This document shows, piece by piece, positions 1 through 64,000 of a DNA stretch of 64,000 bases. Every line of letters begins with the position of its first letter. The stretch's first letter is position 1. A program made the position numbers and the translations under genes. The stretch comes from Gemmatimonadaceae bacterium (GTDB lineage Bacteria; Gemmatimonadota; Gemmatimonadetes; Gemmatimonadales; Gemmatimonadaceae). Location of the stretch: assembly GCA_016742275.1 (NCBI GenBank), contig JACVCD010000004.1, positions 62,001 through 126,000 on the forward strand, given 5' to 3'. The notes below the pieces were generated by a model, which saw only the letters and a list, made by a program, of their open reading frames with translations, did no database searches and was not told the DNA's origin.

Positions 1-89
1 TGACTCAACTACTATAGATACGACAGTATCTCGGACTGGCTTAGCAACTCGAATCGTATCGTGCTTTTGCAGTGACCGTGATTGAGTGC

Positions 90-419
90 TCAAGCTCGCT
101 CCGGCAATGGGCTACCATCCTTTAGTGCCTCAACGATGCTCTCATCAACGATGCGAGCGATATCCTTGCCTGTAAACTCATACTTTGCTCGGAAGCCAGC
201 CTCACCCAACCGGCGAATGCATAGATCAAACATTCCGAGAAAAAATGAGCTTGTCAGCACAAAAACGTCTTCCGGTACGTAGATGGAGATTCGCTCGAAT
301 TCCTTCTCGAGAGACTCTAAACGAACATTGTCTCTGACGATTTCACCGCGGCCTCGACCCGAGAAAACGCGGACGCCTTTATCCCTGTGCTCGTCTAGGT
401 TGACTACTTTTGACGGCAT
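90..419 (-). CDS. DUF4325 (STAS-like) small protein
   Basis: A 109-residue protein. Residues 43-75 show the pattern of the STAS-like DUF4325 family: a hydrophobic strand, then TSSFFLGMFD, then a helix. Members often sit beside GHKL-type ATPases, and that is the arrangement here. The original layout is preserved in the upstream duplicate, where the start ATG lies 41 nt inside the 3' end of the ATPase gene, so the two were probably translationally coupled. In this copy the gene is preceded only by a truncated ATPase fragment, because a 549-bp tandem duplication split the pair. Base composition is clearly more AT-rich than the core genes that follow. The molecular function is unknown; a partner-switch or signalling role is inference from the fold. 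Confidence 0.7.
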   Translation of the reverse strand: MPSKVVNLDEHRDKGVRVFSGRGRGEIVRDNVRLESLEKEFERISIYVPEDVFVLTSSFFLGMFDLCIRRLGEAGFRAKYEFTGKDIARIVDESIVEALKDGSPLPERA

Positions 420-824
420 ACTCTGAAGCCTGCTGCAGGTTGGTGGGATCGAGGTAAAAGCGAAGCGAGATGAGTGTGCCAGGAAATGAAGTGGCCAATG
501 TCCTCACCTTGGCAGGATCCGGCGGCAACTCAAGCGAGTTCGGTATGTTGAAGGCAATTGTTCTTTGCCCAGCTTTCTGCTGCCCCTTTGCTGAGAGCTC
601 ATATTCTCCATCAAAAATGAGCTGGCTTCGGCCTGAGACTAATGTCATGACAGGTGAAAGACCTGCGGCTGTACTTCCTAGGCGACGAAACGCCTCCATC
701 ATTCTTACTGTACCTTGCCCTCTGTTTCCTACTCTATTGGGCAGCTTGTTCTTTCTACTGACCCGCTGCTGGATCGCAAGAAGAGTCCAAAACGTTTCTT
801 CGGCTAGCTTCCTAAAAGTACCGA
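276..824. repeat. Tandem duplication, copy 1 (549 bp)
   Basis: Exact direct repeat of 825-1373 with an offset of 549 bases. It covers the first 48 codons of the DUF4325 gene plus the 3' part of the upstream ATPase gene. The junction shows only a few bases of shared sequence (CCG near 272-274 and 821-823). No difference was seen between the copies, so the event is recent or is an assembly artefact. Confidence 0.9.
379..824 (-). pseudogene. Truncated duplicate of GHKL ATPase 3' end
   Basis: The second copy of the ATPase C-terminus created by the tandem duplication. It corresponds to about the last 148 residues of the full protein at 928-2277 and is identical to it. It lacks the basic N-terminus and the N-box, so it cannot be a working ATPase. 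An internal ATG at 702 could still allow a 107-residue product carrying the C-terminal part only. It overlaps the start of the intact DUF4325 gene by 41 nt, keeping the original spacing. Confidence 0.75.
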
Positions 825-968
825 TACGTAGATGGAGATTCGCTCGAATTCCTTCTCGAGAGACTCTAAACGAACATTGTCTCTGACGATTTCACCGCGG
901 CCTCGACCCGAGAAAACGCGGACGCCTTTATCCCTGTGCTCGTCTAGGTTGACTACTTTTGACGGCAT
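804..968 (-). pseudogene. Truncated duplicate of DUF4325 5' end
   Basis: The ATG at 968 starts a copy of the DUF4325 gene identical for 48 codons, down to base 825. The reading frame then crosses the duplication junction into out-of-frame ATPase sequence and meets a TAG at 804-806 after six more codons. The product would be a 54-residue peptide lacking the STAS-like core. It is a by-product of the tandem duplication. Confidence 0.75.
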
Positions 969-1373
969 ACTCTGAAGCCTGCTGCAGGTTGGTGGGATCG
1001 AGGTAAAAGCGAAGCGAGATGAGTGTGCCAGGAAATGAAGTGGCCAATGTCCTCACCTTGGCAGGATCCGGCGGCAACTCAAGCGAGTTCGGTATGTTGA
1101 AGGCAATTGTTCTTTGCCCAGCTTTCTGCTGCCCCTTTGCTGAGAGCTCATATTCTCCATCAAAAATGAGCTGGCTTCGGCCTGAGACTAATGTCATGAC
1201 AGGTGAAAGACCTGCGGCTGTACTTCCTAGGCGACGAAACGCCTCCATCATTCTTACTGTACCTTGCCCTCTGTTTCCTACTCTATTGGGCAGCTTGTTC
1301 TTTCTACTGACCCGCTGCTGGATCGCAAGAAGAGTCCAAAACGTTTCTTCGGCTAGCTTCCTAAAAGTACCGA
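825..1373. repeat. Tandem duplication, copy 2 (549 bp)
   Basis: Second unit of the exact tandem repeat, directly abutting copy 1. It carries the natural junction of the complete ATPase gene and the start of its DUF4325 partner, so the gene order is probably ancestral here. Confidence 0.9.
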
Positions 1374-2277
1374 TTTTGCGGTGGTGAGTAAGCAGCCTGT
1401 CGATGTCTTTCCTGAGCATTGACTCCGAGGGCAACGACCTCATGCTTTCTGCAATTGTATCTCCAAAGGAGAAAATTGCGAGATGCACATCACCAACATT
1501 TCCGCCTTTGGGCTGCCTTAAATAGGCGGCGATCCACCAGTCGCTCCCTCCAGAATGATCCTCGCAGTTGTTGAGCAGTTCACCCACAAGTTCAGCAAAC
1601 GCCGCTTGTCCCTCAGGCTTCAGCTCGAAATCATATAGACCTAAGCACTTATCGAGATATTCGACCAGTCTCGTGGCTTCAATATCTGCCGGGCTACTCC
1701 GTTTTGCTCGCTCGCCCGTCGCGGCTCCGTTAACCAATGGATGGTAAATAAAATCTGCGGTACCAATGGGCGCTGGGAGACCAATCTCCTTGGGTAGTCC
1801 CGTAGCCATAGCAATCTCTGCTATCGACAGATCTGTCGGAAGCGTACCCGCATATACGACTCTCCCAAGTGACCTAGTCTTTCTTACGACCGCATTTAGT
1901 ACCGCAGCCGCACAGAGGTCAATGTTTGCGCAACTCTCCTGCGCAACTCCTACCCTACCGACTCCGCGAGCTCGCATGTCAGCCAGTGTGGCAATTGCGA
2001 CTAGCGAACTGTCCGGTTCGTCAATGAATGAGAAAGATTTGGGGAAGGAGACAGTTCTATTTCTGTTACTTGGCCGGTTGGCGATAGCACGCACGCCGCG
2101 TGACAGAGAGCCACAGAAGCGATGGGCCGCACGTCTCCGCGCTAGCTGCTTCTGGCGAAGCTGTGCGAGCAAGTTCTTCTTCCTCGTAAGACGCAGACGC
2201 GCAGACTCTCGCCTCTTGTGAGCGCGTGTCGCACGTCTGCTATGTCTCCATCTACTCAATTCATCTAGTCTTTTCAT
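928..2277 (-). CDS. GHKL (histidine-kinase-like) ATPase with basic N-terminus
   Basis: I chose the ATG at 2277 (449 residues), which has GGAAG just upstream; a TTG at 2340 would add 21 unconvincing residues. Residues 1-55 are very rich in Arg and Lys and may bind nucleic acid or form a coiled coil. The middle carries an N-box-like motif (ELLNNCEDHS, about residues 233-242). A glycine-rich ATP-lid-like segment (NRGQGTVRM, about 335-343) follows. Both are typical of the Bergerat fold, but no phospho-accepting histidine domain is evident, so this is more like an anti-sigma or GHKL effector than a sensor kinase. It was originally followed by the overlapping DUF4325 gene. Composition is AT-rich relative to the rest of the window, suggesting transfer. 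The biological role is unknown. Confidence 0.65.
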   Translation of the reverse strand: MKRLDELSRWRHSRRATRAHKRRESARLRLTRKKNLLAQLRQKQLARRRAAHRFCGSLSRGVRAIANRPSNRNRTVSFPKSFSFIDEPDSSLVAIATLADMRARGVGRVGVAQESCANIDLCAAAVLNAVVRKTRSLGRVVYAGTLPTDLSIAEIAMATGLPKEIGLPAPIGTADFIYHPLVNGAATGERAKRSSPADIEATRLVEYLDKCLGLYDFELKPEGQAAFAELVGELLNNCEDHSGGSDWWIAAYLRQPKGGNVGDVHLAIFSFGDTIAESMRSLPSESMLRKDIDRLLTHHRKIGTFRKLAEETFWTLLAIQQRVSRKNKLPNRVGNRGQGTVRMMEAFRRLGSTAAGLSPVMTLVSGRSQLIFDGEYELSAKGQQKAGQRTIAFNIPNSLELPPDPAKVRTLATSFPGTLISLRFYLDPTNLQQASEYAVKSSQPRRAQG

Positions 2278-2349
2278 GCTTCCGTTACGACTGCGCGCTG
2301 TCCCCATGCAGAGCACAGCGCGCAATTTCGAATTAGGCAAGTCCCGCCG

Positions 2350-4929
2350 TCACCCACACTCACTAAACCCACACACGTGGCACTTCACGCAGCCCTCCGC
2401 GAACTCCAGCTGCGAACCACAATCCGGGCACGTGCCCATGAACACTTCACCGCCATGACTGCCGAATTCGATCTGGGGCTGCGCCTGCTCGGCGGCGTGC
2501 GGCGGACGCGTGATCGGCACACCAGCAGCCGGCGTCGGAATCGGCGCGCTCAGTGAGTTGACCGGGCCACTCGGCGCAGTGGTCTGACCACCGGCCAAGA
2601 GCTCCTGCTGCACGCCCTGCTTCTCACGCCACCACTGTTCGAGCGCAATGCCCACGGCGTCAGGCATGGAGAGCACCTTGTTGGGACCCAGGCCCACGGC
2701 ACGATCCGACGAGATGCCACGCAGCTGACGGTGAATCTCCTGCACCGAAATGCCGCTGCGCAGCGCGAGTGAAATGAGTCGACCAATGGCTTCGGCATCA
2801 GCCATGGCACTGCCACCGGCCTTGCCCAGGTTCAAGAAGATCTCGAACGGCTGACCCTTCTCGTCTTCGGTGATGTTCACGAACATCGTGCCGAGCGGCG
2901 TGTCCTTGCGGATGGTCGTGCCACGCAACACATCAGGACGCGAACGCTTGCCACGACGGCTCGCATTCTCGGCTTCCGCGCTGAACAACGACTTCCGCGT
3001 ACGATCGAGTTCGTTCTGCAGTTCGGCAATCGTGCCCTGCAACTCACCAATCTCACGCTTGGCGGCAACGAGTTCCTTCGCCGACTCGGGCTTCGCTTCA
3101 GCCGAGGCAGCAGCCGGCGCGCCATCACGCTTGGCCGCGGCTTCCTGCGTCGTCCCCGTGCTCAGCACCTGACCATCACGCGAACCATCGCGATACACGG
3201 TCACGCCCTTGCACTTCATCTCGTACGCCAACTCGTAGATGGCACGCACATCTTCCACCGTGGCCGCGTGGCTGAAGTTCGTGGTCTTGGAGATGGCCGA
3301 GTCGCAGTGCAGCTGATATGCCGCCTGCATGCGGATGTGGTACTCGGGCGAGATGCTGTTGGCCGTGGTGAACACACGCTGCCACTTGGCCGGAATCTCG
3401 TCGTGATTCACGCTACCGGTCTTGGCAATGCGCTCCATGAGCGCGTCGCTGTACCAGCCTTCCGACTTGGCAATGGCCACGAAGTCTTCGTTCACATCGG
3501 GCATCATCACGCCGGCCTGATTGCGCATGAAGGCCACGGCAAACAGCGGCTCGAGACCCGACGAGCAACCGGCAATGATGGAGATGGTGCCGGTCGGCGC
3601 CACGGTAGTCACGTTGCAATTGCGGAGCAGCTGCATCGGGCGAATACGCTGACCGTTTGCATCGCGCGCGCAGGTCTCGTCCGGGCCCCAGATGCTCTGC
3701 GCCCACTCGGGGAACGCACCACGATCCTTGGCCAGACGCTCGCTTTCCTTCTTGCCCTCGACGTCGAGGAATTCCATGACCTTGCGGCCCATCTCCACGC
3801 CTTCCGCACTGTCGTACGGAATGCCGAGGCGCACGAGCATGTCGGCAAAGCCCATCACACCAAGACCGATGCGGCGGATGCGCTTGGACAGCGCATCGAT
3901 TTCCGGCAGCGGATACTTGTTGACGTCGATGATGTTGTCGAGGAAGTGCGTGCTGAGCGCGATATCGCGACGCATCGCATCCCAATCCACCACGCCATTG
4001 TTGACGTAGTAGCCGACATTCACCGAGCCCAGGTTGCACACGTCGTACGGCAGCAGCGGCTGCTCGCCACACGGATTGGTGGCCTCGTACGCACCCATGT
4101 GCGGCACCGGGTTGTAGCGATTGGCTTCGTCGATGAAGAACACACCCGGCTCACCGGTGCGCCACGCACCGAGGATCATCTTGTCCCACACATCGCGCGC
4201 ATTGAGCTGACCCGTCACCTTGCCCGTGCCCGGATCGATCAAGTCGTAGGACGCATTGGCCTTGAGCGCGTCCATGAACTTCGTGGTCACACCCACCGAG
4301 ATGTTGAAGTTCGTGATCTTGGTGAGGTCTTCCTTGCAATTGATGAATTCCAGCACGTCAGGATGATCGACGCGCAGAATGCCCATGTTGGCGCCACGCC
4401 GCGTGCCACCCTGCTTCACGGCATTGGTGCTGCCATCGTACAGTTCCATGAACGACACCGGACCCGACGCCACGCCGGTGGTGCTGCGCACCATGCTGCC
4501 ACGCGCACGCAACCGCGAGAACGAAAAGCCCGTGCCGCCGCCGCTCTGATGAATGAGCGCCATGCTGCGCAGGGTGTCATAGATGCCCGTCTGCCCGTTG
4601 CTGAGCGCGTCGTCCACCGGCAACACGAAACACGCCGACAGCTGCCCCAGTGGCCGTCCGGCATTCATGAGCGTAGGCGAATTCGGCTCGAACCGGCGCT
4701 GGGTCATGAGGAAGTAGAACTCCTCGGCCAGCGCCTGCACCGCCCCATCGCTGGCCCCATAACGACGGTCGGCTTCGGCCACGACGGTGGCGACACGCCA
4801 GAACATGTCCTCCGGCTTCTCGACAGGCTTACCCTTGGCGTCCTTCACGAGATACCGCTTCTCGAGGACGGTTCGGGCATTGTTGGACAGCGTGACGAGA
4901 CCTTCCGGGGGCATCTGCGCGAAGGGCAT
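2350..4929 (-). CDS. nrdJ: Adenosylcobalamin-dependent (class II) ribonucleoside-diphosphate reductase
   Basis: Reduces ribonucleotides to deoxyribonucleotides using a thiyl radical generated by vitamin B12. At 859 residues it fits single-subunit class II enzymes. The catalytic Asn-Cys-Glu triad is visible at 285-289 (NPCGE). The redox cysteines are Cys100 and Cys298, and the spacing of 11 between Cys287 and Cys298 matches class II enzymes. The last 30 residues form a CxxC...CxxC zinc-ribbon tail ending in a mobile Cys-Gly, as is usual for NrdJ. A Lys/Glu-rich linker lies around 600-660. An AGGAG ribosome site precedes the ATG. No radical-generating NrdB or NrdG partner is seen nearby, as expected for class II. 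Confidence 0.97.
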
Positions 4930-5462
4930 TCGGGGGCTCCTGCTTGTGGCGATGGGCAGAAAAACGGACCGCCTGCACGTCTCCGGGCACGTCCCCGAAG
5001 ACTCGGGAGGGGGCGACGGCGGGCGGGTATGGTGGCTCTGTTCGTGAGGCCGCGCAAGTACGCGTGTAAGGTGTTGGTGGAGGGCAACTTCCGAATGTCA
5101 CATCACGGAGTTGCAGGACCGACCGAGTTCTCCACCGAGCACAAGTTTGTGCGCACGACACGCAATGACGCGATCACAGATATGGTCTGATTACTGCCAC
5201 CAGGCAAGGCGACAGTGATCTGTGACCATTGTAACCTATAGTCATACAATGACTTAAAAGTTCACGACCAATGACCGTTCGCGCACCAGCGCGGCACTGT
5301 CCGCGCAGCAAGAAATGTGACGTGTCAACCCCCGAACTATTACCCGGTCGAGGCTGCTTGCTCGCACTCACACCAAACGCTGAGACGTTGCTCGCTCACA
5401 CGAGCTCACACGATCGTGACTGGGCCGTTGCGGCGAAAATCAGACTCAGCAACACACAACGG
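4930..5462. other. Long intergenic leader upstream of nrdJ
   Basis: About 530 bases without a convincing gene. The part nearest nrdJ is GC-rich; the part from about 5160 to 5460 is AT-richer and likely holds the nrdJ promoter. It contains several inverted repeats: GCACAA/TTGTGC at 5139-5152, TCACAGAT/ATCTGTGA at 5174-5181 and 5218-5225, and CATTGTA/TACAATG at 5227-5251. I looked for the conserved B12-box of a cobalamin riboswitch and did not find a convincing one. Short reading frames here have no recognisable product. Confidence 0.5.
5227..5251 (-). promoter_or_regulatory. Candidate operator/promoter palindrome upstream of nrdJ
   Basis: A 7-bp inverted repeat CATTGTA/TACAATG separated by 11 bases. 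On the minus strand it ends in TACAAT, a good match to a -10 box, so it could be an operator overlapping the nrdJ promoter. It does not match the NrdR-box consensus well. This is inference from symmetry and position only. Confidence 0.3.
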
Positions 5463-5486
5463 CCAAAATCGCAGCCCTGAGGCTGC
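5463..5486 (-). terminator. Rho-independent terminator after gamma-carbonic anhydrase gene
   Basis: On the minus strand a GCAGCC-TCAG-GGCTGC hairpin (6-bp stem, 4-base loop) is followed by GATTTT. It begins 12 bases after the stop of the gene at 5499-5984 and separates it from nrdJ. Confidence 0.6.
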
Positions 5487-5498
5487 ACTTGGCGCGTA

Positions 5499-5984
5499 CT
5501 ACAGGCGCGGAATCTCCCCGGACCGGTGTTTCTGCGCCAAGGCCACGTATCGCGCGGCATTGGTCACCGTGCCCGCATGCTGCTGAGCGTCGAGCTGACG
5601 CACCACTTTGCCCGGTATCCCGAGTACCAGCGATCCCGGCGGTACCTGCGTGCCCTCGGTCAGCACCGCGCCAGCGCCGATGATGCTGCCCCGCCCCACA
5701 CGCACCCGGTTGAGCAGAATGGCCCCCATGCCTACCAGGACCCCGTCCTCCAGGATGGTGCCATGCACTACGGCCCGGTGGCCGATCACGCAGTCTTCGC
5801 CCACGATGGTCGGCACACCCGGATCGGCGTGAATGACAGCGCCATCCTGCACATTGCTGCGCGCGCCAATCGTAATGCGCTCCACATCGCCGCGAATCAC
5901 CGCCGTGGGCCACACGCTGGTGTCTTCGGCCAGATGCACATCGCCAACCACCACGGCGGTTTCATGAATGAACGGGAGAGCCAT
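5499..5984 (-). CDS. Gamma-carbonic anhydrase family hexapeptide-repeat protein
   Basis: A 161-residue left-handed beta-helix protein built from hexapeptide repeats (for example VWPTAVIRGDVERITIG and NVQDGAVIH). Three histidines in the expected places for the metal site are seen: the His of VIHADPG, and the two in IGHRAVVHG. Length and motifs match the YrdA/PaaY/CaiE-like gamma-class group, cytoplasmic proteins of which only some have shown carbonic anhydrase activity. It stands 38 bases downstream of the start of the propeller-protease gene's terminal region and is followed by a terminator, so it may be the last gene of the preceding minus-strand unit. Substrate cannot be assigned from sequence. 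Confidence 0.88.
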   Translation of the reverse strand: MALPFIHETAVVVGDVHLAEDTSVWPTAVIRGDVERITIGARSNVQDGAVIHADPGVPTIVGEDCVIGHRAVVHGTILEDGVLVGMGAILLNRVRVGRGSIIGAGAVLTEGTQVPPGSLVLGIPGKVVRQLDAQQHAGTVTNAARYVALAQKHRSGEIPRL

Positions 5985-6022
5985 CGATCTATCGTGAGGA
6001 GGGAGTGATCAGCACAAAGTGC

Positions 6023-8989
6023 TCAGAAGAAACCACCGAACGAGACATACACACCGCCGCGCCGCGGAATGCCGGAAGGCGCAGCATAGGGCACTGCACC
6101 ACCAACGCGCAGGCGATACGGCACATCGTACTGCACCGCCAGATCGAACACGAATTCCATGCCGGCCGATGCCAGAATGCCGTCACGCACACCCGGGCGT
6201 TCGCATACGGCTGTGTTGGTCCTCGCCAACGCTGCAGGACACCACGCGCGTGCCGCATCGCTGAACATCGTGATCGACATACGATCCGCATACAGCGTGA
6301 ATGGCAACGCCGCACGCTCGAACATGGCGAATGGCAGACGATACTCGGCACTCGCACCGACCGCGCGAATACCACGCTGCGCACCAGGCAACACACCGCG
6401 CACCGGGAAACTGCGTGATGGATCACCTACGGTAAGCCCGGGCACCACACTGAACGCCGTGCCACTCGTGCCACCAACAGAGAACTCGGTGGCCGTGCGT
6501 GTATCGGCCACACCCGCCACACCACGCAGCGCAATCACATGTCGCGCAAAGCCGGGGAATGGCAGTGGCACATACGCGCGCCCGGACACCAAGGTGCGCC
6601 ACGACCCCAGCGACGGTTGATCCTCACGCCAGCGATAGCTCGTGTTCTGCGACAGGGTAAAACCTTCGTCAATCGAAATACTGCGCCCCGCGAGTCGCGC
6701 CGTGGAGAACGCCGTGCTGGCAAACACACTGGGATATCTTGTGCCGCGTCTCAGCAACGAATTGGGCGCGCCAAGCGCAGAGTCCACGTCGGCCGTGAAA
6801 TCACGGCGCTCGTACTGTACGCCCAGTGTTTGCGACAACGACCAGCGAATGCGTGGCACACTCACCGTGGTACTGGCCGTCAGGAACTGCCGCCGACGTG
6901 CAACAAGTCCCAGTGTGACGTTGGAGTCATTCACCACGCCAAAGGTGCCATCCCAATCCTGACTGGCCGATACATCAAATACCGGCACACCAAGTCCGGC
7001 GTAGCGATAGCCCGCGGCCGCATCGACTTCACCGCGATTGGGCGCCACGAGTGCGCTCGCAAACCATGTATGGCGCTCGAGAATATCCACGCTGCTGCTC
7101 GACGCACCATACGTGGCATCACCCAAACGCCCCTGCCCCATTAGTGGCAGCCAGTACCGCGGCATCAGCATGCGCCACGGGGAATAGCTCTTGGATGGCG
7201 AAGTCACGGCACCAACACGCGCATCCGTCTTTGTTGGCACACGATACCAACTGTCGACTGCCATCGCCCCATTCGTATCGAGCGGTGCCACTGCCACCAG
7301 AAACCCTTCGGAGCGCTGCACCAACGCCGCCACCTGTAGTCCATCCGGCGACACACTGGGCTCGTACGCACCGGTACTGACGCTGCTCGCCACACGCACA
7401 TCGGCGCGTGATGTGCGCCATTGCGTGGTATCACCACCACCGGCGCGCACAACCTGCAACGGTGCCGTCTCAATCTGCATGCGCCCACTGCGATCACTGG
7501 CCCACACAAGCCGCGATCCATCGGGAGTGAACGACGGACTGGAGTACACCGCACGACTGCCCGTTACCACTTCGCGCACGGCACCCGCCGTATCCAACAC
7601 CACCACCCGACGTTCACCACTCGGCACCCACTGCACCGCTGCAATCCATCGACCATCAGGCGACCACCGTGGATCGGCCCACAATTCCCCCGCCCGATCC
7701 ACCGTCAGCGGCACAATCTGCGAACCATCGGCCGACACACGCACCAAACGCGTGATGGCCGCTCCCGACTGCACCGCCACAATTGCTCCGTCAGCCCGCA
7801 CATCAGGTGATGACAGGCGCGCGCCGTTCGTAAGGCGAACATCGCTTCCGTGCAGGGCATCGCGCGCATAGAGGTCACTGCGCACGACGTACGGATCTTC
7901 CCGCTCGAGCTGCGCAAACACCGAACGCGATGCACCGCGTTGCGGCGCCTGCACATCGAGACTGTTGCGCCACGCCACACGCTCCGGCCGCGCCTCGCCA
8001 ACCTGAGCTACAAAGAGACCGGTAATGTCGCGCCCATTGCTCGCGCTCCACATCAGACTGTCATTCGACAGCCACCGCGGTGCTGCCGCGAAGTATCCAT
8101 CGCCGCCCACCACACGCCATGCCCCATCACCTGCGCGATCAATCGGCGCAATCTGCAGCGAATCCAGCCATGTGTTGGCGAGCGACTGAAACGAGGCACC
8201 AAAGGCACGCCGAGAAGGCATTCCAAGCGCGAAGGGAATAATGAATCCGGCCGATCCGTCCACATAGCGGCGCAGCGCATTGGTGTCGCCACGCGCGGCG
8301 CCATGCGCCACGGCGCGTTCGATGAGTTGCGTGCCATATCCGTACGCCGTCTGCCCGCGCGGGAATCGCGTGGTGGCCAGACTCCATCGTGCCAATCGCG
8401 GCAGCATGGTGTCCCGTGCCGCCGCACGAGCCAGCAGCGGAAACTCCGTGCCCAGCGCGCGCCCACTACCAGTGATCGCGCTCTCATAGTGCACGGCAAT
8501 GCCTTCCTTCACCCAACTCGGCGCCAGCATGTTGGGAAAGAGCATCGGATTGCGCCCAAACACCGCGCGTCCCACACGCCAGATTCCACGCGCACGATCA
8601 ATGTGAAACACATGCGCCAACTCATGCGTGATCACGAGACGCAACCAGTCATCGTGGAATCGCAGTTCCCGACTGGCCACGGGTGGTACGGCATAGATCA
8701 CCACTCGATTGCTCGGGAACACTTGAGCAAAACCATTGCTCACATCGGTGTTGTCGAGCAACAGCATGTCCACGCGGCCGCGTGGGGCCGCCAGCGAAGC
8801 AGACAACTGCTGCCACGCCGATTCACCATGTTGCGCCGCCACACGTGCCAGGGAGTCGAGCGCCGCGGGATAGTGCACACGCAGGTGCGGCGTCTCGATG
8901 GTTCGCACCGCACCGCGGGGATCGACCTGCGCTCCGAGCCTGGGCAGCGCGGCACAGAGCAGCAGCACGACAAAGCCAACGGACTTCAG
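6023..8989 (-). CDS. Secreted/outer-membrane protein: HExxH peptidase, TolB-like propeller, C-terminal barrel
   Basis: About 988 residues. An N-terminal gluzincin-type peptidase motif HELAHVFH lies near residue 122, with a downstream WVKEGIAVHYES supplying the likely third zinc ligand. A middle region has WD40/TolB-like blades (SPDGRWIAAV, TPDGSRLVWASD, SPDGLQVAAL). The C-terminal about 350 residues alternate like an outer-membrane barrel and end in aromatic Phe-Phe. The first standard start (GTG at 8968) would give a signal peptide with no positive charge. A CTG at 8989, preceded by GGAAGG and overlapping the upstream stop as CTGA, gives an excellent signal peptide (MKSVGFVVLLLCAALPRLGA), so I extend to it. 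Immediately downstream of the amidase gene. Exact substrate unknown. Confidence 0.75.
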   Translation of the reverse strand: MKSVGFVVLLLCAALPRLGAQVDPRGAVRTIETPHLRVHYPAALDSLARVAAQHGESAWQQLSASLAAPRGRVDMLLLDNTDVSNGFAQVFPSNRVVIYAVPPVASRELRFHDDWLRLVITHELAHVFHIDRARGIWRVGRAVFGRNPMLFPNMLAPSWVKEGIAVHYESAITGSGRALGTEFPLLARAAARDTMLPRLARWSLATTRFPRGQTAYGYGTQLIERAVAHGAARGDTNALRRYVDGSAGFIIPFALGMPSRRAFGASFQSLANTWLDSLQIAPIDRAGDGAWRVVGGDGYFAAAPRWLSNDSLMWSASNGRDITGLFVAQVGEARPERVAWRNSLDVQAPQRGASRSVFAQLEREDPYVVRSDLYARDALHGSDVRLTNGARLSSPDVRADGAIVAVQSGAAITRLVRVSADGSQIVPLTVDRAGELWADPRWSPDGRWIAAVQWVPSGERRVVVLDTAGAVREVVTGSRAVYSSPSFTPDGSRLVWASDRSGRMQIETAPLQVVRAGGGDTTQWRTSRADVRVASSVSTGAYEPSVSPDGLQVAALVQRSEGFLVAVAPLDTNGAMAVDSWYRVPTKTDARVGAVTSPSKSYSPWRMLMPRYWLPLMGQGRLGDATYGASSSSVDILERHTWFASALVAPNRGEVDAAAGYRYAGLGVPVFDVSASQDWDGTFGVVNDSNVTLGLVARRRQFLTASTTVSVPRIRWSLSQTLGVQYERRDFTADVDSALGAPNSLLRRGTRYPSVFASTAFSTARLAGRSISIDEGFTLSQNTSYRWREDQPSLGSWRTLVSGRAYVPLPFPGFARHVIALRGVAGVADTRTATEFSVGGTSGTAFSVVPGLTVGDPSRSFPVRGVLPGAQRGIRAVGASAEYRLPFAMFERAALPFTLYADRMSITMFSDAARAWCPAALARTNTAVCERPGVRDGILASAGMEFVFDLAVQYDVPYRLRVGGAVPYAAPSGIPRRGGVYVSFGGFF

Positions 8990-10908
8990 CGCAACCGTCC
9001 TTCCGCCAACTCGCGGAAGTATTGCTCCACACCAACCACCAGAGCTTCCGCGTATTTGCGCTGGAATCCTTCATCGCGCATGGCCGCTTCCTGCTCTGGC
9101 AGCATGATGAACAATCCCTCGGCGAGCATGCTCGGATACCAGGTGGGCCGAGCAACCGCGAGGTTCTGGTAGTGCACACCGAGGTCGCGCAAACCGAAGC
9201 GCGCCATCAGTGCGGTCTGCACATGGCGAGCCAATGGTTCGCTGACATTGTGGAAGAACAATGTGCTGGTGCCGTTGGCGGTGAATGGATTCACACCATC
9301 CGGCAGTGCGTTGAGATGAATACTGAGGAACGCATGGGCATTGCCACGCCGCGTGGCCACACCACGTTCGGTCAGGCCCACCGCAGCAAGGCTATTCCGC
9401 GTGCTGAATACATTCGCGCCGCGTGCCTTGAGCATCTCCACGAGTTTCATGCCCACCGGGAACACGGCATCACCTTCGTAGAGACCAGTAGGCCCTGTTG
9501 AGCCAGCCGGCGGATGCCCCGGATCGACCGCAATGGTGAGTCCGCGCAGTGGCTGCGCCGGATCAATGGCCGGCAGTCGACGCACACGCAGCACAAATGC
9601 GCGGCGTGCATCGTCCCACATAGAGAGCCAGCCAAACGCGGGCTCCGAAAGTGACAGTGTGACACGCACACGATCGGTCGTTACCTGTTCCCACGCAATG
9701 CGGCGAATGAGTGTGTCGTTGCCGAAGATGGGCGAGATATCGGGATTGGCCTGCACACCATACAACGTGAGCGTGATTTCGCGACCACCCGCCTCAACAT
9801 GATGCGCGGGGCGTTCACCAGTTCCGATCACCACATCCACCCACTCGCTGGCGGGCGAAACGCGGAATCCACCGGAGATGCGGCGCGGCAGTGCTGTACC
9901 CTCGGGCATCAGCACCATGTCACCATTGTCCACCCACACATCGAGTGCGCCATCGAGTGCGAGACGCGTGCTGCCACCCTGACGTCCCGTCACTTCCAAC
10001 ACGGTACCGGGAATCAGCAACCACTTGTACGTGCCGCCCGGATTCGTGCGCGCATTCACCACACGATCAGTATCACTCCCCACGGTGTTCGCCGAACGGA
10101 GTTGCGCCAACAATCGCGACGTACGCGGCAACGAGCGCACCGCGGGAATACGGAGATCCACACTGTCGCGATCACGCACGACAACCACACGCGCAGGCGC
10201 GGCACTGTCGGCCATCCACTCCACCGGAACATCAGTGGACCAGGTCACCGCAGCATCAGCCGCTGAACCGGTTCCCGCCGTAACCAGCGCACGTTGACCG
10301 CGCGCACTCTCCACACGCACTCGCGCGTTGCTTGGCGCACGCAGCGACACACGCAACAATTCATCACTGCGCGCCCATGTGCCTCGCGCCGGTTGCAGCG
10401 AACCACTGTCTACGCGAAGCGCACCCGTGGCAGACAGCGGCGTGCGCGTGGGGAATCGCACGCGAATGGTGCGACGTGCCGTATCACTGCCGCGTACGGC
10501 GACCAGATCATAGCGAGACGCTTCAGCCGTCGGGTTCGGCAACCATCCCAGAAATGCACCGTTTGGCGCGACAGCGACCGCACGCCCATTGATGGTGAGC
10601 GTGGCATCGCCGCTGCCGATTGCACCGAGAATGAAATTGGAATCGCGGCTCGTGATGACCTGATTCTCCCCGGGGTATCGCACTTGAATGGCCAGCGGCG
10701 CCCCGCGCACGGCGGGAACGGCGGGTAGTCCGGTCTCTACGGCGCGCGCCACGCTCACCGGCCGCGCACCAGCAACAGGGGCAGGTGGTACCGCTACGCC
10801 GGACGAGCGGCTACAGGCCAGGGGCGCCAACAGAGTAAGGGCCACGACCCCGAAGTGTCGTAGGCACCGGGTCGTCTTCGGGTAACTGCTCGTTAAAACG
10901 TTCGACAT
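8986..10908 (-). CDS. N-acetylmuramoyl-L-alanine amidase (Amidase_3), lipoprotein
   Basis: Cleaves the amide bond between N-acetylmuramic acid and the stem peptide of peptidoglycan. A lipoprotein signal with lipobox LAPLAC places Cys32 as the lipidated residue, so the enzyme is probably periplasmic and anchored to a membrane. Residues 40-450 are beta-rich and probably an AMIN-like or cell-wall targeting region. The catalytic domain starts near 457 with DPGH (His465), continues with Glu478 and SIH (His531) as zinc ligands, and has the catalytic Glu near 597. At 640 residues it is long for the family. The stop overlaps the likely CTG start of the next gene, implying translational coupling with the surface protease. 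Confidence 0.9.
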   Translation of the reverse strand: MSNVLTSSYPKTTRCLRHFGVVALTLLAPLACSRSSGVAVPPAPVAGARPVSVARAVETGLPAVPAVRGAPLAIQVRYPGENQVITSRDSNFILGAIGSGDATLTINGRAVAVAPNGAFLGWLPNPTAEASRYDLVAVRGSDTARRTIRVRFPTRTPLSATGALRVDSGSLQPARGTWARSDELLRVSLRAPSNARVRVESARGQRALVTAGTGSAADAAVTWSTDVPVEWMADSAAPARVVVVRDRDSVDLRIPAVRSLPRTSRLLAQLRSANTVGSDTDRVVNARTNPGGTYKWLLIPGTVLEVTGRQGGSTRLALDGALDVWVDNGDMVLMPEGTALPRRISGGFRVSPASEWVDVVIGTGERPAHHVEAGGREITLTLYGVQANPDISPIFGNDTLIRRIAWEQVTTDRVRVTLSLSEPAFGWLSMWDDARRAFVLRVRRLPAIDPAQPLRGLTIAVDPGHPPAGSTGPTGLYEGDAVFPVGMKLVEMLKARGANVFSTRNSLAAVGLTERGVATRRGNAHAFLSIHLNALPDGVNPFTANGTSTLFFHNVSEPLARHVQTALMARFGLRDLGVHYQNLAVARPTWYPSMLAEGLFIMLPEQEAAMRDEGFQRKYAEALVVGVEQYFRELAEGRLR

Positions 10909-11094
10909 ATGCTCGGAATTTGACCCACTGGTGAAACGCGGGCCATCTTACGGCCGTCTTTGCTGAACGGGGATGGCATCCGAGGCCGGGCGTCCGACCC
11001 TTCCGCTTGAGGCGCCGCCGGTGCAACCTCCGGCGATCCCGTCCGTAGGGGGAGCAGATCCCCCTGCGAGCGCTCTGGCCCGTACCATGTTGCT
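10909..11094. promoter_or_regulatory. Divergent intergenic region, amidase/PP2C
   Basis: A 186-base GC-rich region between divergently transcribed genes, so it should carry promoters for both. A 7-bp hairpin AGGGGGA/TCCCCCT lies at 11047-11065, about 30 bases before the phosphatase start, and could influence its translation. No strong -35/-10 pair is obvious. Confidence 0.35.
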
Positions 11095-12387
11095 GTGACC
11101 GTTTCCGATTCTCACAACGAGCCGCCATTGGGCGACGGCCCCGCCGAAGGCGTGGTCAATGTCGCCGCAACGGCGTCCGCGAAGGCATCAGCGCAGGCGT
11201 CCGCCAGCGACTTTACTGCCGACGATTCAACGTCGGCTGGCCGCATTGTGGCCCGCGTTTTCGCGCTTACCGATGTGGGACGCATCCGCGAGCACAACGA
11301 GGACACCTTCCTCGTAGCCGAGCTGGAGACGGGATCCCCCCTCGACTTCGAGCTGGGATATCACGAGATCACGGCCGACGAACATGGCCTGCTGTTCCTG
11401 GTGGCCGACGGCATGGGCGGTGCGGCCTCGGGTGAGTTGGCGAGCTCCATGGCGGGCTCTCTGGTGCTCGAAGCGCTGAGGACCCACTGGAGCACCAGCG
11501 CGCCAAGCGGCGAGCGCTTTGCCGAAGCACTGCGTGATGCCACGGTGAACGCCAACACCCGCATTCACCAGCACGCTCGTGAGAACCCCGAGCATCGCGG
11601 CATGGGCACCACGGCGACCGTGGCCGGCCTCCTACGTGATACGCTGTTCATGGTGCAGGTTGGCGACAGTCGCGCCTATCTCGTGCGTGATGGGCAGGCC
11701 AAGCAGCTCACGAAGGATCAGTCGCTCATGCAGCGTCTGGTGGAAGCCGGTGAGCTGACGCCCGAGGAAGCCGAGGTCAGTGATCGCCGCAACATCATCC
11801 TGCAAGCGCTCGGTCCTGAAGCCAACGTCACGGTTGATATCACGCATCAGCAGGTCCGACGTGGCGACACACTGCTGCTCTGCAGCGATGGTCTGTCAGG
11901 ACTGGTCAAGGGTGATGAGATGGCCGAGTTGGCTGTAAGTCATCCCGATGTGCGGGCGTTGTGCCGCGAACTTATCGCACTCGCCAACTCTCGTGGTGGA
12001 CCGGACAACATCACGGTGATTGCCGTGCGTTTTGAAGGCGACGGATTGGAACACACGCTCGCCACCGACAGCGTCGGATACCGTGCGTATCCATTGGCTG
12101 GCACGCTCAATGACCACACGCGAGAAATCGCTTCGTTGACACCGGTGCCGGCCGTTCGCTCCATTCGCACCGACCCAACGCCCAAGTTCGGCACCAAGCA
12201 GCCGACACGCGAAGAGCTGCGTGAGACCTATGCCAAGCGCCCCACGCCAGTTGATGTGCCGCTGGTCGGTGCAACGGCACCCGTGCTTGAGGAGCGCAAG
12301 CGCGCACTGCAGCCGGTGTATGTCGCGCTTGGCGCCGCGGCCACGGCCGCTCTGCTCTGGACGGCCTGGCAGCTGTATCGCGCTTAA
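11095..12387 (+). CDS. PP2C-family Ser/Thr protein phosphatase with C-terminal membrane anchor
   Basis: Dephosphorylates Ser/Thr-phosphorylated proteins, normally opposing Hanks-type kinases. The PPM fold motifs are clear: TDVGRIREHNEDTF near residue 60, VADGMGG near 105, GTTATV, VGDSRAYL, and a late GGPDNIT. An Ala/Ser-rich low-complexity stretch occupies residues 15-45. After the catalytic domain there is a linker of about 80 residues and one hydrophobic segment (VYVALGAAATAALLWTAW) near the C-terminus, making it a single-span membrane protein. It begins with GTG. A possible partner kinase is encoded about 17 kb away at 29253-30251; that link is inference. Confidence 0.93.
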   Translation: MTVSDSHNEPPLGDGPAEGVVNVAATASAKASAQASASDFTADDSTSAGRIVARVFALTDVGRIREHNEDTFLVAELETGSPLDFELGYHEITADEHGLLFLVADGMGGAASGELASSMAGSLVLEALRTHWSTSAPSGERFAEALRDATVNANTRIHQHARENPEHRGMGTTATVAGLLRDTLFMVQVGDSRAYLVRDGQAKQLTKDQSLMQRLVEAGELTPEEAEVSDRRNIILQALGPEANVTVDITHQQVRRGDTLLLCSDGLSGLVKGDEMAELAVSHPDVRALCRELIALANSRGGPDNITVIAVRFEGDGLEHTLATDSVGYRAYPLAGTLNDHTREIASLTPVPAVRSIRTDPTPKFGTKQPTREELRETYAKRPTPVDVPLVGATAPVLEERKRALQPVYVALGAAATAALLWTAWQLYRA

Positions 12388-12436
12388 CGCTTCCCGGTTA
12401 ACGCTGCCCGGCTTGGCGCTGCCGGCTTAGCGCTTC
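12384..12436. repeat. Short degenerate tandem repeat at convergent gene ends
   Basis: About four imperfect units of 14-16 bases (variants of TTAACGCTTCCCGG) span the gap between the PP2C stop and the GH3 stop. Both stop codons lie inside repeat units. No function is evident; it may be slipped-strand expansion. Confidence 0.5.
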
Positions 12437-13905
12437 CTGAGCAGGCCGCGACCAGCGGCCTGCTGCATCACACGATCACCACTCCAGGCCACAATGGTCG
12501 GGCAGCTGAGCCCCATCTGCTGCACCCATCGGGGATCGCCGAGTCCAACAAGTACGATGCTGCGCTGCAGTGCCTCGGCCTGCGCCGCCAGGTCACGCAC
12601 CTGAGCGATCGTCTCAGGACGCAGTTCATGGCGTCCCTTGGCCGGCAGATAGTCGGCAAAGAGCGCAATGATGAATGGGCCACCGCTGGCAACCGTAGGC
12701 GCGCTCACAATGCGCGCATCATTGCCGGCAAGACGCATGGCTTCCACAATGCCCGTACGATCAGGACGACGCGTATCGACCTGTTCGTCATCATCGACGA
12801 TGGCGAGCTCGGTTACCGCACCCATCGTGGGTATCGGTCCGTTTTCGATACGCAGCACCTTGTCGGCAAGCAGCGCGCCCCATGCAGTATCCGCACCACT
12901 TGGCCGACGCCAATCGTTTGGTGGCGACGCCCACTGCGCCCACTTGAGACGACGACGCACCGACTGACGCACGCGCTCGGGATCGAGTGTGCCATCGCCA
13001 ACAGCCTGCTGCAGTGCATCGAGCGTAGCACTCAATTCGCCAGGACCGAGCAACACATCGCAGCCTGCACGCAATGCAAGCACACAGGCTTCGGCGACCG
13101 TGCGTCCTTCACACACACCGGGCAACGTCATCGTGTCGGTCACGATGAGATTGTCGAACTTGAGTTGCTGACGGAGCAACCACTGCAGAATCTCACGCGA
13201 GAGCGTGGCCGGCACACGTGAACTGTCGAGTGCCGGATACGCCACGTGCGATGTCATCACACTGGCCACACCACCACTGATGGCCGCGCGGAACGGATGC
13301 AGATCCAGTTCCTTGAGCTGATCGGCCGGCGTGTCCACCACCGTGGCTTCGCGATGCACATCCTGCGTAGCGCGCGCGATCCCGGGGAAATGCTTGGCGC
13401 AGGCCAAGACACCTTCGGCCTGACACGCTTCAATCCACGCGGTAACCAGCTGCGCAACCTTGCGGGCATCGGTGCCCAGCGCGCGCGTGCCGATAAGGGG
13501 ATTATCGGCCAGCAGGTCGAGATCACAGACCGGCGCGAGATTCCAGTTCACGCCCATCGTGCGCGCTTCACGTGCGGTGAGGCGTGCGGCGCGTCGGAGC
13601 GCTTCGATGTCTCCCATGGCCGTGATGGCCGCAAGCGGCGGCAGTCCGGTGGCTCCGGCAAACTGCTGCCCCGCCCCACGCTCGAGTTCCGCCGCAATCA
13701 GCAGCGGATGACGACTCTTGAGCTGCAGCTCCTTGGCCAGCGCGCGTACGCCGTCCTGTTCGCCACCGACGAGTTGGAACCCACCCACGCCAAGCGCCAG
13801 CGCCTCATCGATGAGGGGCCGGGCATCAGCAAACCCACGTTCCGGGGTCCACCGCACAACAGGCAGCAACAACTGCGCGAGGTCGCTGCGCGACGGTTCG
13901 CTCAT
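12427..13905 (-). CDS. Glycoside hydrolase family 3 protein, NagZ-like beta-N-acetylglucosaminidase
   Basis: Predicted to remove N-acetylglucosamine from anhydro-muropeptides. The KHFPG motif lies at 171-175, followed by the Asp-x-His dyad used by NagZ as acid/base (Asp182, His184). The nucleophile is Asp257 in the segment IVTDTMTLPG. At 492 residues it is longer than E. coli NagZ (about 340) and carries an extra C-terminal domain of about 150 residues, as in larger GH3 proteins of other bacteria. No signal peptide is seen, so it is probably cytoplasmic. It is the last gene of murQ-anmK-GH3, separated from anmK by about 20 bases, which strongly supports a role in peptidoglycan recycling. Confidence 0.88.
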   Translation of the reverse strand: MSEPSRSDLAQLLLPVVRWTPERGFADARPLIDEALALGVGGFQLVGGEQDGVRALAKELQLKSRHPLLIAAELERGAGQQFAGATGLPPLAAITAMGDIEALRRAARLTAREARTMGVNWNLAPVCDLDLLADNPLIGTRALGTDARKVAQLVTAWIEACQAEGVLACAKHFPGIARATQDVHREATVVDTPADQLKELDLHPFRAAISGGVASVMTSHVAYPALDSSRVPATLSREILQWLLRQQLKFDNLIVTDTMTLPGVCEGRTVAEACVLALRAGCDVLLGPGELSATLDALQQAVGDGTLDPERVRQSVRRRLKWAQWASPPNDWRRPSGADTAWGALLADKVLRIENGPIPTMGAVTELAIVDDDEQVDTRRPDRTGIVEAMRLAGNDARIVSAPTVASGGPFIIALFADYLPAKGRHELRPETIAQVRDLAAQAEALQRSIVLVGLGDPRWVQQMGLSCPTIVAWSGDRVMQQAAGRGLLRKR

Positions 13906-13926
13906 GACATCAACTCGACGTACAGG

Positions 13927-15123
13927 TCAACGGACAGGCGTATACGCGCCCAGGGTACGGGGCGCACGCGCTCCGGTGGCACTGGGCACGTTGCCCGGCC
14001 GACCGGTCAGATGCAAAAAGCCAAGCAAGGCAAAGGCGACAGCTTCTTTGGCTTCTGCGTCGAAGAATAACGCATCGAACTGGTGAACGGCGGGAATCGG
14101 GCGCCCAAATCGCTCGTGATGCCAGGCGAAGGCCCCGTCGAGCGCGGCCATGAGCAGCGGATTGCGTGCCCCGCCCCCAGAAACGACCACGGTGGCTGGC
14201 GCCGTCGGCAACCACTGGGTGTACTGGGCCGCAATGGTCGCTGCCGTGTAGGCCGTGGCGGTGGCCACGATATCAGCATTGCTGGCGTTCGCCGCACGGC
14301 AGCGCGCCACAAAATCCGCAATGAATGCCGGCGTGAACAGCTCGCGCCCGGTGCTCTTGGGCGGCGCAATCTGCAGGTACGGCAGATCGAGATAGTGGCG
14401 CACGACCTCTTCGAGGATACGTCCCCGTCTCGCGATATGGCTGTCGCGATCGAACGGTTGGTCGAACAACTGGCGTACCACGGCATCGATGATCACGACA
14501 CCAGGACCAGTATCAAAAGCGAGCACACGATCCTCGCTTTCACTGAGCGGCGGCACCAGTGTGACATTGCCGATGCCACCAATATTCTGCAGCGCGCGCC
14601 ATTCATGTTCGTGAGAGAACAGCAGGCGATCCGCCATCGGCACCAGTGGTGCGCCCTGCCCTCCTACCGCCATGTCACGCACACGGAAATCGTGCACGAC
14701 AGCGCAGCCGGTGCGTTCGGCAATGCGGGCCGCATCACCAATCTGCCACGTGCTGTGGCCCGGTTCATGCCACAGCGTCTGCCCATGCGAAGCAATCGCG
14801 TGCACGTCATCCGGCTGCAGTGAGGCTGCAGTCATTGCTGCACGCGCGGCATCACCAAGCCAATCGCCGAGGTCCGCGCTCAGTCGGCAATAGTCACGTG
14901 CCGATCCCTGCTGCATAGCCTGCTCGAGTCGTTGCCGCTGCGCCGGCTCATACGGCGTCTGAACAAATCCGAGCAACTCCACCGTTGGGCGCGCATCATC
15001 TGCACGGCGAATACGCACAGCGGCCGCGCTGATTCCGTCGAGCGATGTGCCTGACATCAGCCCGACGACGACACGCTCTTCAATACGTCCCTTGATATGA
15101 TCCTCAGCGCGCCCGCCGCTCAT
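13927..15123 (-). CDS. anmK: Anhydro-N-acetylmuramic acid kinase
   Basis: Phosphorylates 1,6-anhydro-MurNAc to MurNAc-6-phosphate, the step before MurQ in murein recycling. The hallmark GLMSGTSLDG lies near residues 21-30, with the ASNK-type phosphate loops QNIGGIGNV, AFDTGPGVVIIDA and VVSGGGARNP following in order. At 398 residues it has the usual length. The ATG overlaps the stop of murQ by four bases (ATGA), so the two are translationally coupled. Cytoplasmic. Confidence 0.96.
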   Translation of the reverse strand: MSGGRAEDHIKGRIEERVVVGLMSGTSLDGISAAAVRIRRADDARPTVELLGFVQTPYEPAQRQRLEQAMQQGSARDYCRLSADLGDWLGDAARAAMTAASLQPDDVHAIASHGQTLWHEPGHSTWQIGDAARIAERTGCAVVHDFRVRDMAVGGQGAPLVPMADRLLFSHEHEWRALQNIGGIGNVTLVPPLSESEDRVLAFDTGPGVVIIDAVVRQLFDQPFDRDSHIARRGRILEEVVRHYLDLPYLQIAPPKSTGRELFTPAFIADFVARCRAANASNADIVATATAYTAATIAAQYTQWLPTAPATVVVSGGGARNPLLMAALDGAFAWHHERFGRPIPAVHQFDALFFDAEAKEAVAFALLGFLHLTGRPGNVPSATGARAPRTLGAYTPVR

Positions 15124-16049
15124 GCACCAATCACCGGCGGCGGTGCATGCGGCACCACGCGACGAATCACACCACCAGCGGCTTCGAGCTGCGCATCGGC
15201 GGCTTCCTTACCAACACCGAGCAGTTGCATGACGAGCGCCCGCTTGACGCGACCTTCTGCGGCGGCAAGCAACGCCCGCGCTTCTTCTCGTGTTATACCG
15301 GTCACTTCACACACCATGCGTTCCGCGCGATCCTGCAACTTCACATTGGTGGCACGCAGATCCACCATGAGATTGCCGTAGCTCTTGCCGATGCGCACCA
15401 TGGCTCCAGTGGTGAGCATGTTGCACACCATCTTGGTGGCGGTGCCCGCCTTGAGCCGCGTGGAACCGGTGAGCACTTCCGGTCCGACAATCGGCACGAT
15501 GGCAATGTCGGCAGCCGCACGCATGTTCTCGGGCGGCGGACTGCAGGCAATCAATCCGGTTGTCGCTCCGCGCGCGCGCGCACGCTCGAGTGCACCACGC
15601 ACATACGGTGTGGTACCCGATGCCGCGATGCCGACCACGACATCCTGCGGTTCTACCAAATGGTGATCCATCATCGCGGCACCAGCAGACGGATCGTCTT
15701 CGGCACCTTCGATGGGATTGCGCAGCGCATGATCACCGCCCGCGATGATACCGATCACCATGCCGGGCGGTGTGCCAAATGTTGGTGGACATTCGCTGGC
15801 ATCGAGCACACCCAACCGGCCCGACGTACCGGCACCCACATAGAACAGTCGTCCTCCGGCGCGAAACGCGTTCTCGATGACCTCGATGGCTCGCGCGATA
15901 TGTTCACGCTGCGAGGCCACGGCATCGGCCACCTCGCGGTCTTCGGCAGAAATGAGATCGACGATCCCGAGCGGGGACGCCAGGTCGATGTCTACGGTGC
16001 GCGGATTGCGACGTTCCGTGATGCGGGGATCGAGCAGCGGTGCAGACAC
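15120..16049 (-). CDS. murQ: N-acetylmuramic acid 6-phosphate etherase
   Basis: Cleaves the lactyl ether of MurNAc-6-phosphate to give GlcNAc-6-phosphate and lactate. The protein is 309 residues, the standard length. The SIS-domain signature FYVGAGTSGRLGVLDASECPPT is present around residues 67-90, and the second conserved run IAASGTTPYVRGAL follows near 165. It starts with GTG and begins the murQ-anmK-GH3 operon. No phosphotransferase-type MurP transporter is seen nearby, so the substrate probably comes from AnmK rather than from imported MurNAc. Confidence 0.96.
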   Translation of the reverse strand: MSAPLLDPRITERRNPRTVDIDLASPLGIVDLISAEDREVADAVASQREHIARAIEVIENAFRAGGRLFYVGAGTSGRLGVLDASECPPTFGTPPGMVIGIIAGGDHALRNPIEGAEDDPSAGAAMMDHHLVEPQDVVVGIAASGTTPYVRGALERARARGATTGLIACSPPPENMRAAADIAIVPIVGPEVLTGSTRLKAGTATKMVCNMLTTGAMVRIGKSYGNLMVDLRATNVKLQDRAERMVCEVTGITREEARALLAAAEGRVKRALVMQLLGVGKEAADAQLEAAGGVIRRVVPHAPPPVIGA

Positions 16050-16196
16050 AGGCGTTGGAGAGGAGGACTGGGGTCGCGCATTGTCACGCCCGCAGCGAAT
16101 TTTCAGTGCGTCGCGCGAGAGCTCGTCGCGAAAGCTAGGAACCGCCGCGAGTCCGAAGCAACCCGCCTCACCCTGCCTTCACTGGTTTTCCAGCCT

Positions 16197-16916
16197 ATGC
16201 CGCTGCTCTCCTTCCTGCGCCGGTGCACCACACTCGCCGTCGTGCTCGGCGTCGCCCTGCCCTTGCAGGACGCATCGGCACAGATCCGCGGCCGATCACC
16301 CACGAGCATGCCACCTCGCCAGAGCGGCGCACCACGCTGGTGGTTTTCCGGTGGCGCAGCAGGCGTGGTCATGGGCGACATCAACGATGGTGCCACACAG
16401 TCCACCTGGACTTTCGGTAGCGACCCATTGTGGCAGTTGCGTGGTTCGATCGAGAAAGCCCTGGCAGGGGGCTCCTCACTTGGTGTGACCGCCGGCTATG
16501 GGCTGGTAGACGTGACTCTCACGCCATTTTTGCCCCAGCAGCTACCGGAGACGCCAGACTCGCCGTGCATGAACGGCTGCGAAGCCAATGTTGAATTGTG
16601 GACCATGATGGGTCAGTTCCGTTCAGGTGGTGGCCCAGGATTTCATAGCGTCTTCGAAGCACAGGGTGGCATCACCGGCTTTCGCAATCTCAAGACACGC
16701 GACAGTACGGCGGTCAGCATCGGCCCCAAGACACAGCAGTTCGATCTGTCGGGTGCGCTCGGCTTCGGCTTCGGCTACACACTTTCGTCTGGCTTCCAGG
16801 TCGCGCTGGTGCAGGACTTCGGCATGGGATGGCACAGCAAGACGGATCTGCCCAGCTCTTTCAATCGCACGTGGCGTATTCGCAACACGCGCGCTTCCCT
16901 TCGCTTTGCCTTCTGA
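16197..16916 (+). CDS. Small outer-membrane beta-barrel-like protein
   Basis: 239 residues beginning with a clear signal peptide (FLRRCTTLAVVLGVALP, cut after the Ala-Ser-Ala near residue 28). The rest is Gly-rich with alternating hydrophobic residues and ends in LRFAF, the aromatic C-terminal signature of outer-membrane barrels. Two cysteines (PCMNGC) near residue 122 could form a disulphide. The long reading frame upstream to 15147 is antisense to murQ; I rejected it because the signal peptide sets the start at 16197. The stop overlaps the ATG of the gamma-glutamyltransferase gene by one base. Function is unknown. Confidence 0.75.
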   Translation: MPLLSFLRRCTTLAVVLGVALPLQDASAQIRGRSPTSMPPRQSGAPRWWFSGGAAGVVMGDINDGATQSTWTFGSDPLWQLRGSIEKALAGGSSLGVTAGYGLVDVTLTPFLPQQLPETPDSPCMNGCEANVELWTMMGQFRSGGGPGFHSVFEAQGGITGFRNLKTRDSTAVSIGPKTQQFDLSGALGFGFGYTLSSGFQVALVQDFGMGWHSKTDLPSSFNRTWRIRNTRASLRFAF

Positions 16917-18745
16917 TGCGCCAGACTGTGTTGCCTTCCGTTTTTGCTCGCACCGTGCGCTCCAACACGTACGCGACTTTGCTGCTTATCGGTGCGGCGC
17001 TCTCCGCTTGCACGCGCAGTAGCGGTGGAGCCGGCGACTCGCGAATTCCGCCATCAGGTCCACCGACCGATCCCGCTATCCCTGAACGCGTTGCGGCAAA
17101 ATTCCCGAATGATTGGCGTTTGCCCGCCGGTCAATCGGCCACATTTGCGCCGCAAGTCATGGCGGTCAGCAACAGTATGGACGCCAGTGCAGCTGCCACG
17201 GAAATCATGCGCGCGGGTGGCAATGCGGTTGATGCTGCGGTTGCTCTCGGTTTCGCACTGGCCGTGACGTGGCCGGAAGCGGGCAATATCGGCGGCGGTG
17301 GCTATTCGGTGATTCGCATGGCCGATGGACGTATTGCCACCATCGACTACCGCGAAATCGCGCCGCTTGCCGCCACACGCAACATGTATCTCGACGAGCA
17401 TGGCAAGCTCACCGACAAGAGCGTGTACGGGCATCTCGCCTCGGGCGTGCCTGGTGCGGTTGCCGGTCTCAATGCACTGCTCGAGCGCTATGGCACCATG
17501 CCACTGTCGCGTGTCATGCAACCCGCCATCCGTCTCGCGCGTGATGGCTTCATCGTGGATAGCTCATTGGCGGGTTCGATTGCGCGTGCCAAGTCCATGG
17601 TCACACGCTATCAGAAGAGCACACCGTATTTCCCGAATGGAGAGCCAGTCCCGACTGGTACGCGGCTGGTCCAGCCCGATCTGGCGCGCACACTGACCGC
17701 CATTGCTGAACAGGGCACGGCAGCATTCTATCGCGGATGGGTCGCCGATTCTCTGGTGGCCGAAATGCAGCGTGGTGGTGGCATCATCACACGCGCTGAT
17801 CTCGCGGGCTACACTCCGGTGTGGCGTACGCCCATCCGCACAAGCTTTCGCGAGTACTCGCTGCTTTCCATGCCGCCATCGTCTTCTGGTGGTGTGACGA
17901 CGGCCGAAGCGCTCAACATCCTCGAGCAGTACCCGTCGCTTCCGGCATACGGCACGACGCGCTGGTTCCACCTGGTGGGCAGTGCGTATCAGCGTGCGTT
18001 CATCGATCGCAACGCCAAACTCGCCGATCCGGCCTTTGTACCGGTGCCGCTCGCACAGCTCACGAGCAAGAGCTACGCGCGTCAACTGCAAGGCACCATC
18101 AACGACACTCGCGCTACGCCCACGCAAAGCCTCGAACCGCAGATGCAGGCGTTGCCGCGTGAACCGGAACACACCACGCACTACTCAGTGGTAGACGCAG
18201 CCGGCAATGCAGTGGCCACGACGACCACACTCAACAACTCGTGGGGAAGTGGTGTGTGGGTGCGCGGAGCGGGTTTCATGCTCAACGACGAGATGGACGA
18301 TTTCGCCGCACAGCCGGGCAAGCCCAACATGTTCGGCCTTGTGCAGGGTGAGCAGAACGCCATTCAACCCGGCAAGCGCATGCTGAGTGCGATGTCACCC
18401 ACGATCGTTCTCGATCGCAACAATCAGGTGTTGCTCGTGGTTGGCGCAGCGGGTGGACCAACCATCATCACGGGCACCAGTCAGGTCATTCTCAATGTGA
18501 TTCAGCATCGCATGAATCTGGCCGATGCAATGCGTGCCCCACGCATTCATCATCAGGCGCTGCCGGATTCGCTCACGTTCGAAGCAGGCGGTATTGCTCC
18601 TGCGGTTCTCGACTCACTGCGCAACATGGGTCACTCCATGCGACAGCTGCGAGCTCTCGTGAACGTGAATGCCATCATGCGTGTGAAAGGCGGCTGGGAA
18701 GGTGTGCCCGAACCACGACGGGCCGGCGGGGCGGTTGGCTACTAA
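16916..18745 (+). CDS. ggt: Gamma-glutamyltransferase (glutathione hydrolase), lipoprotein
   Basis: Transfers or hydrolyses the gamma-glutamyl group of glutathione-like compounds. The N-terminus is a lipoprotein signal ending in LSAC. The large-subunit motifs are present (GGNAVDAAVALGFAL, NIGGGGYSVIRM). The autoprocessing nucleophile is Thr420 in HTTHYSVVD, matching the TTHYSV motif at the small-subunit start. Later come NSWGSGVWV and the GGPTIITG segment near the oxyanion and substrate site. At 609 residues it is a full-length Ntn hydrolase, probably periplasmic. Translationally coupled to the barrel protein through TGATG. Followed by a very large hairpin. Confidence 0.94.
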   Translation: MRQTVLPSVFARTVRSNTYATLLLIGAALSACTRSSGGAGDSRIPPSGPPTDPAIPERVAAKFPNDWRLPAGQSATFAPQVMAVSNSMDASAAATEIMRAGGNAVDAAVALGFALAVTWPEAGNIGGGGYSVIRMADGRIATIDYREIAPLAATRNMYLDEHGKLTDKSVYGHLASGVPGAVAGLNALLERYGTMPLSRVMQPAIRLARDGFIVDSSLAGSIARAKSMVTRYQKSTPYFPNGEPVPTGTRLVQPDLARTLTAIAEQGTAAFYRGWVADSLVAEMQRGGGIITRADLAGYTPVWRTPIRTSFREYSLLSMPPSSSGGVTTAEALNILEQYPSLPAYGTTRWFHLVGSAYQRAFIDRNAKLADPAFVPVPLAQLTSKSYARQLQGTINDTRATPTQSLEPQMQALPREPEHTTHYSVVDAAGNAVATTTTLNNSWGSGVWVRGAGFMLNDEMDDFAAQPGKPNMFGLVQGEQNAIQPGKRMLSAMSPTIVLDRNNQVLLVVGAAGGPTIITGTSQVILNVIQHRMNLADAMRAPRIHHQALPDSLTFEAGGIAPAVLDSLRNMGHSMRQLRALVNVNAIMRVKGGWEGVPEPRRAGGAVGY

Positions 18746-18746
18746 A

Positions 18747-18875
18747 ACAGCGACCGATTAACACGGATTACACGGAAATCAGCAGAAACGACACGGATAC
18801 AGCCTTACATCGCTGTATCCGTGTCGTTTCTTTTTTGTGTCCGTGTTGATCCGTGTAAGTCAGTTGCTGTTGAGC
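18747..18875. terminator. Giant palindrome, bidirectional terminator
   Basis: A perfect 20-bp stem (18784-18803 with 18812-18831) has an 8-base loop and is followed by a run of six T. Outside it, ACACGGATTACACGG at 18761-18775 pairs imperfectly with 18841-18856, and ACAGCGA near 18747 pairs with TTGCTGT near 18866. The whole region can fold into one long cruciform. It lies between the convergent ggt and glycine-zipper lipoprotein genes, where a bidirectional terminator is expected. The repeated ACACGGAT words suggest a dispersed palindromic element. Confidence 0.75.
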
Positions 18876-18888
18876 AACGCGCGAATCG

Positions 18889-19758
18889 TTACGGCGCCGC
18901 CGCCGGACGCACCGTGATCGGACCATCAAGCGTCACCGCAACCGTCGCACCACTGTTGAGACAGGTCGCATAGTCAGCCGTGGCCGCAGCCGCTGCCGTA
19001 CCCGCGGCCGCACCAGCCGCCGCACCGATCACCGTACCCTTGGTGTTCTTGCCGATCACCTGGCCCGCGATCGCGCCGAGGATGGCACCACCGGCCACCT
19101 TCTTCGCATCGTCCCCCTTGGTCGCCGCACGAATGCGTTCAGTGCTCGCCGTCTGCACCGTGGCTTCCACCGGGTACGTCTTGCCACCAAACGTCACCGA
19201 CACCAAACGCACCTTGAGATACGTCTGATCGTTCGAGTTCTTGGCGTTCTTCGATTCCGTCACTTCGAACGTGCCGGTGGCACCTTCAGGAATCGAGATG
19301 CCATTGCTGGCCGGCACCGCTTCGGCCAGTGACGCCGTGAACTTCTCACCAACGCTCGTGCCATTCGTGCACACCTTGGCGTTCGACGCAAAGCGCATCG
19401 ACGTACCCGTGGCCACCGTACCCACCACTTCAGCGGCAGGTGTCGGGGCCGGCGTGCTCGGCTTCGGCGTTGCAGCCGGCGGGTTGTTGGTCGACGGACG
19501 CGGCGTAGCCGGACGCGGAGCCGATGGACGCGGCGTGGTGGCTACTGGCGGTGGCGTTTGCGGCGCGGCAGCAGGCGGCACGTCCTGCAACTGCGGCTGC
19601 ACGCTGTCACGCTGCGCCATCGAAAGATCGCGGCCCAGGGCAGTGTCGCTGGCCAGCCCCTCCCCGTCGGCGGCCTTATCACCGCAGGCAGCAAGCGTAA
19701 GGAGAGCAGCCGTCGACATCAGCATCGCGGCACGGGTCGGTCGGGTATATTGACGCAT
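18889..19758 (-). CDS. Glycine-zipper lipoprotein with Pro-rich linker
   Basis: I chose the ATG at 19758 (289 residues) because GGAG lies eight bases upstream and the product starts with a good lipoprotein signal (LLTLAAC, lipidated Cys near residue 25). A Pro/Ala/Thr-rich linker occupies about residues 55-115. A folded beta domain follows. Near the C-terminus is an alternating Gly/Ala zipper (GGAILGAIAGQVIG and GTVIGAAAGAAAG), like the glycine-zipper 2TM proteins of the cell envelope. Role unknown, probably envelope integrity. Convergent with ggt. Confidence 0.7.
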   Translation of the reverse strand: MRQYTRPTRAAMLMSTAALLTLAACGDKAADGEGLASDTALGRDLSMAQRDSVQPQLQDVPPAAAPQTPPPVATTPRPSAPRPATPRPSTNNPPAATPKPSTPAPTPAAEVVGTVATGTSMRFASNAKVCTNGTSVGEKFTASLAEAVPASNGISIPEGATGTFEVTESKNAKNSNDQTYLKVRLVSVTFGGKTYPVEATVQTASTERIRAATKGDDAKKVAGGAILGAIAGQVIGKNTKGTVIGAAAGAAAGTAAAAATADYATCLNSGATVAVTLDGPITVRPAAAP

Positions 19759-19850
19759 GAGCGAACTCCGGGAGAAAAAGGTCGCAGTAGAGGGGCCGTT
19801 GGGCGGGGCCAATCTCGCCACTCCCACGAATTAACGGGCGGCGCGGCCGG

Positions 19851-21665
19851 ATGCCAACGGTGCGGACGCCACAGCTGCTCCGGCGCCTCCTTCCGTACTA
19901 CCACCCGTATCGGGTGCAAGTTGCGGTCGGACTGGCCTCCGTCATTGCTGCGGCTGGTTTATCTACCCTCATCCCGACCTTCCTGCAGCGCGGGATCGAT
20001 GCACTTCGTGACGAAGCGCACATTTCGATTGTGATGAAACTCTCAGGATTCATGCTGGGCACTGCCGTGCTCAGCGGGACCCTGAGATTCACCATGAGGC
20101 AGCTGCTCAACGGGGTCAGCCGCCGAATCGAGACCGATCTGCGCCGCGATGTCTTCGAGCGCCTCACCACACTCGACGCCGCCTGGTATGGTCGCTGGCG
20201 CACCGGCGACCTGATGGCCCGCCTCACCAACGATCTGAGCGCCGTCCGCATGGCCGCCGGCCCCGCGCTCATGTACCTGGTCAATACCATTGCCGGTGGA
20301 CTCTTCGCCCTCGGCATGATGGTGCGGATTAGCCCCACGCTGACCCTGTGGGCGCTGCTCCCCATGGCAGGACTGCCGCTGCTCATGCTCAGGCTTGGAA
20401 AGCTGGTGCATCTCCGCTTCGAGGCCGTGCAGGCGCAGTTCTCGCAGCTCACCACCCGAGCACAGGAAAATCTCGCGGGAGTTCGGGTCGTGCGGGCCTA
20501 TCGTCAGGAAGACGCCGAGGTCGCGCGTTTTGCCGCACTGGGCGATGCTTACCTCGAAAGCAACATGCGGCTCGCGCGACTCAATGGTTTGATGAGTCCG
20601 GGCTTTGCCATGCTGGCGGGTCTGGGTGGTGCCATCACCGTGGGTGTTGGCGGCACGCAGCTCATTCGCGGTGACATCACCGTTGGTGGCTTCGTGGCAT
20701 TTGGCATCTACCTCGCCATGCTCACCTGGCCGCTCATCGCCCTTGGCTGGACGACCAATCTGTTTCAGCGTGGCGCAGCCAGCATGGCACGCGTGCTCGA
20801 ACTACTCGATGCACAGCCACTGGTGGTGAAGGATGAGGGCACGCGCGCGTTGCCTGCGCATCAGGGAGGCCGATCACTGACCTTCCGTGACGTGGGCTTT
20901 CACTATCCCACGGGCGCAGACGGAACGCCACGTTGGGTGCTCCGTCATCTGTCATTCCATGTACCGGCCGGTTCCACACTCGCGATTGTTGGTGCGACCG
21001 GCTCCGGCAAAAGTGCGCTGCTCGATCTCATCACGCGCGCCTACGATCCGCAGGAGGGTGACATCCTCGTGGACGATGTACCCATCCGCGATGTGCCGCT
21101 GTCTGTATGGCGTCGTGAGATCGGTGCCGTCCCGCAAGAGGCTCTGCTCTTCAGCGAAACCATTGGCGAAAACGTGGCCTATGGTCTCGACGAGCAACAC
21201 CCGACATGGCGTGCATCCAATGCCCCGCCCGAAATCATGGATCGATTGCTCGAAGCCGTTGGCATTGCACAACTCCGCGAAACCATCGATGCATTGCCGG
21301 ACGGTCTGGCCACACGACTCGGCGAGCGTGGGATCAACCTCTCCGGCGGACAGAAGCAGCGCACGGCGCTGGCACGCGCATTGGCGCGTCATCCGTCCAT
21401 CGTCTTGCTCGACGACGCGCTATCTGCTGTCGACACTCACACCGAAGCGGCCATCCTGCACGGACTGCGTGATGCGCTGAGTGGCCGCACGGCGCTCATT
21501 GCATCACATCGCGTGAGCGCCGTGCGAGAGGCAGATCAGATCATCGTACTCGATGAGGGGCGCGTGGTCGAACACGGCACTCATGATGCACTCGTGGCGG
21601 AGGGCGGTCACTACGCCACGTTGCTACAGCGTCAACAACTGCTCGACGATATCGAAGCGAGTTGA
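19851..21665 (+). CDS. ABC exporter, fused permease and ATPase (MsbA/MdlB type)
   Basis: 604 residues with the classic exporter layout. Six membrane segments lie within about residues 15-310; a type I ABC transmembrane signature (RRIETDLRRDVFERL) is near 85. The ATPase half follows: Walker A GATGSGKS near 385, Q-loop, signature LSGGQKQR near 500, Walker B IVLLDDALSAVDTHTE and a switch His in ASHRV. One gene codes for one half-transporter, so it is expected to work as a homodimer unless a partner lies elsewhere. Substrate cannot be predicted from sequence. Transcribed alone, divergent from the glycine-zipper lipoprotein gene. Confidence 0.93.
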   Translation: MPTVRTPQLLRRLLPYYHPYRVQVAVGLASVIAAAGLSTLIPTFLQRGIDALRDEAHISIVMKLSGFMLGTAVLSGTLRFTMRQLLNGVSRRIETDLRRDVFERLTTLDAAWYGRWRTGDLMARLTNDLSAVRMAAGPALMYLVNTIAGGLFALGMMVRISPTLTLWALLPMAGLPLLMLRLGKLVHLRFEAVQAQFSQLTTRAQENLAGVRVVRAYRQEDAEVARFAALGDAYLESNMRLARLNGLMSPGFAMLAGLGGAITVGVGGTQLIRGDITVGGFVAFGIYLAMLTWPLIALGWTTNLFQRGAASMARVLELLDAQPLVVKDEGTRALPAHQGGRSLTFRDVGFHYPTGADGTPRWVLRHLSFHVPAGSTLAIVGATGSGKSALLDLITRAYDPQEGDILVDDVPIRDVPLSVWRREIGAVPQEALLFSETIGENVAYGLDEQHPTWRASNAPPEIMDRLLEAVGIAQLRETIDALPDGLATRLGERGINLSGGQKQRTALARALARHPSIVLLDDALSAVDTHTEAAILHGLRDALSGRTALIASHRVSAVREADQIIVLDEGRVVEHGTHDALVAEGGHYATLLQRQQLLDDIEAS

Positions 21666-21696
21666 ATTGGGTTGGCGTGCCAGTCGGGTCTTCGCC

Positions 21697-22422
21697 TTAC
21701 AACCGATCCACGAGGAATTGCGGCGTCAGCGGCTGTAGCCATGCCGCCAGGCGCTCGAACCAGCCCGTGAACATCAGAATGCCAACGAGCACGAGCAGGC
21801 CACCGGCGATCTGATTCACGCGACCGATGTTGTGCTTGAACTTCTGGAAGAAGCCAAGGAAACGGTCGAGCAGCAACGCGCTGAGCAGGAACGGGACGGC
21901 GAGGCCCAACGAATACGCCGTCAACAGCACAATGCCCTTGGTGAGTTCGGTCTCGTTGGCCGCCAGCAGAAGAATGGCGCCAAGCGTGGGGCCCAAGCAC
22001 GGCGTCCAACCGGCACCAAAGGCAATACCGACAATGACGGTGCCAAGGTAGCCAAGCGGCTTGTCGCTCAAATGCATGCGACGCTCCTGCTGCAGTGCGC
22101 CAAACTTCAGCACGCCCAGCATCCAGAGTCCCATGAGCACCATGAGCACGCCACCAATGCGCGCAATCCATACGCGGAATTCGCGCAGCAGCTGACCAAA
22201 AGCGCTGGCGCCAGCACCGAGTGCAACGAAGATGAACGTAAAGCCGGCAACGAACAGCAGTGCGTGCACGACAGCCGTGCGACGAGCACGCGAGACGTCA
22301 TCAAGGCCCATGCCGGTGATGAACGTGACGTAGCTCGGCACAAGCGGCAGCACGCACGGACTCAGAAAGCTGAGGAGACCGGCGGTAAATGCGACGAGCA
22401 GGGAAAGTGATTCGGGTGCCAT
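21697..22422 (-). CDS. ccdA: CcdA-family cytochrome c biogenesis / thiol-disulphide transmembrane protein
   Basis: 241 residues with six hydrophobic segments. The two membrane cysteines of the CcdA/DsbD-beta family are present at Cys23 (SPCVLPLVPS) and Cys142 (GWTPCLGPTLGA). It carries electrons from cytoplasmic thioredoxin across the membrane to periplasmic thiol proteins, such as those that prepare apocytochrome c. No resA-like or ccs genes are adjacent, so the periplasmic partner is not known here. The fur gene lies upstream on the same strand, about 60 bases away. Confidence 0.93.
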   Translation of the reverse strand: MAPESLSLLVAFTAGLLSFLSPCVLPLVPSYVTFITGMGLDDVSRARRTAVVHALLFVAGFTFIFVALGAGASAFGQLLREFRVWIARIGGVLMVLMGLWMLGVLKFGALQQERRMHLSDKPLGYLGTVIVGIAFGAGWTPCLGPTLGAILLLAANETELTKGIVLLTAYSLGLAVPFLLSALLLDRFLGFFQKFKHNIGRVNQIAGGLLVLVGILMFTGWFERLAAWLQPLTPQFLVDRL

Positions 22423-22480
22423 GAGAAGTGCGGAAGTGTGTCGGACACTGGCGCGCGGGCACCAGCATCATCGTGTACCG

Positions 22481-22948
22481 TTATCGGGCAGAACCGCGGC
22501 GACAGTCGCCGCAGAGCCCGTAGATCACCAGACGGTGGCGCTGCCGTGAGTAGTCATGCGCCTCGGCGAGCAGTGTGGTCATGCGTTCGAGTCGCTCGTC
22601 GCGAAACTCGGTTACACGACCACACACGGTACAGATAAGGTGCTCGTGGTTCGGCACCCCGCGTGAAGCTTCGTAGCGTTTGAATCCTTCACCAAAATCA
22701 CGTTCGACCACGAGTCCACTGCGCACCAGCACATCGAGTGTGCGATACACGGTTGCCGTGCCCGCACTCGCGCCGCGTGTGCGCACTTCGTTGGCCACAT
22801 CCTCAGCCGACAAATGTCGATCGGTGCCGAGGACCACGTCTGCAATCACGAGACGCTGCGCGGTCGCCGGCAGATTGTGATCACGCAGGTACGTGCGAAA
22901 CGCCTCGCGGTCGGCCGCAATAGCTGCTTCGTCGCTCGCGTGACTCAT
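22481..22948 (-). CDS. Fur-family metal-responsive transcriptional regulator
   Basis: 155 residues. The N-terminal winged helix ends near residue 90, with RGASAGTATVYRTLDVLVRSGLV as the recognition region. The metal and dimerisation domain carries PNHEHLICTVCGRVTEF. The structural zinc site is formed by two CxxC pairs (CTVC near 110 and CGDC near 148). This could be Fur, PerR or Zur. No Fur-box-like operator was confidently found in the window, so the metal sensed remains open. It is followed by ccdA and preceded by the acidic unknown protein, all on the minus strand. Confidence 0.93.
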   Translation of the reverse strand: MSHASDEAAIAADREAFRTYLRDHNLPATAQRLVIADVVLGTDRHLSAEDVANEVRTRGASAGTATVYRTLDVLVRSGLVVERDFGEGFKRYEASRGVPNHEHLICTVCGRVTEFRDERLERMTTLLAEAHDYSRQRHRLVIYGLCGDCRRGSAR

Positions 22949-22956
22949 GATGTGTA

Positions 22957-23697
22957 TCAGCCCTGCAGATCCATGCGCAGCGCGCGCGCAATCTGCGCGG
23001 CGGTGTAGCGCACGATTTCCGATTCCTCACCAGCACGACGCTGTACACCACGCACCACGGTTTCCACCGTGACGAGCGGCGCATCGGCTTCAGCCTTGAG
23101 GTTCGATTCCCACTTGCCGCGTTCAGGGCCCTTGATCACGTAGCGATAGCGGGCAGTGAAGACGGTGTGGCGTTCTTGCGGTGCAGGTACTGGAACTGCG
23201 AGAGGAGCGCTGGCGGGAACTTCGCTAGCACTGAGCTCGCTAGCGATTTCTGCGCTAACGGGAGTTTCGGATTCTTCAGTGTCGGAAGCGTCAACAGCGG
23301 ATGCATCAGCAGCGGAAGCGTCGACAACGGAAGCATCTGTGTCGGAAGCATCCGCATCGAGTTCCGATTCGATCTCAACTTCTTCCAGCGCGAGTTCGGG
23401 GTCCAACTCCTCTACGGTCTCCACGATCTCAACAGGCGCCTCCACCACCGGACGGCGAGCCGCAAGCACGGCAATGCCCGTCTCGACGGTGCCCTGCCTG
23501 AGCGGCGAGAAGAGATGCAACTCCTCGATGAGCTCGAGCGGGACTTCAGCTATTACCGCGCGAAGAAAACGCTCCGCGATTTCCGATACCGGGGCGTCGG
23601 CCCGATCAGATACATCTGCGCCCCCTCGCGTTGCCGGCTCGGTGGGGGTGTTCGCCTGCGATTCTTCGTCGGATACGTCTGAAACCGGAACGCTCAT
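22957..23697 (-). CDS. Acidic, low-complexity protein with conserved C-terminal domain
   Basis: I use the ATG at 23697 (246 residues); a GTG at 23706 is also possible. Residues 70-165 are dominated by Asp, Glu, Ser, Ala and Val, with a repeated DAS(D/A)xDASxVDAS pattern mirrored by near-repeats in the DNA (23280-23365). The last 70 residues look folded (TARYRYVIKGPERGKWES, then VRGVQRRAGEESEIVRYTAAQIARAL). No family is recognised. It lies nine bases before the fur start and may be cotranscribed with it. No signal peptide; probably cytoplasmic. Function unknown. Confidence 0.6.
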   Translation of the reverse strand: MSVPVSDVSDEESQANTPTEPATRGGADVSDRADAPVSEIAERFLRAVIAEVPLELIEELHLFSPLRQGTVETGIAVLAARRPVVEAPVEIVETVEELDPELALEEVEIESELDADASDTDASVVDASAADASAVDASDTEESETPVSAEIASELSASEVPASAPLAVPVPAPQERHTVFTARYRYVIKGPERGKWESNLKAEADAPLVTVETVVRGVQRRAGEESEIVRYTAAQIARALRMDLQG

Positions 23698-23804
23698 CAG
23701 CACCACTGTCAGGGGACTCGAGAGAGCGTCCGTACGACCCGCTCCCTGGGCATCCCGGTAAGATCACCGCCCGCTGGCACCCCAAACAAGCGACCGGACG
23801 CCAC

Positions 23805-23897
23805 TTGCGTTCAAATTGAGATTATTTATCTTATTTCTTAGATAGTGCCTTACAACTGATCGTTCTAACAAACTACTGCTCTCAGGAGACTCTCTCC
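23805..23897 (+). promoter_or_regulatory. AT-rich promoter region of the yceI gene
   Basis: An abrupt AT-rich stretch (about 23811-23880) upstream of the YceI gene. A possible -35 TTGAGA (23816-23821) and a weak -10 TAGATA (23839-23844) are separated by 17 bases. A strong ribosome site CAGGAG lies at 23883-23888, nine bases before the ATG. Confidence 0.45.
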
Positions 23898-24491
23898 ATG
23901 TTCGCGTTTTCGGCCACCCGTCGCCTCACCGTTGCCACCCTGATTGCCCTGCCCACACTGATCGCGGCCCGTCCGTTGCCTGACGCCAAGCCCCATGTGG
24001 TGGACAAGGCGCACAGTGAGATCAACTTCGTGGCGGACTCCCGTATGCTGAGCGCCCACGGCTTCTTCGGAAAGTGGGACGCTGATGTGAAGCTCGACGC
24101 GGCCAACTGGAGCAACTCCACGGTGAGCATCACGATCGACGCTGCCAGCATCAACACGCGCAACGATCAGCGCGACAATCACCTGCGCAGCGCCGATTTC
24201 TTCGATGTGGCCAAACACCCGACCATCACGTTCAAGTCGGTCAGTGTAAAGTCGACGGGTGCGAACGCCGTTGCCATCACGGGTGACCTGACGGTGCGTG
24301 GCACCACCAAGCGCATTGTCGTGCCGGCCAATCTCGTGTTCTACGAGCAGGGAACGGGCCGTTTCCGTGGCACGTTCACGATTGATCGCCTGCAGTACGG
24401 TGTGAGCTACGACTCGAAGCTCAATCCGATTCAGAAGGACGTGCAGGTGCAGTGGGATATCGCGTTGAGTGAGCCGAAGGCCGGTAACTGA
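23898..24491 (+). CDS. YceI-family lipid-binding-like secreted protein
   Basis: 197 residues with an N-terminal signal peptide (RRLTVATLIALPTLIAA). The YceI lipocalin-like barrel follows: VVDKAHSEINFVADSRM, HGFFGKWDADV, the SINTRNDQRDNHLRSADFFDVAKHP segment and ITGDLTVRGTTKRI. These motifs and the length match the family, whose members bind polyisoprenoid-like lipids in the periplasm. The gene has its own AT-rich promoter and is followed by a strong hairpin. Divergent from the acidic protein gene. Confidence 0.92.
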   Translation: MFAFSATRRLTVATLIALPTLIAARPLPDAKPHVVDKAHSEINFVADSRMLSAHGFFGKWDADVKLDAANWSNSTVSITIDAASINTRNDQRDNHLRSADFFDVAKHPTITFKSVSVKSTGANAVAITGDLTVRGTTKRIVVPANLVFYEQGTGRFRGTFTIDRLQYGVSYDSKLNPIQKDVQVQWDIALSEPKAGN

Positions 24492-24540
24492 GGCGCAGAG
24501 TTGTTTCCAGTCTGCTGATGCCAGCGGACCTCCAGAGTCC

Positions 24541-24645
24541 GTAAACAGCTTACGCAGAGAAGAAGAGAGCGCAGAGAACGCGGAGTGGCTGCATTGGCAG
24601 TCCTCTGCGTTCCCTGCGCTCTCTTTTTCTCTGCGCAATCAGTTA
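24541..24645. terminator. Palindromic CGCAGAG element, bidirectional terminator
   Basis: Arms at 24554-24581 and 24607-24634 pair over 28 bases with two mismatches, with a 25-base loop. The arms are made of repeated GCAGAG words; the right arm includes a run of five T. The flanks resemble the element at 46484-46571 (AAC-GCT-ACGCAGAGA). It lies between the convergent yceI and aminotransferase genes and probably terminates both. Confidence 0.7.
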
Positions 24646-25817
24646 GCGGTGTTCGAGGGCGGCCCGGCTCGCGCTACATCGAGAATCCCTTTCACCGCCC
24701 GCACCATCGTCGCCTCAGGTTGCACCAGACTCACCCGGAACTTCCCCTGCCCTGCGGCACCGAAGGCGATACCGGGTGTGACCACGACACCAGGCCCCTG
24801 CATGAGTGCATCCACCCACTCCCAGTCTCCAAAACCCGACGGGACATCGAGCCAGTAGTACATCGTGGCATTGGGCGGTGAGACCTGCCATCCCCCCTGC
24901 GCAAGCGCCGCAGCCACCGCATCACGACGTGCACGATATCGCGCCACAGTCACTGGCACGAGCGACGCATGATGCGTAAACGCCGCGGCACCGGCGTGTT
25001 GCGCCAGTGTGGACACGCCGTAGCCGATGTTCGAGCGATAGGCATCGAGTCGCGCGATCGCGTCCTGCTTGCCGGCAACAAATGCAATGCGCACACCGGC
25101 CATGCTGAAGCTCTTGCTGCATGTATGCGTTTCCACAGCCACACGCGACGCACCAGGGACCTGCAGCACACTGGGCACAACAAAGCCGTCGTAGGACAGC
25201 TCGCTGTATGCCAAATCGCTCAGCAACAGCAGTCCACGCGATTCGGCGAATGCCACATACCGCGCCAATTCATCGAGTGAAACCGCATGTGTGGTGGGAT
25301 TGCTGGGATAGTTCACCAGCAACACACGTGCACGCGCCAGATGCTCCGCTGACACCGCGTCGAGATCCATCCCGCCATCAGCACGGAATGGCACAAATAC
25401 CGGTTCGGCGCCCGCCAGTTGCGTGGCACGCGCATACACGGGGTAATACACCTCCGGCACCAGGACCACATCACCCGGATTGCAGTGCGCCAGCAGCAAC
25501 TCGGCGATGCCTTCCTTGGAGCCAGCGAGAGCAAGCATTTCGCGTGCAGGATCGATCACCACGCCAAAACGATCCGAGAGATATCCTGCCACGGCTGCCG
25601 CATACGCCGGATGCGCCTGGAAATACGGATATCCGGCAACAGAACGATCCTGTGCGATCTGCTGCAATGCCTCCACCACAACGTCCGGCATCGGTCCATC
25701 CGGACTACCGATGCCCACATCGATGAGTGACTTGCCCTTGGCGCGCATGGCGGCGCGGCGGGCATCAAGCTCGTAGAAAACGTACGGCGGAATGGCGTCG
25801 AGATGGCGTGCGGTCAT
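24639..25817 (-). CDS. Class I/II PLP-dependent aminotransferase
   Basis: 392 residues with the fold-type I pattern: GIGSPDGPMP near residue 36, an NPTT substrate-binding segment (NYPSNPTTHAV near 169), DLAYSELSYD near 201, and the PLP lysine Lys235 in SKSFSMAGVR. Overall it resembles the LL-diaminopimelate aminotransferase / AlaC-like group. Substrate specificity cannot be fixed from sequence; alanine, aspartate or diaminopimelate are all possible. Cytoplasmic. It is the most downstream gene of the long minus-strand run and lies after priA. Confidence 0.9.
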   Translation of the reverse strand: MTARHLDAIPPYVFYELDARRAAMRAKGKSLIDVGIGSPDGPMPDVVVEALQQIAQDRSVAGYPYFQAHPAYAAAVAGYLSDRFGVVIDPAREMLALAGSKEGIAELLLAHCNPGDVVLVPEVYYPVYARATQLAGAEPVFVPFRADGGMDLDAVSAEHLARARVLLVNYPSNPTTHAVSLDELARYVAFAESRGLLLLSDLAYSELSYDGFVVPSVLQVPGASRVAVETHTCSKSFSMAGVRIAFVAGKQDAIARLDAYRSNIGYGVSTLAQHAGAAAFTHHASLVPVTVARYRARRDAVAAALAQGGWQVSPPNATMYYWLDVPSGFGDWEWVDALMQGPGVVVTPGIAFGAAGQGKFRVSLVQPEATMVRAVKGILDVARAGPPSNTAN

Positions 25818-25864
25818 GCAGCAAATCTAACCGCAAATGCCACCGCACCTGCATCACAGGCCGT

Positions 25865-28156
25865 CTACAGCAAACTCACGGGATCCCGATCGACAATGAG
25901 CCGCAGCGCAGAGTGTGTGGGAACCGGACACCGTTCCGCGACGTAGCGTGCCACACGCGACATGAGTCGCGGCTGTGCCGTCTTGAGCAGGAAATGCCAG
26001 CGCCACCGATCCTTGATACGGTCGATCGGACACGGCGCTGGCCCCACCAACACCAGATCACGAAGTCCGCGCTTCTGAATCAGTTGCCGTAGCCAGTCAA
26101 AGGCTGCCTGTGCGGCTTCGGCCGTGGCGCGCTGATCGGTTCCACTCAGCACCACATTGGCCAACGCCACAAACGGCGGATACGTCGGCTGCCGACGATG
26201 ACCGAGTTCTTCGTGCACAAACCCCACATAGTCGTGACGCAACGCGTGCCGAACGGCGTGCGCATCTGGGATGCGTGTCTGCACCAGCACATCCCCACCC
26301 TTTGGGCCACGACCCGCACGACCGGCCACCTGACTCAAGAGCTGAAACGTGCGCTCTGACGCCCGAAAATCCGGGAGATTGAGACCGGTATCAGCGTCCA
26401 CAACACCAACCAGCGTCACATTCGGGAAGTCGAGTCCCTTCGCAATCATCTGCGTGCCAAGCAGGATATCGACTTCGCCTCGCCCAACACGATCCAGGAT
26501 CTGTGTGTGCGCCCACTTGCCGCTGGTAGTGTCCACATCCATGCGCGCAATGCGCGCCTCGGGGAACCGTTCGCCAACCAGACGCTCCACCTGCTGCGTA
26601 CCAAGACCGCGCCGCTTCATGGCGTCGGCGCCGCACTGCCCGCACGCCCGTGGCACCGATTCCTGATGCTGGCAGTAGTGACAGATCAGTGCCTCAGGCA
26701 GCCGATGATACGTGAGCGAGATGCTGCAATGCGGACACACCGGCACATCTCCGCAGGCGTGGCACTGAAGAAACGCGGAATAGCCACGGCGATTGAGCAG
26801 CAAAAGACTCTGTTCACCGCGCTCGAGTCGGGATTCAATGGCTGCCAGGAGCGGTGGACTCAACACCCCCAGTGTTTCGTCGTACGGCATATTGGGAGCA
26901 CGCTGCGCGAGCGCGGCCTTTGTCACCACCCGCATGTCCACTACCTGCACCGGCGGCAACTGCGCCCCGCCAGCGCGATCGGGAAGGGTCAGACGTGTTG
27001 CCTGTCCGCGCTCGGTGCGCTCCCAGCTCTCAAGGCTTGGCGTTGCACTGCCCAACACCACCAGCGCGCCTTCGGCACGCGCACGCACGATGGCCGCTTC
27101 GCGCGCATGATACCGTGGAGTTTCGGACTGCTTGTAGCTACCCTCGTGCTCTTCGTCGACAATCACCACCCCGACGTTTTCCAGTGGGGCAAAGAGGGCC
27201 GAACGCGCACCCACGGCAATACGCCGCTCACCACGACGCAGTGACTGCCACGCATCGAGACGTTCACCGTCGGAAAGTCCCGAGTGCAACACCGCCACAT
27301 CATCGCCGAATGCACCGCGGAATCGATCGACAGTTTGCGATGTGAGGGCAATCTCCGGCACAAGCACAATGGCTGTGCGCTTGGGCTCACGCAGTACGGC
27401 GCGCAGCACCTCAATGTAGACCAGCGTCTTGCCGCTGCCGGTAATACCATGCAGCAGGAACATGTGTCCCGGCTCGCCGGCGAGTATGGCCGCGATGACT
27501 TCCCGTTGCGCCGCCGAAGGATTGGGCGGAGGTGTGACACCTTCACGATTCACGAACGGGTCGCGCGCCTGTGCCACATCAACAACTTCGACCAGTTCGC
27601 GCTTCACCATGGCCGTGATGACACCGGCCGAGCAGTTGGCCTGGGTGCGTAACGCCTCGATCGGCGCTTCCCCGCCCTGTGCTTCAAGCAGTTCGTACAC
27701 CACACGCTGTTGCTTCGCTCGAGCGAACAGTTGCTCGCGTTGCAGGAGCGACGGAAGATCCTGCGTCAGTCGTACGACACGTGTGGTCTTCTGCGTGGGG
27801 CGTGGTGTGGCGGCCTGAGTGAGCGCCGTGGGCAACATGGAGCGAAGCGTGAGCCCAAGCGGCGCCGCGTACCAATCGGCAATCCACCGCGCCGTTTCGA
27901 TCAATGGCTGCGGCAGTGATGGCGCATCATCCACCACCGCTTGAATGGACTTGATCGTCACCCCAGCCGGTGGTTCCGACGGACCAAGACAGATGCCGAT
28001 TTCCGCGCGATTCCGAAATGGCACAACCACGCGTGTACCCGGCTCGATGGGCCAGGCCATCGTCGGTGGCACGCGATAGGTGAAGGTGCGGAACAGCGGA
28101 ACCGGAAGCGCCACTTCCACACAGCGAGGATCGCTGCTCGACACGTCGCGTGACAC
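25865..28156 (-). CDS. priA: Primosomal protein N' (replication restart helicase)
   Basis: Restarts stalled replication forks and unwinds DNA 3' to 5'. I chose the GTG at 28156 (763 residues), with GGGAG nine bases upstream; longer starts would overlap the epimerase gene. An N-terminal DNA-binding domain opens with VEVALPVPLFRTFTYRVP. The helicase has Walker A GITGSGKT, DEEH and a late QVAGRAGRG motif. Eight cysteines in four CxxC pairs (CHAC, CPHC, CHYC, CGQC) form the two PriA zinc sites. Full length and intact. Confidence 0.95.
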   Translation of the reverse strand: MSRDVSSSDPRCVEVALPVPLFRTFTYRVPPTMAWPIEPGTRVVVPFRNRAEIGICLGPSEPPAGVTIKSIQAVVDDAPSLPQPLIETARWIADWYAAPLGLTLRSMLPTALTQAATPRPTQKTTRVVRLTQDLPSLLQREQLFARAKQQRVVYELLEAQGGEAPIEALRTQANCSAGVITAMVKRELVEVVDVAQARDPFVNREGVTPPPNPSAAQREVIAAILAGEPGHMFLLHGITGSGKTLVYIEVLRAVLREPKRTAIVLVPEIALTSQTVDRFRGAFGDDVAVLHSGLSDGERLDAWQSLRRGERRIAVGARSALFAPLENVGVVIVDEEHEGSYKQSETPRYHAREAAIVRARAEGALVVLGSATPSLESWERTERGQATRLTLPDRAGGAQLPPVQVVDMRVVTKAALAQRAPNMPYDETLGVLSPPLLAAIESRLERGEQSLLLLNRRGYSAFLQCHACGDVPVCPHCSISLTYHRLPEALICHYCQHQESVPRACGQCGADAMKRRGLGTQQVERLVGERFPEARIARMDVDTTSGKWAHTQILDRVGRGEVDILLGTQMIAKGLDFPNVTLVGVVDADTGLNLPDFRASERTFQLLSQVAGRAGRGPKGGDVLVQTRIPDAHAVRHALRHDYVGFVHEELGHRRQPTYPPFVALANVVLSGTDQRATAEAAQAAFDWLRQLIQKRGLRDLVLVGPAPCPIDRIKDRWRWHFLLKTAQPRLMSRVARYVAERCPVPTHSALRLIVDRDPVSLL

Positions 28157-28187
28157 GTCGTGTGCTCCCGTCACCGGCGTTCGCGCC

Positions 28188-29210
28188 TCAGCGGCGCGAC
28201 ACTCCGAGCCCCAATGCATCACCCAGCGTGACCTGTCCACCGGGAATGCCAGGGCCGACAAACGGATCATCGGCCAACAGTGCTGCACCATCGAGATCCG
28301 CGTCATCAAGCAGCGGCGAGAAATGCGCGGCGGGAGCGATACCCAATGTGGTCTCGATCATGCACCCACACATCACCCGCATACCATGTGCCCGCGCCAC
28401 CGCGATCATGCGCAGGGCTTCGCGCAACGATCCGCACTTGGCAAGCTTGATATTCACGCCATCCACGACGCCTTCGAGCTTCGGGATATCGCTGGCCACA
28501 AGGCACGACTCGTCGGCAACCACCGGGATGGCCGCACGCTCGCGAACAAACCGGAGACCGGCGAGATCCTGTGGCTGCAGTGGCTGCTCCAGCATGTCGA
28601 CGCCAACCGCGTGCAACGCATCGAGCATGCCCAGCGCCTGCTTGGGTGTCCACGCCGCGTTGGCATCCACACGGAGAATGGCATTGGGCGCCTCTTCACG
28701 TACAATCCGCAACACTTCGCGATCCCAGCTCGAGCCCAGTTTGATCTTGAGAATGGGATAGTGGGCGGCTTCCTGCACGCGCGAGCGCAGCGTCGCTACG
28801 TCGGGGGCAATACCGATGGTGAAGCTGGATTGCGGGGCCGCCGCGCGATCCAGTCCCCAATAGCGCCAGAGTGGAACGCCGAGTCGCCGCGCGGCCAGGT
28901 CATGCAGAGCCGCACTCACCGCACATCGCGCGGCGGCATTCCAACGCAACGCCTTCTCCAGTTCACGCTCGATGGCATCGATGGACCAGGCATCGGCATT
29001 GGCCAGAAGCGGCGCAAACTGCTGCAGTGCCAGCAACGCCGAGTCCGCCGTCTCACCGTAGAACCGACTGGGCGCGGCCTCACCCCATCCTTCCGCACCA
29101 TCGGTATCCACCAGTCGTACGAACACCGTGCGATAGGCGCTCTGCCCGCCACGCGCAATGATGAACGGGTGACGGGTGTGAACCTGGAGGATTTCCGCGT
29201 GCAGCAGCAT
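28188..29210 (-). CDS. L-Ala-D/L-Glu (dipeptide) epimerase, enolase superfamily
   Basis: Converts L-Ala-D-Glu released from murein stem peptides to L-Ala-L-Glu for reuse. The 340-residue enolase-superfamily protein shows the expected catalytic set: Lys157 (LKIKL), Lys255 (NIKLAK), and metal ligands Asp182 (DANAAW), Glu208 (LEQPL) and Asp233 (ADES). The spacings Lys-Asp 25 and Asp-Lys 22 match YcjG-type epimerases. It lies 31 bases before priA on the same strand. With murQ, anmK, GH3 and the amidase it suggests an active peptidoglycan-recycling route. Other dipeptide specificities are possible. Confidence 0.88.
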   Translation of the reverse strand: MLLHAEILQVHTRHPFIIARGGQSAYRTVFVRLVDTDGAEGWGEAAPSRFYGETADSALLALQQFAPLLANADAWSIDAIERELEKALRWNAAARCAVSAALHDLAARRLGVPLWRYWGLDRAAAPQSSFTIGIAPDVATLRSRVQEAAHYPILKIKLGSSWDREVLRIVREEAPNAILRVDANAAWTPKQALGMLDALHAVGVDMLEQPLQPQDLAGLRFVRERAAIPVVADESCLVASDIPKLEGVVDGVNIKLAKCGSLREALRMIAVARAHGMRVMCGCMIETTLGIAPAAHFSPLLDDADLDGAALLADDPFVGPGIPGGQVTLGDALGLGVSRR

Positions 29211-29252
29211 GGGAGATGCGGTAAAGGAGTTGTCTGTATGAATCTGTGTGAA

Positions 29253-30251
29253 TCAGAATGGCGTGAGCCCTGACGCACGCGCAGTGCGGGCCGTGCGGAA
29301 GTCCGCACCACCCACCGACGCCAGAAACTGCACGAGCGCATCGCCGAGCTCGAATCCGCGATCGTAGCGCTCAGCCGGTTGCTTGGCGAGGCATTTCATG
29401 ACGATGGCACTCAATGCGGCTGGCACGCGCGAGTCGACCTGATCGGGAGCAACCGGCGCTTCATGCACATGTTTGTAACCCACGGCATAGGAATCCTCGC
29501 CATCGAATGGCGGATGCCCAAGCAGCATTTCGTAGAGCAGGAGACCAACCGCGTAGAGATCGCTGCGCCCATCTACTAGGCGCCCCATGGCCTGCTCTGG
29601 CGACATGTAGTGCGGTGTGCCCATCGCGCGTCCGCTGGCCGTCAGTCGACCATGAAAACGCGCCGTCGCGATACCGAAATCGGTAAGGGCCACATTGCCG
29701 TCTTCGTCGAACAGGATGTTATCGGGCTTGATATCACGATGCACCACACCGCGGCGGTGCGCGTAGTCCAGTGCACTCGCTACCTGCGCCGCAACAGCGG
29801 CCGCTGTGGTGGGTCCAACGGTCTTCCGCCTCGATAGCAGATCAGCGAGTGAACCACCGGCATAGTACGGCATCACGAGAAACTCGAGTTCGCCGGTGGT
29901 ACCCATATCGGCGATGGCGCACACATACGGGTGCACCAATCGCGACGCCGCTTCCGCCTCGCGCCGAAAGCGCTCGCGCATTTCCGGCTCCTGCGACAGC
30001 GAGCGATGCAGCACCTTGATGACCAGTGGACGACCCAGCACCGCGTGACGCGCAAGATACACGTGCGCCATGCCTCCGCTGCCCAACCGCTTCACGATCG
30101 TGTAGCGATTGCCGGTGGCAGACCGCAGCTCACGCAGTTCGTCATCGGGCACGTCCAACGGTGGCGCCGCCACCTCGGGGAGCGTGGTGCCACACCGCGT
30201 GCACGTAGCAGCCGCAGCGCGATTCCAGGTGCCGCAGTCAGGACAGAACAT
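29253..30251 (-). CDS. Hanks-type Ser/Thr protein kinase with N-terminal zinc ribbon
   Basis: 332 residues. A zinc ribbon CPDCGTWN...CTRCG occupies residues 3-21, then the kinase domain: glycine loop GSGGMAHVYL (57-66), Lys79 in VIKV, HRD loop HRDIKPDN (171-178), DFG at 191-193, and MGTPHYMSPEQ for the activation segment. No membrane segment and no PASTA or other sensor domain, so it is cytoplasmic and the zinc ribbon may be the regulatory or docking part. Flanked by corA upstream and the epimerase downstream. The PP2C phosphatase at 11095-12387 is a possible opponent. Confidence 0.95.
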   Translation of the reverse strand: MFCPDCGTWNRAAAATCTRCGTTLPEVAAPPLDVPDDELRELRSATGNRYTIVKRLGSGGMAHVYLARHAVLGRPLVIKVLHRSLSQEPEMRERFRREAEAASRLVHPYVCAIADMGTTGELEFLVMPYYAGGSLADLLSRRKTVGPTTAAAVAAQVASALDYAHRRGVVHRDIKPDNILFDEDGNVALTDFGIATARFHGRLTASGRAMGTPHYMSPEQAMGRLVDGRSDLYAVGLLLYEMLLGHPPFDGEDSYAVGYKHVHEAPVAPDQVDSRVPAALSAIVMKCLAKQPAERYDRGFELGDALVQFLASVGGADFRTARTARASGLTPF

Positions 30252-30275
30252 CGGGAAGCGGACGGAAGGGTGAGG

Positions 30276-31364
30276 TCAGGCGATCGCTCGCCGCCGGAGA
30301 AACAAAGCTAGCATCCCGGCCAACGCCACCTGAATGCCCAACAGCCACCAGAAACCATGCGGCCAGGTGGACAGTGGCATATGCACAAAGTTCATCCCCC
30401 ACATACCACTGACCATGACAAAAGGCAGTGACAGGGTGGCCACCACCGACAGGCGCTTGGTCGATGCGCCGAGCCGATTGGAAACCTGGGTGAGATACGA
30501 GTCCATCGTGCTGCTGAGCAGGTCCCGATATGTGTCGAGCGCATCGTTGATACGCAGCACGTGATCGTAGATGTCGCGGAAGTAGATCTGCACTTCCGGC
30601 GCGACAAGCGACGTGGGACGATTGGTCAGCACATTCAGCACCTCACGCGATGGCTGCAGATAGCGCCGCAGCGTAAGCACCAGTCGCTTCACATGGAACA
30701 CATCGCGGAGCGATGACTCGTCGAAATCGACAAACACACGCTCTTCGAGGCCATCGATAAACTCGTCCACCTGATCGAGGATCGGGAAGTACGCGTCGAT
30801 GGTGGTATCGAGAATGGCGTGCAGTGTCCGCTCGGGTCCTCTCGCCAGCAGTTCAGGACTGCGCTTCAACATGTCCCATACATAGTCCACCGGCGACACC
30901 GGTCCGGCATGCACGGTGACCAGGAACGACGGGCCGAGGAAGCAGTGCAGATCCTTGCTCGTGAGGTCGTAGGGGTCGTCGGTATCATGCGCCAACGACA
31001 CCACACGCATCACGATGTACAGAAACTCGGGATACTCTTCGAGTTTGACGCGCGAAGAGGGATTGAGCGTGTCTTCCACCGCGAGCGGGTGGATGCGGAA
31101 CACCTTTTCGAGCAACGCGTGCTGAGAACGCACCGTGGAATCGATATCGACCCAGAGTGGTCCGCCCTGCGCCAACAGACTCGGGATGTCGCGCGGATGG
31201 CACGCGAGGACATCAGTCCCCTCGGGCGACCGATAGATGGTGCGCGGCAACGGGTCCGGCGTTCCCGGCACCGAGGTGGGAACCACACGCACCGTCACGG
31301 GTGACTCGACACCAACACCACGGCGGGCGGCGCGCTGACTGCGGGATAGACGTTTGCGCGTCAT
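30276..31364 (-). CDS. corA: CorA-family magnesium/cobalt transporter
   Basis: A 362-residue pentameric divalent-cation channel. A long soluble N-terminal domain is followed by two C-terminal membrane helices, with the selectivity motif GMN in MSGMWGMNFVHMP between them. The family pattern VEDTLNPSSRVKLEEYPEFLYIV near residue 97 and the charged end after the second helix (FLRRRAIA) fit. The ATG lies three bases before the deacetylase stop, so it is in the same transcription unit as its neighbours. Confidence 0.94.
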   Translation of the reverse strand: MTRKRLSRSQRAARRGVGVESPVTVRVVPTSVPGTPDPLPRTIYRSPEGTDVLACHPRDIPSLLAQGGPLWVDIDSTVRSQHALLEKVFRIHPLAVEDTLNPSSRVKLEEYPEFLYIVMRVVSLAHDTDDPYDLTSKDLHCFLGPSFLVTVHAGPVSPVDYVWDMLKRSPELLARGPERTLHAILDTTIDAYFPILDQVDEFIDGLEERVFVDFDESSLRDVFHVKRLVLTLRRYLQPSREVLNVLTNRPTSLVAPEVQIYFRDIYDHVLRINDALDTYRDLLSSTMDSYLTQVSNRLGASTKRLSVVATLSLPFVMVSGMWGMNFVHMPLSTWPHGFWWLLGIQVALAGMLALFLRRRAIA

Positions 31365-31367
31365 CGA

Positions 31368-32300
31368 TCAGCTCAGCGATTCGAGATGCACGAGCACCGC
31401 CTGCGCCACCGCTTCTGGTGCGTAACCGCCTTCGAGTGCACTCACGACACGACCACCACACCAGTGCGATGCGCGATCCACCAATGCACGCGTCATGTGC
31501 CGCACATCGTCGAGTGTCAGCGTGAACGCACCGAGTGGATCACCCGCCAGACAATCGAATCCGGCGCTGATCAGCACGAGATCCGGTGTGAAATCCTTGG
31601 TGGCGGCGTCTATCGCCGCATAGAGCGCGTCGAGATAGCGCTGTGGCGCCAAGGCTGGCGGCATTGGCACATTCCACACGTTGCGATGGAGTCCACGATC
31701 ATCTGCCGCACCGGTGCCAGGATACCACGGCCACTGATGCATGCTCACGAAGCGAATGCGTGAATCATGCTCCACCAACGCCTGTGTTCCGTTGCCGTGA
31801 TGCACGTCCCAGTCGACAATGAGCACACGTTCGCAGGCATGCCGTGCAATGGCATAGTGCGCGGCAATGGCCACGTTCCCGAACAGACAGAAGCCCATGG
31901 AGCGATCACGTACCGCGTGATGCCCCGGCGGACGGACTGCACTGAAATTACGAAGCGCTTGTCCGGAGAACGCGAGATCGACACCATCGAGTACACATCC
32001 CGCGCCGGCCGTCACCGCGCCCCAGGAACCACTGCTTACTACGGTATCCGGATCAAGACGCCCACCACCCTGCTCCACCGTGTGGCGGACCTGCGCGATA
32101 TAGGCACGATCATGCGCCAATGCGAGTTCGTCTTCAGTGGCGTGACGTCCCTCAATGTGCTGCAGCGCTTCGAACAGATCGAATCGATGTTTGAGCGCGC
32201 GCGGAATCGCGACCAGGCGCCCGACATGTTCGGGGTGTTCCCAGCCCGTGTCGTGCTGTCCACAATCCGAATGCGAAAGCAGGGCGACGCGTGTAGTCAT
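31368..32300 (-). CDS. Histone-deacetylase-family (acetylpolyamine-type) hydrolase
   Basis: 310 residues of the arginase/deacetylase fold. Motifs include RPPGHHA near 123, DWDVHHGNGTQ near 155 (zinc Asp and His) and the catalytic-site loop SAGFDCLAGDPLG near 245. The opening SDCGQHDTGWEHPE is typical of bacterial class II-like deacetylases. Substrate could be acetylated polyamines, proteins or small amides. Cytoplasmic, and a little separated from the cluster gene upstream. Confidence 0.92.
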   Translation of the reverse strand: MTTRVALLSHSDCGQHDTGWEHPEHVGRLVAIPRALKHRFDLFEALQHIEGRHATEDELALAHDRAYIAQVRHTVEQGGGRLDPDTVVSSGSWGAVTAGAGCVLDGVDLAFSGQALRNFSAVRPPGHHAVRDRSMGFCLFGNVAIAAHYAIARHACERVLIVDWDVHHGNGTQALVEHDSRIRFVSMHQWPWYPGTGAADDRGLHRNVWNVPMPPALAPQRYLDALYAAIDAATKDFTPDLVLISAGFDCLAGDPLGAFTLTLDDVRHMTRALVDRASHWCGGRVVSALEGGYAPEAVAQAVLVHLESLS

Positions 32301-32342
32301 CGAGTTGTCATGACAGACAGCAAAGGTATGGCTGTAGCGGGA

Positions 32343-33797
32343 TCAGCGCGCACCTCGCAAGCGACGCGATCCCCACTCGAAACACAGGAGCCCCAGCGCC
32401 AGCACTCCAAGCCACGGAGCAAGATGACGCGAGTCCCGTGTTGAACGTGTGGGGCGCACCGCATCCTGACCAGAGGTGGGGCCACCAGAAGTCGTCCGGG
32501 CAGGACCAATCCACGAAACCAGATCGGCATACGGCGCGCCAGCACCAGGATGTGGATCACGGCCCAGCGGATCACGACCTACCGGTGCGGCCGCTACAGC
32601 CCCCACAGCCGAAAGTGTGTTCCGCCACCAGGCACGATGCGCATCAATACCGTCATCGCGCCCCTCCATGCGCCAGCGCCACAGCTCTCGATAGGCTACA
32701 GCCAGCACGCGACCGGCGCCGCGGCGACGCGCCACCATCACGGGTTCGTCATGGCCATGACCACCACCGGCATCACCTGATACTTCCTGCAGAACGACAG
32801 CGTCGGGTGCAGTTCGCAGTTCCCAGGCATCAAGACCAGACAGCGGGGCTTCCGTAAGCAGAGCACCGGCAATGCCTCCGCGGCGCTCCGTAGCCACTGC
32901 TGGACGCATGGCAGACAGCGCGGGAATACGCAGTGCATCGCCGAGCAGGATCAAACCGCCACCGGCGTCGACAAAGCGCTGCAGACCGGTACCGTCCACC
33001 GCCACACTGTCCGTCACGACAACGGCCGCATATCGCGTGGTATCGAGCGGCGTGGCCGGAGCACCGAGCGTGACCTGGGCCGTGGGCGCAACGCGCACGG
33101 CACCATCCACCTTCCACCCCAGTTCTTCGAGTGCCGCAACGGTGAACTTGTACTCCCACCCTGGAACGCCAAGGACACGCACCATGCGCACGCGCGTGGA
33201 ATCGGGCGTATCGAGCGACACCGTGCTCGCGCGACCGGACACGGTGAGTGGCCAGGTGGCAGAACGCACCCGCCAGGACGATGGAGTGGTCGCAGATTCT
33301 GTTGGCACCGAATCGAGCACACCACCAGCGTCGCGCAAGACCAGTGCATGGTGGTGACCGGAACTGCGCACGAGCAACTCGTTGCCTGGAGTCGCTACAC
33401 GAGACACTGTCGCAGCGAGGGTCGCGTCTCGCGCCGAATCCGGAACGAGCGCCCAGGCAACGGACACTCCCGACAACGGGAGTCCACCAAGCAATGCCCG
33501 CGAAGAATCACCGGGAATGCGAGAGAGACCCAACAGCAGCGTATCGGTACGCACAGAGTCACGCGGCTCCGCACCGCCACGTACGAGATGACGCAACACC
33601 ACGGAATCCAGCGACTGCGCGCCAGATGAGACAGCCTGAGTGATACGCGGCATTCCCGCAGCACTGGGCGACGCACCGGTCCACATCAACCAGGACGCCC
33701 CAACGATCGCCCCAAACGCCACGACTCGAGCTACGCGCTCAAGTACGATACGGGTCGCATGGACACGTCTCACGGGCACGTCAGCGCGTGAGTGCAT
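32343..33797 (-). CDS. Membrane protein with glutamine-amidotransferase-like periplasmic region (MoxR cluster)
   Basis: 484 residues. A hydrophobic segment near residues 23-45 and another at the C-terminus (WLGVLALGLLCFEWGSRRL) bracket a large extracytoplasmic region. The stretch around 235-275 (YAAVVVTDSV ... FVDAGGGLILLGD) resembles the class I glutamine-amidotransferase-like fold seen in membrane proteins next to BatA and DUF4159 genes. No catalytic Cys-His pair is evident there. The ATG lies 17 bases inside the DUF4159 gene, implying translational coupling. Exact function is unknown. Confidence 0.65.
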   Translation of the reverse strand: MHSRADVPVRRVHATRIVLERVARVVAFGAIVGASWLMWTGASPSAAGMPRITQAVSSGAQSLDSVVLRHLVRGGAEPRDSVRTDTLLLGLSRIPGDSSRALLGGLPLSGVSVAWALVPDSARDATLAATVSRVATPGNELLVRSSGHHHALVLRDAGGVLDSVPTESATTPSSWRVRSATWPLTVSGRASTVSLDTPDSTRVRMVRVLGVPGWEYKFTVAALEELGWKVDGAVRVAPTAQVTLGAPATPLDTTRYAAVVVTDSVAVDGTGLQRFVDAGGGLILLGDALRIPALSAMRPAVATERRGGIAGALLTEAPLSGLDAWELRTAPDAVVLQEVSGDAGGGHGHDEPVMVARRRGAGRVLAVAYRELWRWRMEGRDDGIDAHRAWWRNTLSAVGAVAAAPVGRDPLGRDPHPGAGAPYADLVSWIGPARTTSGGPTSGQDAVRPTRSTRDSRHLAPWLGVLALGLLCFEWGSRRLRGAR

Positions 33798-34413
33798 ACA
33801 CCACCAGATTCACGGCGAACTTGGTGTTGTCCACGGATAGAAAACGCTTGTTGTCCGGATGGAAACTCCACTCCGAGCTGTAATCCTTGTTGGAGTACAG
33901 CACACGGATACGCCCATCGCGAACGACTGCATCAAGCTGTTCATGCACGAGATTGTCGCCCCACCCATTCATCTCATGCGAGGTGGTTGGTGGACCATTT
34001 TCGAACACGAAGAAACAGCGATACAACTCGTGGGAATTCGGGAGTGGCAGAAGCGGTCCGGCTACGCGCCCGATCTCTTCACGCACCGTCTTGTGAAATG
34101 CTCCGTCCACATCATGGTTGTGGTCGTCGACAAACAGCAAACCGCCACGTGTGAGATAGCGCCCCAGTGTCTCCGCTTCCCGAGTGGTGAACCGCACAGG
34201 CAAGTGGCCGGTGAGATAGAGCAGCGGATACTGAAAAATTGCATCCGAAGCCAACGGCACGATCACACCTTGCGGACGCACCGGCAGTGAGGTGTAACGC
34301 GCAATCGAGTCGATGACATTGGCCGGCACCAGCGGCGCCGAATCCCAGTCACCCGACTCATATTGCGCCGTGGCAAACACGAACGGCGCCGCGATTTCGC
34401 TCTCGGCGCTCAT
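33781..34413 (-). CDS. DUF4159 domain protein
   Basis: 210 residues. The DUF4159 pattern is seen in PLLYLTGHLPVRFTTREAE, YLTRGGLLFVDDHNHD and the acidic/aromatic ending around RVLYSNKDYSSEWSFHP. This domain is usually found with MoxR/DUF58/BatA-type genes, as here. No signal peptide or membrane segment is clear, so the protein is probably soluble. It begins four bases inside the preceding DUF4175-like gene (ATGA). Function is unknown. Confidence 0.8.
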   Translation of the reverse strand: MSAESEIAAPFVFATAQYESGDWDSAPLVPANVIDSIARYTSLPVRPQGVIVPLASDAIFQYPLLYLTGHLPVRFTTREAETLGRYLTRGGLLFVDDHNHDVDGAFHKTVREEIGRVAGPLLPLPNSHELYRCFFVFENGPPTTSHEMNGWGDNLVHEQLDAVVRDGRIRVLYSNKDYSSEWSFHPDNKRFLSVDNTKFAVNLVVYALTR

Positions 34414-36611
34414 GGCGTGCCTCCGCTGCCCCAGGGCGCACTGACACCGCGCTGCACATTGCCAAGCACACGACGCGCTTCCATCACCGGCACTGTGATG
34501 TCGTTGCCACCAGCCAAGGCATCGAGCACACGCGCCAGTGCTCCAGCAAACGCGGGTGCATCAGCAAGCGATTCCGCACGCAACAGCGCCAGCGAGTCGC
34601 GAACTATGCCAGCATTCTCCGGCCGAGCTGCCGCCATCTCCACCGCACGAACCAACCGGGCATCACGCTGCGCGTCCTGTTGCGCCAGACGCACGCGGGC
34701 CGATCGCGGGAGTGTTTGCCCAGTATCCTTTCCGATCAATCGCACCTTGGCGATGTCGACAATGACCTGCGGCGGACGCCCTCGCAGGTACAGTCGACTT
34801 GCTGCACGTGAACGCTCGATGGCCTCGAGGGCGCGCTCCATGGCGGGAATTGCGCCATGGGGATCGCCCTGCTCCAGTGCACGGCCAGCATCCCACATCG
34901 CATTGTAGGCTTCGAGCAGCGGCTTGTTAATGGCCACGATGGGTGAGTCATTGCCCTCTTCGAGCATACCCGACGTGCTGTTGGTGCCCATCGCCAACTT
35001 GCCGCCCTGCGCGTCTACTCCATGATCATGCCCGTCACCGGCATAGTGCGCATGCTCGGCGCTGGATTCGCCACTGAGCCTTTGGAATACCACATCACCA
35101 ACCGCCAGCCGGAGGCGCGCCTGATCCTTCGCGAGTCGCAATGATTCCCGCACCACTTCTGCACGCGTGAGCCGACGCTGACGTGCGTCCAGCTTCTGCG
35201 TGAGCATGAGCAGCATGCGCTGGCTCAACAGCGACGAATCCACAGCCGGCGGCGGCGCTGGTTCCACCGCCACCGAGTCATACTCGGCGGCGCGCGCAAT
35301 GCGGAACGCGCGTGTTTCACTGCTGCCAAATTCGCGCGAAGCCAGTGGATGTGCATCGCGGGCCACCGCCCGTAGATGCACCACGTCTCCTGGCTGCAAC
35401 TGATACGCGGCAAGATTGAAGACACCACGCCAGGTCACATCTCGAGCTCCAGCGCCGAACTGCTGCGCCGCGACCGTCACCGTGCGCACGGTGAATCGTT
35501 CACCTTCACCTGAGCTCACAATGAGTTCGAAGTGTGCGCGCGCCACACCCAGGTCATCGTGGGCGCGAGCGAGCAACGGCAACTCGCCAACGGCTGCACG
35601 AAACACACTATCGCGCGCCGGTAGTTCGAGAGTCACACGAGGAACCGAATCGCGAACGCCTTCGACAATCAACAGACGTGACGTGCCACCACGCGAAACA
35701 CGTAGCGCCTGTGGCGACTCGTTGGCCACGATCTGCAATCGCCATGCGTCGTCATCAGGCGCACGCGAAACCGCAACAGCCTTGTCCTGTGTGATCGCAC
35801 TGGAGTCGGCGGCTCCACCTATCGGTACGAGCATGGCCTGCGGGCTATCGCCATCCCCGGATACTGAGACACGACTCCCGCTCAACGCCTGAACCGACGT
35901 CACATCCTCGTACGATGCGGACGCGCGTCCCGTGTATGCCGGTGGAGTTACCGTGACCTGCCAGCGTCCCAGCGGATTCGCTCGCGCAGACTCGCCACCG
36001 ATGGCTTTCCCGCCCACTCCAGCGGATGCGGCCATTTCACGTAGCGAGGGCGCCATCTGCGGCACCACGATCAGCAGAGCCAGCGCGCCGAGCGCAAACG
36101 ACAGCGACCCGCGCCACAAGCTCCAGCGTCTTTGCGACAGCGCCCGATCAACCGGTACGCGGGCAAGCTCACGCCGCGCGGCTTGCTCCAGTGCAATATC
36201 TGACGCAGTGGCCGCAGCAGGGCTTGGCACGTTTGACTGCAATGCACGTTCCACCCACGTCACCAACGTGTGTGTCGGTGTACCGGCGCCTTGCTCTTCC
36301 ATCCAGAGCGCCACCCGTGGCAGCGATATGGAGTTCCGTAGCGTGTGCCAGCGCGCGTAGAGCACGGCAAGACACGCAACGGCAACCGTCGCAATCCGGA
36401 GCAGCCAACGCGCACCTGCTGCCAGTGGCCACGCAACAAGCAAGGCGCGCCATAGGAGCGTGGCAGCAAGCGCGGCTCCCAATATCAGCAGGAGGACATG
36501 CACTTGCCCATCACGAACAAGCGTGCGCTGTGTGCGCGCAACCTGGGCAAGCAGCGCCGCAGAATCTGCGGTATTTCCGGAACGACTGCCCACATCCGCG
36601 CGTGCTGTCAT
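34410..36611 (-). CDS. DUF4175-like large membrane-anchored coiled-coil protein
   Basis: The ATG at 36611 overlaps the BatA stop by four bases (ATGA), so I take it as the start (733 residues). Two hydrophobic segments lie near residues 38-95. A long region with IgG-like beta strands (LPARDSVFRAAVGELPLLARAHDDLGVA) follows, and the C-terminal third is helical with many Arg, Gln and Glu (LTQKLDARQRRLTRAEVV), a likely coiled coil. This layout is that of the DUF4175 family. It is part of the MoxR/BatA operon. Role unknown, presumably envelope stress or assembly of periplasmic complexes. Confidence 0.75.
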   Translation of the reverse strand: MTARADVGSRSGNTADSAALLAQVARTQRTLVRDGQVHVLLLILGAALAATLLWRALLVAWPLAAGARWLLRIATVAVACLAVLYARWHTLRNSISLPRVALWMEEQGAGTPTHTLVTWVERALQSNVPSPAAATASDIALEQAARRELARVPVDRALSQRRWSLWRGSLSFALGALALLIVVPQMAPSLREMAASAGVGGKAIGGESARANPLGRWQVTVTPPAYTGRASASYEDVTSVQALSGSRVSVSGDGDSPQAMLVPIGGAADSSAITQDKAVAVSRAPDDDAWRLQIVANESPQALRVSRGGTSRLLIVEGVRDSVPRVTLELPARDSVFRAAVGELPLLARAHDDLGVARAHFELIVSSGEGERFTVRTVTVAAQQFGAGARDVTWRGVFNLAAYQLQPGDVVHLRAVARDAHPLASREFGSSETRAFRIARAAEYDSVAVEPAPPPAVDSSLLSQRMLLMLTQKLDARQRRLTRAEVVRESLRLAKDQARLRLAVGDVVFQRLSGESSAEHAHYAGDGHDHGVDAQGGKLAMGTNSTSGMLEEGNDSPIVAINKPLLEAYNAMWDAGRALEQGDPHGAIPAMERALEAIERSRAASRLYLRGRPPQVIVDIAKVRLIGKDTGQTLPRSARVRLAQQDAQRDARLVRAVEMAAARPENAGIVRDSLALLRAESLADAPAFAGALARVLDALAGGNDITVPVMEARRVLGNVQRGVSAPWGSGGTP

Positions 36612-37894
36612 GTGCGAAGCCGCCATTCGAGCAGAAGCGCGCCGATCGCAACAGCCAGCAATACCAGCGTCCACACGGAACGCACCGGAATTGCAGAGGG
36701 ATCTGTAATGGCGCGCAGGGTACGCACCTCCGCTGGGCGGTTCACACTCGAATCACCAGCCTCCACACTTGCCAGGGAAGCTGTTGGTAGAGTCGTCGCC
36801 TCGCACGTTCGCACGACAGCATCCAGCATTCCACGCGCATGCGGAGAAAGCAGCAGATCGCTTCCCGGTGACACAACCACTGAGACCTGCACCTCGCAGA
36901 ACTCGGCGCCTCGACGCGCAATCGCCGCCGGCGTTCCGTCGTTCCACCAGGCCACCGTACGCCAGCGTGCAGAGTCAGTGTCCGATGATGCGGGGACCAC
37001 TACAGGTGCCGAAGACACGCGGACGAATGGCCCGATCAATGTCTGCCCTTGAGCCGATACAGCACCCGCCGTGTCCGCATTGGCTGTGCGCAGCCAACCA
37101 CTGGGCAAACCGGACACTGGCCAATGCACTTGCACACTAACGCCGTCTACCAATGCCGTCCTGGCCGTAGCGCTGTCACCACGATCGATATGCACTTTGC
37201 GCCCAGCCTGCTGAGCGCGACTGGTCGACGGATAGGCTAATCGCATGGCCGCCATGACCGGATCGTCAGGCGTGGCATTGGAAAACTCTACGGCCACCGT
37301 AGGCGTCAGCGCCGAATCCGTGTCACGCGCACCTGCGGTAGCAAGCGTGATATGCCCCGGCCACCGCGAACGCCATGCGTCCCACACCCGCCGTTCCGCA
37401 ACATGTGGACCCGTCAACACGGTCAGAGCAAGCGTTTCCACGCGCGGCAGATCCTGCAGGACACTCGGCACTTCGCGGAATGCACGCACGATGGCCACAC
37501 CGGGGTCCGTGGCAACACCGGATACACGGCGCCACTGCACGCTCGTATCGCCCGCGCTACTCAACCAACGCACACTGTCCGATGCGACCACCGAGTCCGG
37601 CAATGCACCGTCAACCAGAATGAGATGCGCGTGCCGCGAGCGATCGCCGTAACAACGCGCACCACTCAACGCGAGACCGATGCATAGCAGTGCGAGGACC
37701 CGCAGCGCCAACAACAACAGATCACTGGGGCGCGGTTGACGTGCCACTGCTCGCGCCGTCGTCGGAGGCACAAAGCGGGCAGTCGGCAACAACAAGTCAG
37801 GTGGCTGACGTACCGAGAGCAAATGCCATGCAACCGCCACCAGTGAGGCAGCAATGCTGGCCCAGAACAACCAGGGCACGGCAAAGGTGATCAT
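36608..37894 (-). CDS. BatA-type membrane protein (aerotolerance regulator N-terminal domain)
   Basis: 428 residues. The first 80 residues match the BatA N-terminal membrane domain: FAVPWLFWASIAASLVAVAWHLL, a PPDLLLPTARFVPP linker, then a second hydrophobic helix DLLLLALRVLALLCIGLALSG. The central region is extracytoplasmic, with no MIDAS (DxSxS) motif, so a von Willebrand A role is doubtful. A third hydrophobic helix closes the protein (WTLVLLAVAIGALLLEW). It overlaps its neighbours by four bases on both sides, making it the centre of a tightly coupled operon. Confidence 0.82.
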   Translation of the reverse strand: MITFAVPWLFWASIAASLVAVAWHLLSVRQPPDLLLPTARFVPPTTARAVARQPRPSDLLLLALRVLALLCIGLALSGARCYGDRSRHAHLILVDGALPDSVVASDSVRWLSSAGDTSVQWRRVSGVATDPGVAIVRAFREVPSVLQDLPRVETLALTVLTGPHVAERRVWDAWRSRWPGHITLATAGARDTDSALTPTVAVEFSNATPDDPVMAAMRLAYPSTSRAQQAGRKVHIDRGDSATARTALVDGVSVQVHWPVSGLPSGWLRTANADTAGAVSAQGQTLIGPFVRVSSAPVVVPASSDTDSARWRTVAWWNDGTPAAIARRGAEFCEVQVSVVVSPGSDLLLSPHARGMLDAVVRTCEATTLPTASLASVEAGDSSVNRPAEVRTLRAITDPSAIPVRSVWTLVLLAVAIGALLLEWRLRT

Positions 37895-38790
37895 GTGCTC
37901 GTCGCCAAACCAGCAATAACACCGCGCACCGCACGCGCGGGAATTTCCGAGGTGCGCACTTCACGATAGCCGCATCCGGCCGCACGCCAGCGCACCGCCA
38001 CGTCCTCCCGGAACGCTGCAAACGCCTCCTGATAGGCCTCACGTCCACGTGCGGGCATAATGTTGCCACGCCCATTCATGTCGGGGTCGCGAGCGAAGAA
38101 CGTTCCGGCCGGCGGATCGATCTCGGCGACCGACACGACATGTACAAACTCGATGATCGCACCAGCGACCACCTGCGCCGATGCAATCTTGAGCAGCGCA
38201 TCAAGATCGCCCAGCGCATCACTCACAATCACGATACGACTGCGAGCCGACAACGAAGAGAGCAGCGGTGCCAACGCCGCACCACCTGACGTCTCATGCA
38301 CCGTTTGCGCACCAAGTACCCGTGCCACGTCGGCGATCGTGCCGCGACGTGCGCGCGGCGACAACCGGGCCGGCGCCGATGGCATGCCGACAACAAGCCC
38401 CACCGGATCGCTGGCCGCGTGTGCAACCGCAGCCAGCCCCATGGTGATCTGCCGAGCCATGTCCCATTTACTGAGCACATTGCTCGCAGCGTCGGCACCA
38501 CGGAACGCCATGCGCCCGCTCCCATCGACCAGAAACCAGGTATTGAGCAATGCCCGGTCTTCACTCACGCGCACGAATGCACGATCGCTGCGCGCCAGCA
38601 GCTTCCAATCGAGCGTCTTCGGATCGTCGCCCTGACGATAGACTCGATACTCGGTGAATTCTCCTGCCGTGCCACGCTGGATTGAACGGTGCACACCCGC
38701 AGGCGCGGCACCGACCGCGCGGCGCGCTGGCCAACGCACGCCGCGCAACGCGTCGAGCAGCGGACCGTAAGCCGAAAGCTCAGGAATCAT
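37891..38790 (-). CDS. DUF58 domain protein
   Basis: 299 residues. The DUF58 signature is present: GTAGEFTEYRVYRQGDDPKTLDWKLLARSDRAFVR, then an acidic-residue-rich NTWFLVDGSGRMAF run with a DxSxxM-like metal-site pattern of the von Willebrand A fold. These proteins work with MoxR ATPases in metal insertion or folding of periplasmic complexes. No membrane segments, so it is the soluble member. Encoded 15 bases after moxR and four bases into the BatA gene. Confidence 0.9.
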   Translation of the reverse strand: MIPELSAYGPLLDALRGVRWPARRAVGAAPAGVHRSIQRGTAGEFTEYRVYRQGDDPKTLDWKLLARSDRAFVRVSEDRALLNTWFLVDGSGRMAFRGADAASNVLSKWDMARQITMGLAAVAHAASDPVGLVVGMPSAPARLSPRARRGTIADVARVLGAQTVHETSGGAALAPLLSSLSARSRIVIVSDALGDLDALLKIASAQVVAGAIIEFVHVVSVAEIDPPAGTFFARDPDMNGRGNIMPARGREAYQEAFAAFREDVAVRWRAAGCGYREVRTSEIPARAVRGVIAGLATST

Positions 38791-38805
38791 CTGCCGAGCC
38801 GTTGA

Positions 38806-39795
38806 CTACAACGCGCTCGATGGCTCGGCCACGTGCGCCAGCAGGGCTTCGATGATGGGCTCTGCTGTCACGCCATCCGCTTCGGCTGCGAAGTTCGGCA
38901 GAATGCGATGACGAAGTACTGGCATGGCGACACGGCGGATGTCCGCAGGTGAGACAGCAGCGCGACCAGCCAGCAACGCCGAAGCCTTGGCGCCGAGGAT
39001 GAGTGCCTGTCCTGCGCGGGGACCAGCGCCCCAACGCACATACTGCCGCACCAGCGCTGGAATCTGGGCTTCCTGCGGACGCGTGGCGCGCACCAGACGC
39101 GCCGCGTACTGCAGCAAGAGGTCACTGCATGGCATGGCACGCACTGCTCGTTGCAGTGCGAGCGCATCTTCACCGGTGAACACAGGCACGATAGGATCGC
39201 CACCCGAACCAGTGGTCGCGCGCAGGATGGCCACTTCGTCCGCTTCGGTGGGATATCCCACGCGAATGTCGAACAGGAATCGATCGAGCTGTGCTTCAGG
39301 CAGCGGATACGTGCCTTCCTGCTCGATGGGATTCTGCGTTGCGAGCACAAAGAACGGCTCGGGCAAACGCATGGTCTGTCCGGCAGCGGTCACGCTGTGT
39401 TCCTGCATGGCCTCGAGCAGCGCGGCCTGCGTGCGCGGTGGCGCGCGATTGATTTCGTCGGCCAGAACGATGTTGGCGAACACCGGTCCCTGAACAAACC
39501 GAAAGGCACGCGAGCCGCTGCCGCTCTCTTCGAGAATTTCGGTGCCCGTGATATCGCTGGGCACGAGGTCTGGCGTGAACTGGATGCGACGAAACACCAG
39601 TTGCATGGCGTCTGCCACCGACTTGATCATCAGTGTCTTGGCGAGACCTGGCACACCAACGAGCAGGGCATGCCCGCCAGCAACGAGCGCCATGAGAATT
39701 TCTTCGACCACCACTTCCTGACCCACCACGCGCTTGCCAATCTGGGCACGGAGTTGGCGGACAGATTCGATCAGACGCTCGGTATCGTGAGACAC
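38806..39795 (-). CDS. MoxR-family AAA+ ATPase
   Basis: I chose the GTG at 39795 (329 residues), which fits the family; longer starts add an unlikely Cys/Arg-rich leader. Walker A is GVPGLAKT, and Walker B with the second motif is VLADEINRAPPRTQAALLEAMQE. The sensor and MoxR-specific ATQNPIEQEGTYPLPEAQLDRFL are all present. MoxR proteins act as chaperone-like ATPases with DUF58 and von Willebrand A proteins. This gene heads the operon moxR-DUF58-BatA-DUF4175-DUF4159-membrane protein. Confidence 0.94.
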   Translation of the reverse strand: MSHDTERLIESVRQLRAQIGKRVVGQEVVVEEILMALVAGGHALLVGVPGLAKTLMIKSVADAMQLVFRRIQFTPDLVPSDITGTEILEESGSGSRAFRFVQGPVFANIVLADEINRAPPRTQAALLEAMQEHSVTAAGQTMRLPEPFFVLATQNPIEQEGTYPLPEAQLDRFLFDIRVGYPTEADEVAILRATTGSGGDPIVPVFTGEDALALQRAVRAMPCSDLLLQYAARLVRATRPQEAQIPALVRQYVRWGAGPRAGQALILGAKASALLAGRAAVSPADIRRVAMPVLRHRILPNFAAEADGVTAEPIIEALLAHVAEPSSAL

Positions 39796-39901
39796 GCACG
39801 ACTCGGGTGGGGAGTCAACATGCAGGGCACAACGCCTGCAATCACATGCAACAGGCGGCCCGGGAAGGTGTGATGGAGCGCGTGCAGAGAGGCTGCAGAA
39901 C

Positions 39902-40237
39902 TCAGCGCAGCGGTCGACGCCGCCGCGGCGTGAGGAACAACGTCGACGCATCCTGCGCGCCGCACTGTTGCAGCGTCATGTTCTCATCGTGCACTTCCGC
40001 GCCGTGCAGCTTGACGAGCCACGTATCCAGCTGCGCGACATCCGGCAGCAGGTTGCTCATGGCAGCTGCCTTGATATCGCGAATACGCGAACCCGGCGCA
40101 CATTCGACACGCACCGCATCGAGCACTTCGGCAGCCTGCACGCGCACCGTCCACGACGTGGTGCCGTCCTGCGCGACACGAAGCACTTCAGGTCGCACAC
40201 GCAGCGCGTTCACGAAATGCGAAGTCACCGTGCTCAT
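39902..40237 (-). CDS. Small protein with ubiquitin-like beta-grasp pattern
   Basis: 111 residues. Residues 28-104 follow the order of a ubiquitin-like beta-grasp fold: strand TVRVQAAEVLDAVRVE, helix IRDIKAAAMSNLL, strand DTWLVKLHGAEV, then DENMTLQQCGAQDASTLFL, which parallels the ubiquitin turn and last strand. The C-terminus is a basic PRRRRPLR with no Gly-Gly, so conjugation is not predicted. It overlaps the next upstream gene by four bases. The call is pattern recognition, not homology to a named family; no function can be given. Confidence 0.5.
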   Translation of the reverse strand: MSTVTSHFVNALRVRPEVLRVAQDGTTSWTVRVQAAEVLDAVRVECAPGSRIRDIKAAAMSNLLPDVAQLDTWLVKLHGAEVHDENMTLQQCGAQDASTLFLTPRRRRPLR

Positions 40238-40581
40238 GATACCGGCTCCGCTTCACCGGACTCGAGCAACGGCGCGACGACCTCTACACGCGGCGGCGCA
40301 GGCGGCAACGACGAGAGGAAGCGTGCAATCTGCTGATCGAACATGTAGCTCGACCCGGACACGGATGTGCCATCGGGCGTCTCGCGTGCCGCGAGCGCGA
40401 TCTCCTCACCACCCTGACCACGAAGTACGACATGCGTCGGGCCCTGCTTCTCGAGAAACGCCGAATACACGCCGCCACGCTGCGAGAAAAAACGCACCGC
40501 TTCCGAAAGAACATCGGCAACAGGAAGCGACGTGAGGCGCTCCTGCAACTGGCGAGACGATTGCTGATGAGACACGGACAT
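40234..40581 (-). CDS. Conserved-looking small protein paired with the ubiquitin-like protein
   Basis: I use the ATG at 40581 (115 residues). The core (LPVADVLSEAVRFFSQRGGVYSAF, then GPTHVVLRGQGGEEIALAARETPDG) is amphipathic and contains likely strands. A Pro-rich segment PPAPPRVEV precedes the C-terminus. No signal peptide or membrane span. The overlap with the ubiquitin-like gene (ATGA) implies the two are made together and may form a complex. No family recognised. Confidence 0.55.
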   Translation of the reverse strand: MSVSHQQSSRQLQERLTSLPVADVLSEAVRFFSQRGGVYSAFLEKQGPTHVVLRGQGGEEIALAARETPDGTSVSGSSYMFDQQIARFLSSLPPAPPRVEVVAPLLESGEAEPVS

Positions 40582-40647
40582 ACAAACGAGGGGCTGCGGT
40601 TCACGAACACGGCGTACCCACACGGTTCACACACGGCGCCGTGGAGC

Positions 40648-40670
40648 GCAACACACTAGTCGTGTGTTGC
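40648..40670. terminator. Hairpin at the end of the GAF gene
   Basis: A perfect 9-bp stem GCAACACAC/GTGTGTTGC with a 5-base loop contains the stop codon of the GAF gene. No T tract follows on the minus strand, so it may be a weak terminator or processing site. Confidence 0.35.
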
Positions 40671-41960
40671 GGCTACCGGAAACACGAGGCGAATCTCCTG
40701 TTCTCCGGCATCAGGGCCTGCCTCCATTTCGAGACGCAGATCCCCGCCCAATCGGCTCACCAATGCACGCACCAGTGGCAGGTCGATGACCGCGACCGCC
40801 TGCTTCACGGTCGCGTACGGACTGCCGGGCTCCCAGTCGAGCGCAGCACTCCGCACCTGAAGTATACGCAAGGGATCCGGGGGAAGTTGGGGCTCGGGAC
40901 GATACGCGCCCCCTGCACTCTTTGTGGAAACCGGCTCCAATACGTCGACGCCGCGCCAGCCGACGGTCAGCGACAGAAATCCGCGACCCAGCCTGATCTC
41001 GACCCGTACCTTGCCGTCAGATGAACAGGCACCACACACCCCAAGGCCAAGTGCCAGCTCCAGGGCCTGCCTGAGCAGCGCTCGGTCCGTCACCATCGTG
41101 GGCAGCAGCACTGTCGGCTCATCCAGCTGGATGGGGATCATGGGTGCGCGGGCTCGCCATACCGCAACCGCTTCACGCACCGGCTCGCGGGGATCGACAT
41201 CATCACCACGCACAGGCGTGGAAGCGTCCGGAATGTTCAGCAGCGCAGCAGAATGCGCGGACAGCGTATCGATTGCCCGCAAGCGACTCTGCGCGTCGCG
41301 CACATCATCGGGCTGCGACAGACGCACCAGCGCATCGACCAGCATGCGCTCATGTCGTGCACGCGTGTGCTCGCGACTCGCCCACTCATTGGCCTGCCCT
41401 TCGAGTTCCGCATTCGCGTCAGCCAGTGCGGCATTGGCGCGACGCAAGGCATCTGCCCGGCGCGCCTTGTCCGTCACCGCGGCCAACTGATCTGCCACCA
41501 GACGCACCAACGTGCGCTGCTCATCGGTGACACGTCTGGCATCGGCAAAGTAGAATGCCACCGCACCGATTGGCCCATCAGCCGTTTCGAGTGGCGCTGC
41601 GAGGATGGAACGGAACCCCAGTTCACGCGCGACATCGTACCACGGCTCCAGCTCAGGATCCGACAGCAGATCCGGAACTTCCACCATCCGCCGCTCGGCC
41701 ACCGCCAATCCACTCGGACCGTCACCTACACGCACACGCAGCGCGCCAATCCACGCGCGATACGGCGCGGGCCACTCGTGCTGCGCTACCGGACGCAACA
41801 ACTCACCGTCACTGCCCAACTGCATGACGAGCGAAAATTGCGCACCAAGCAGCGGCGTTACCCGATCGAGCGCAAACTGCTGTACTTCACTCGGATGGTC
41901 GGCCCGAAGAAAGGCGTGTGCCACTTCGCGAACGGCCAGCAGCTCGCGCGAATCTGTCAC
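40656..41960 (-). CDS. GAF-domain protein with degenerate histidine-kinase-like C-terminus
   Basis: 434 residues. Residues 1-160 form a GAF domain (FALDRVTPLLGAQFSLVMQ, RSILAAPLETADGPIGAVAFYF). A heptad-rich segment LRRANAALADANAELEGQANEW (about 172-195) is a coiled coil, followed by a dimerisation-like helix, then an ATPase-like C-terminal part. The phospho-accepting His motif is not convincing, and the N, G1 and G2 boxes are missing or unrecognisable, so it is unlikely to be an active kinase. It begins with GTG overlapping the SDR stop by four bases. It may sense a ligand and bind a partner. Confidence 0.75.
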   Translation of the reverse strand: MTDSRELLAVREVAHAFLRADHPSEVQQFALDRVTPLLGAQFSLVMQLGSDGELLRPVAQHEWPAPYRAWIGALRVRVGDGPSGLAVAERRMVEVPDLLSDPELEPWYDVARELGFRSILAAPLETADGPIGAVAFYFADARRVTDEQRTLVRLVADQLAAVTDKARRADALRRANAALADANAELEGQANEWASREHTRARHERMLVDALVRLSQPDDVRDAQSRLRAIDTLSAHSAALLNIPDASTPVRGDDVDPREPVREAVAVWRARAPMIPIQLDEPTVLLPTMVTDRALLRQALELALGLGVCGACSSDGKVRVEIRLGRGFLSLTVGWRGVDVLEPVSTKSAGGAYRPEPQLPPDPLRILQVRSAALDWEPGSPYATVKQAVAVIDLPLVRALVSRLGGDLRLEMEAGPDAGEQEIRLVFPVAATHD

Positions 41961-42664
41961 GCGTCCCGCCGCGGACGCTTCGGCGTGAGCGGGCGAACCT
42001 CAAGACGATGCACCAGCACCTGCGGCGGTGTTGTCACCGCGAAGTGGACGGCATTCGCCACATCATCCGGTTCGAGCATCCACGACGTGTTGGTGCCGGC
42101 AGGGAAGAGTTCCGTTGCCACGGACCCGGGCGTCACCACCGAAACACCCACACCAGCATCGCGCACTTCGAGCATGAGCGATTCCGCGAATCCCATTACG
42201 AAGTGCTTGGTGCCCACGTAACACGTGCCACCCACAAACGTATTGCGTCCCGCCGTGCTGCCGATGATGCACACATGGCCCTTTCCTCGGGACACCATTC
42301 CGGGAAGCACGGAGTGAATCACGTAATACAACGCGTTGACATTCACATCCACCTGATGATGCCAGTCTTCAGGCGTCGTTTCGAGGAACGGCTTCAAATG
42401 CGCCACGCCGGCGTTGTTCACGAGCACATCCACATCGAGGCCGGCAAGAGCGGAGGCAACGGCGGCGCCGTCGGCCAAATCCACGCCCAATGTGTGCACG
42501 TTGGCACCAAGCGCACGACAATCCGCGGCAACGCCTTCCAGGCGACTCGCGTCACGCGCCACCAGAATCAGGTTGTGCGTGGGCGCGAGGCGCCGTGCGA
42601 TGGCGTGGCCAATGCCACGCGATGCCCCAGTCACCAGGGCCGAAAGACGAATGCGGTCGGTCAT
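41957..42664 (-). CDS. Short-chain dehydrogenase/reductase (SDR family)
   Basis: I use the ATG at 42664 (235 residues); an earlier GTG/ATG adds 11 unlikely residues. A classical SDR: cofactor motif TGASRGIG near 9, the NNAG stretch (VLVNNAGVAHL near 83), Ser of the active site in IGSTAGRN, and YxxxK as YVGTKH. The ending with PGSVATELFP matches the dehydrogenase/oxidoreductase group. Substrate unknown. Coupled to the GAF protein gene downstream through GTGA. Confidence 0.92.
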   Translation of the reverse strand: MTDRIRLSALVTGASRGIGHAIARRLAPTHNLILVARDASRLEGVAADCRALGANVHTLGVDLADGAAVASALAGLDVDVLVNNAGVAHLKPFLETTPEDWHHQVDVNVNALYYVIHSVLPGMVSRGKGHVCIIGSTAGRNTFVGGTCYVGTKHFVMGFAESLMLEVRDAGVGVSVVTPGSVATELFPAGTNTSWMLEPDDVANAVHFAVTTPPQVLVHRLEVRPLTPKRPRRDA

Positions 42665-42727
42665 GTCCCACAATCTAGAGGACATGACCAACCGCACGCA
42701 TCGCCTACGGCGACCGTCCGTCCGTTG

Positions 42728-45700
42728 TTACGGTGTCGCGCTGCACCCCGTAACCACCGTGCACTTGGGATCCACCGGCGGCAGCTTGAGACGCGCCAGC
42801 TCGGCGTTCACCGCCGTCAGGTCCGTCTTCCACACCTGATTCAGGGTGGCCTGATAGCCGGACAACTCCTTGGTGAGAATGCTCAGAATCTCCGGCATGT
42901 ACGTACCCGGCGGTCCATCGCCACGCTCCGACATCGACAGCAGGTTGGCCAGGCGATTGTTCACCTTGATCGGGAAGTTGAGCGGATCCTGACCGCTCTG
43001 ATTCTTGACCTGGTACACGTTCACTTCCACCGCCGTGGCGTTGCCACGCAGTGTCTCGCCCTTGGCCTTGAGCTGCGCGTCGTCATTGGCGCGCTTGTAG
43101 CGATCATCGAGTTGCGCCTTCACGCGGCGAATCTCGATCACGGCACGCTGCGCTTCGTTGGTCTTGTCACGCACCTGCTTGCCAAAGGCATACTGGCGGC
43201 GCAGGTCGGCGTCGGTGACCTCATCGATGAGCGGGCTCCGCTGAATACGGAGCGGTGCCTTGAGCTCCTGACCATCCGCCGTGAGACGCACCGTGTAGCG
43301 ACCCGGCGGCAGCGCGGGGCCCGCAGTGCCGGCTCCCCACAGAATCATGCCGGGGAAACTCTCGATGCCGGTGGAGCGAAGATCGAATGTGAAGCGCGAG
43401 AGTCCGGCCGTGAGCGGGAACGTGTTCGACGTACCACGACGACGTCCACCGCCCGCCTGTGCGGCGTTTGCGGCCGTGTCCCCTTCAAACTCACGCACCA
43501 CCGCGCCGGCCGAATCGAGCACGGCCAGAGTTGCACGCACCGGGCGCGCGGCAAACCGCCACGTGAACGTCACACCGGGCGACGAACGCAAACCCGGTGC
43601 CGGCGTGAACAAGTGCGAGCGCGCCGCCAGCACCGTCGGCGTGGCCTGACGCAGCGGCGCGATGTTGTCCAGCACCCAGAAGCCGCGACCATGCGTACCA
43701 ATCACCAGCTCATCGCGCTCCACAATCAGGTCGGCCACCGGTACATCGGGCAGGTTGAGTTTGAGGCTCTGCCAGTTGGCGCCGTCGTCATACGAGATGT
43801 AGACACCATGCTGCGTGGCCGCGTACAGCAAGCCGCGACGCGTCGGGTCCTCGCGCACGGCGTGCACATAGTCTTCCGCGCCAAGACCGTTCACGATCTT
43901 GGTCCACGTGCGGCCGTAGTCCGTGGTCTTGAAGATGTACGGCGCGCGGTCATCGAGCAGTGGACGACGTACCGACATGTACACCGTGCCCGCATCGTGC
44001 GACGAGGCATCAAGCTGCGACACACGACCAAAATCCGGCATGTCCTTGGGCGTAATGTTCGTCCACGTCTTGCCGAAGTTGCGCGTCACGAACACCAGGC
44101 CGTCGTCCGAGCCCGTGAAGATCGTATTCACATCCTTCTTGCTCGGTCCGACGGAGAAGATCGTGCCATACACTTCGGGGCCATTCATGTCACCCGTGAT
44201 CGGACCGCCCGACTTCTCCTGCGTTTCCGGCGCATGACGCGTCAGATCACCACTCAGATTCATCCACGTGCGTCCGCCATCGCGCGTGGCCCAGAGGCGC
44301 TGCGACGAGACAAACAACAGCTTGGGATCGGCCTGCGAGAAAAGAATCGGAAACGTCCACTGCCAACGCTCACGAATTTCCTTCGATGGCTCACCCGAGT
44401 AGAACCACGGATACGGATTCACTTCGCGGGACAGACCGGTGCGCTTGTTGAACTTGTCGACGTAGCCGCCGTTGTTGGTGCCAGCATAGAACACGTCGAG
44501 ATCGAGTGGATCCGGCGCGATATATCCGGGTTCGCCGCCACCCACCTGATACGACACGGCCATGCCGCCCTGCGATTCCTGGCCCGGTGCGGCATTCTGC
44601 CGCCCCATGTTCCAGTTCATCGGCGTGCACAACGTGCTGTTGTCCTGCTGTGATCCGCACACATGGAACGGCACGTGCTTGGTGGTGATCACGTGATACC
44701 ACTGCTCGGTCGGGAAATCCTGCGCGGTGTACGCTTTCCCGCCGTTGAAGGTGACCGTACCGCCACCATCATTGCCGGCCACGAGATGCTCCGGATCATC
44801 CGGATCCACCCACAGATCATGCCAGTCGGAATGGCTGCCCTGGCCGATGCTTGTGATGGTTTTTCCGGCGTCATCCGAACGGAAGAACGACACATTCTGA
44901 ATGAAGACGCGATCTGCGTTCTTGTGATCGGCGTACAAGTGGGTGTAGTAGAATGCACGCTGACGGATGTTGCGATCGCTGTTCATCAGCGTCCACGACG
45001 CACCGGCATCGTCGCTCTTGAACAAGCCGCCATTTTCGTTTTCGATCAGCGCGTACACGCGATTCGAATTGGCCGCCGTGACCGCCACACCAATACGCCC
45101 CACGAGTCCCGAGGGCAGTCCCTTGGCGCGCGTAATCTCGGTCCACGTGTCTCCACCATCCGTGCTCTTGTAGAGCCCTGAGCCCGGACCGCCCGACGAC
45201 ATCTGATACTCCTTGCGATACGCTTCCCACAGCGCGGCGTACATCACGCGAGGGTTCGTGCGATCGAGCACGATGTCCACAGCGCCGCTGTTCGCGTCCT
45301 TGAACAACACGCGCTTCCACGACGCGCCGCCATCCGTACTCTTGTACACACCGCGCTCTTCACTCGGCGCGCTGTACTTGCCAAACACCGCCGCAAACAC
45401 GATGTCCGGGTTGGTGGGATGCACACGGATCTTGGAGATCGCGTCTACCGTGCGGAAGCCGATATGCTTCCACGTCTTGCCGGCATCACTGCTTTTGTAG
45501 ATACCGTCGCCGGGCATGATGTTGCCGCGAATGTTGCTTTCGCCCATGCCGATGTACACGACATCCGGGCTGGACTCGCTCACAGCAACGGCGCCAACCG
45601 AGGCGCTGGTGATCTGACCATCGGTCACCGGCTGCCAGGTCTCACCACCATCAGTGGTCTTCCAGAGACCACCGCCTGTGGCACCGAAATAGGCTTCGTT

Positions 45701-45919
45701 CTTCCGACCCTTCACACCGCTGGCGGCAATCGAACGACCACCGCGATCGGGGCCGATGTTGCGCCACCGGAACTGCGCACGGAACGCACTGTCGAGCGTG
45801 GCAGGAGCCAATGTCGGGGCAACCACTCGTGGCGGTTGCGTTGGACGGGTGGCCGTTGCCGGTGGCTGCAGGAGCGCCACGGCAGGAAGAGCCAGCCACG
45901 TCAGGGGACGCATGGACAT
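42728..45919 (-). CDS. Large secreted sortilin/BNR-repeat propeller protein
   Basis: Taking the ATG at 45919 gives 1063 residues with a signal-like N-terminus (MRPLTWLALPAVALL). At least eight BNR/Asp-box-like repeats of the form SxDxGxTW are seen (for example TTDGGETWQPV, SSDAGKTWKHI, STDGGASWKRV, TTDYGRTWTKI), making one or two ten-bladed sortilin-like propellers. The C-terminal 250 residues are not repeats (RYTVRLTADGQELKAPLRIQ, then a helical end) and could bind partners. This matches the VPS10/sortilin-domain proteins common in several phyla. Probably exported; a role in glycan or peptide handling is inference. Confidence 0.85.
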   Translation of the reverse strand: MSMRPLTWLALPAVALLQPPATATRPTQPPRVVAPTLAPATLDSAFRAQFRWRNIGPDRGGRSIAASGVKGRKNEAYFGATGGGLWKTTDGGETWQPVTDGQITSASVGAVAVSESSPDVVYIGMGESNIRGNIMPGDGIYKSSDAGKTWKHIGFRTVDAISKIRVHPTNPDIVFAAVFGKYSAPSEERGVYKSTDGGASWKRVLFKDANSGAVDIVLDRTNPRVMYAALWEAYRKEYQMSSGGPGSGLYKSTDGGDTWTEITRAKGLPSGLVGRIGVAVTAANSNRVYALIENENGGLFKSDDAGASWTLMNSDRNIRQRAFYYTHLYADHKNADRVFIQNVSFFRSDDAGKTITSIGQGSHSDWHDLWVDPDDPEHLVAGNDGGGTVTFNGGKAYTAQDFPTEQWYHVITTKHVPFHVCGSQQDNSTLCTPMNWNMGRQNAAPGQESQGGMAVSYQVGGGEPGYIAPDPLDLDVFYAGTNNGGYVDKFNKRTGLSREVNPYPWFYSGEPSKEIRERWQWTFPILFSQADPKLLFVSSQRLWATRDGGRTWMNLSGDLTRHAPETQEKSGGPITGDMNGPEVYGTIFSVGPSKKDVNTIFTGSDDGLVFVTRNFGKTWTNITPKDMPDFGRVSQLDASSHDAGTVYMSVRRPLLDDRAPYIFKTTDYGRTWTKIVNGLGAEDYVHAVREDPTRRGLLYAATQHGVYISYDDGANWQSLKLNLPDVPVADLIVERDELVIGTHGRGFWVLDNIAPLRQATPTVLAARSHLFTPAPGLRSSPGVTFTWRFAARPVRATLAVLDSAGAVVREFEGDTAANAAQAGGGRRRGTSNTFPLTAGLSRFTFDLRSTGIESFPGMILWGAGTAGPALPPGRYTVRLTADGQELKAPLRIQRSPLIDEVTDADLRRQYAFGKQVRDKTNEAQRAVIEIRRVKAQLDDRYKRANDDAQLKAKGETLRGNATAVEVNVYQVKNQSGQDPLNFPIKVNNRLANLLSMSERGDGPPGTYMPEILSILTKELSGYQATLNQVWKTDLTAVNAELARLKLPPVDPKCTVVTGCSATP

Positions 45920-46075
45920 CTCAGGACGGGAGGGGGTGGAGGAGACGCAAAGCCAACCCGCCAAGGATGTACGTCAGATTAATGCGGTGCAACTCGGGTA
46001 CGGCTGGTCACCATTTTGGCGCGGATTGCATCATGCCGACGCGTCATGGAGACGCGGAGCTGACGGGGAGGCGTA

Positions 46076-46480
46076 GTGTCGGGGGTGGATCAACTCGACG
46101 AGCTGAGCGGTGAGGTGATCGGAGCCGCAATTGACCTGCATAGAGCCTTGGGGCCTGGGCTCCTCGAGTCCGTTTATGAGGAGTTGCTCTGCGCTGAACT
46201 CGCGGAGCGCCGCATTGCCTTCGAGCGCCAGGTAGCAATTCCCCTCATATACAAAGGCATTTCCATTCGAAAAGCTTTTCGAGTCGATCTCATTGTCGAG
46301 GGCCGGCTACTCGTCGAACTCAAGTGCTCCGAACGACCGGCGGCAGTCAATGAACGCCAACTACTGACCTATCTCCGAATCATGCAATTGCCATTGGGTC
46401 TGCTCATCAACTTCGGGCAGTACCGATTGATCGATGGAGTGAAGCGTGTTGCCAACGGCTACCACCCACCCACCGAATAG
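46076..46480 (+). CDS. GxxExxY family protein (PD-(D/E)xK-like)
   Basis: 134 residues starting with GTG, with GGGGAGG five bases upstream. The name-giving motif lies in LGPGLLESVYEELL. Next come a nuclease-like core DLIVEGRLLVELKCSE, in which the Asp, Glu and Lys match a PD-(D/E)xK pattern, and a C-terminal INFG. Members are widespread and often horizontally moved; some are linked to toxin or DNA-related functions, but none is established here. Followed by a palindromic CGCAGAG element. Confidence 0.85.
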   Translation: MSGVDQLDELSGEVIGAAIDLHRALGPGLLESVYEELLCAELAERRIAFERQVAIPLIYKGISIRKAFRVDLIVEGRLLVELKCSERPAAVNERQLLTYLRIMQLPLGLLINFGQYRLIDGVKRVANGYHPPTE

Positions 46481-46575
46481 CTCAACTGCTCACGCAGAGA
46501 AAAAGAGAACGCAGAGCCGCGGAGCTGTTTCTCTGCGACTCTGCGTACTCACCTTCTCTGCGTGAGCAGTTAACG
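46481..46575. terminator. Palindromic CGCAGAG element, bidirectional terminator
   Basis: A perfect 18-bp inverted repeat, AACTGCTCACGCAGAGAA at 46484-46501 with its complement at 46554-46571, brackets further CGCAGAG and CTCTGCG words. It lies between the convergent GxxExxY and glyS genes. It is built from the same words as the element at 24541-24645. Confidence 0.65.
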
Positions 46576-46618
46576 AACTATCAGTGGAACGAGTTGCTGC
46601 CGATCGCCCCTCAGCGTC

Positions 46619-47959
46619 TCAATCGACGAGCTTCCCCGCCAAATACCCCTTGAGCTGCGACACATCCACCCGGTCCTGCGCGAGCGAATCCCGATTACGC
46701 ACCGTCACCGTCTGATCACCCGTGCTCTGCCCATCCACGGTGATACAGAACGGCGTCCCCACCTCGTCCTGACGGCGGTAGCGCTTGCCGATCGAACCCG
46801 TCTCATCGTAATCCACCGGGAACGCACCACGCAGATCGTCCACGATCTTGCGCGCCATTTCCGGCTGACCGTCCTTCTTGGTGAGCGGGAAGATCGCCGC
46901 CTTGATCGGCGCGATGGACGGCTTGAGACCGAGCACCACACGCCCTTCGCTCTCGCCTTCGACCGTCTCTTCGCGATACGCATTCACCAGCGCCGCCAGC
47001 GTGACACGATCCGCACCCACCGACGTTTCGATCACGTAAGGCACGTAGCGCTTGTTGTTCACCTGATCGAAGTACTCGAGCTTCTTGCCCGAATACTGCT
47101 GGTGCTGCGACAAATCGAAGTCGCCGCGATTGTGCACGCCTTCGATTTCCTGATGACCAAGGGTGCCACCAAAATCGAACGTCACGTCGAATGCGGCGCG
47201 CGCGTAGTGCGCGAGTTCCGTGTCCGTGTGCTGATGGAACTCGAGACGCTCCGGCGACAACCCGAGATCGAGATGCCACTGCATACGCAGCGCCTTCCAC
47301 TGCTCGAACCACTCCATGTCGGTGCCGGGCTCGACGAAGAACTGCATCTCCATCTGCTCGAACTCACGCGTGCGGAAAATGAAATTGCCAGGCGTGATTT
47401 CATTGCGGAACGCCTTGCCGATCTGCGCGATGCCGAACGGCACCTTCTGACGCGCCGACTGCTGCACGTTCAGGAAGTTCACGAAGATGCCCTGCGCTGT
47501 TTCCGGACGCAGATACACCACGCTCGAGCTCTCCTCGAGCGCACCCATGAACGTCTTGAACATCAGATTGAAAAGACGCGGCTCAGTCAGCGTGCCCTTG
47601 TTGCCACAGTTCGGGCACACATTCGCTTCGAGCTTCTTGGGGTCCATCTTGTCCGCGCGGAAGCGGGCCTTGCACTGCTTGCAGTCCACGAGCGGATCGG
47701 TGAACCCCGCCACGTGTCCCGATGCTTCCCACGTGCGCGGATGCATCAGAATCGCGGCATCAAGACCTTCGATGTCGTCGCGCGAACGGACCATGGCATT
47801 CCACCAGCGGTCCTTGATGTTCTTCTTGAGCTCTACACCCAGCGGACCGTAGTCCCACACGGATCCCGTGCCGCCATAGATCTCGGACGACTGGAAGATG
47901 AAGCCACGTCGCTTGCACAGCGACACGAGCTTGTCCATCACTTCGGGAAAACCGGCCAT
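46619..47959 (-). CDS. glyS: Glycyl-tRNA synthetase (alpha2 type)
   Basis: Charges tRNA-Gly. 446 residues. This is the eukaryote/archaeal-like dimeric class II enzyme, not the bacterial alpha2beta2 form. Motifs: [25 protein letters not shown] near 23, class II motif 2 [25 protein letters not shown], and motif 3 [16 protein letters not shown] near the C-terminus, plus the [12 protein letters not shown] and CPNCG zinc-like pairs (residues about 93-120). Full length. The anticodon-binding domain is at the C-terminus. Confidence 0.97.
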
Positions 47960-47997
47960 GGGAAATACCGAACGGGGTACGGGTGGAGAATGACGGG

Positions 47998-49014
47998 TCA
48001 GCGGGTCAGGTGCGCCACGATGGCATCACCATGATCGCGGCCATTCTCGATGAAAATGCGATTCGCCTGATTGCCCGAGGCGATCACTCCTGCAAGGTAG
48101 ACACCCGCAAGAGGCGTCGCCATCGTGAGCGGATCGTGCGCCGGAATACCGGACTCGGCGTCCAGTGGCACACCGATCTGTTCGAGCAAGCGAGTTTCCG
48201 GCAGAAAACCGGTCATGAGGTACACCTGCGTCGCGTGCAAATGCTCCTCACCCGCCGGCCCTTCGAGCACAACGCTGTCTGCTTCGATGGCCTTCACACG
48301 GCTGCCGAAGCGTGCCTGCACCGTGCCTTCCTTAAGCCGCGCCTCGATCACCGGGCGCACCCACGGCTTCACGTTCGAATCGAGCGACTCGCCAAAGTGC
48401 ACCATGGTGACGCGCGCCCCCGCTTGCAGCAGATCCAGCGCCGCGTCTACGGCGGAGTTGGCACCGCCCACTACTACGACATCCTGTCGCCAGCCAGCGT
48501 GCCCCTCGTGATAACCATGTCGCACATGCGGGAGTGATTCCCCCGGTACACCAAGGGTGCTCGGGCGTCCGAAGTAACCCGTCGCTACCACCACGGCATG
48601 GGCGGCAATTTCCTGCGCCACACCACCACGCGTACGCGTCGACAACAACCACCGCGCAGGACGCGCCGGGTCGGGCTCTCCGGCACGCGAATCCATCCGC
48701 ACGGGGCGCATGGACTCCACGTTTTCAAACTGCCGTACATCGAGATCGTACAGCGACGCCACCGCGCGGTAGTACGCCAATGCATCACGGCGTGTCGGCT
48801 TCTCGGTGGCCACCACGAACGGCACACCACCAATCTCAAGACGCTCGGCCGTCGAGAAGAACGTCATGTAGGTCGGATAGCTCGCGAGCCCCGACACCAG
48901 ACAGCCGCGGTCGAACACCATCGCGCTCAAACCCGCGCGTTTGGCGGCAATCGCCGTCGCCAGCCCACAGGGGCCAGCGCCAACGACCGCCACATCAACC
49001 GTGACCACAGTCAT
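47998..49014 (-). CDS. ypdA: YpdA-family bacillithiol-disulphide reductase-like flavoprotein
   Basis: 338 residues with an FAD-binding [17 protein letters not shown] at 12-28 and a second nucleotide-binding [14 protein letters not shown] near 182. The phrase [27 protein letters not shown] just after the FAD motif is typical of YpdA proteins, which reduce bacillithiol disulphide with NADPH. A single Cys (Cys17) next to the FAD motif corresponds to the family's active cysteine. If the assignment is right, the organism is likely to make bacillithiol; no bshABC genes are in the window. Confidence 0.9.
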
Positions 49015-49041
49015 GACGAACGAATCCCGCGCTTACGAGAC

Positions 49042-50331
49042 TTACGACGAATGCAGCGGAATGATCTGATCGCGACGCGTACCCACGCTCACGAACGAAA
49101 TCGGCGTTTCGCACAACGCTTCCAGGCGATCGAGATACGCACGCGCGGCCGCCGGCAGATCCTCAATACGACGTGCATCCTGCGTGGACTGCTGCCAACC
49201 CGGGAACCATTCGTAGATAGGCTCCGCACGCTCCAGCAACGCGAGATCGGCCGGGAATTCCGTGTACACATCATCACCCACGCGATAGCCCGTGCACACC
49301 GCCAGCTTCTCGAGCGTGTCCAGCACATCGAGCTTGGTGATGGCGAGACCCGTGAGACCGTTCACGCGGGCCGCATAGCGCACCACCACACCATCAAACC
49401 AGCCACAGCGACGCGGACGTCCCGTGGTGGCACCGAACTCGTGACCAAGCTGACGCACATGGCTGTGTAGCGGCTCTTCGAGCTCCGTGGGCAGCGGGCC
49501 ATTGCCAACGCGTGTGGTATACGCCTTCACCACGCCGAGTGCGCTATGCAACGCCATTGGAGAAATGCCAACACCCGTGGCCGCACCACCAACCGTCGTG
49601 TTGCTCGACGTCACGAACGGATACGTGCCGTGGTCGACATCGAGCAGTGAACCCTGCGCACCTTCGAGCAGCACCGCGGCACCGCTCTTGATGGCGCGGT
49701 GCACGCAAAGGCCCACGTCATCGGCCAAACCAAGCAGACGCGGCGCCAGTGCGCTCAGCGTCGCCATCGTGTCATCCACCGATGCGCGCACATCACTGCC
49801 CGAGCGCTCGAGCTGCGCATTCGCGCGCTCCACGCCCAGTGTGACCATTTCACGCAGACGTTCGACGTTACGGAGATCCAGCACCCGCACACCGCGCCGC
49901 GCCACCTTGTCCTCATAGGCGGGGCCGATACCGCGACCCGTCGTACCGATCGCCTTGCTCGCCGCGCTCGCCTTGTCCACCAGCTTGTGGTAGGGCATGA
50001 CGAGATGCGCGCGCTCACTCACATAGAGCCGACCTTCCACGTCCACGCCATCGGCGATGAGCTCGTCGATTTCCGTGAACAGGGTCTCCGGGTCCATGAC
50101 GACGCCGTTGCCGATCGCGCAGCGCACGCCGGGGTGCAGGATGCCGCTCGGGATCTGATGCAGGACGAAGGACTTGTCGCCGATATGCACGGTGTGACCG
50201 GCATTGGCGCCGCCCTGATAGCGCACCACCCAGTCCGCCTTCTCGGCCAGGACGTCGACCAGCTTGCCCTTGCCCTCATCTCCCCACTGCGCGCCCACCA
50301 CCACGACGGTACGCGTCGTCGAATCGAACAT
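49042..50331 (-). CDS. purA: Adenylosuccinate synthase
   Basis: Makes adenylosuccinate from IMP, aspartate and GTP in the AMP branch of purine synthesis. The ATG at 50331 gives 429 residues; the earlier start would lie inside the upstream terminator region. GTP-binding GAQWGDEGKGK at 11-21, IMP-site GGANAGHTV, TTGRGIGPAYEDK near 128, the long LLEGAQGSLLDVDHGTYPFVTSSNTT near 225, and GRPRRCGWFD near 305. The gene sits 38 bases after a Rho-independent hairpin, which may act as an attenuator for purA. Confidence 0.97.
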   Translation of the reverse strand: MFDSTTRTVVVVGAQWGDEGKGKLVDVLAEKADWVVRYQGGANAGHTVHIGDKSFVLHQIPSGILHPGVRCAIGNGVVMDPETLFTEIDELIADGVDVEGRLYVSERAHLVMPYHKLVDKASAASKAIGTTGRGIGPAYEDKVARRGVRVLDLRNVERLREMVTLGVERANAQLERSGSDVRASVDDTMATLSALAPRLLGLADDVGLCVHRAIKSGAAVLLEGAQGSLLDVDHGTYPFVTSSNTTVGGAATGVGISPMALHSALGVVKAYTTRVGNGPLPTELEEPLHSHVRQLGHEFGATTGRPRRCGWFDGVVVRYAARVNGLTGLAITKLDVLDTLEKLAVCTGYRVGDDVYTEFPADLALLERAEPIYEWFPGWQQSTQDARRIEDLPAAARAYLDRLEALCETPISFVSVGTRRDQIIPLHSS

Positions 50332-50368
50332 GCGATCAGTCTCCGGCGGCCGCGTGGGCCGCGCACAC

Positions 50369-50403
50369 AAAAAAACGCCCCGCGGACGGTCCGCGGGGCG
50401 TTG
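50369..50403 (-). terminator. Strong intrinsic terminator between DUF456 and purA
   Basis: On the minus strand a very stable GC-rich hairpin (10-14 bp stem around CGCCCCGCGG/CCGCGGGGCG with a small loop) is followed by a run of seven T. It lies after the DUF456 gene and ends only 37 bases before the purA ATG. It ends the upstream transcript, or is an attenuator in the purA leader. Confidence 0.85.
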
Positions 50404-50450
50404 TAGGAATCTAGCCCGATGGGGGCGTGAAGCAATCCACGAGGGCGGAT

Positions 50451-50969
50451 TTACCCGGTTCCGCTGAGCCGACCCACCAGGGCGGCAAACAGCACCACCG
50501 CCATCACGGCCACCCCAAACCCCACCTTGGTCGCCGCGGCCACGGCACGGCCAATCAGGGCACCAGTCGCCACCTGGACCGGCTCCCCCCGCTCGCTTCG
50601 CGCCACGGTGAATTCGGCCAGCAGGGCGCCCACAAAGGCCCCGGCAAAGGCGCCAAACAGGCTGCCCACCACGGGAATGGGTACACCCACAAAGGCTCCG
50701 ACCAGACCGCCGAGCATGGCGCCCCAGCCGGCCCGGCGCGACCCGCCGTATTTCCGGGCATAGCTGCCCGAGATCGTGAATTCGAGCACTTCGGCCACGA
50801 TCACGAGGGCCGAAGCCACCAGCAGCGTGATCAGCCCCACACTACCGTCGGGGACGGCAATCCAGTACGCGAGCACACTTCCCAGCATGATCCAGAGGCC
50901 GGGAAGACCCAGAGGAACAAGGACCAGCCCAAAGAGCAGGCCCGCCGTGAGCAGGAGGAGAGCAAGCAT
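50451..50969 (-). CDS. DUF456 membrane protein
   Basis: The ATG at 50969, preceded by AGGAAG, gives 172 residues and matches DUF456 proteins; the long earlier frame overlaps the dapA-family gene. Four or five hydrophobic segments are seen. GIy-rich loops such as RRAGWGAMLGGLVGAFVGVPIPVVGSLFGAFAGAF dominate the middle, a pattern typical of the family. Function unknown. It precedes the terminator before purA. Confidence 0.85.
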   Translation of the reverse strand: MLALLLLTAGLLFGLVLVPLGLPGLWIMLGSVLAYWIAVPDGSVGLITLLVASALVIVAEVLEFTISGSYARKYGGSRRAGWGAMLGGLVGAFVGVPIPVVGSLFGAFAGAFVGALLAEFTVARSERGEPVQVATGALIGRAVAAATKVGFGVAVMAVVLFAALVGRLSGTG

Positions 50970-51051
50970 GCTCTTCCTACGCGCAGGGCGGGCCTGAGTT
51001 TCCTGCCGGAGCGTCCTCGCCACTCCGTGAGCGGCGGGCACCAGCACACTG

Positions 51052-51954
51052 TTACAACAAGCCAGCCGACTGAAGACGCGCGCGAACCGTTGCCAGCTCG
51101 TCGCCACCCACCGGCAGCAGCGGCGACCGCGGCGCACCACCATCGAGACCCACCAGCGTCATTGCGGCCTTGATGCCTGCAGGACCCATGGCACCGGCAA
51201 TATCCGTGGCCAATGGCGTCAGCGTCTGCTGCATGGTGGCAGCGGCGGCCGTGTCGCCCTGCTTCCAGGTGTCCACCATACGACGCACCGCAGGCCCGGC
51301 ATACAGTCCGATAGCCAGAATCGCGCCCGACACACCGAGATCGAGTGCCTGTGCGACCGATGCACCACTTCCGGTCAACACACGGAAAGTGTCGCTCTGT
51401 GACTCGAGATACTGCGCAAGCACCGGAAGATTGCCGGCACTGTCCTTCATACCGATCACGTTCTCGTGCTGCGACATTTCCTGAATGAACGCGGGGCTCA
51501 GCACGAGATGCGCGTAAGCCGGCATGTTGTACACGAGCACAGGCAACGGACTGGCATCAGCCACTGCGCGGAAATGCGCGAGCAGCGCCTGCTCGGTCAT
51601 GCGCTTGAGGAAGTAGTGCGGCGAGATCACCAGCACCGCATCGGCACCCGCCTGCTTGGCATCGCGCGCGCGCGAAATGGTCTGCCGTGTGCTTTCGCTG
51701 CCGACACCAGCGATCAACCACTTATCCGACGGAATTTCGGCACGGGCCCACGTCAGCAGTTGCCGACGGTCTTCATCATCGAGCAACGCCGACTCACCGC
51801 TGCTGCCGCCGATCAGCACACCATCCATGCCGAAGCCGAGATGCGCGCGAAGATTGCGGGAGAACGCGTCGCCATCCAGTTCACCCGAGGCAGTGAACGT
51901 GGAAACGGCGGGCACCATGAGCCCGCCGAGTTGAGAAACGGTGAGATTGGCCAT
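51052..51954 (-). CDS. DapA/NAL-superfamily aldolase (dihydrodipicolinate synthase-like)
   Basis: A 300-residue TIM-barrel Schiff-base enzyme. Lys170 (IGMKDSAGN) is the catalytic lysine and Tyr142 (YNMPAYAH) the partner tyrosine. The N-terminal motif is GGSSGES rather than the GTTGE(S/A) of true DapA, so the substrate may be a sugar acid or 2-keto acid instead. Start codon is ATG at 51954. It sits 82 bases upstream of DUF456 on the same strand. Pathway position cannot be fixed. Confidence 0.88.
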   Translation of the reverse strand: MANLTVSQLGGLMVPAVSTFTASGELDGDAFSRNLRAHLGFGMDGVLIGGSSGESALLDDEDRRQLLTWARAEIPSDKWLIAGVGSESTRQTISRARDAKQAGADAVLVISPHYFLKRMTEQALLAHFRAVADASPLPVLVYNMPAYAHLVLSPAFIQEMSQHENVIGMKDSAGNLPVLAQYLESQSDTFRVLTGSGASVAQALDLGVSGAILAIGLYAGPAVRRMVDTWKQGDTAAAATMQQTLTPLATDIAGAMGPAGIKAAMTLVGLDGGAPRSPLLPVGGDELATVRARLQSAGLL

Positions 51955-52010
51955 GCCAGCAAGCTAGTTGCAGGCCCGCATGGCGTCATGCGGTCAATCA
52001 GCGGACCTGA

Positions 52011-53336
52011 TTAACTGCTGCCGAAGAGACTCTCGAATCCGCTGCTGTATCCGTCGCCTTCGAGCGGGCTTGGACTGGTCACCGTGCCATGGCCTGACGG
52101 ACTGGTGGCCAGCGGCGGCAACGTGGAACCGGTACCAAGCGGGTTGGCTCCCAGCGGTGCCATGCTGCCCGTGTGCCGCGCATTTGACGTGGGCACGCCA
52201 TGTGGAGCCGTCGACGCGGCGGCACGCGGTGCCGCCGCCGGTCCCTTGCCCAGCGTTGCCGCCGATGCACTGGTGCGACCCATACGGAATCCGAGTTCGA
52301 AGTCGGCCGGATTCGTGGCCGCCGCGCGCGCGGTCTCAAACGTGATCTCGTCGTTGTTCACCAACTCCGTGAGGTGCTGGTCGAACGTCTGCATGCCGTA
52401 CTGCGATCCATCGGCCATGTAGTCGCGAATTTCGGCAATATTGCCATCGGCGATGAGATCACGAATGGTCGACGTGTTGATCATGATTTCTGCCGCCACC
52501 ACACGCCCCTGCCCGCTCTTGTGCGGCAGCAAACGCTGCGACACCACCGCATGCAGCGATTCCGCCAGACGAATGCGCACCACCGTCTGCTCTTCAGGCG
52601 GGAACATGGCCACGATACGCATGATGGTGCTCTGCGCATCCGGCGTGTGCACGGTCGAAATAAGCAGGTGACCCGTTTCCGCCGCCTTCATGGCCGTATC
52701 AATCGTCTCGGCGTCGCGCATTTCGCCGATGAGAATCACATCGGGATCCTGACGAAGCGCCGCGCGCAGTCCCATGCGGAACGTATCGGTGTCGATGCCA
52801 ACTTCACGCTGCGTCACCGAACTCTTGATATCGGTGTGCAGAAACTCGATCGGATTCTCGAGCGTGAGGATGTGCTTCTCGTACGAACCATTGATCTCGT
52901 GCACCAATGCCGCCATGGTGCTCGACTTGCCGGAGCCCGTTACACCGGTCACGAGAATCATGCCGCGTTCGGTGTGCGCGATGCGCGTCAATACCGACGG
53001 CAGTCGCAGCGATTCTACCGTGGGGATCTTTTCGGGAATCACTCGCATCACGATCGAGTGCGCCGCCCGCTGCCGCATGATGTTCACGCGGAATCGGCCC
53101 ACACCCGGCGTGGCCCAAGAGCAATCGTAGTCGCGGAGTGAATCGATCTGCGCGCGCTCCGAATCGGTCTGCATGAGATGCAGCGCAATGGCGCGCGTCA
53201 TCTCCGGCGTCAGCGATTGCTTCGTGAGCGCGACAAGGCGGCCGTCGATGCGTGCCCGCACCACGTCGCCAGCCTTGATATGCACGTCGGAGGCCCCACG
53301 TTCGACGGCTGCTTTGATGATCTTTTCAATAGCCAC
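52011..53336 (-). CDS. pilT: PilT-type pilus retraction / twitching ATPase with C-terminal extension
   Basis: 441 residues. Walker A GVTGSGKS at 131-138, Asp box, Walker B-like DPDVILIGEMRDAETID near 205, and His boxes near 230, as in PilT retraction ATPases of type IV pili. After about residue 345 comes a Pro/Ala/Ser/Gly-rich tail of about 90 residues (TSASAATLGKGPAAAPRAAAS and following), which normal PilT lacks. No other pil genes are nearby. The tail may be a linker for a partner or simply disordered. Confidence 0.92.
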   Translation of the reverse strand: MAIEKIIKAAVERGASDVHIKAGDVVRARIDGRLVALTKQSLTPEMTRAIALHLMQTDSERAQIDSLRDYDCSWATPGVGRFRVNIMRQRAAHSIVMRVIPEKIPTVESLRLPSVLTRIAHTERGMILVTGVTGSGKSSTMAALVHEINGSYEKHILTLENPIEFLHTDIKSSVTQREVGIDTDTFRMGLRAALRQDPDVILIGEMRDAETIDTAMKAAETGHLLISTVHTPDAQSTIMRIVAMFPPEEQTVVRIRLAESLHAVVSQRLLPHKSGQGRVVAAEIMINTSTIRDLIADGNIAEIRDYMADGSQYGMQTFDQHLTELVNNDEITFETARAAATNPADFELGFRMGRTSASAATLGKGPAAAPRAAASTAPHGVPTSNARHTGSMAPLGANPLGTGSTLPPLATSPSGHGTVTSPSPLEGDGYSSGFESLFGSS

Positions 53337-53414
53337 GGGTCACACGCACCGAGAGGGGTGAAGCGGAGCCTGAACTCTCCATTTCCTGACGACCAGGCCC
53401 CACCCCCCGCAACC

Positions 53415-54410
53415 CTAGGCTGGCAGCGCCAGCCCGTCCAACCCCACGATCTCGCGCACTTCACGCATGGTCTCCTGCGCCAGCGCACGCACGGTGCTGG
53501 CACCCGTGCTCAGCGCATCGAGCACCCGCTGTGGCTCGGCTTCCAGCAGCGCGGCGCGCGCACGAATGGGCGTGAGTTCGAGCACCACCCCCTCGTGCAG
53601 CACTTTCTTACAGTCCATGCATCCCCAACCGGCGGATTCGCACTGCTGGCTGACATGCGCCACCGTCTCCGTGGCACTAAACGCCTTGTGCAGCTGGAAG
53701 ATGTTGCAGACGTCCGGACGGCCCGGATCACTCTTGCGCACACGCTGCGGGTCGGTCATGGCCGGACGCAACTTCTGCCAGATCTCGTCATCCGTTTCCA
53801 GCAAGCCGACCGTGTTGCCGAGCGACTTGGACATCTTGGCATTGCCATCGAGACCCATGATGCGCCGCGTCGGGGTGAGCAACGGCTTGGGCTCGGGGAA
53901 ATACTCCACCCCGAACTTGGCGTTGAACTTGCGCGACGCATCACGTGCGAGCTCCAGGTGCTGCACCTGGTCCTCGCCCACCGGAACCGAATCGGCACGA
54001 TACAGCAGAATGTCCGCCGCCTGCAGCACCGGATACATGAGCAGTCCGGCTGGGATGCTCTCCATCTTCGATGACTTGTCCTTGAACTGCGTCTGCCGTT
54101 CCAGGTCACCGAGCGGTGTAATCGTGGTGAAAATCCACGACAGTTCCGTGTGCTCTGGCACGTCACTCTGCATGAACAGCGACGCCTTGGACGGATCCAC
54201 CCCAGCGGCCAGCAGCGACTTGGCCATACCCCATCGACGCGCGCGCAGCACCGCCGGGTCATACGCACCGGTGATGGCGTGATAGTCCACGACGCAATAG
54301 ATCGCGCCGGGGTACGTCTCCTGGAGTTGAGTCCAGTTCTTGACGGCTCCCAGATAGTTGCCGATGTGCAGTTCGCCCGAAGGCTGGATGCCACTGAAGA
54401 TGCGTGCCAT
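53415..54410 (-). CDS. trpS: Tryptophanyl-tRNA synthetase
   Basis: 331 residues of class I synthetase. HIGN (residues 15-18) and KMSKS (192-196) are both intact, and the N-terminal SGIQPSGELHIGNYLGA is the classic signature. The length and ending fit TrpS. Divergent from the inositol monophosphatase gene. Confidence 0.97.
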   Translation of the reverse strand: MARIFSGIQPSGELHIGNYLGAVKNWTQLQETYPGAIYCVVDYHAITGAYDPAVLRARRWGMAKSLLAAGVDPSKASLFMQSDVPEHTELSWIFTTITPLGDLERQTQFKDKSSKMESIPAGLLMYPVLQAADILLYRADSVPVGEDQVQHLELARDASRKFNAKFGVEYFPEPKPLLTPTRRIMGLDGNAKMSKSLGNTVGLLETDDEIWQKLRPAMTDPQRVRKSDPGRPDVCNIFQLHKAFSATETVAHVSQQCESAGWGCMDCKKVLHEGVVLELTPIRARAALLEAEPQRVLDALSTGASTVRALAQETMREVREIVGLDGLALPA

Positions 54411-54457
54411 CCTTCAAACGTAATCCGCCCTTCTACCGCCGAGCAACGCAAGAACAC

Positions 54458-55267
54458 ATGACCGGTCCAACATCCCACCAACGCCAGGCCTGGCGTGACA
54501 TTGCCGCCGACGCAGCGTCGCAGGCTGGCGCTTTCATTCGCGAGGAATCCGCTTCCCGCGAAACACTCGTGTGGGAAGAGAAAAGCGCCACCGACTTCGT
54601 CAGCCGGGTGGATCTCGGCGCGGAGGAAATCATCCGTCACCACTTCGCGGCCCTCGCACCGGAAATCCGTGTGGTCGGCGAGGAATTGGGTGGTGGTAAC
54701 ACGACCGATGGCTTGGTGGCCATCGTCGATCCGCTCGATGGCACGACAAACTTCCTGCATGGCTTCCCCAACTACGGTGTATCTATCTGCATTGCGCTGG
54801 ATGGTGAACCACAGGCTGGTGTCGTGTACGATGTCGCGCGCGGCGGACTTTATCACGCCACGCTGGGCGGCGGCGCTTTCGTGGACCAAAAGAGACTCCA
54901 TGTGTCCACTGTGACCACGCCGGCGCGCGCACTGATTGGCACCGGCCTGCCCTTCAAGGATGTCACACGCGCCGACGAGTATCTGCGCATGCTGCGCCGT
55001 CTCATGCCGGTGGTATCGGGTATGCGCCGCGCAGGGTCTGCCGCGCTCGACCTGTGTGATGTGGCCAATGGACGCTTCGATGCATTCTGGGAGCTTTGGC
55101 TCAATCCCTGGGACCTGGCGGCCGGCATTCTGTTGGTGCGCGAGGCCGGTGGACGGGTCACCGATCTCGAAGGTCGTGATGCTGGTGTGGTCGGTGGCAC
55201 CATTGTGGCATCCAATGGTGTATTGCACGACTGGTTCCTCGACATCCTCAACGATCGCAATCAATGA
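54458..55267 (+). CDS. Inositol monophosphatase family protein
   Basis: The ATG at 54458 gives 269 residues. The metal and substrate motifs are GEELGGG near 80, VDPLDGTTNFLHGFPNYG (about 95-112) and, near the C-terminus, ELWLNPWDLAAGILLVREAGG (the WDxAAG motif). Family members hydrolyse inositol-1-phosphate, fructose-1,6-bisphosphate or 3'-phosphoadenosine phosphate. Which one acts here is not decided by sequence. The stop codon overlaps the ATG of the formimidoyltransferase gene by four bases. Confidence 0.92.
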   Translation: MTGPTSHQRQAWRDIAADAASQAGAFIREESASRETLVWEEKSATDFVSRVDLGAEEIIRHHFAALAPEIRVVGEELGGGNTTDGLVAIVDPLDGTTNFLHGFPNYGVSICIALDGEPQAGVVYDVARGGLYHATLGGGAFVDQKRLHVSTVTTPARALIGTGLPFKDVTRADEYLRMLRRLMPVVSGMRRAGSAALDLCDVANGRFDAFWELWLNPWDLAAGILLVREAGGRVTDLEGRDAGVVGGTIVASNGVLHDWFLDILNDRNQ

Positions 55268-56799
55268 CGACACCACTCGTCGAATGCGTACCGAATTTCT
55301 CGGAGGGCCGCGATCCAGCGGTCATCGCCGCCCTACGTGAAGCCATTGCCTCCACGCCGGGTGCGCACGTACTCGACGTCTCAAGCGATGTCTCGCACCA
55401 TCGCACGGTCATCACATTCGTCGCGCGGCTGGATGCCGCCGTGCCGGCCGCGCTGGCCGCGATGCGTGTAGCGCGTGACCGTATCGACCTCAATGCGCAC
55501 GCGGGCGTGCATCCGCGCATCGGTGCTACCGATGTGGTGCCATTCATCCCGCTCGATGGCACCACCATGCAGCAGTGTGCGGCACTCGCAGCCGAATTGG
55601 GTGCGCGGGCGGCCAGTGAACTCGGCATTCCCGTGTATCTGTACGAACATGCTGCGCAGAAGCCCGAGCGCCGGAACCTGGCGCATGTGAGAGGCAGCGG
55701 CTTTGAAACGCTGCGCGACATCATCGCCACCGACCCCGATCGCGCGCCGGACTTTGGTGCCACCGCCGTGCATCCAACCGCCGGTGCCACGGCCGTCGGA
55801 GCTCGCGATTTTCTCCTCGCGTACAACGTCTACCTGGGCGGCGAGGAAAATCTTCCGGTGGCGCAGGCCGTCGCTCGTGCCATTCGCGAACGTGATGGCG
55901 GACTACCCGGACTCAAGGCCCTGGGGCTCGCGGTAGACGGACAGGCCCAGGTCTCCATGAATCTCGTGGACATGGATCGCACCGGTCTCCATGCCGCATA
56001 TGACGCTGTAGCAGGTCAGGCCGCGCGCCATGGTGTTGACGTGACCTGGAGTGAAATCATCGGACTGGTACCCGAACGCGCGTTACTCGATGCGGGCGCA
56101 CACCATCTGCAGCTTCGTGAGCGCGCCGAAGATAAGGTGCTCGAGGCTCGACTGCGCTCGTTGGCCCCATCAACACCGGTGCCATTGCTTGATCGCATTG
56201 CTGCGGCTACGCCAACACCCGGCGGCGGCAGTGCCGTAGCACACGCCGCCTCACTGGCGGCGGCCGTAACGCAGATGGTAGCTGGAGTCACGCTGGGCCG
56301 TCAGCGCTACGCGCACGTGGCATCCGAGATGGAAGTGCACCTCGAAACCGCGCAGCAATTGCGGGTGACACTCGATGCCCTGGTCGTGGCCGATGCCGAG
56401 TCATTCGAGGGTGTGCGCGTGGCGGCGCGGCTGCCCAAGGGCACTCAGGAGGAGGAGCAGCAGCGTGCCACAGCCATGCGCGAAGCGTTGCTGCATGCGG
56501 CCGCCATTCCTCTGGAAACAGCGCGTGTAGCGGTCGATGTTGCGGCCTTGGCGGCTACGCTCGCCGAGCGTGGGAACCAGAACGCCGTGGGGGACGCGGC
56601 GGCGGCGGCCCTGTTGGCGGAAGCCGCATGTCGCGGGGCTGCCCTCAATGTGCGCCTCAATGTTTCCGGACTGGATGACGAGGGCGCGGCACGTGGTGCT
56701 CGGCTGGCGTCTCAAGCCCGGGCGCATCTGGACACGGCCTCATTGCACGCCAGACTGGCCGAAGCTGCGGCAGAGCGTAGTTTGTCCCAGACGCCATGA
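55264..56799 (+). CDS. Bifunctional glutamate formimidoyltransferase / formimidoyl-THF cyclodeaminase
   Basis: 511 residues. The N-terminal domain (about 1-295) begins ECVPNFSEGRDPAVI and contains NAHAGVHPRIGATDVVPF and GLKALGLAV, typical of the formimidoyltransferase. The C-terminal part (about 300-500) is the helical cyclodeaminase: PTPGGGSAVAHAASLAAAVTQMVAGV. It moves a formimino group to tetrahydrofolate and cyclises it, feeding one-carbon units; usual substrate is formiminoglutamate from histidine breakdown. No hut genes are near, so the source is open. Coupled by ATGA to the upstream gene. Confidence 0.94.
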   Translation: MTTPLVECVPNFSEGRDPAVIAALREAIASTPGAHVLDVSSDVSHHRTVITFVARLDAAVPAALAAMRVARDRIDLNAHAGVHPRIGATDVVPFIPLDGTTMQQCAALAAELGARAASELGIPVYLYEHAAQKPERRNLAHVRGSGFETLRDIIATDPDRAPDFGATAVHPTAGATAVGARDFLLAYNVYLGGEENLPVAQAVARAIRERDGGLPGLKALGLAVDGQAQVSMNLVDMDRTGLHAAYDAVAGQAARHGVDVTWSEIIGLVPERALLDAGAHHLQLRERAEDKVLEARLRSLAPSTPVPLLDRIAAATPTPGGGSAVAHAASLAAAVTQMVAGVTLGRQRYAHVASEMEVHLETAQQLRVTLDALVVADAESFEGVRVAARLPKGTQEEEQQRATAMREALLHAAAIPLETARVAVDVAALAATLAERGNQNAVGDAAAAALLAEAACRGAALNVRLNVSGLDDEGAARGARLASQARAHLDTASLHARLAEAAAERSLSQTP

Positions 56800-57188
56800 A
56801 GACATCTGCTCTGCTTTCGCTTGGTGCAGCCCTGCTGCTTTCCGCCTGTGGGTCGGTCCGCCAGAACCGATTCCCTCCGGCTCCTGCCGCCGGCGCGTCG
56901 CCCGTAGCCCGGGATAATTGCGACTCGCGAGATCGCACGGCCACTCTGATAGGGCGTCTACAAATGACATTCAAGGGCGCCGCTCGTGGAGAGGCTGTCG
57001 TACGGATCGTGGGCGAGAGTTACGACTCCACCATCCGCATCGATGTCGCCACGGGATCGTCGTTTGAATTGCGCGAAGACAGCTACCGCGTGCGCGTCAC
57101 CGTCGACGGCTATCGTGCCGTGGAAGAAACGGTGAAGGTGGTCTGTGGCAAGGATGTCCCCTTAGCCATCACGCTGAACCGGCGCTAG
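56796..57188 (+). CDS. Small lipoprotein with PEGA-like domain
   Basis: 130 residues. A lipoprotein signal (GAALLLSAC) puts the lipidated Cys near residue 18. After a short Pro/Ala-rich stretch there is a beta-sandwich domain (VVRIVGESYDSTIRIDVATGSSFELREDSYRVRVTVDGYRAVEETVKV), much like the PEGA or carboxypeptidase-regulatory fold. It overlaps the stop of the upstream gene. Envelope-located; function unknown. Confidence 0.75.
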   Translation: MKTSALLSLGAALLLSACGSVRQNRFPPAPAAGASPVARDNCDSRDRTATLIGRLQMTFKGAARGEAVVRIVGESYDSTIRIDVATGSSFELREDSYRVRVTVDGYRAVEETVKVVCGKDVPLAITLNRR

Positions 57189-57200
57189 CGCTGATACGCA

Positions 57201-57235
57201 GTCGGCCGAAGTCCAATCGCTGAACTTCGGCCGAC
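57201..57235. terminator. Hairpin terminator between convergent genes
   Basis: A perfect 12-bp stem GTCGGCCGAAGT/ACTTCGGCCGAC with an 11-base loop, 12 bases after the lipoprotein stop and 13 before the DinB stop. A CAAGTTTT tail follows on the plus strand. Confidence 0.75.
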
Positions 57236-57248
57236 CAAGTTTTCACGT

Positions 57249-57821
57249 CTACTTGCTCCAGGGCGGCACGACGCCATTCATGCGCGCGTAGGCGATGGCC
57301 TGACCCAGGTGCTCATGCAGGTGCGTGGCGGTAAGCAGCCACATGCCCTGCCCCGTGCTCTTCATGCCAAACATGCTCACCGGTGCAGTCAAAGACGCCG
57401 GCGTGGACTTGGCCATTGCGGCGCGAAGATGCGCAAAGCTCTGCTCCAGCTCCGCCACGATCTGATCCTTGCTCAGCGCGCGCTTCTCGTAGGCGGTGAC
57501 TGAAGCAAAGTCGTTGGGCTTGATGCCAGTTGATGCTGGCATCGCATGACCCATGCCCGATGGAATGAAGTAATTGTCGCTGGCCACGTGAAGAAACACT
57601 TCACCAACGGAACGCACACCGGCACCGGGACGCCATCCCATCTTGTCGGCCGGCATGGCCTTGGCGAGCGCCACCAGCTTCTTCTGCACACCATCGACAT
57701 CGTCGGTGAAGTCCGCCATGATCGAACCACCTGCGGCATTCTGCGCATGAACAACCTGCGACGCGCTCACGCAGGCGACAGCAAGTGCAAACGCCGTAAC
57801 GCGAAACGACACACGCTTCAC
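57249..57821 (-). CDS. DinB-family protein with signal peptide
   Basis: 190 residues. A signal peptide is present (RVTAFALAVACVSASQVVHA, cut near residue 27). The DinB four-helix fold shows its metal histidines in EVFLHVASDNYF near residue 75 and HLHEHLGQAIAYAR near 168. The family is often linked to metal-dependent thiol chemistry. Here the protein is exported, which is common in this phylum. Function unknown. Confidence 0.85.
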   Translation of the reverse strand: MKRVSFRVTAFALAVACVSASQVVHAQNAAGGSIMADFTDDVDGVQKKLVALAKAMPADKMGWRPGAGVRSVGEVFLHVASDNYFIPSGMGHAMPASTGIKPNDFASVTAYEKRALSKDQIVAELEQSFAHLRAAMAKSTPASLTAPVSMFGMKSTGQGMWLLTATHLHEHLGQAIAYARMNGVVPPWSK

Positions 57822-57927
57822 AAAACACTCCGGTTGGGGATACCGGAAAAACTACGATGAAACGCGCGGCGTCACAGCATGCGGTAGAGCTTGCTCCAAT
57901 ACATGTCGCGAACGGTTTGACCGCCGA

Positions 57928-58359
57928 CTAGACATCGATCGCTATCGGCCGCGAATCCGGCTCCATCGCACCTGCCACATTCCCTTCCGAATCGCGGAAC
58001 CACAGCAGGTGTCCCACGGTCGGGATTGTCGTCGGTGGCATGAGAATCTGCCCGCCTGCGGCTTCGATCGCCCGCGCCGTGGCGTGAATATCCGACACAG
58101 CGATCGTGCATTCAAAGCCCGTCATGCGTTCGCCTTCCACCAACGTACGCCGACCTTGCAGGGAACCGAAGATTGCCGGCGTTTCGGCCGTCGATCCGGT
58201 TTCGATCATGTAGAAGTTCGGTGGTCCCCAGGCATGGAATCGCCAACCGAACACGTGTTGATAAAATGTTTGTGCCCGATCGAGATCGTCCGCGTTTATC
58301 GCGAAGTGCCGTACCGGTGACGATGGACCACCGCGCACCTGCTCTTCTCCTGCCGCCAT
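57928..58359 (-). CDS. VOC-family (glyoxalase/bleomycin-resistance-like) protein
   Basis: The ATG at 58359 with GGAG upstream gives 143 residues. The two beta-alpha-beta halves of the VOC fold are visible: VRHFAINADDLDRAQTFYQHVFGWRF at the start and ECTIAVSDIHATARAIEAAGGQI later. The metal-ligand pattern is incomplete, so catalytic activity is uncertain. Divergent from an AraC-type regulator, which may control it. Confidence 0.85.
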   Translation of the reverse strand: MAAGEEQVRGGPSSPVRHFAINADDLDRAQTFYQHVFGWRFHAWGPPNFYMIETGSTAETPAIFGSLQGRRTLVEGERMTGFECTIAVSDIHATARAIEAAGGQILMPPTTIPTVGHLLWFRDSEGNVAGAMEPDSRPIAIDV

Positions 58360-58458
58360 GAAACACTCCGTCAAATGGAATCGGTGGGAAAGGCTTTGTT
58401 GAACGCCACCAAACTAGCCTCTCTCCTGAGCGGCGGGCTTGCGACATATTGACAGATT
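58360..58458. promoter_or_regulatory. Divergent VOC/AraC intergenic region
   Basis: 99 bases between two divergent genes; it should hold both promoters and a likely operator for the AraC-type regulator. No clear repeat was found. Confidence 0.35.
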
Positions 58459-59235
58459 ATGTCGACTTCTCGCCAACCCTCGGCAGTAGTACGAACCAGC
58501 AGCATCGGATTCAGCGCCGGGTATCGCTGGAATCGGCAAGGCAGTGAATGGGGACAGCTCGTATGGGCGACCGGCGGTACCATCATCGTGCGCACGACAG
58601 ACAGCGGTGGATCCCTACCACGCGAGATGCGCTGGACCGTTCCCGTCCGTCAGGCGCTCTGGCTTCCGCCACGCACGCCGAGTGTGGTGGAACTCACTGG
58701 CCGTGGTGTATTGCGCAGTGTGCATGTGCATGCGTCGCGATTGGCCAACGCCCCGACCGTGCCTCGGGTCCTGGCACTTGAGCCGCTACTGCGGGAACTA
58801 CTGCGTCGCGTGTTGACGCAAGAAACGCTGGCAACAGAGGTACCACGCGACATGCGGCTGCTGCGGGTGTTGATCGATGAACTCGGGGCTTCCGTGATAC
58901 CCGAACTGGCGCTCCCCATGCCACAGGACTCGCGCGCCAGACGCGCGGCATTGAGCTTCATTGCAGACCCCACCGGCGAGACCGCCTTGACCGTGCATGC
59001 CCGAAATGCAGGCGCCAGTTTGCGTACGCTGGAGCGATACTTTCGCGAAGAAACCTCACTCGCCCTTGGCGCATGGCGTCAGCGCGCGGCGTTGCTCCAT
59101 GCGATCGAACAACTCGCCGCCGGCGCCTCGGTCACACAGGCCGGACTGGCAGCGGGCTACGACAGCACCAGCGCCTTTGTGAACGCATTTCGCAGGCTCA
59201 CCGGCACGACACCGGGAAAATATCCGAGGAGATAA
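58459..59235 (+). CDS. AraC-family transcriptional regulator
   Basis: 258 residues. The N-terminal cupin-like part (TGGTIIVRTTDSGGSLP, VRQALWLPPRTP) would sense a ligand. The C-terminal half carries the AraC-type double helix-turn-helix: TVHARNAGASLRTLERYFREET and VTQAGLAAGYDSTSAFVNAFRRLTGTTPGKY. It is divergent from the VOC-family gene, and the usual pattern would be control of that gene. Confidence 0.93.
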   Translation: MSTSRQPSAVVRTSSIGFSAGYRWNRQGSEWGQLVWATGGTIIVRTTDSGGSLPREMRWTVPVRQALWLPPRTPSVVELTGRGVLRSVHVHASRLANAPTVPRVLALEPLLRELLRRVLTQETLATEVPRDMRLLRVLIDELGASVIPELALPMPQDSRARRAALSFIADPTGETALTVHARNAGASLRTLERYFREETSLALGAWRQRAALLHAIEQLAAGASVTQAGLAAGYDSTSAFVNAFRRLTGTTPGKYPRR

Positions 59236-59300
59236 CTGCGCATACCACGTTAGCGAACCACGCTAGCGGTTGTACGCTAGCGAATTCCGCTAGCGCAGTT
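59236..59300. repeat. Cluster of GCTAGCG words between convergent genes
   Basis: Three copies of the palindrome CGCTAGCG and one TTAGCG variant are spaced about 13-14 bases apart, and outer arms AACTGCGC/GCGCAGTT (near 59234 and 59291) bracket the block. It lies at the convergent ends of the AraC and beta-lactamase genes, so it may be a terminator or a protein-binding array. Confidence 0.5.
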
Positions 59301-59326
59301 GGAGCAGTTCACCGATTGGGCGAAGT

Positions 59327-60283
59327 CTATCGTCCCCTCTCCTTCGCATAGCGCGCCTGGTACGCCGCGCGTGCACGCTGTGCGTATCGAGCACAGCCCG
59401 TCTTGTCGAGCAGCGAATCCGCGCCGACTGCACGACCCTGCGCCACACGCTCCCACAGACGCGACGCACCGGGATGCGGCGTCACCAGCATACCACACGG
59501 CATGGTCTCAAGCGCACGATGTCCCCGCTCCACCGCTTCGGCCAGACCACGTTGCGCCGTGAACAGAAAGCCGTCGGCGCTGATGGGTGTTTGACTGTCT
59601 GCATAAACCACGTCGACACACTTTCCGCCGTCGCAGCTCTGCCAGCTCCACGTGGTGCTGCCCGGTGTGTGCCCGGGGGTGGCCGTCGCGCGAATAATCA
59701 GCGAGCCAACACGCAGCGTATCGCCGCTCTGCACCACCTGGACACGCGACACCTTGGGGTTGTCGAACGCCAATCCGAACTGAGGATCATCCGATGGCAT
59801 GACACCACTTTCGAGTGCGCGCGCACTCCATGGCAACGCGGCGACACGCGCACCATTCAGTGCAGCGAATGCCGCCGTGGCCTGCGCATGGTCGTAGTGT
59901 ACATGGCTCGTCAGAACCAGCTTGATATCGCGCGGATCCGCGCCAACCGCGCGGATGTTCGCCAGAATCTGCGGCACCGTGACCGACAGCCCGCCATCGA
60001 TGAGCACGTGGCCAGCAGGTGACGTAATCAGGATGGTGGAGAGATCACGTGTCCCCACATACCACGTATTCCCGTGCAACTTTACGGGCGCGTGTGGGAT
60101 GCTCCACTCGGCGCATGACTCACAGCCACCCGCGACGGGTTTGCCACCAATCGTGTAGGTAGTGGGAACTGGTGACGGTGGTTTGGCCCCCTGTGTCACC
60201 TGTGCCGAAGCCGAAGTTGTGTGCAGACAGATCACGCTGCTCAACAGCATGACCAACTTCGCCTTTACTCTGCGGCTCTGCAT
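59327..60283 (-). CDS. Subclass B3 metallo-beta-lactamase-like protein
   Basis: The ATG at 60283 gives 318 residues, with a signal peptide (LVMLLSSVICLHTTSASA). Zinc ligands follow the B3 order: His127, His129, Asp131 and His132 (SHVHYDHA), His205 (PGHTPGSTTW) and His270 (PHPGAS). Framing motifs WYVGTRDLSTILI and VLIDGGL match the B3 fold, and His129-x-Asp131-His132 is the B3-type second zinc site. Likely periplasmic; it may hydrolyse beta-lactams, but B3-type folds with other roles exist. The start lies in a CGCAGAG repeat (MQSRRVKAK is encoded by repeat words). Position is after map, the end of the ribosomal operon. Confidence 0.88.
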   Translation of the reverse strand: MQSRRVKAKLVMLLSSVICLHTTSASAQVTQGAKPPSPVPTTYTIGGKPVAGGCESCAEWSIPHAPVKLHGNTWYVGTRDLSTILITSPAGHVLIDGGLSVTVPQILANIRAVGADPRDIKLVLTSHVHYDHAQATAAFAALNGARVAALPWSARALESGVMPSDDPQFGLAFDNPKVSRVQVVQSGDTLRVGSLIIRATATPGHTPGSTTWSWQSCDGGKCVDVVYADSQTPISADGFLFTAQRGLAEAVERGHRALETMPCGMLVTPHPGASRLWERVAQGRAVGADSLLDKTGCARYAQRARAAYQARYAKERGR

Positions 60284-60312
60284 TTCTCTGCGTCTCTGCG
60301 TGTGCTGTTCAA
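60270..60312. repeat. Half CGCAGAG element overlapping the beta-lactamase start
   Basis: CTCTGCG words at 60270-60300 and a CTGCGTGTGCTGTT-like end resemble the right arm of the palindromic elements at 24607-24634 and 46554-46571. The opposite strand encodes the ATG and first residues of the beta-lactamase-like gene. The matching left arm is absent. Confidence 0.6.
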
Positions 60313-60366
60313 TGAAGCCGGCCGAACCACGAATGCTCCCGTGTACGCCGCAAACAGCAAACGGTT

Positions 60367-61143
60367 TCAACCCAGCGTGAGGATCCGCGGCCCGTCTTCG
60401 GTGATGGCAACCGTGTGTTCAAAGTGCGCCGAACGCTTACCGTCAGCGGTCACAACGGTCCACTTGTCGCTGAGCGTCTTGGTCTTGGCTGTACCCACAT
60501 TGACCATCGGTTCGATGGCAATGGTGAGACCAACACTGAGCTTTTTGCCGCGCTTGGGCTTGCCGTAGTTGGGGATCTGCAATTCTTCGTGCGGCGAGAA
60601 GCCGACACCATGTCCCACCAACTCGCGGACCACAGCGAAACCGGCGTCTTCGACCACCGCCTGAACGGCGGCACCAATATCGCCGACATGATTGTCGGCA
60701 ACTGCCGCAGCAATTCCCGCATCGAGCGAGCGCTGCGTCACGTCCATCAAACGCTGCGTGACTTCATCGATCTCGCCAACAGGAATCGTGATAGCGGAAT
60801 CAGTATACATGCCGTCGAGCTTGACGCCCACGTCAACCGTCACGATGTCACCCTGCGAGAGGATGCGCTTCCGCGACGGAATGCCGTGCACGATCTCCTC
60901 ATTGATGGAGATACAGGCGCTGCCAGGGAATCCGTAGAGTCCCTTGAACGCCGGTTCGGCGCCGGCATGCGAACGGATGAAGGACTCGACAATCTGATCG
61001 AGCTCCATCGTCGAGATGCCGGCACGCACGTGCGCCTTGGCGTGCATGAGCGTGGCGTGCAGAATCGCACCGCCACGCGCCATGATTTCGATCTCACGTG
61101 GCGACTTGAGCAACGTCGCCGGCGCCGTGCCACCGAGAGGCAT
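60367..61143 (-). CDS. map: Methionine aminopeptidase
   Basis: Removes the initiator Met from new proteins. 258 residues from the ATG at 61143 (a GTG one codon earlier is also possible). The pita-bread metal ligands are present: Asp in DVGVKLDGMYTDSAI (near 101 and 112), His in VGHGVGFSPHEELQI (near 175), and Glu in IAIEPM and VTADGKRSAHFEHT near the end. Overlaps the adk stop by one base, as usual for the secY-adk-map order. Confidence 0.97.
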   Translation of the reverse strand: MPLGGTAPATLLKSPREIEIMARGGAILHATLMHAKAHVRAGISTMELDQIVESFIRSHAGAEPAFKGLYGFPGSACISINEEIVHGIPSRKRILSQGDIVTVDVGVKLDGMYTDSAITIPVGEIDEVTQRLMDVTQRSLDAGIAAAVADNHVGDIGAAVQAVVEDAGFAVVRELVGHGVGFSPHEELQIPNYGKPKRGKKLSVGLTIAIEPMVNVGTAKTKTLSDKWTVVTADGKRSAHFEHTVAITEDGPRILTLG

Positions 61144-61787
61144 CACGAAATTCCGAGCGCGCCAAGCATGCGCGCTTCCACTTCATCCAGCGAACCGATG
61201 GCATCGATGCGCACGAGCTTCGCGCCATGCGTGCTGTACCAATCGATCACCGGCGACGTCTGATCGCGATACACCTGCATACGCTTGCGAATGGCATCTG
61301 GCTCGTCATCCTTGCGACGCACGAGCGTGCCCGTCATGCCGCCTTCCGTGCAGGTCTCGCCCGGCTGACGACCAAAGAACGGGCGCTGGCAGGCTTCGCA
61401 CGTGGTGCGGCCGCTCAACCGGCGTACCAGCTCTTCCTCATCGATCTCGAAGAGCAGCACGGCGTCGAGGTTCTTGCCGAGCGAGGTAAGAGTGGCCGCG
61501 AGTCCGTCGGCCTGAGGCGTGGTACGAACCACTCCATCGAGAATGGCGCCCTTGGCTGCAGTCGGTGCAGCCAGCGCCTCCTTCATGATCCCCATGATGA
61601 CCGCATCCGGGACGAGATCCCCGCGGTCCATGGCCGCCTTGGCCTCGAGGCCGAGCGGCGTGCCGTCCTTGACGGCGGCACGTAGCACATCGCCGGTCGC
61701 GATCTTGGGAACACCAAGGCGAGCGGCAAGCCGCTCGCCTTGAGTCCCCTTGCCCGCGCCCGGCGGTCCAAGGAGCACGATGTTCAT
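61143..61787 (-). CDS. adk: Adenylate kinase
   Basis: 214 residues, with P-loop GPPGAGKGTQG at 7-17, DGVVRTTPQ near 85 and a zinc-binding LID (TCEACQRPFFGRQPG, then ETCTEGG) with four Cys residues. Balances AMP, ADP and ATP. Between secY and map in the spc-type operon. Confidence 0.97.
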   Translation of the reverse strand: MNIVLLGPPGAGKGTQGERLAARLGVPKIATGDVLRAAVKDGTPLGLEAKAAMDRGDLVPDAVIMGIMKEALAAPTAAKGAILDGVVRTTPQADGLAATLTSLGKNLDAVLLFEIDEEELVRRLSGRTTCEACQRPFFGRQPGETCTEGGMTGTLVRRKDDEPDAIRKRMQVYRDQTSPVIDWYSTHGAKLVRIDAIGSLDEVEARMLGALGIS

Positions 61788-61796
61788 CAGGAAGTG

Positions 61797-63146
61797 TTAG
61801 AAGCCGCCCTGGGTGGCCTGACGGCCGCGGAACTTCACGCGACCCTTCTTCATGAAGCCGTCGTACTTGCGGAGCAGCAGGTGCTGCTGCATCTGCGCCA
61901 TCGTATCGAGGGCAACACCCACGACGATGAGCAACGACGTGCCGCCAAAGGCGAAGGGTACGTTCACGAGTCGCGCGATCACAACCGGCATCAGCGCAAT
62001 GAACGTGAGGAAGAGCGCGCCAGGCAACGTGATGCGCTCCACGACCTGTTCAATATACTCTGCCGTCTTCGCACCCGGCTTGATGCCCGGCACGAATCCA
62101 CCCTGCTTCTTCAGGTTCTCGGCCAGATCGACCGGATTGAAGATGATGGACGTGTAAAAGTACGTGAACAGCAGGATGAGCACCGCGAGCAGAACGATGT
62201 AGAGCCACGGATTCGGGCCCTGCGGATTGAAGTACTCCGCAATCTCCTGCAGCTTCGGATTGCCGCTGAACTGCGCGAGCGCACCGGGAATGACGATGAC
62301 CGACTGCGCAAAGATGATCGGCATCACGCCCGCGGTGTTGATGCGGAGCGGAATGAAGTTGCGCGCCGCTTCACGCTGACGCCCACGAGCCATCGTACGC
62401 TGCGGGATCTGGATGAGCACCCGTCGGGCAGCCACCGTGATCGCCACCGTTCCCGCCACGACCGCCACCATCGCCAGCGCCAGCACCACGAGCGACAACG
62501 GCGCGATAGCACCCGTCGACACGAAGTTGATCGTCTGGAAGATGGAGGGCCACATGGCCTCCACGATCGAGAAGAAGATGATCAACGATGCGCCATTGCC
62601 CAGGCCGCGCTCGGTGATCTGCTCACCCAACCACATCACGAAAATCGCACCCGTGGTGAGGAAGAGCATCATCTGAATCGTGAACCACGGACCAGGACGC
62701 GACACGGCTGCGGGCAGCGACGCGGTGAAGAGCGCAAAACCGTACGCTTGCACCAGCGCCAGCACCACCGTGAGGTAGCGCGTGTACTGCGTCAGCTTTT
62801 TCCGGCCTTCCTCGTCCTTCTGCATCTTATCCACGTTCGGCAGCACCGCACCCGCGATCTGGACGAAGATGCTCGCCGAGATGTAGGGCATGATGCCGAG
62901 CGCAAACACCGTCGCACGCGACAGACCGCCACCCACGAACATGTCGTAGAGGCCAAGAAGGCCACCGCCCTGCTGGCGGGTGAAGTAGTCGGTCAGCGCC
63001 TGGACATCGATGCCGGGCGCCGTGATATGCGAGCCGACGCGATAGATCACCAAACACAGGAACGTGAAGGTGATCTTCGCCCACAACTCAGGCGTCCGGT
63101 AAATGTTGGAGACAGCTTGCGCTGCCGCGTTGTTCTGTTCTGCCAT
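61797..63146 (-). CDS. secY: Protein translocase channel subunit SecY
   Basis: Main pore of the Sec translocon. 449 residues with ten membrane segments. The family patterns GSHITAPGID near 38, GLLGLYDMFVGGGLSRATVFALGIMPYISASI near 62-92, and the cytoplasmic loop LTQYTRYLTVVLALVQA are all seen. The C-terminus ends in a basic tail (KYDGFMKKGRVKFRGRQ). It lies between rplO and adk. Confidence 0.98.
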   Translation of the reverse strand: MAEQNNAAAQAVSNIYRTPELWAKITFTFLCLVIYRVGSHITAPGIDVQALTDYFTRQQGGGLLGLYDMFVGGGLSRATVFALGIMPYISASIFVQIAGAVLPNVDKMQKDEEGRKKLTQYTRYLTVVLALVQAYGFALFTASLPAAVSRPGPWFTIQMMLFLTTGAIFVMWLGEQITERGLGNGASLIIFFSIVEAMWPSIFQTINFVSTGAIAPLSLVVLALAMVAVVAGTVAITVAARRVLIQIPQRTMARGRQREAARNFIPLRINTAGVMPIIFAQSVIVIPGALAQFSGNPKLQEIAEYFNPQGPNPWLYIVLLAVLILLFTYFYTSIIFNPVDLAENLKKQGGFVPGIKPGAKTAEYIEQVVERITLPGALFLTFIALMPVVIARLVNVPFAFGGTSLLIVVGVALDTMAQMQQHLLLRKYDGFMKKGRVKFRGRQATQGGF

Positions 63147-63164
63147 GCGCTGTGGGCTCCGTTA

Positions 63165-63638
63165 TCAGCTGTCGATGCGGCCACCGGCCGCTTCGATCTT
63201 CGCCTTGGCACCGGCGCTGACACGCACACCCTTGACCGTCAGGGCACGCGGCACATCGCCATTGGCCAGAAGCTTCGGGGCACCCTGTCCGACGCGGATC
63301 AAGCCCGCCGCCAGCAGCGATTCCACCGTCACTTCATCACCCTGCACCCGGGCCAGATCGTCGAGACGCACGAGCTGCGCCTCTTCACGGAACGGATTGG
63401 TGAAACCACGCTTCGGGATACGACGCGTGATCGGCATCTGACCGCCTTCGAAGTGCGGCTTGCCACCACCAGGACCGCCATGACCCGAACGGGCCATGGA
63501 ACCCTTGTGACCCTTACCGGACGTCTTGCCCAGGCCGGAGCCCGGACCGCGGCCCAGACGACGGCGCGAGCGATGCGAGCCCGGCGCCGGCGAGAGGTTA
63601 TGCAGGCCGATCTTGTCGACCGTCTCGTTCTTGGCCAT
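63165..63638 (-). CDS. rplO: 50S ribosomal protein L15
   Basis: 157 residues. The Gly/Arg-rich N-terminus LHNLSPAPGSHRSRRRLGRGPGSGLGKTSGKGHKGSMAR and the core GGQMPITRRIPKRGF are hallmarks of L15. Only four bases separate it from rpmD. Assembles in the large ribosomal subunit. Confidence 0.98.
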   Translation of the reverse strand: MAKNETVDKIGLHNLSPAPGSHRSRRRLGRGPGSGLGKTSGKGHKGSMARSGHGGPGGGKPHFEGGQMPITRRIPKRGFTNPFREEAQLVRLDDLARVQGDEVTVESLLAAGLIRVGQGAPKLLANGDVPRALTVKGVRVSAGAKAKIEAAGGRIDS

Positions 63639-63641
63639 CGG

Positions 63642-63896
63642 TTATCCCTCCACCGGCGTCACCTGAACCAGGTGACGCACCTTCTTGAGCTGACCGCGCA
63701 GCGAGGCGGAATCCTGCTGCACGACGCTGGCCTGATGATGACGGAGGCCGAGCGCCGCAAGCGTCGCCCGCATCCGCCACGAATGGCCGATGGCGCTGCG
63801 CACCTGCGTGATCTTGAGCTTCCCGTTACCGGGCGCTTCGAGCTTCGGCGTCTTGGCCGGGCCCTTGGACGGGTGCCACACGAACGTCCGCGGCAT
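63642..63896 (-). CDS. rpmD: 50S ribosomal protein L30 with N-terminal extension
   Basis: 84 residues; bacterial L30 is usually about 60. The core LKITQVRSAIGHSWRMRATLAALGLRHHQASV and VRHLVQVTP matches L30. The first 25 residues (MPRTFVWHPSKGPAKTPKLEA) are an extension. The ATG overlaps the rpsE stop (TAATG), which makes this start likely rather than an internal one. Confidence 0.9.
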   Translation of the reverse strand: MPRTFVWHPSKGPAKTPKLEAPGNGKLKITQVRSAIGHSWRMRATLAALGLRHHQASVVQQDSASLRGQLKKVRHLVQVTPVEG

Positions 63897-64000
63897 TATG
63901 CAACCTCCGCGGCCACCACGGCCGCCTTACGGATGTCCACGGATTCCGTCTTCGACTTCGCACGGGACTTGTACCCGATCTGAGCCGGGTCGAGCCCACG
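63896..64000 (-). CDS. rpsE: 30S ribosomal protein S5, C-terminal end (partial)
   Basis: The last 34 codons, ending TAA at 63896-63898; the rest lies past the window edge. The translation reads ...RGLDPAQIGYKSRAKSK and ends AAVVAAEVA. Position immediately before rpmD-rplO-secY is where rpsE sits in spc operons, and one-base overlap with the next start fits. Assignment rests mostly on gene order. Confidence 0.75.
   Translation of the reverse strand, partial: RGLDPAQIGYKSRAKSKTESVDIRKAAVVAAEVA

Follow-up and report, generated by a model that had tools for sequence, protein, structure and literature searches.

Two small genes lie side by side on the minus strand of the 64,000-nucleotide stretch of Gemmatimonadaceae DNA analysed here (the window). 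How might their products work? We judge it an even bet that they form a coupled pair whose members act together, P1 being a ubiquitin-like protein (Ubl) that is not conjugated and serves as a non-covalent adaptor, and P2 its likeliest mate or co-adaptor. P2 (40581–40234) comes first, then P1 (40237–39902); the open reading frames overlap by four bases, as the first-pass annotation of the window had described for this pair of small proteins. The features of the locus are as follows.

40234..40581, minus strand: P2 (P0002), the partner protein of 115 residues, predicted beta-alpha-beta-beta-beta-beta-alpha, helix-grip/START-like, the name of the fold being given with low confidence
40402..40422, minus strand: RGQGGEE motif of P2, residues 54–60, from the ortholog alignments
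40234..40237, minus strand: overlap of the P2 stop with the P1 start, ATGA, four bases, from the ORF coordinates
39902..40237, minus strand: P1 (P0001), a ubiquitin-like beta-grasp protein of 111 residues by its predicted model, fold matches and the profile matches of its orthologs
39926..40153, minus strand: beta-grasp core of P1, residues 29–104, with AlphaFold2 strands at 29–35, 40–46, 73–77 and 99–104 and a helix at 52–63
39905..39925, minus strand: basic C-terminal arm of P1, RRRRPLR, residues 105–111, from column conservation and a model without secondary structure here

Are these genuine genes? The window sits on contig 12 of a genome of 4.57 Mb. When this genome and 99 relatives were searched with single sequences, P1 was matched in 82 of the 100 and P2 in 91; a profile search found P1 in 182 of the 298 genomes of a sample of the phylum. 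The median dN/dS was 0.133 for P1 (51 ortholog pairs) and 0.157 for P2 (73 pairs), the pairs being restricted to about 72–97% protein identity. Because of these widespread matches and low dN/dS values, we conclude that P1 and P2 are real genes, both under purifying selection. A scan of the locus for promoters and terminators gave nothing useful.

Do the two genes keep company elsewhere? Both are present in 254 of 288 loci, a redundant count, since several retrieval routes drew the same genomes and a few loci were fetched for other reasons. The first-pass annotation had called for a check on gene order, and in these 254 loci the P2–P1 adjacency is kept. P2 occurs without P1 in 23 loci and P1 without P2 in one; no fusion of the two was found in the 288. 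Within the window's order, Gemmatimonadales, the pair is common. The contigs of relatives were scanned with P2 patterns alone, and 80 of the 206 relatives were kept, of which one (L120) is titled Candidatus Kuenenia while the others are Gemmatimonad bacteria or name no group. Two alignments (A3 and A4) hold 57 of 69 loci with both genes, two loci (L126 and L175) having been dropped and near-identical ones removed. The four-base overlap was counted by eye in 36 of 52 distinct pairs with starts chosen by homology. It was found in 100 of 110 distinct pairs when the P1 start was placed as close as possible to such an overlap, a choice that biases this second count upward. The ATGA overlap suggests that translation of P2 and P1 is coupled.

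The partnership has its exceptions. One genus (g13) gave no P1 match in eight listed genomes, P2 being retained in the two examined, and in one g13 genome a deacetylase-like gene directly follows P2. Conversely, a single genome (G088) has P1 and no match to P2. Neither gene, therefore, strictly needs the other. The partial correlation between the distance matrices of P1 and P2 was 0.33 overall and 0.44 within clades (31 loci). For P1 and the downstream deacetylase-like gene it was 0.40 both overall and within clades, about equal, so co-evolution lends the pairing of P1 with P2 no special support.

What kind of protein is P1? Its AlphaFold2 model (pLDDT 86.7, pTM 0.77; 58 sequences in the input) has the element order of a beta-grasp, with the beta-beta-alpha-beta-beta topology of ubiquitin. 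The best Foldseek match of this model is ubiquitin (E 3.3e-5, TM 0.80 by target length), and a bacterial BilA complex stands at rank 4. With VIA-align, Z lies at 10.5–11.0 in the best 50 rows, which include ubiquitin, SUMO, ISG15 and BilA; these four share the fold of P1 over about 73–84 residues at a sequence identity of 7–23%. The VIA-align matches mostly span model residues 24 to 110 or so, and the longest among the best 50 rows, to an archaeal ubiquitin, covers 87 residues. The first-pass annotation, which took the downstream protein for a ubiquitin-like beta-grasp, had named beforehand a different predicted fold as the result that would overturn it; the model came out beta-grasp, in agreement with the matches in the PDB.

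Profile searches reach the same families through the orthologs. At E up to 1, the DUF2604 profile matched 15 of 23 orthologs from the window's clade (clade I; best 1.7e-5), the YukD profile 12 (best 3.5e-7) and the ubiquitin profile five (best 8.2e-4); the YukD profile also matched three of 12 orthologs from a sister clade (clade II; best 2.1e-4). P0001 itself, on the other hand, falls below the curated cut-off in all three Pfam families that it touches (for DUF2604, PF10790, its score is 16.3 bits and the cut-off 25), and the YukD profile does not match it at E up to 10. Neither P0001 nor P0002 has a match in NCBIfam or PHROG. In the sequence-based search the E-values of polyubiquitins are inflated by their repeats; ordinary single ubiquitin chains gave about 0.05–0.07.

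For P2, the AlphaFold2 model (pLDDT 84.9, pTM 0.71) is beta-alpha-beta4-alpha, its last predicted helix stopping at residue 91. VIA-align gave Z up to 9.7, and the Foldseek matches are weak, at E 4.4e-3 or worse. Adaptin appendage and KA1 domains, Aha1/START/CoxG-type helix-grip proteins and a mixture of others make up these weak fold matches, and it is with low confidence that we call the predicted fold a compact helix-grip/START-like one. P0002 has no match in Pfam; the single matches that 21 P2 orthologs gave there are at chance level (best E 0.042) and concern unrelated families, and P2 sequence profiles found no credible match in the PDB. Residues R54–E59 are invariant in an alignment of 21 sequences, as are R54, G55, G57 and E59 in 58. 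The RGQGGEE motif of clade I, to which they belong, is absent from the P2 of the sister clade. Over 110 distinct pairs the median pI is 9.4 for P1 (range 5.3–11.2) and 5.5 for P2 (4.3–9.5).

How does P1 end? The C-terminus of P0001 is TPRRRRPLR: the last residue is Arg and there is no Gly-Gly. The basic tail without Gly-Gly remarked on in the first reading of the window is a property of the family, GG being found within the last 12 residues of none of the 110 distinct clade I orthologs. Any G at all occurs within the last eight residues of seven, and the one P1 that ends in Gly (L175) is truncated by the end of its contig. The usual clade I terminus is R-R-R-x-P-[VL]-R, ending flush with the C-terminus; a loose pattern of this type fits 102 of the 110. 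Mean column conservation in alignment A2 is 0.77 for residues 104–111, 0.52 for the core (29–103) and 0.29 for the N-terminus; the values in A3 are 0.78, 0.57 and 0.43. By this measure the C-terminal arm is the best conserved of the three P1 segments compared, and it is a new feature here, with a form specific to each clade. The model has no secondary structure past residue 104, the mean pLDDT being 83 at residues 101–110 and 59 at residue 111.

BilA, ubiquitin, SUMO and ISG15 are conjugated through a C-terminal Gly, which the P1 of the window's order, in contrast, lacks. Since its C-terminal residue is not Gly, conjugation of P1 by the usual route appears, from sequence, to be unlikely in this order. 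The genome of the window has four ThiF-domain matches and one Prok-JAB match, every one of them on a contig other than the window's, consistent with the earlier remark that no activating enzyme lies nearby, and no ThiF or JAB gene was recognized by eye among the neighbours common to relatives. Elsewhere, at 841–2364 of locus L281 (G000 contig 7, about 78.6 kb), there is a 507-residue protein with a ThiF (E1-like) domain. By eye it carries a JAB-type HTH...SxxD motif ahead of that domain, on which the Prok-JAB search is silent. Another gene with a ThiF domain is found 17.7 kb away, and the region may serve Ubl conjugation or defence.

What role might be played by the neighbouring genes? The neighbourhood was mapped from similarity-supported frames, the longest-ORF map being noisy at this G+C content. 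In the window a GAF protein lies upstream of the pair and a MoxR/DUF58/BatA operon downstream; a family scan of seven window genes agrees with the placement of the pair between the two that had been read from the sequence. Of the 22 loci from the window's own family (f1), tblastn finds MoxR in 12, in 11 of them directly after the pair, and a GAF gene immediately precedes P2 in 17. The same search finds no MoxR homologue in 18 loci of the order's two other families (L082–L099), where the next gene past the pair resembles a histone-deacetylase-type amidohydrolase. Upstream of P2 in families f1 and f2 lie glycyl-tRNA-synthetase-like and M3-peptidase-like genes, and the pair is followed by a histone-deacetylase-type amidohydrolase and later by epimerase-like and PriA-like genes, all of these, like the amidohydrolase of L082–L099, being named from sequence reading. 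Several f1 loci have the deacetylase-like gene after P1 with no MoxR between, whereas in the window the MoxR-DUF58-BatA operon (about 33781–39804, minus strand) separates P1 from the deacetylase-like gene, whose best match is at 31371. We therefore rejected a functional partnership with MoxR: tblastn found it in none of the 18 loci, and in several f1 loci it does not stand between P1 and the deacetylase-like gene. Apart from the pair itself, no gene common to both clades was seen as an obvious functional partner.

Two other neighbours may be mentioned. The GAF protein of the window (40656–41960, minus strand) has Pfam matches to GAF families only, and in eight of its counterparts from other f1 loci a narrow pattern picks up an H-box motif of histidine kinases (FLxNxSHELRTP type); the window protein looks like a kinase whose catalytic part this lineage has lost. 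At three loci (L065, L067 and L080) a small GvpF/GvpL-like (gas-vesicle) protein was noted by eye shortly downstream of P1.

If the pair is so common in one order, what becomes of it in others? A profile search found relatives of P1 in other families of the class, and in all 12 sister-clade loci examined a relative of P2 adjoins it. Below 1e-38 a clade II P1 profile picked out 25 genomes, all from families f4 and f10, a set that consists of strong P1 matches and leaves f4 and f10 genomes without a match outside the count; P2 and P1 are both present and adjacent in all 25. Profile–profile comparison gives probabilities of 99% for P1 and 97% for P2 that the proteins of the two clades are homologous. 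Here the four-base overlap is the exception: among the 12 loci it belongs to the start reported in two (L234 and L239) and agrees with the coordinates in L231, and seven others have the genes side by side, 1 to 37 bases apart. Three loci (L228, L230 and L231) had their starts trimmed by hand before the sister-clade P1 sequences were aligned, and the P2 alignment (A6) holds nine of the 12. The C-terminus of the sister-clade P1 is not Arg-rich. It ends in Gly in 25 of 25, in the form IR-x-[YF]D-x-x-H-x-x-[FY]-x-G, one having L for I.

Relatives of P2 without P1 were found in fifteen further loci: one is a g13 genome (G194) and 14 come from other families of the class, where the genome search gave 6e-9 to 7e-4. 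At 11 of 13 loci (L213–L225, the exceptions being L217 and L219) the P2 relative that stands alone has close to it a gene that by eye looks like one for an HU-type DNA-binding protein.

Which known system does the pair resemble? By layout it most resembles, on analogy, the proteobacterial operon of RatA (START) and RatB/RnfH (Ubl), with overlapping genes in the same order: a START-type protein first (putatively so in P2, whose weak fold matches include START/Aha1/CoxG-type proteins among others) and a small Ubl second. Like P1, RnfH lacks Gly-Gly and has a basic stretch near its C-terminus. In the passages cited, the gene neighbourhood of RnfH is conserved, includes SmpB and a START-domain gene, and shows no apparent transfer system (PMC1779556), and RatA is now a Coq10-like lipid chaperone whose toxicity was an artefact of a mis-annotated start (PMC11988751). 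That P2–P1 is a diverged RatA–RatB (YfjG–RnfH) operon, a START lipid/quinone chaperone with its Ubl regulator, is nonetheless unlikely. The Ub-RnfH profile (PF03658) exceeds its cut-off in none of 61 genomes, with scattered matches at E 0.09–1 in 11, and RnfH is absent from the families listed for the 23 clade I and 12 clade II P1 orthologs. RatA is annotated at 158 residues, whereas the last predicted helix of the shorter P2 ends at residue 91. Comparison of P1 and P2 with single E. coli sequences by hhalign, a weak test, gave nothing, and a separate SRPBCC gene lies over cut-off elsewhere in the window genome. In E. coli K-12 ratA is followed by yfjF with an 11-base overlap and smpB adjoins them, whereas smpB was not recognized beside P2–P1. 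Ubiquinone use is, to our knowledge, not expected in Gemmatimonas, and we count this against the RatA–RatB reading. The link of RatA to ubiquinone is drawn in the passages cited (PMC11988751). P1 may, by analogy, work like RnfH; we do not file it under that name, since it has no RnfH profile match. Still less can be said for P1 as a YukD/EsaB-type accessory of a type VII-like export system, which we consider very improbable. Both are small single-domain ubiquitin folds, and it is to YukD that some P1 orthologs show their best profile similarity; the T7SS EccD profile, too, matches four of 23 (best 6.7e-4). Against this, P0001 lacks a YukD match, as noted above. The search for WXG100 (PF06013), positive in two of 14 genomes, including Bacillus subtilis, as a control, found no match in the window genome at E up to 0.001, and no export gene was recognized in the seven scanned window genes or, by eye, among shared neighbours. 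P1 differs, moreover, in its conserved C-terminal arm and coupled partner. YukD itself is reported to have the ubiquitin fold and to be unable to be conjugated, and the exact role of YukD/EsaB is still called unclear, in the passages cited (PMC5845737).

Might the arm bind RNA instead, making P1–P2 a nucleic-acid or ribosome-associated pair? A C-terminus that is rich in Arg, strongly conserved and predicted to have no secondary structure would suit such a role, and for TGS domains, perhaps also for RnfH, RNA binding has been put forward (cited passages of PMC1779556). But the sister-clade tail is not Arg-rich, which argues against RNA binding, and the tRNA-synthetase-like gene upstream in f1 and f2 has, by eye, no translation gene beside the sister-clade pair to answer it; we give the idea a small chance. 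More doubtful is the view that P1 is a conjugated or sulfur-carrying Ubl, the sister-clade C-terminal Gly being the active end and the Arg tail of Gemmatimonadales derived. The fixed motif ending in Gly and the ThiF-domain and JAB matches of the window genome speak for it. Complete P1 proteins of the window's order, however, have no terminal Gly, the ThiF and JAB matches lie off the window's contig, no such gene was recognized by eye among the relatives' shared neighbours, and the sister-clade Gly would stand, by alignment, some ten residues past the last conserved strand, farther than in ubiquitin. Another bacterial ubiquitin-fold protein, BfUbb of Bacteroides fragilis, appears among the Foldseek matches of P1 (structure 8hm2); P1 is far more distant from ubiquitin than BfUbb, which is secreted (PMC5705921) and 63% identical to human ubiquitin (PMC3352274).

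We return to P2–P1 as a coupled pair with P1 as its non-covalent Ubl adaptor. P2 and P1 would be translationally coupled, most likely with a joint action of their products. In this order P1, with its predicted ubiquitin fold, is probably not conjugated; its beta-grasp would supply a binding surface, and its conserved Arg-rich arm may dock into a partner. The likeliest partner or co-adaptor is P2, with its putative compact helix-grip/START-like domain. The P2 stretch RGQGGEE ends acidic and the P1 arm is basic. A P1–P2 complex is the simplest idea, because the genes are coupled and the proteins opposite in charge, with wide pI ranges in each. The first-pass annotation had proposed a non-conjugating binding module. 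Its fold, its pairing and the want of a usual conjugatable tail have stood; binding and non-conjugation we infer as the best reading.

Is this, as was also suggested, a kind not described before? Bacterial ubiquitin-fold proteins that work outside conjugation, such as YukD and RnfH, have been known for some 20 years. With YukD/EsaB, RnfH and TmoB on record, the suggestion is too strong: P1 is a new family of an already known kind, the non-conjugating bacterial Ubl. TmoB, for its part, is a Ubl subunit of a monooxygenase in the passages cited (PMC1779556). A description of the P1–P2 pair of Gemmatimonadota was not found among the best matches in the open-access literature on the phylum.

What the P1 family adds is an alignment, deep and paired, in which the conserved C-terminal arm comes in two clade-specific kinds, and this makes arm and partner directly testable as one functional unit. 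The two kinds also allow a bolder reading, to our minds quite unlikely, in which one Ubl scaffold keeps two alternative C-termini, a non-conjugatable R-R-R-x-P-V-R docking arm in one clade and in the other a single Gly that is possibly activated and joined to targets. If that were true, Gemmatimonadota would hold a Ubl caught between covalent and non-covalent use, its dedicated partner retained in both clades. And if the sister-clade Gly is active, the family would bear on how the ubiquitin fold comes into covalent use or passes out of it.
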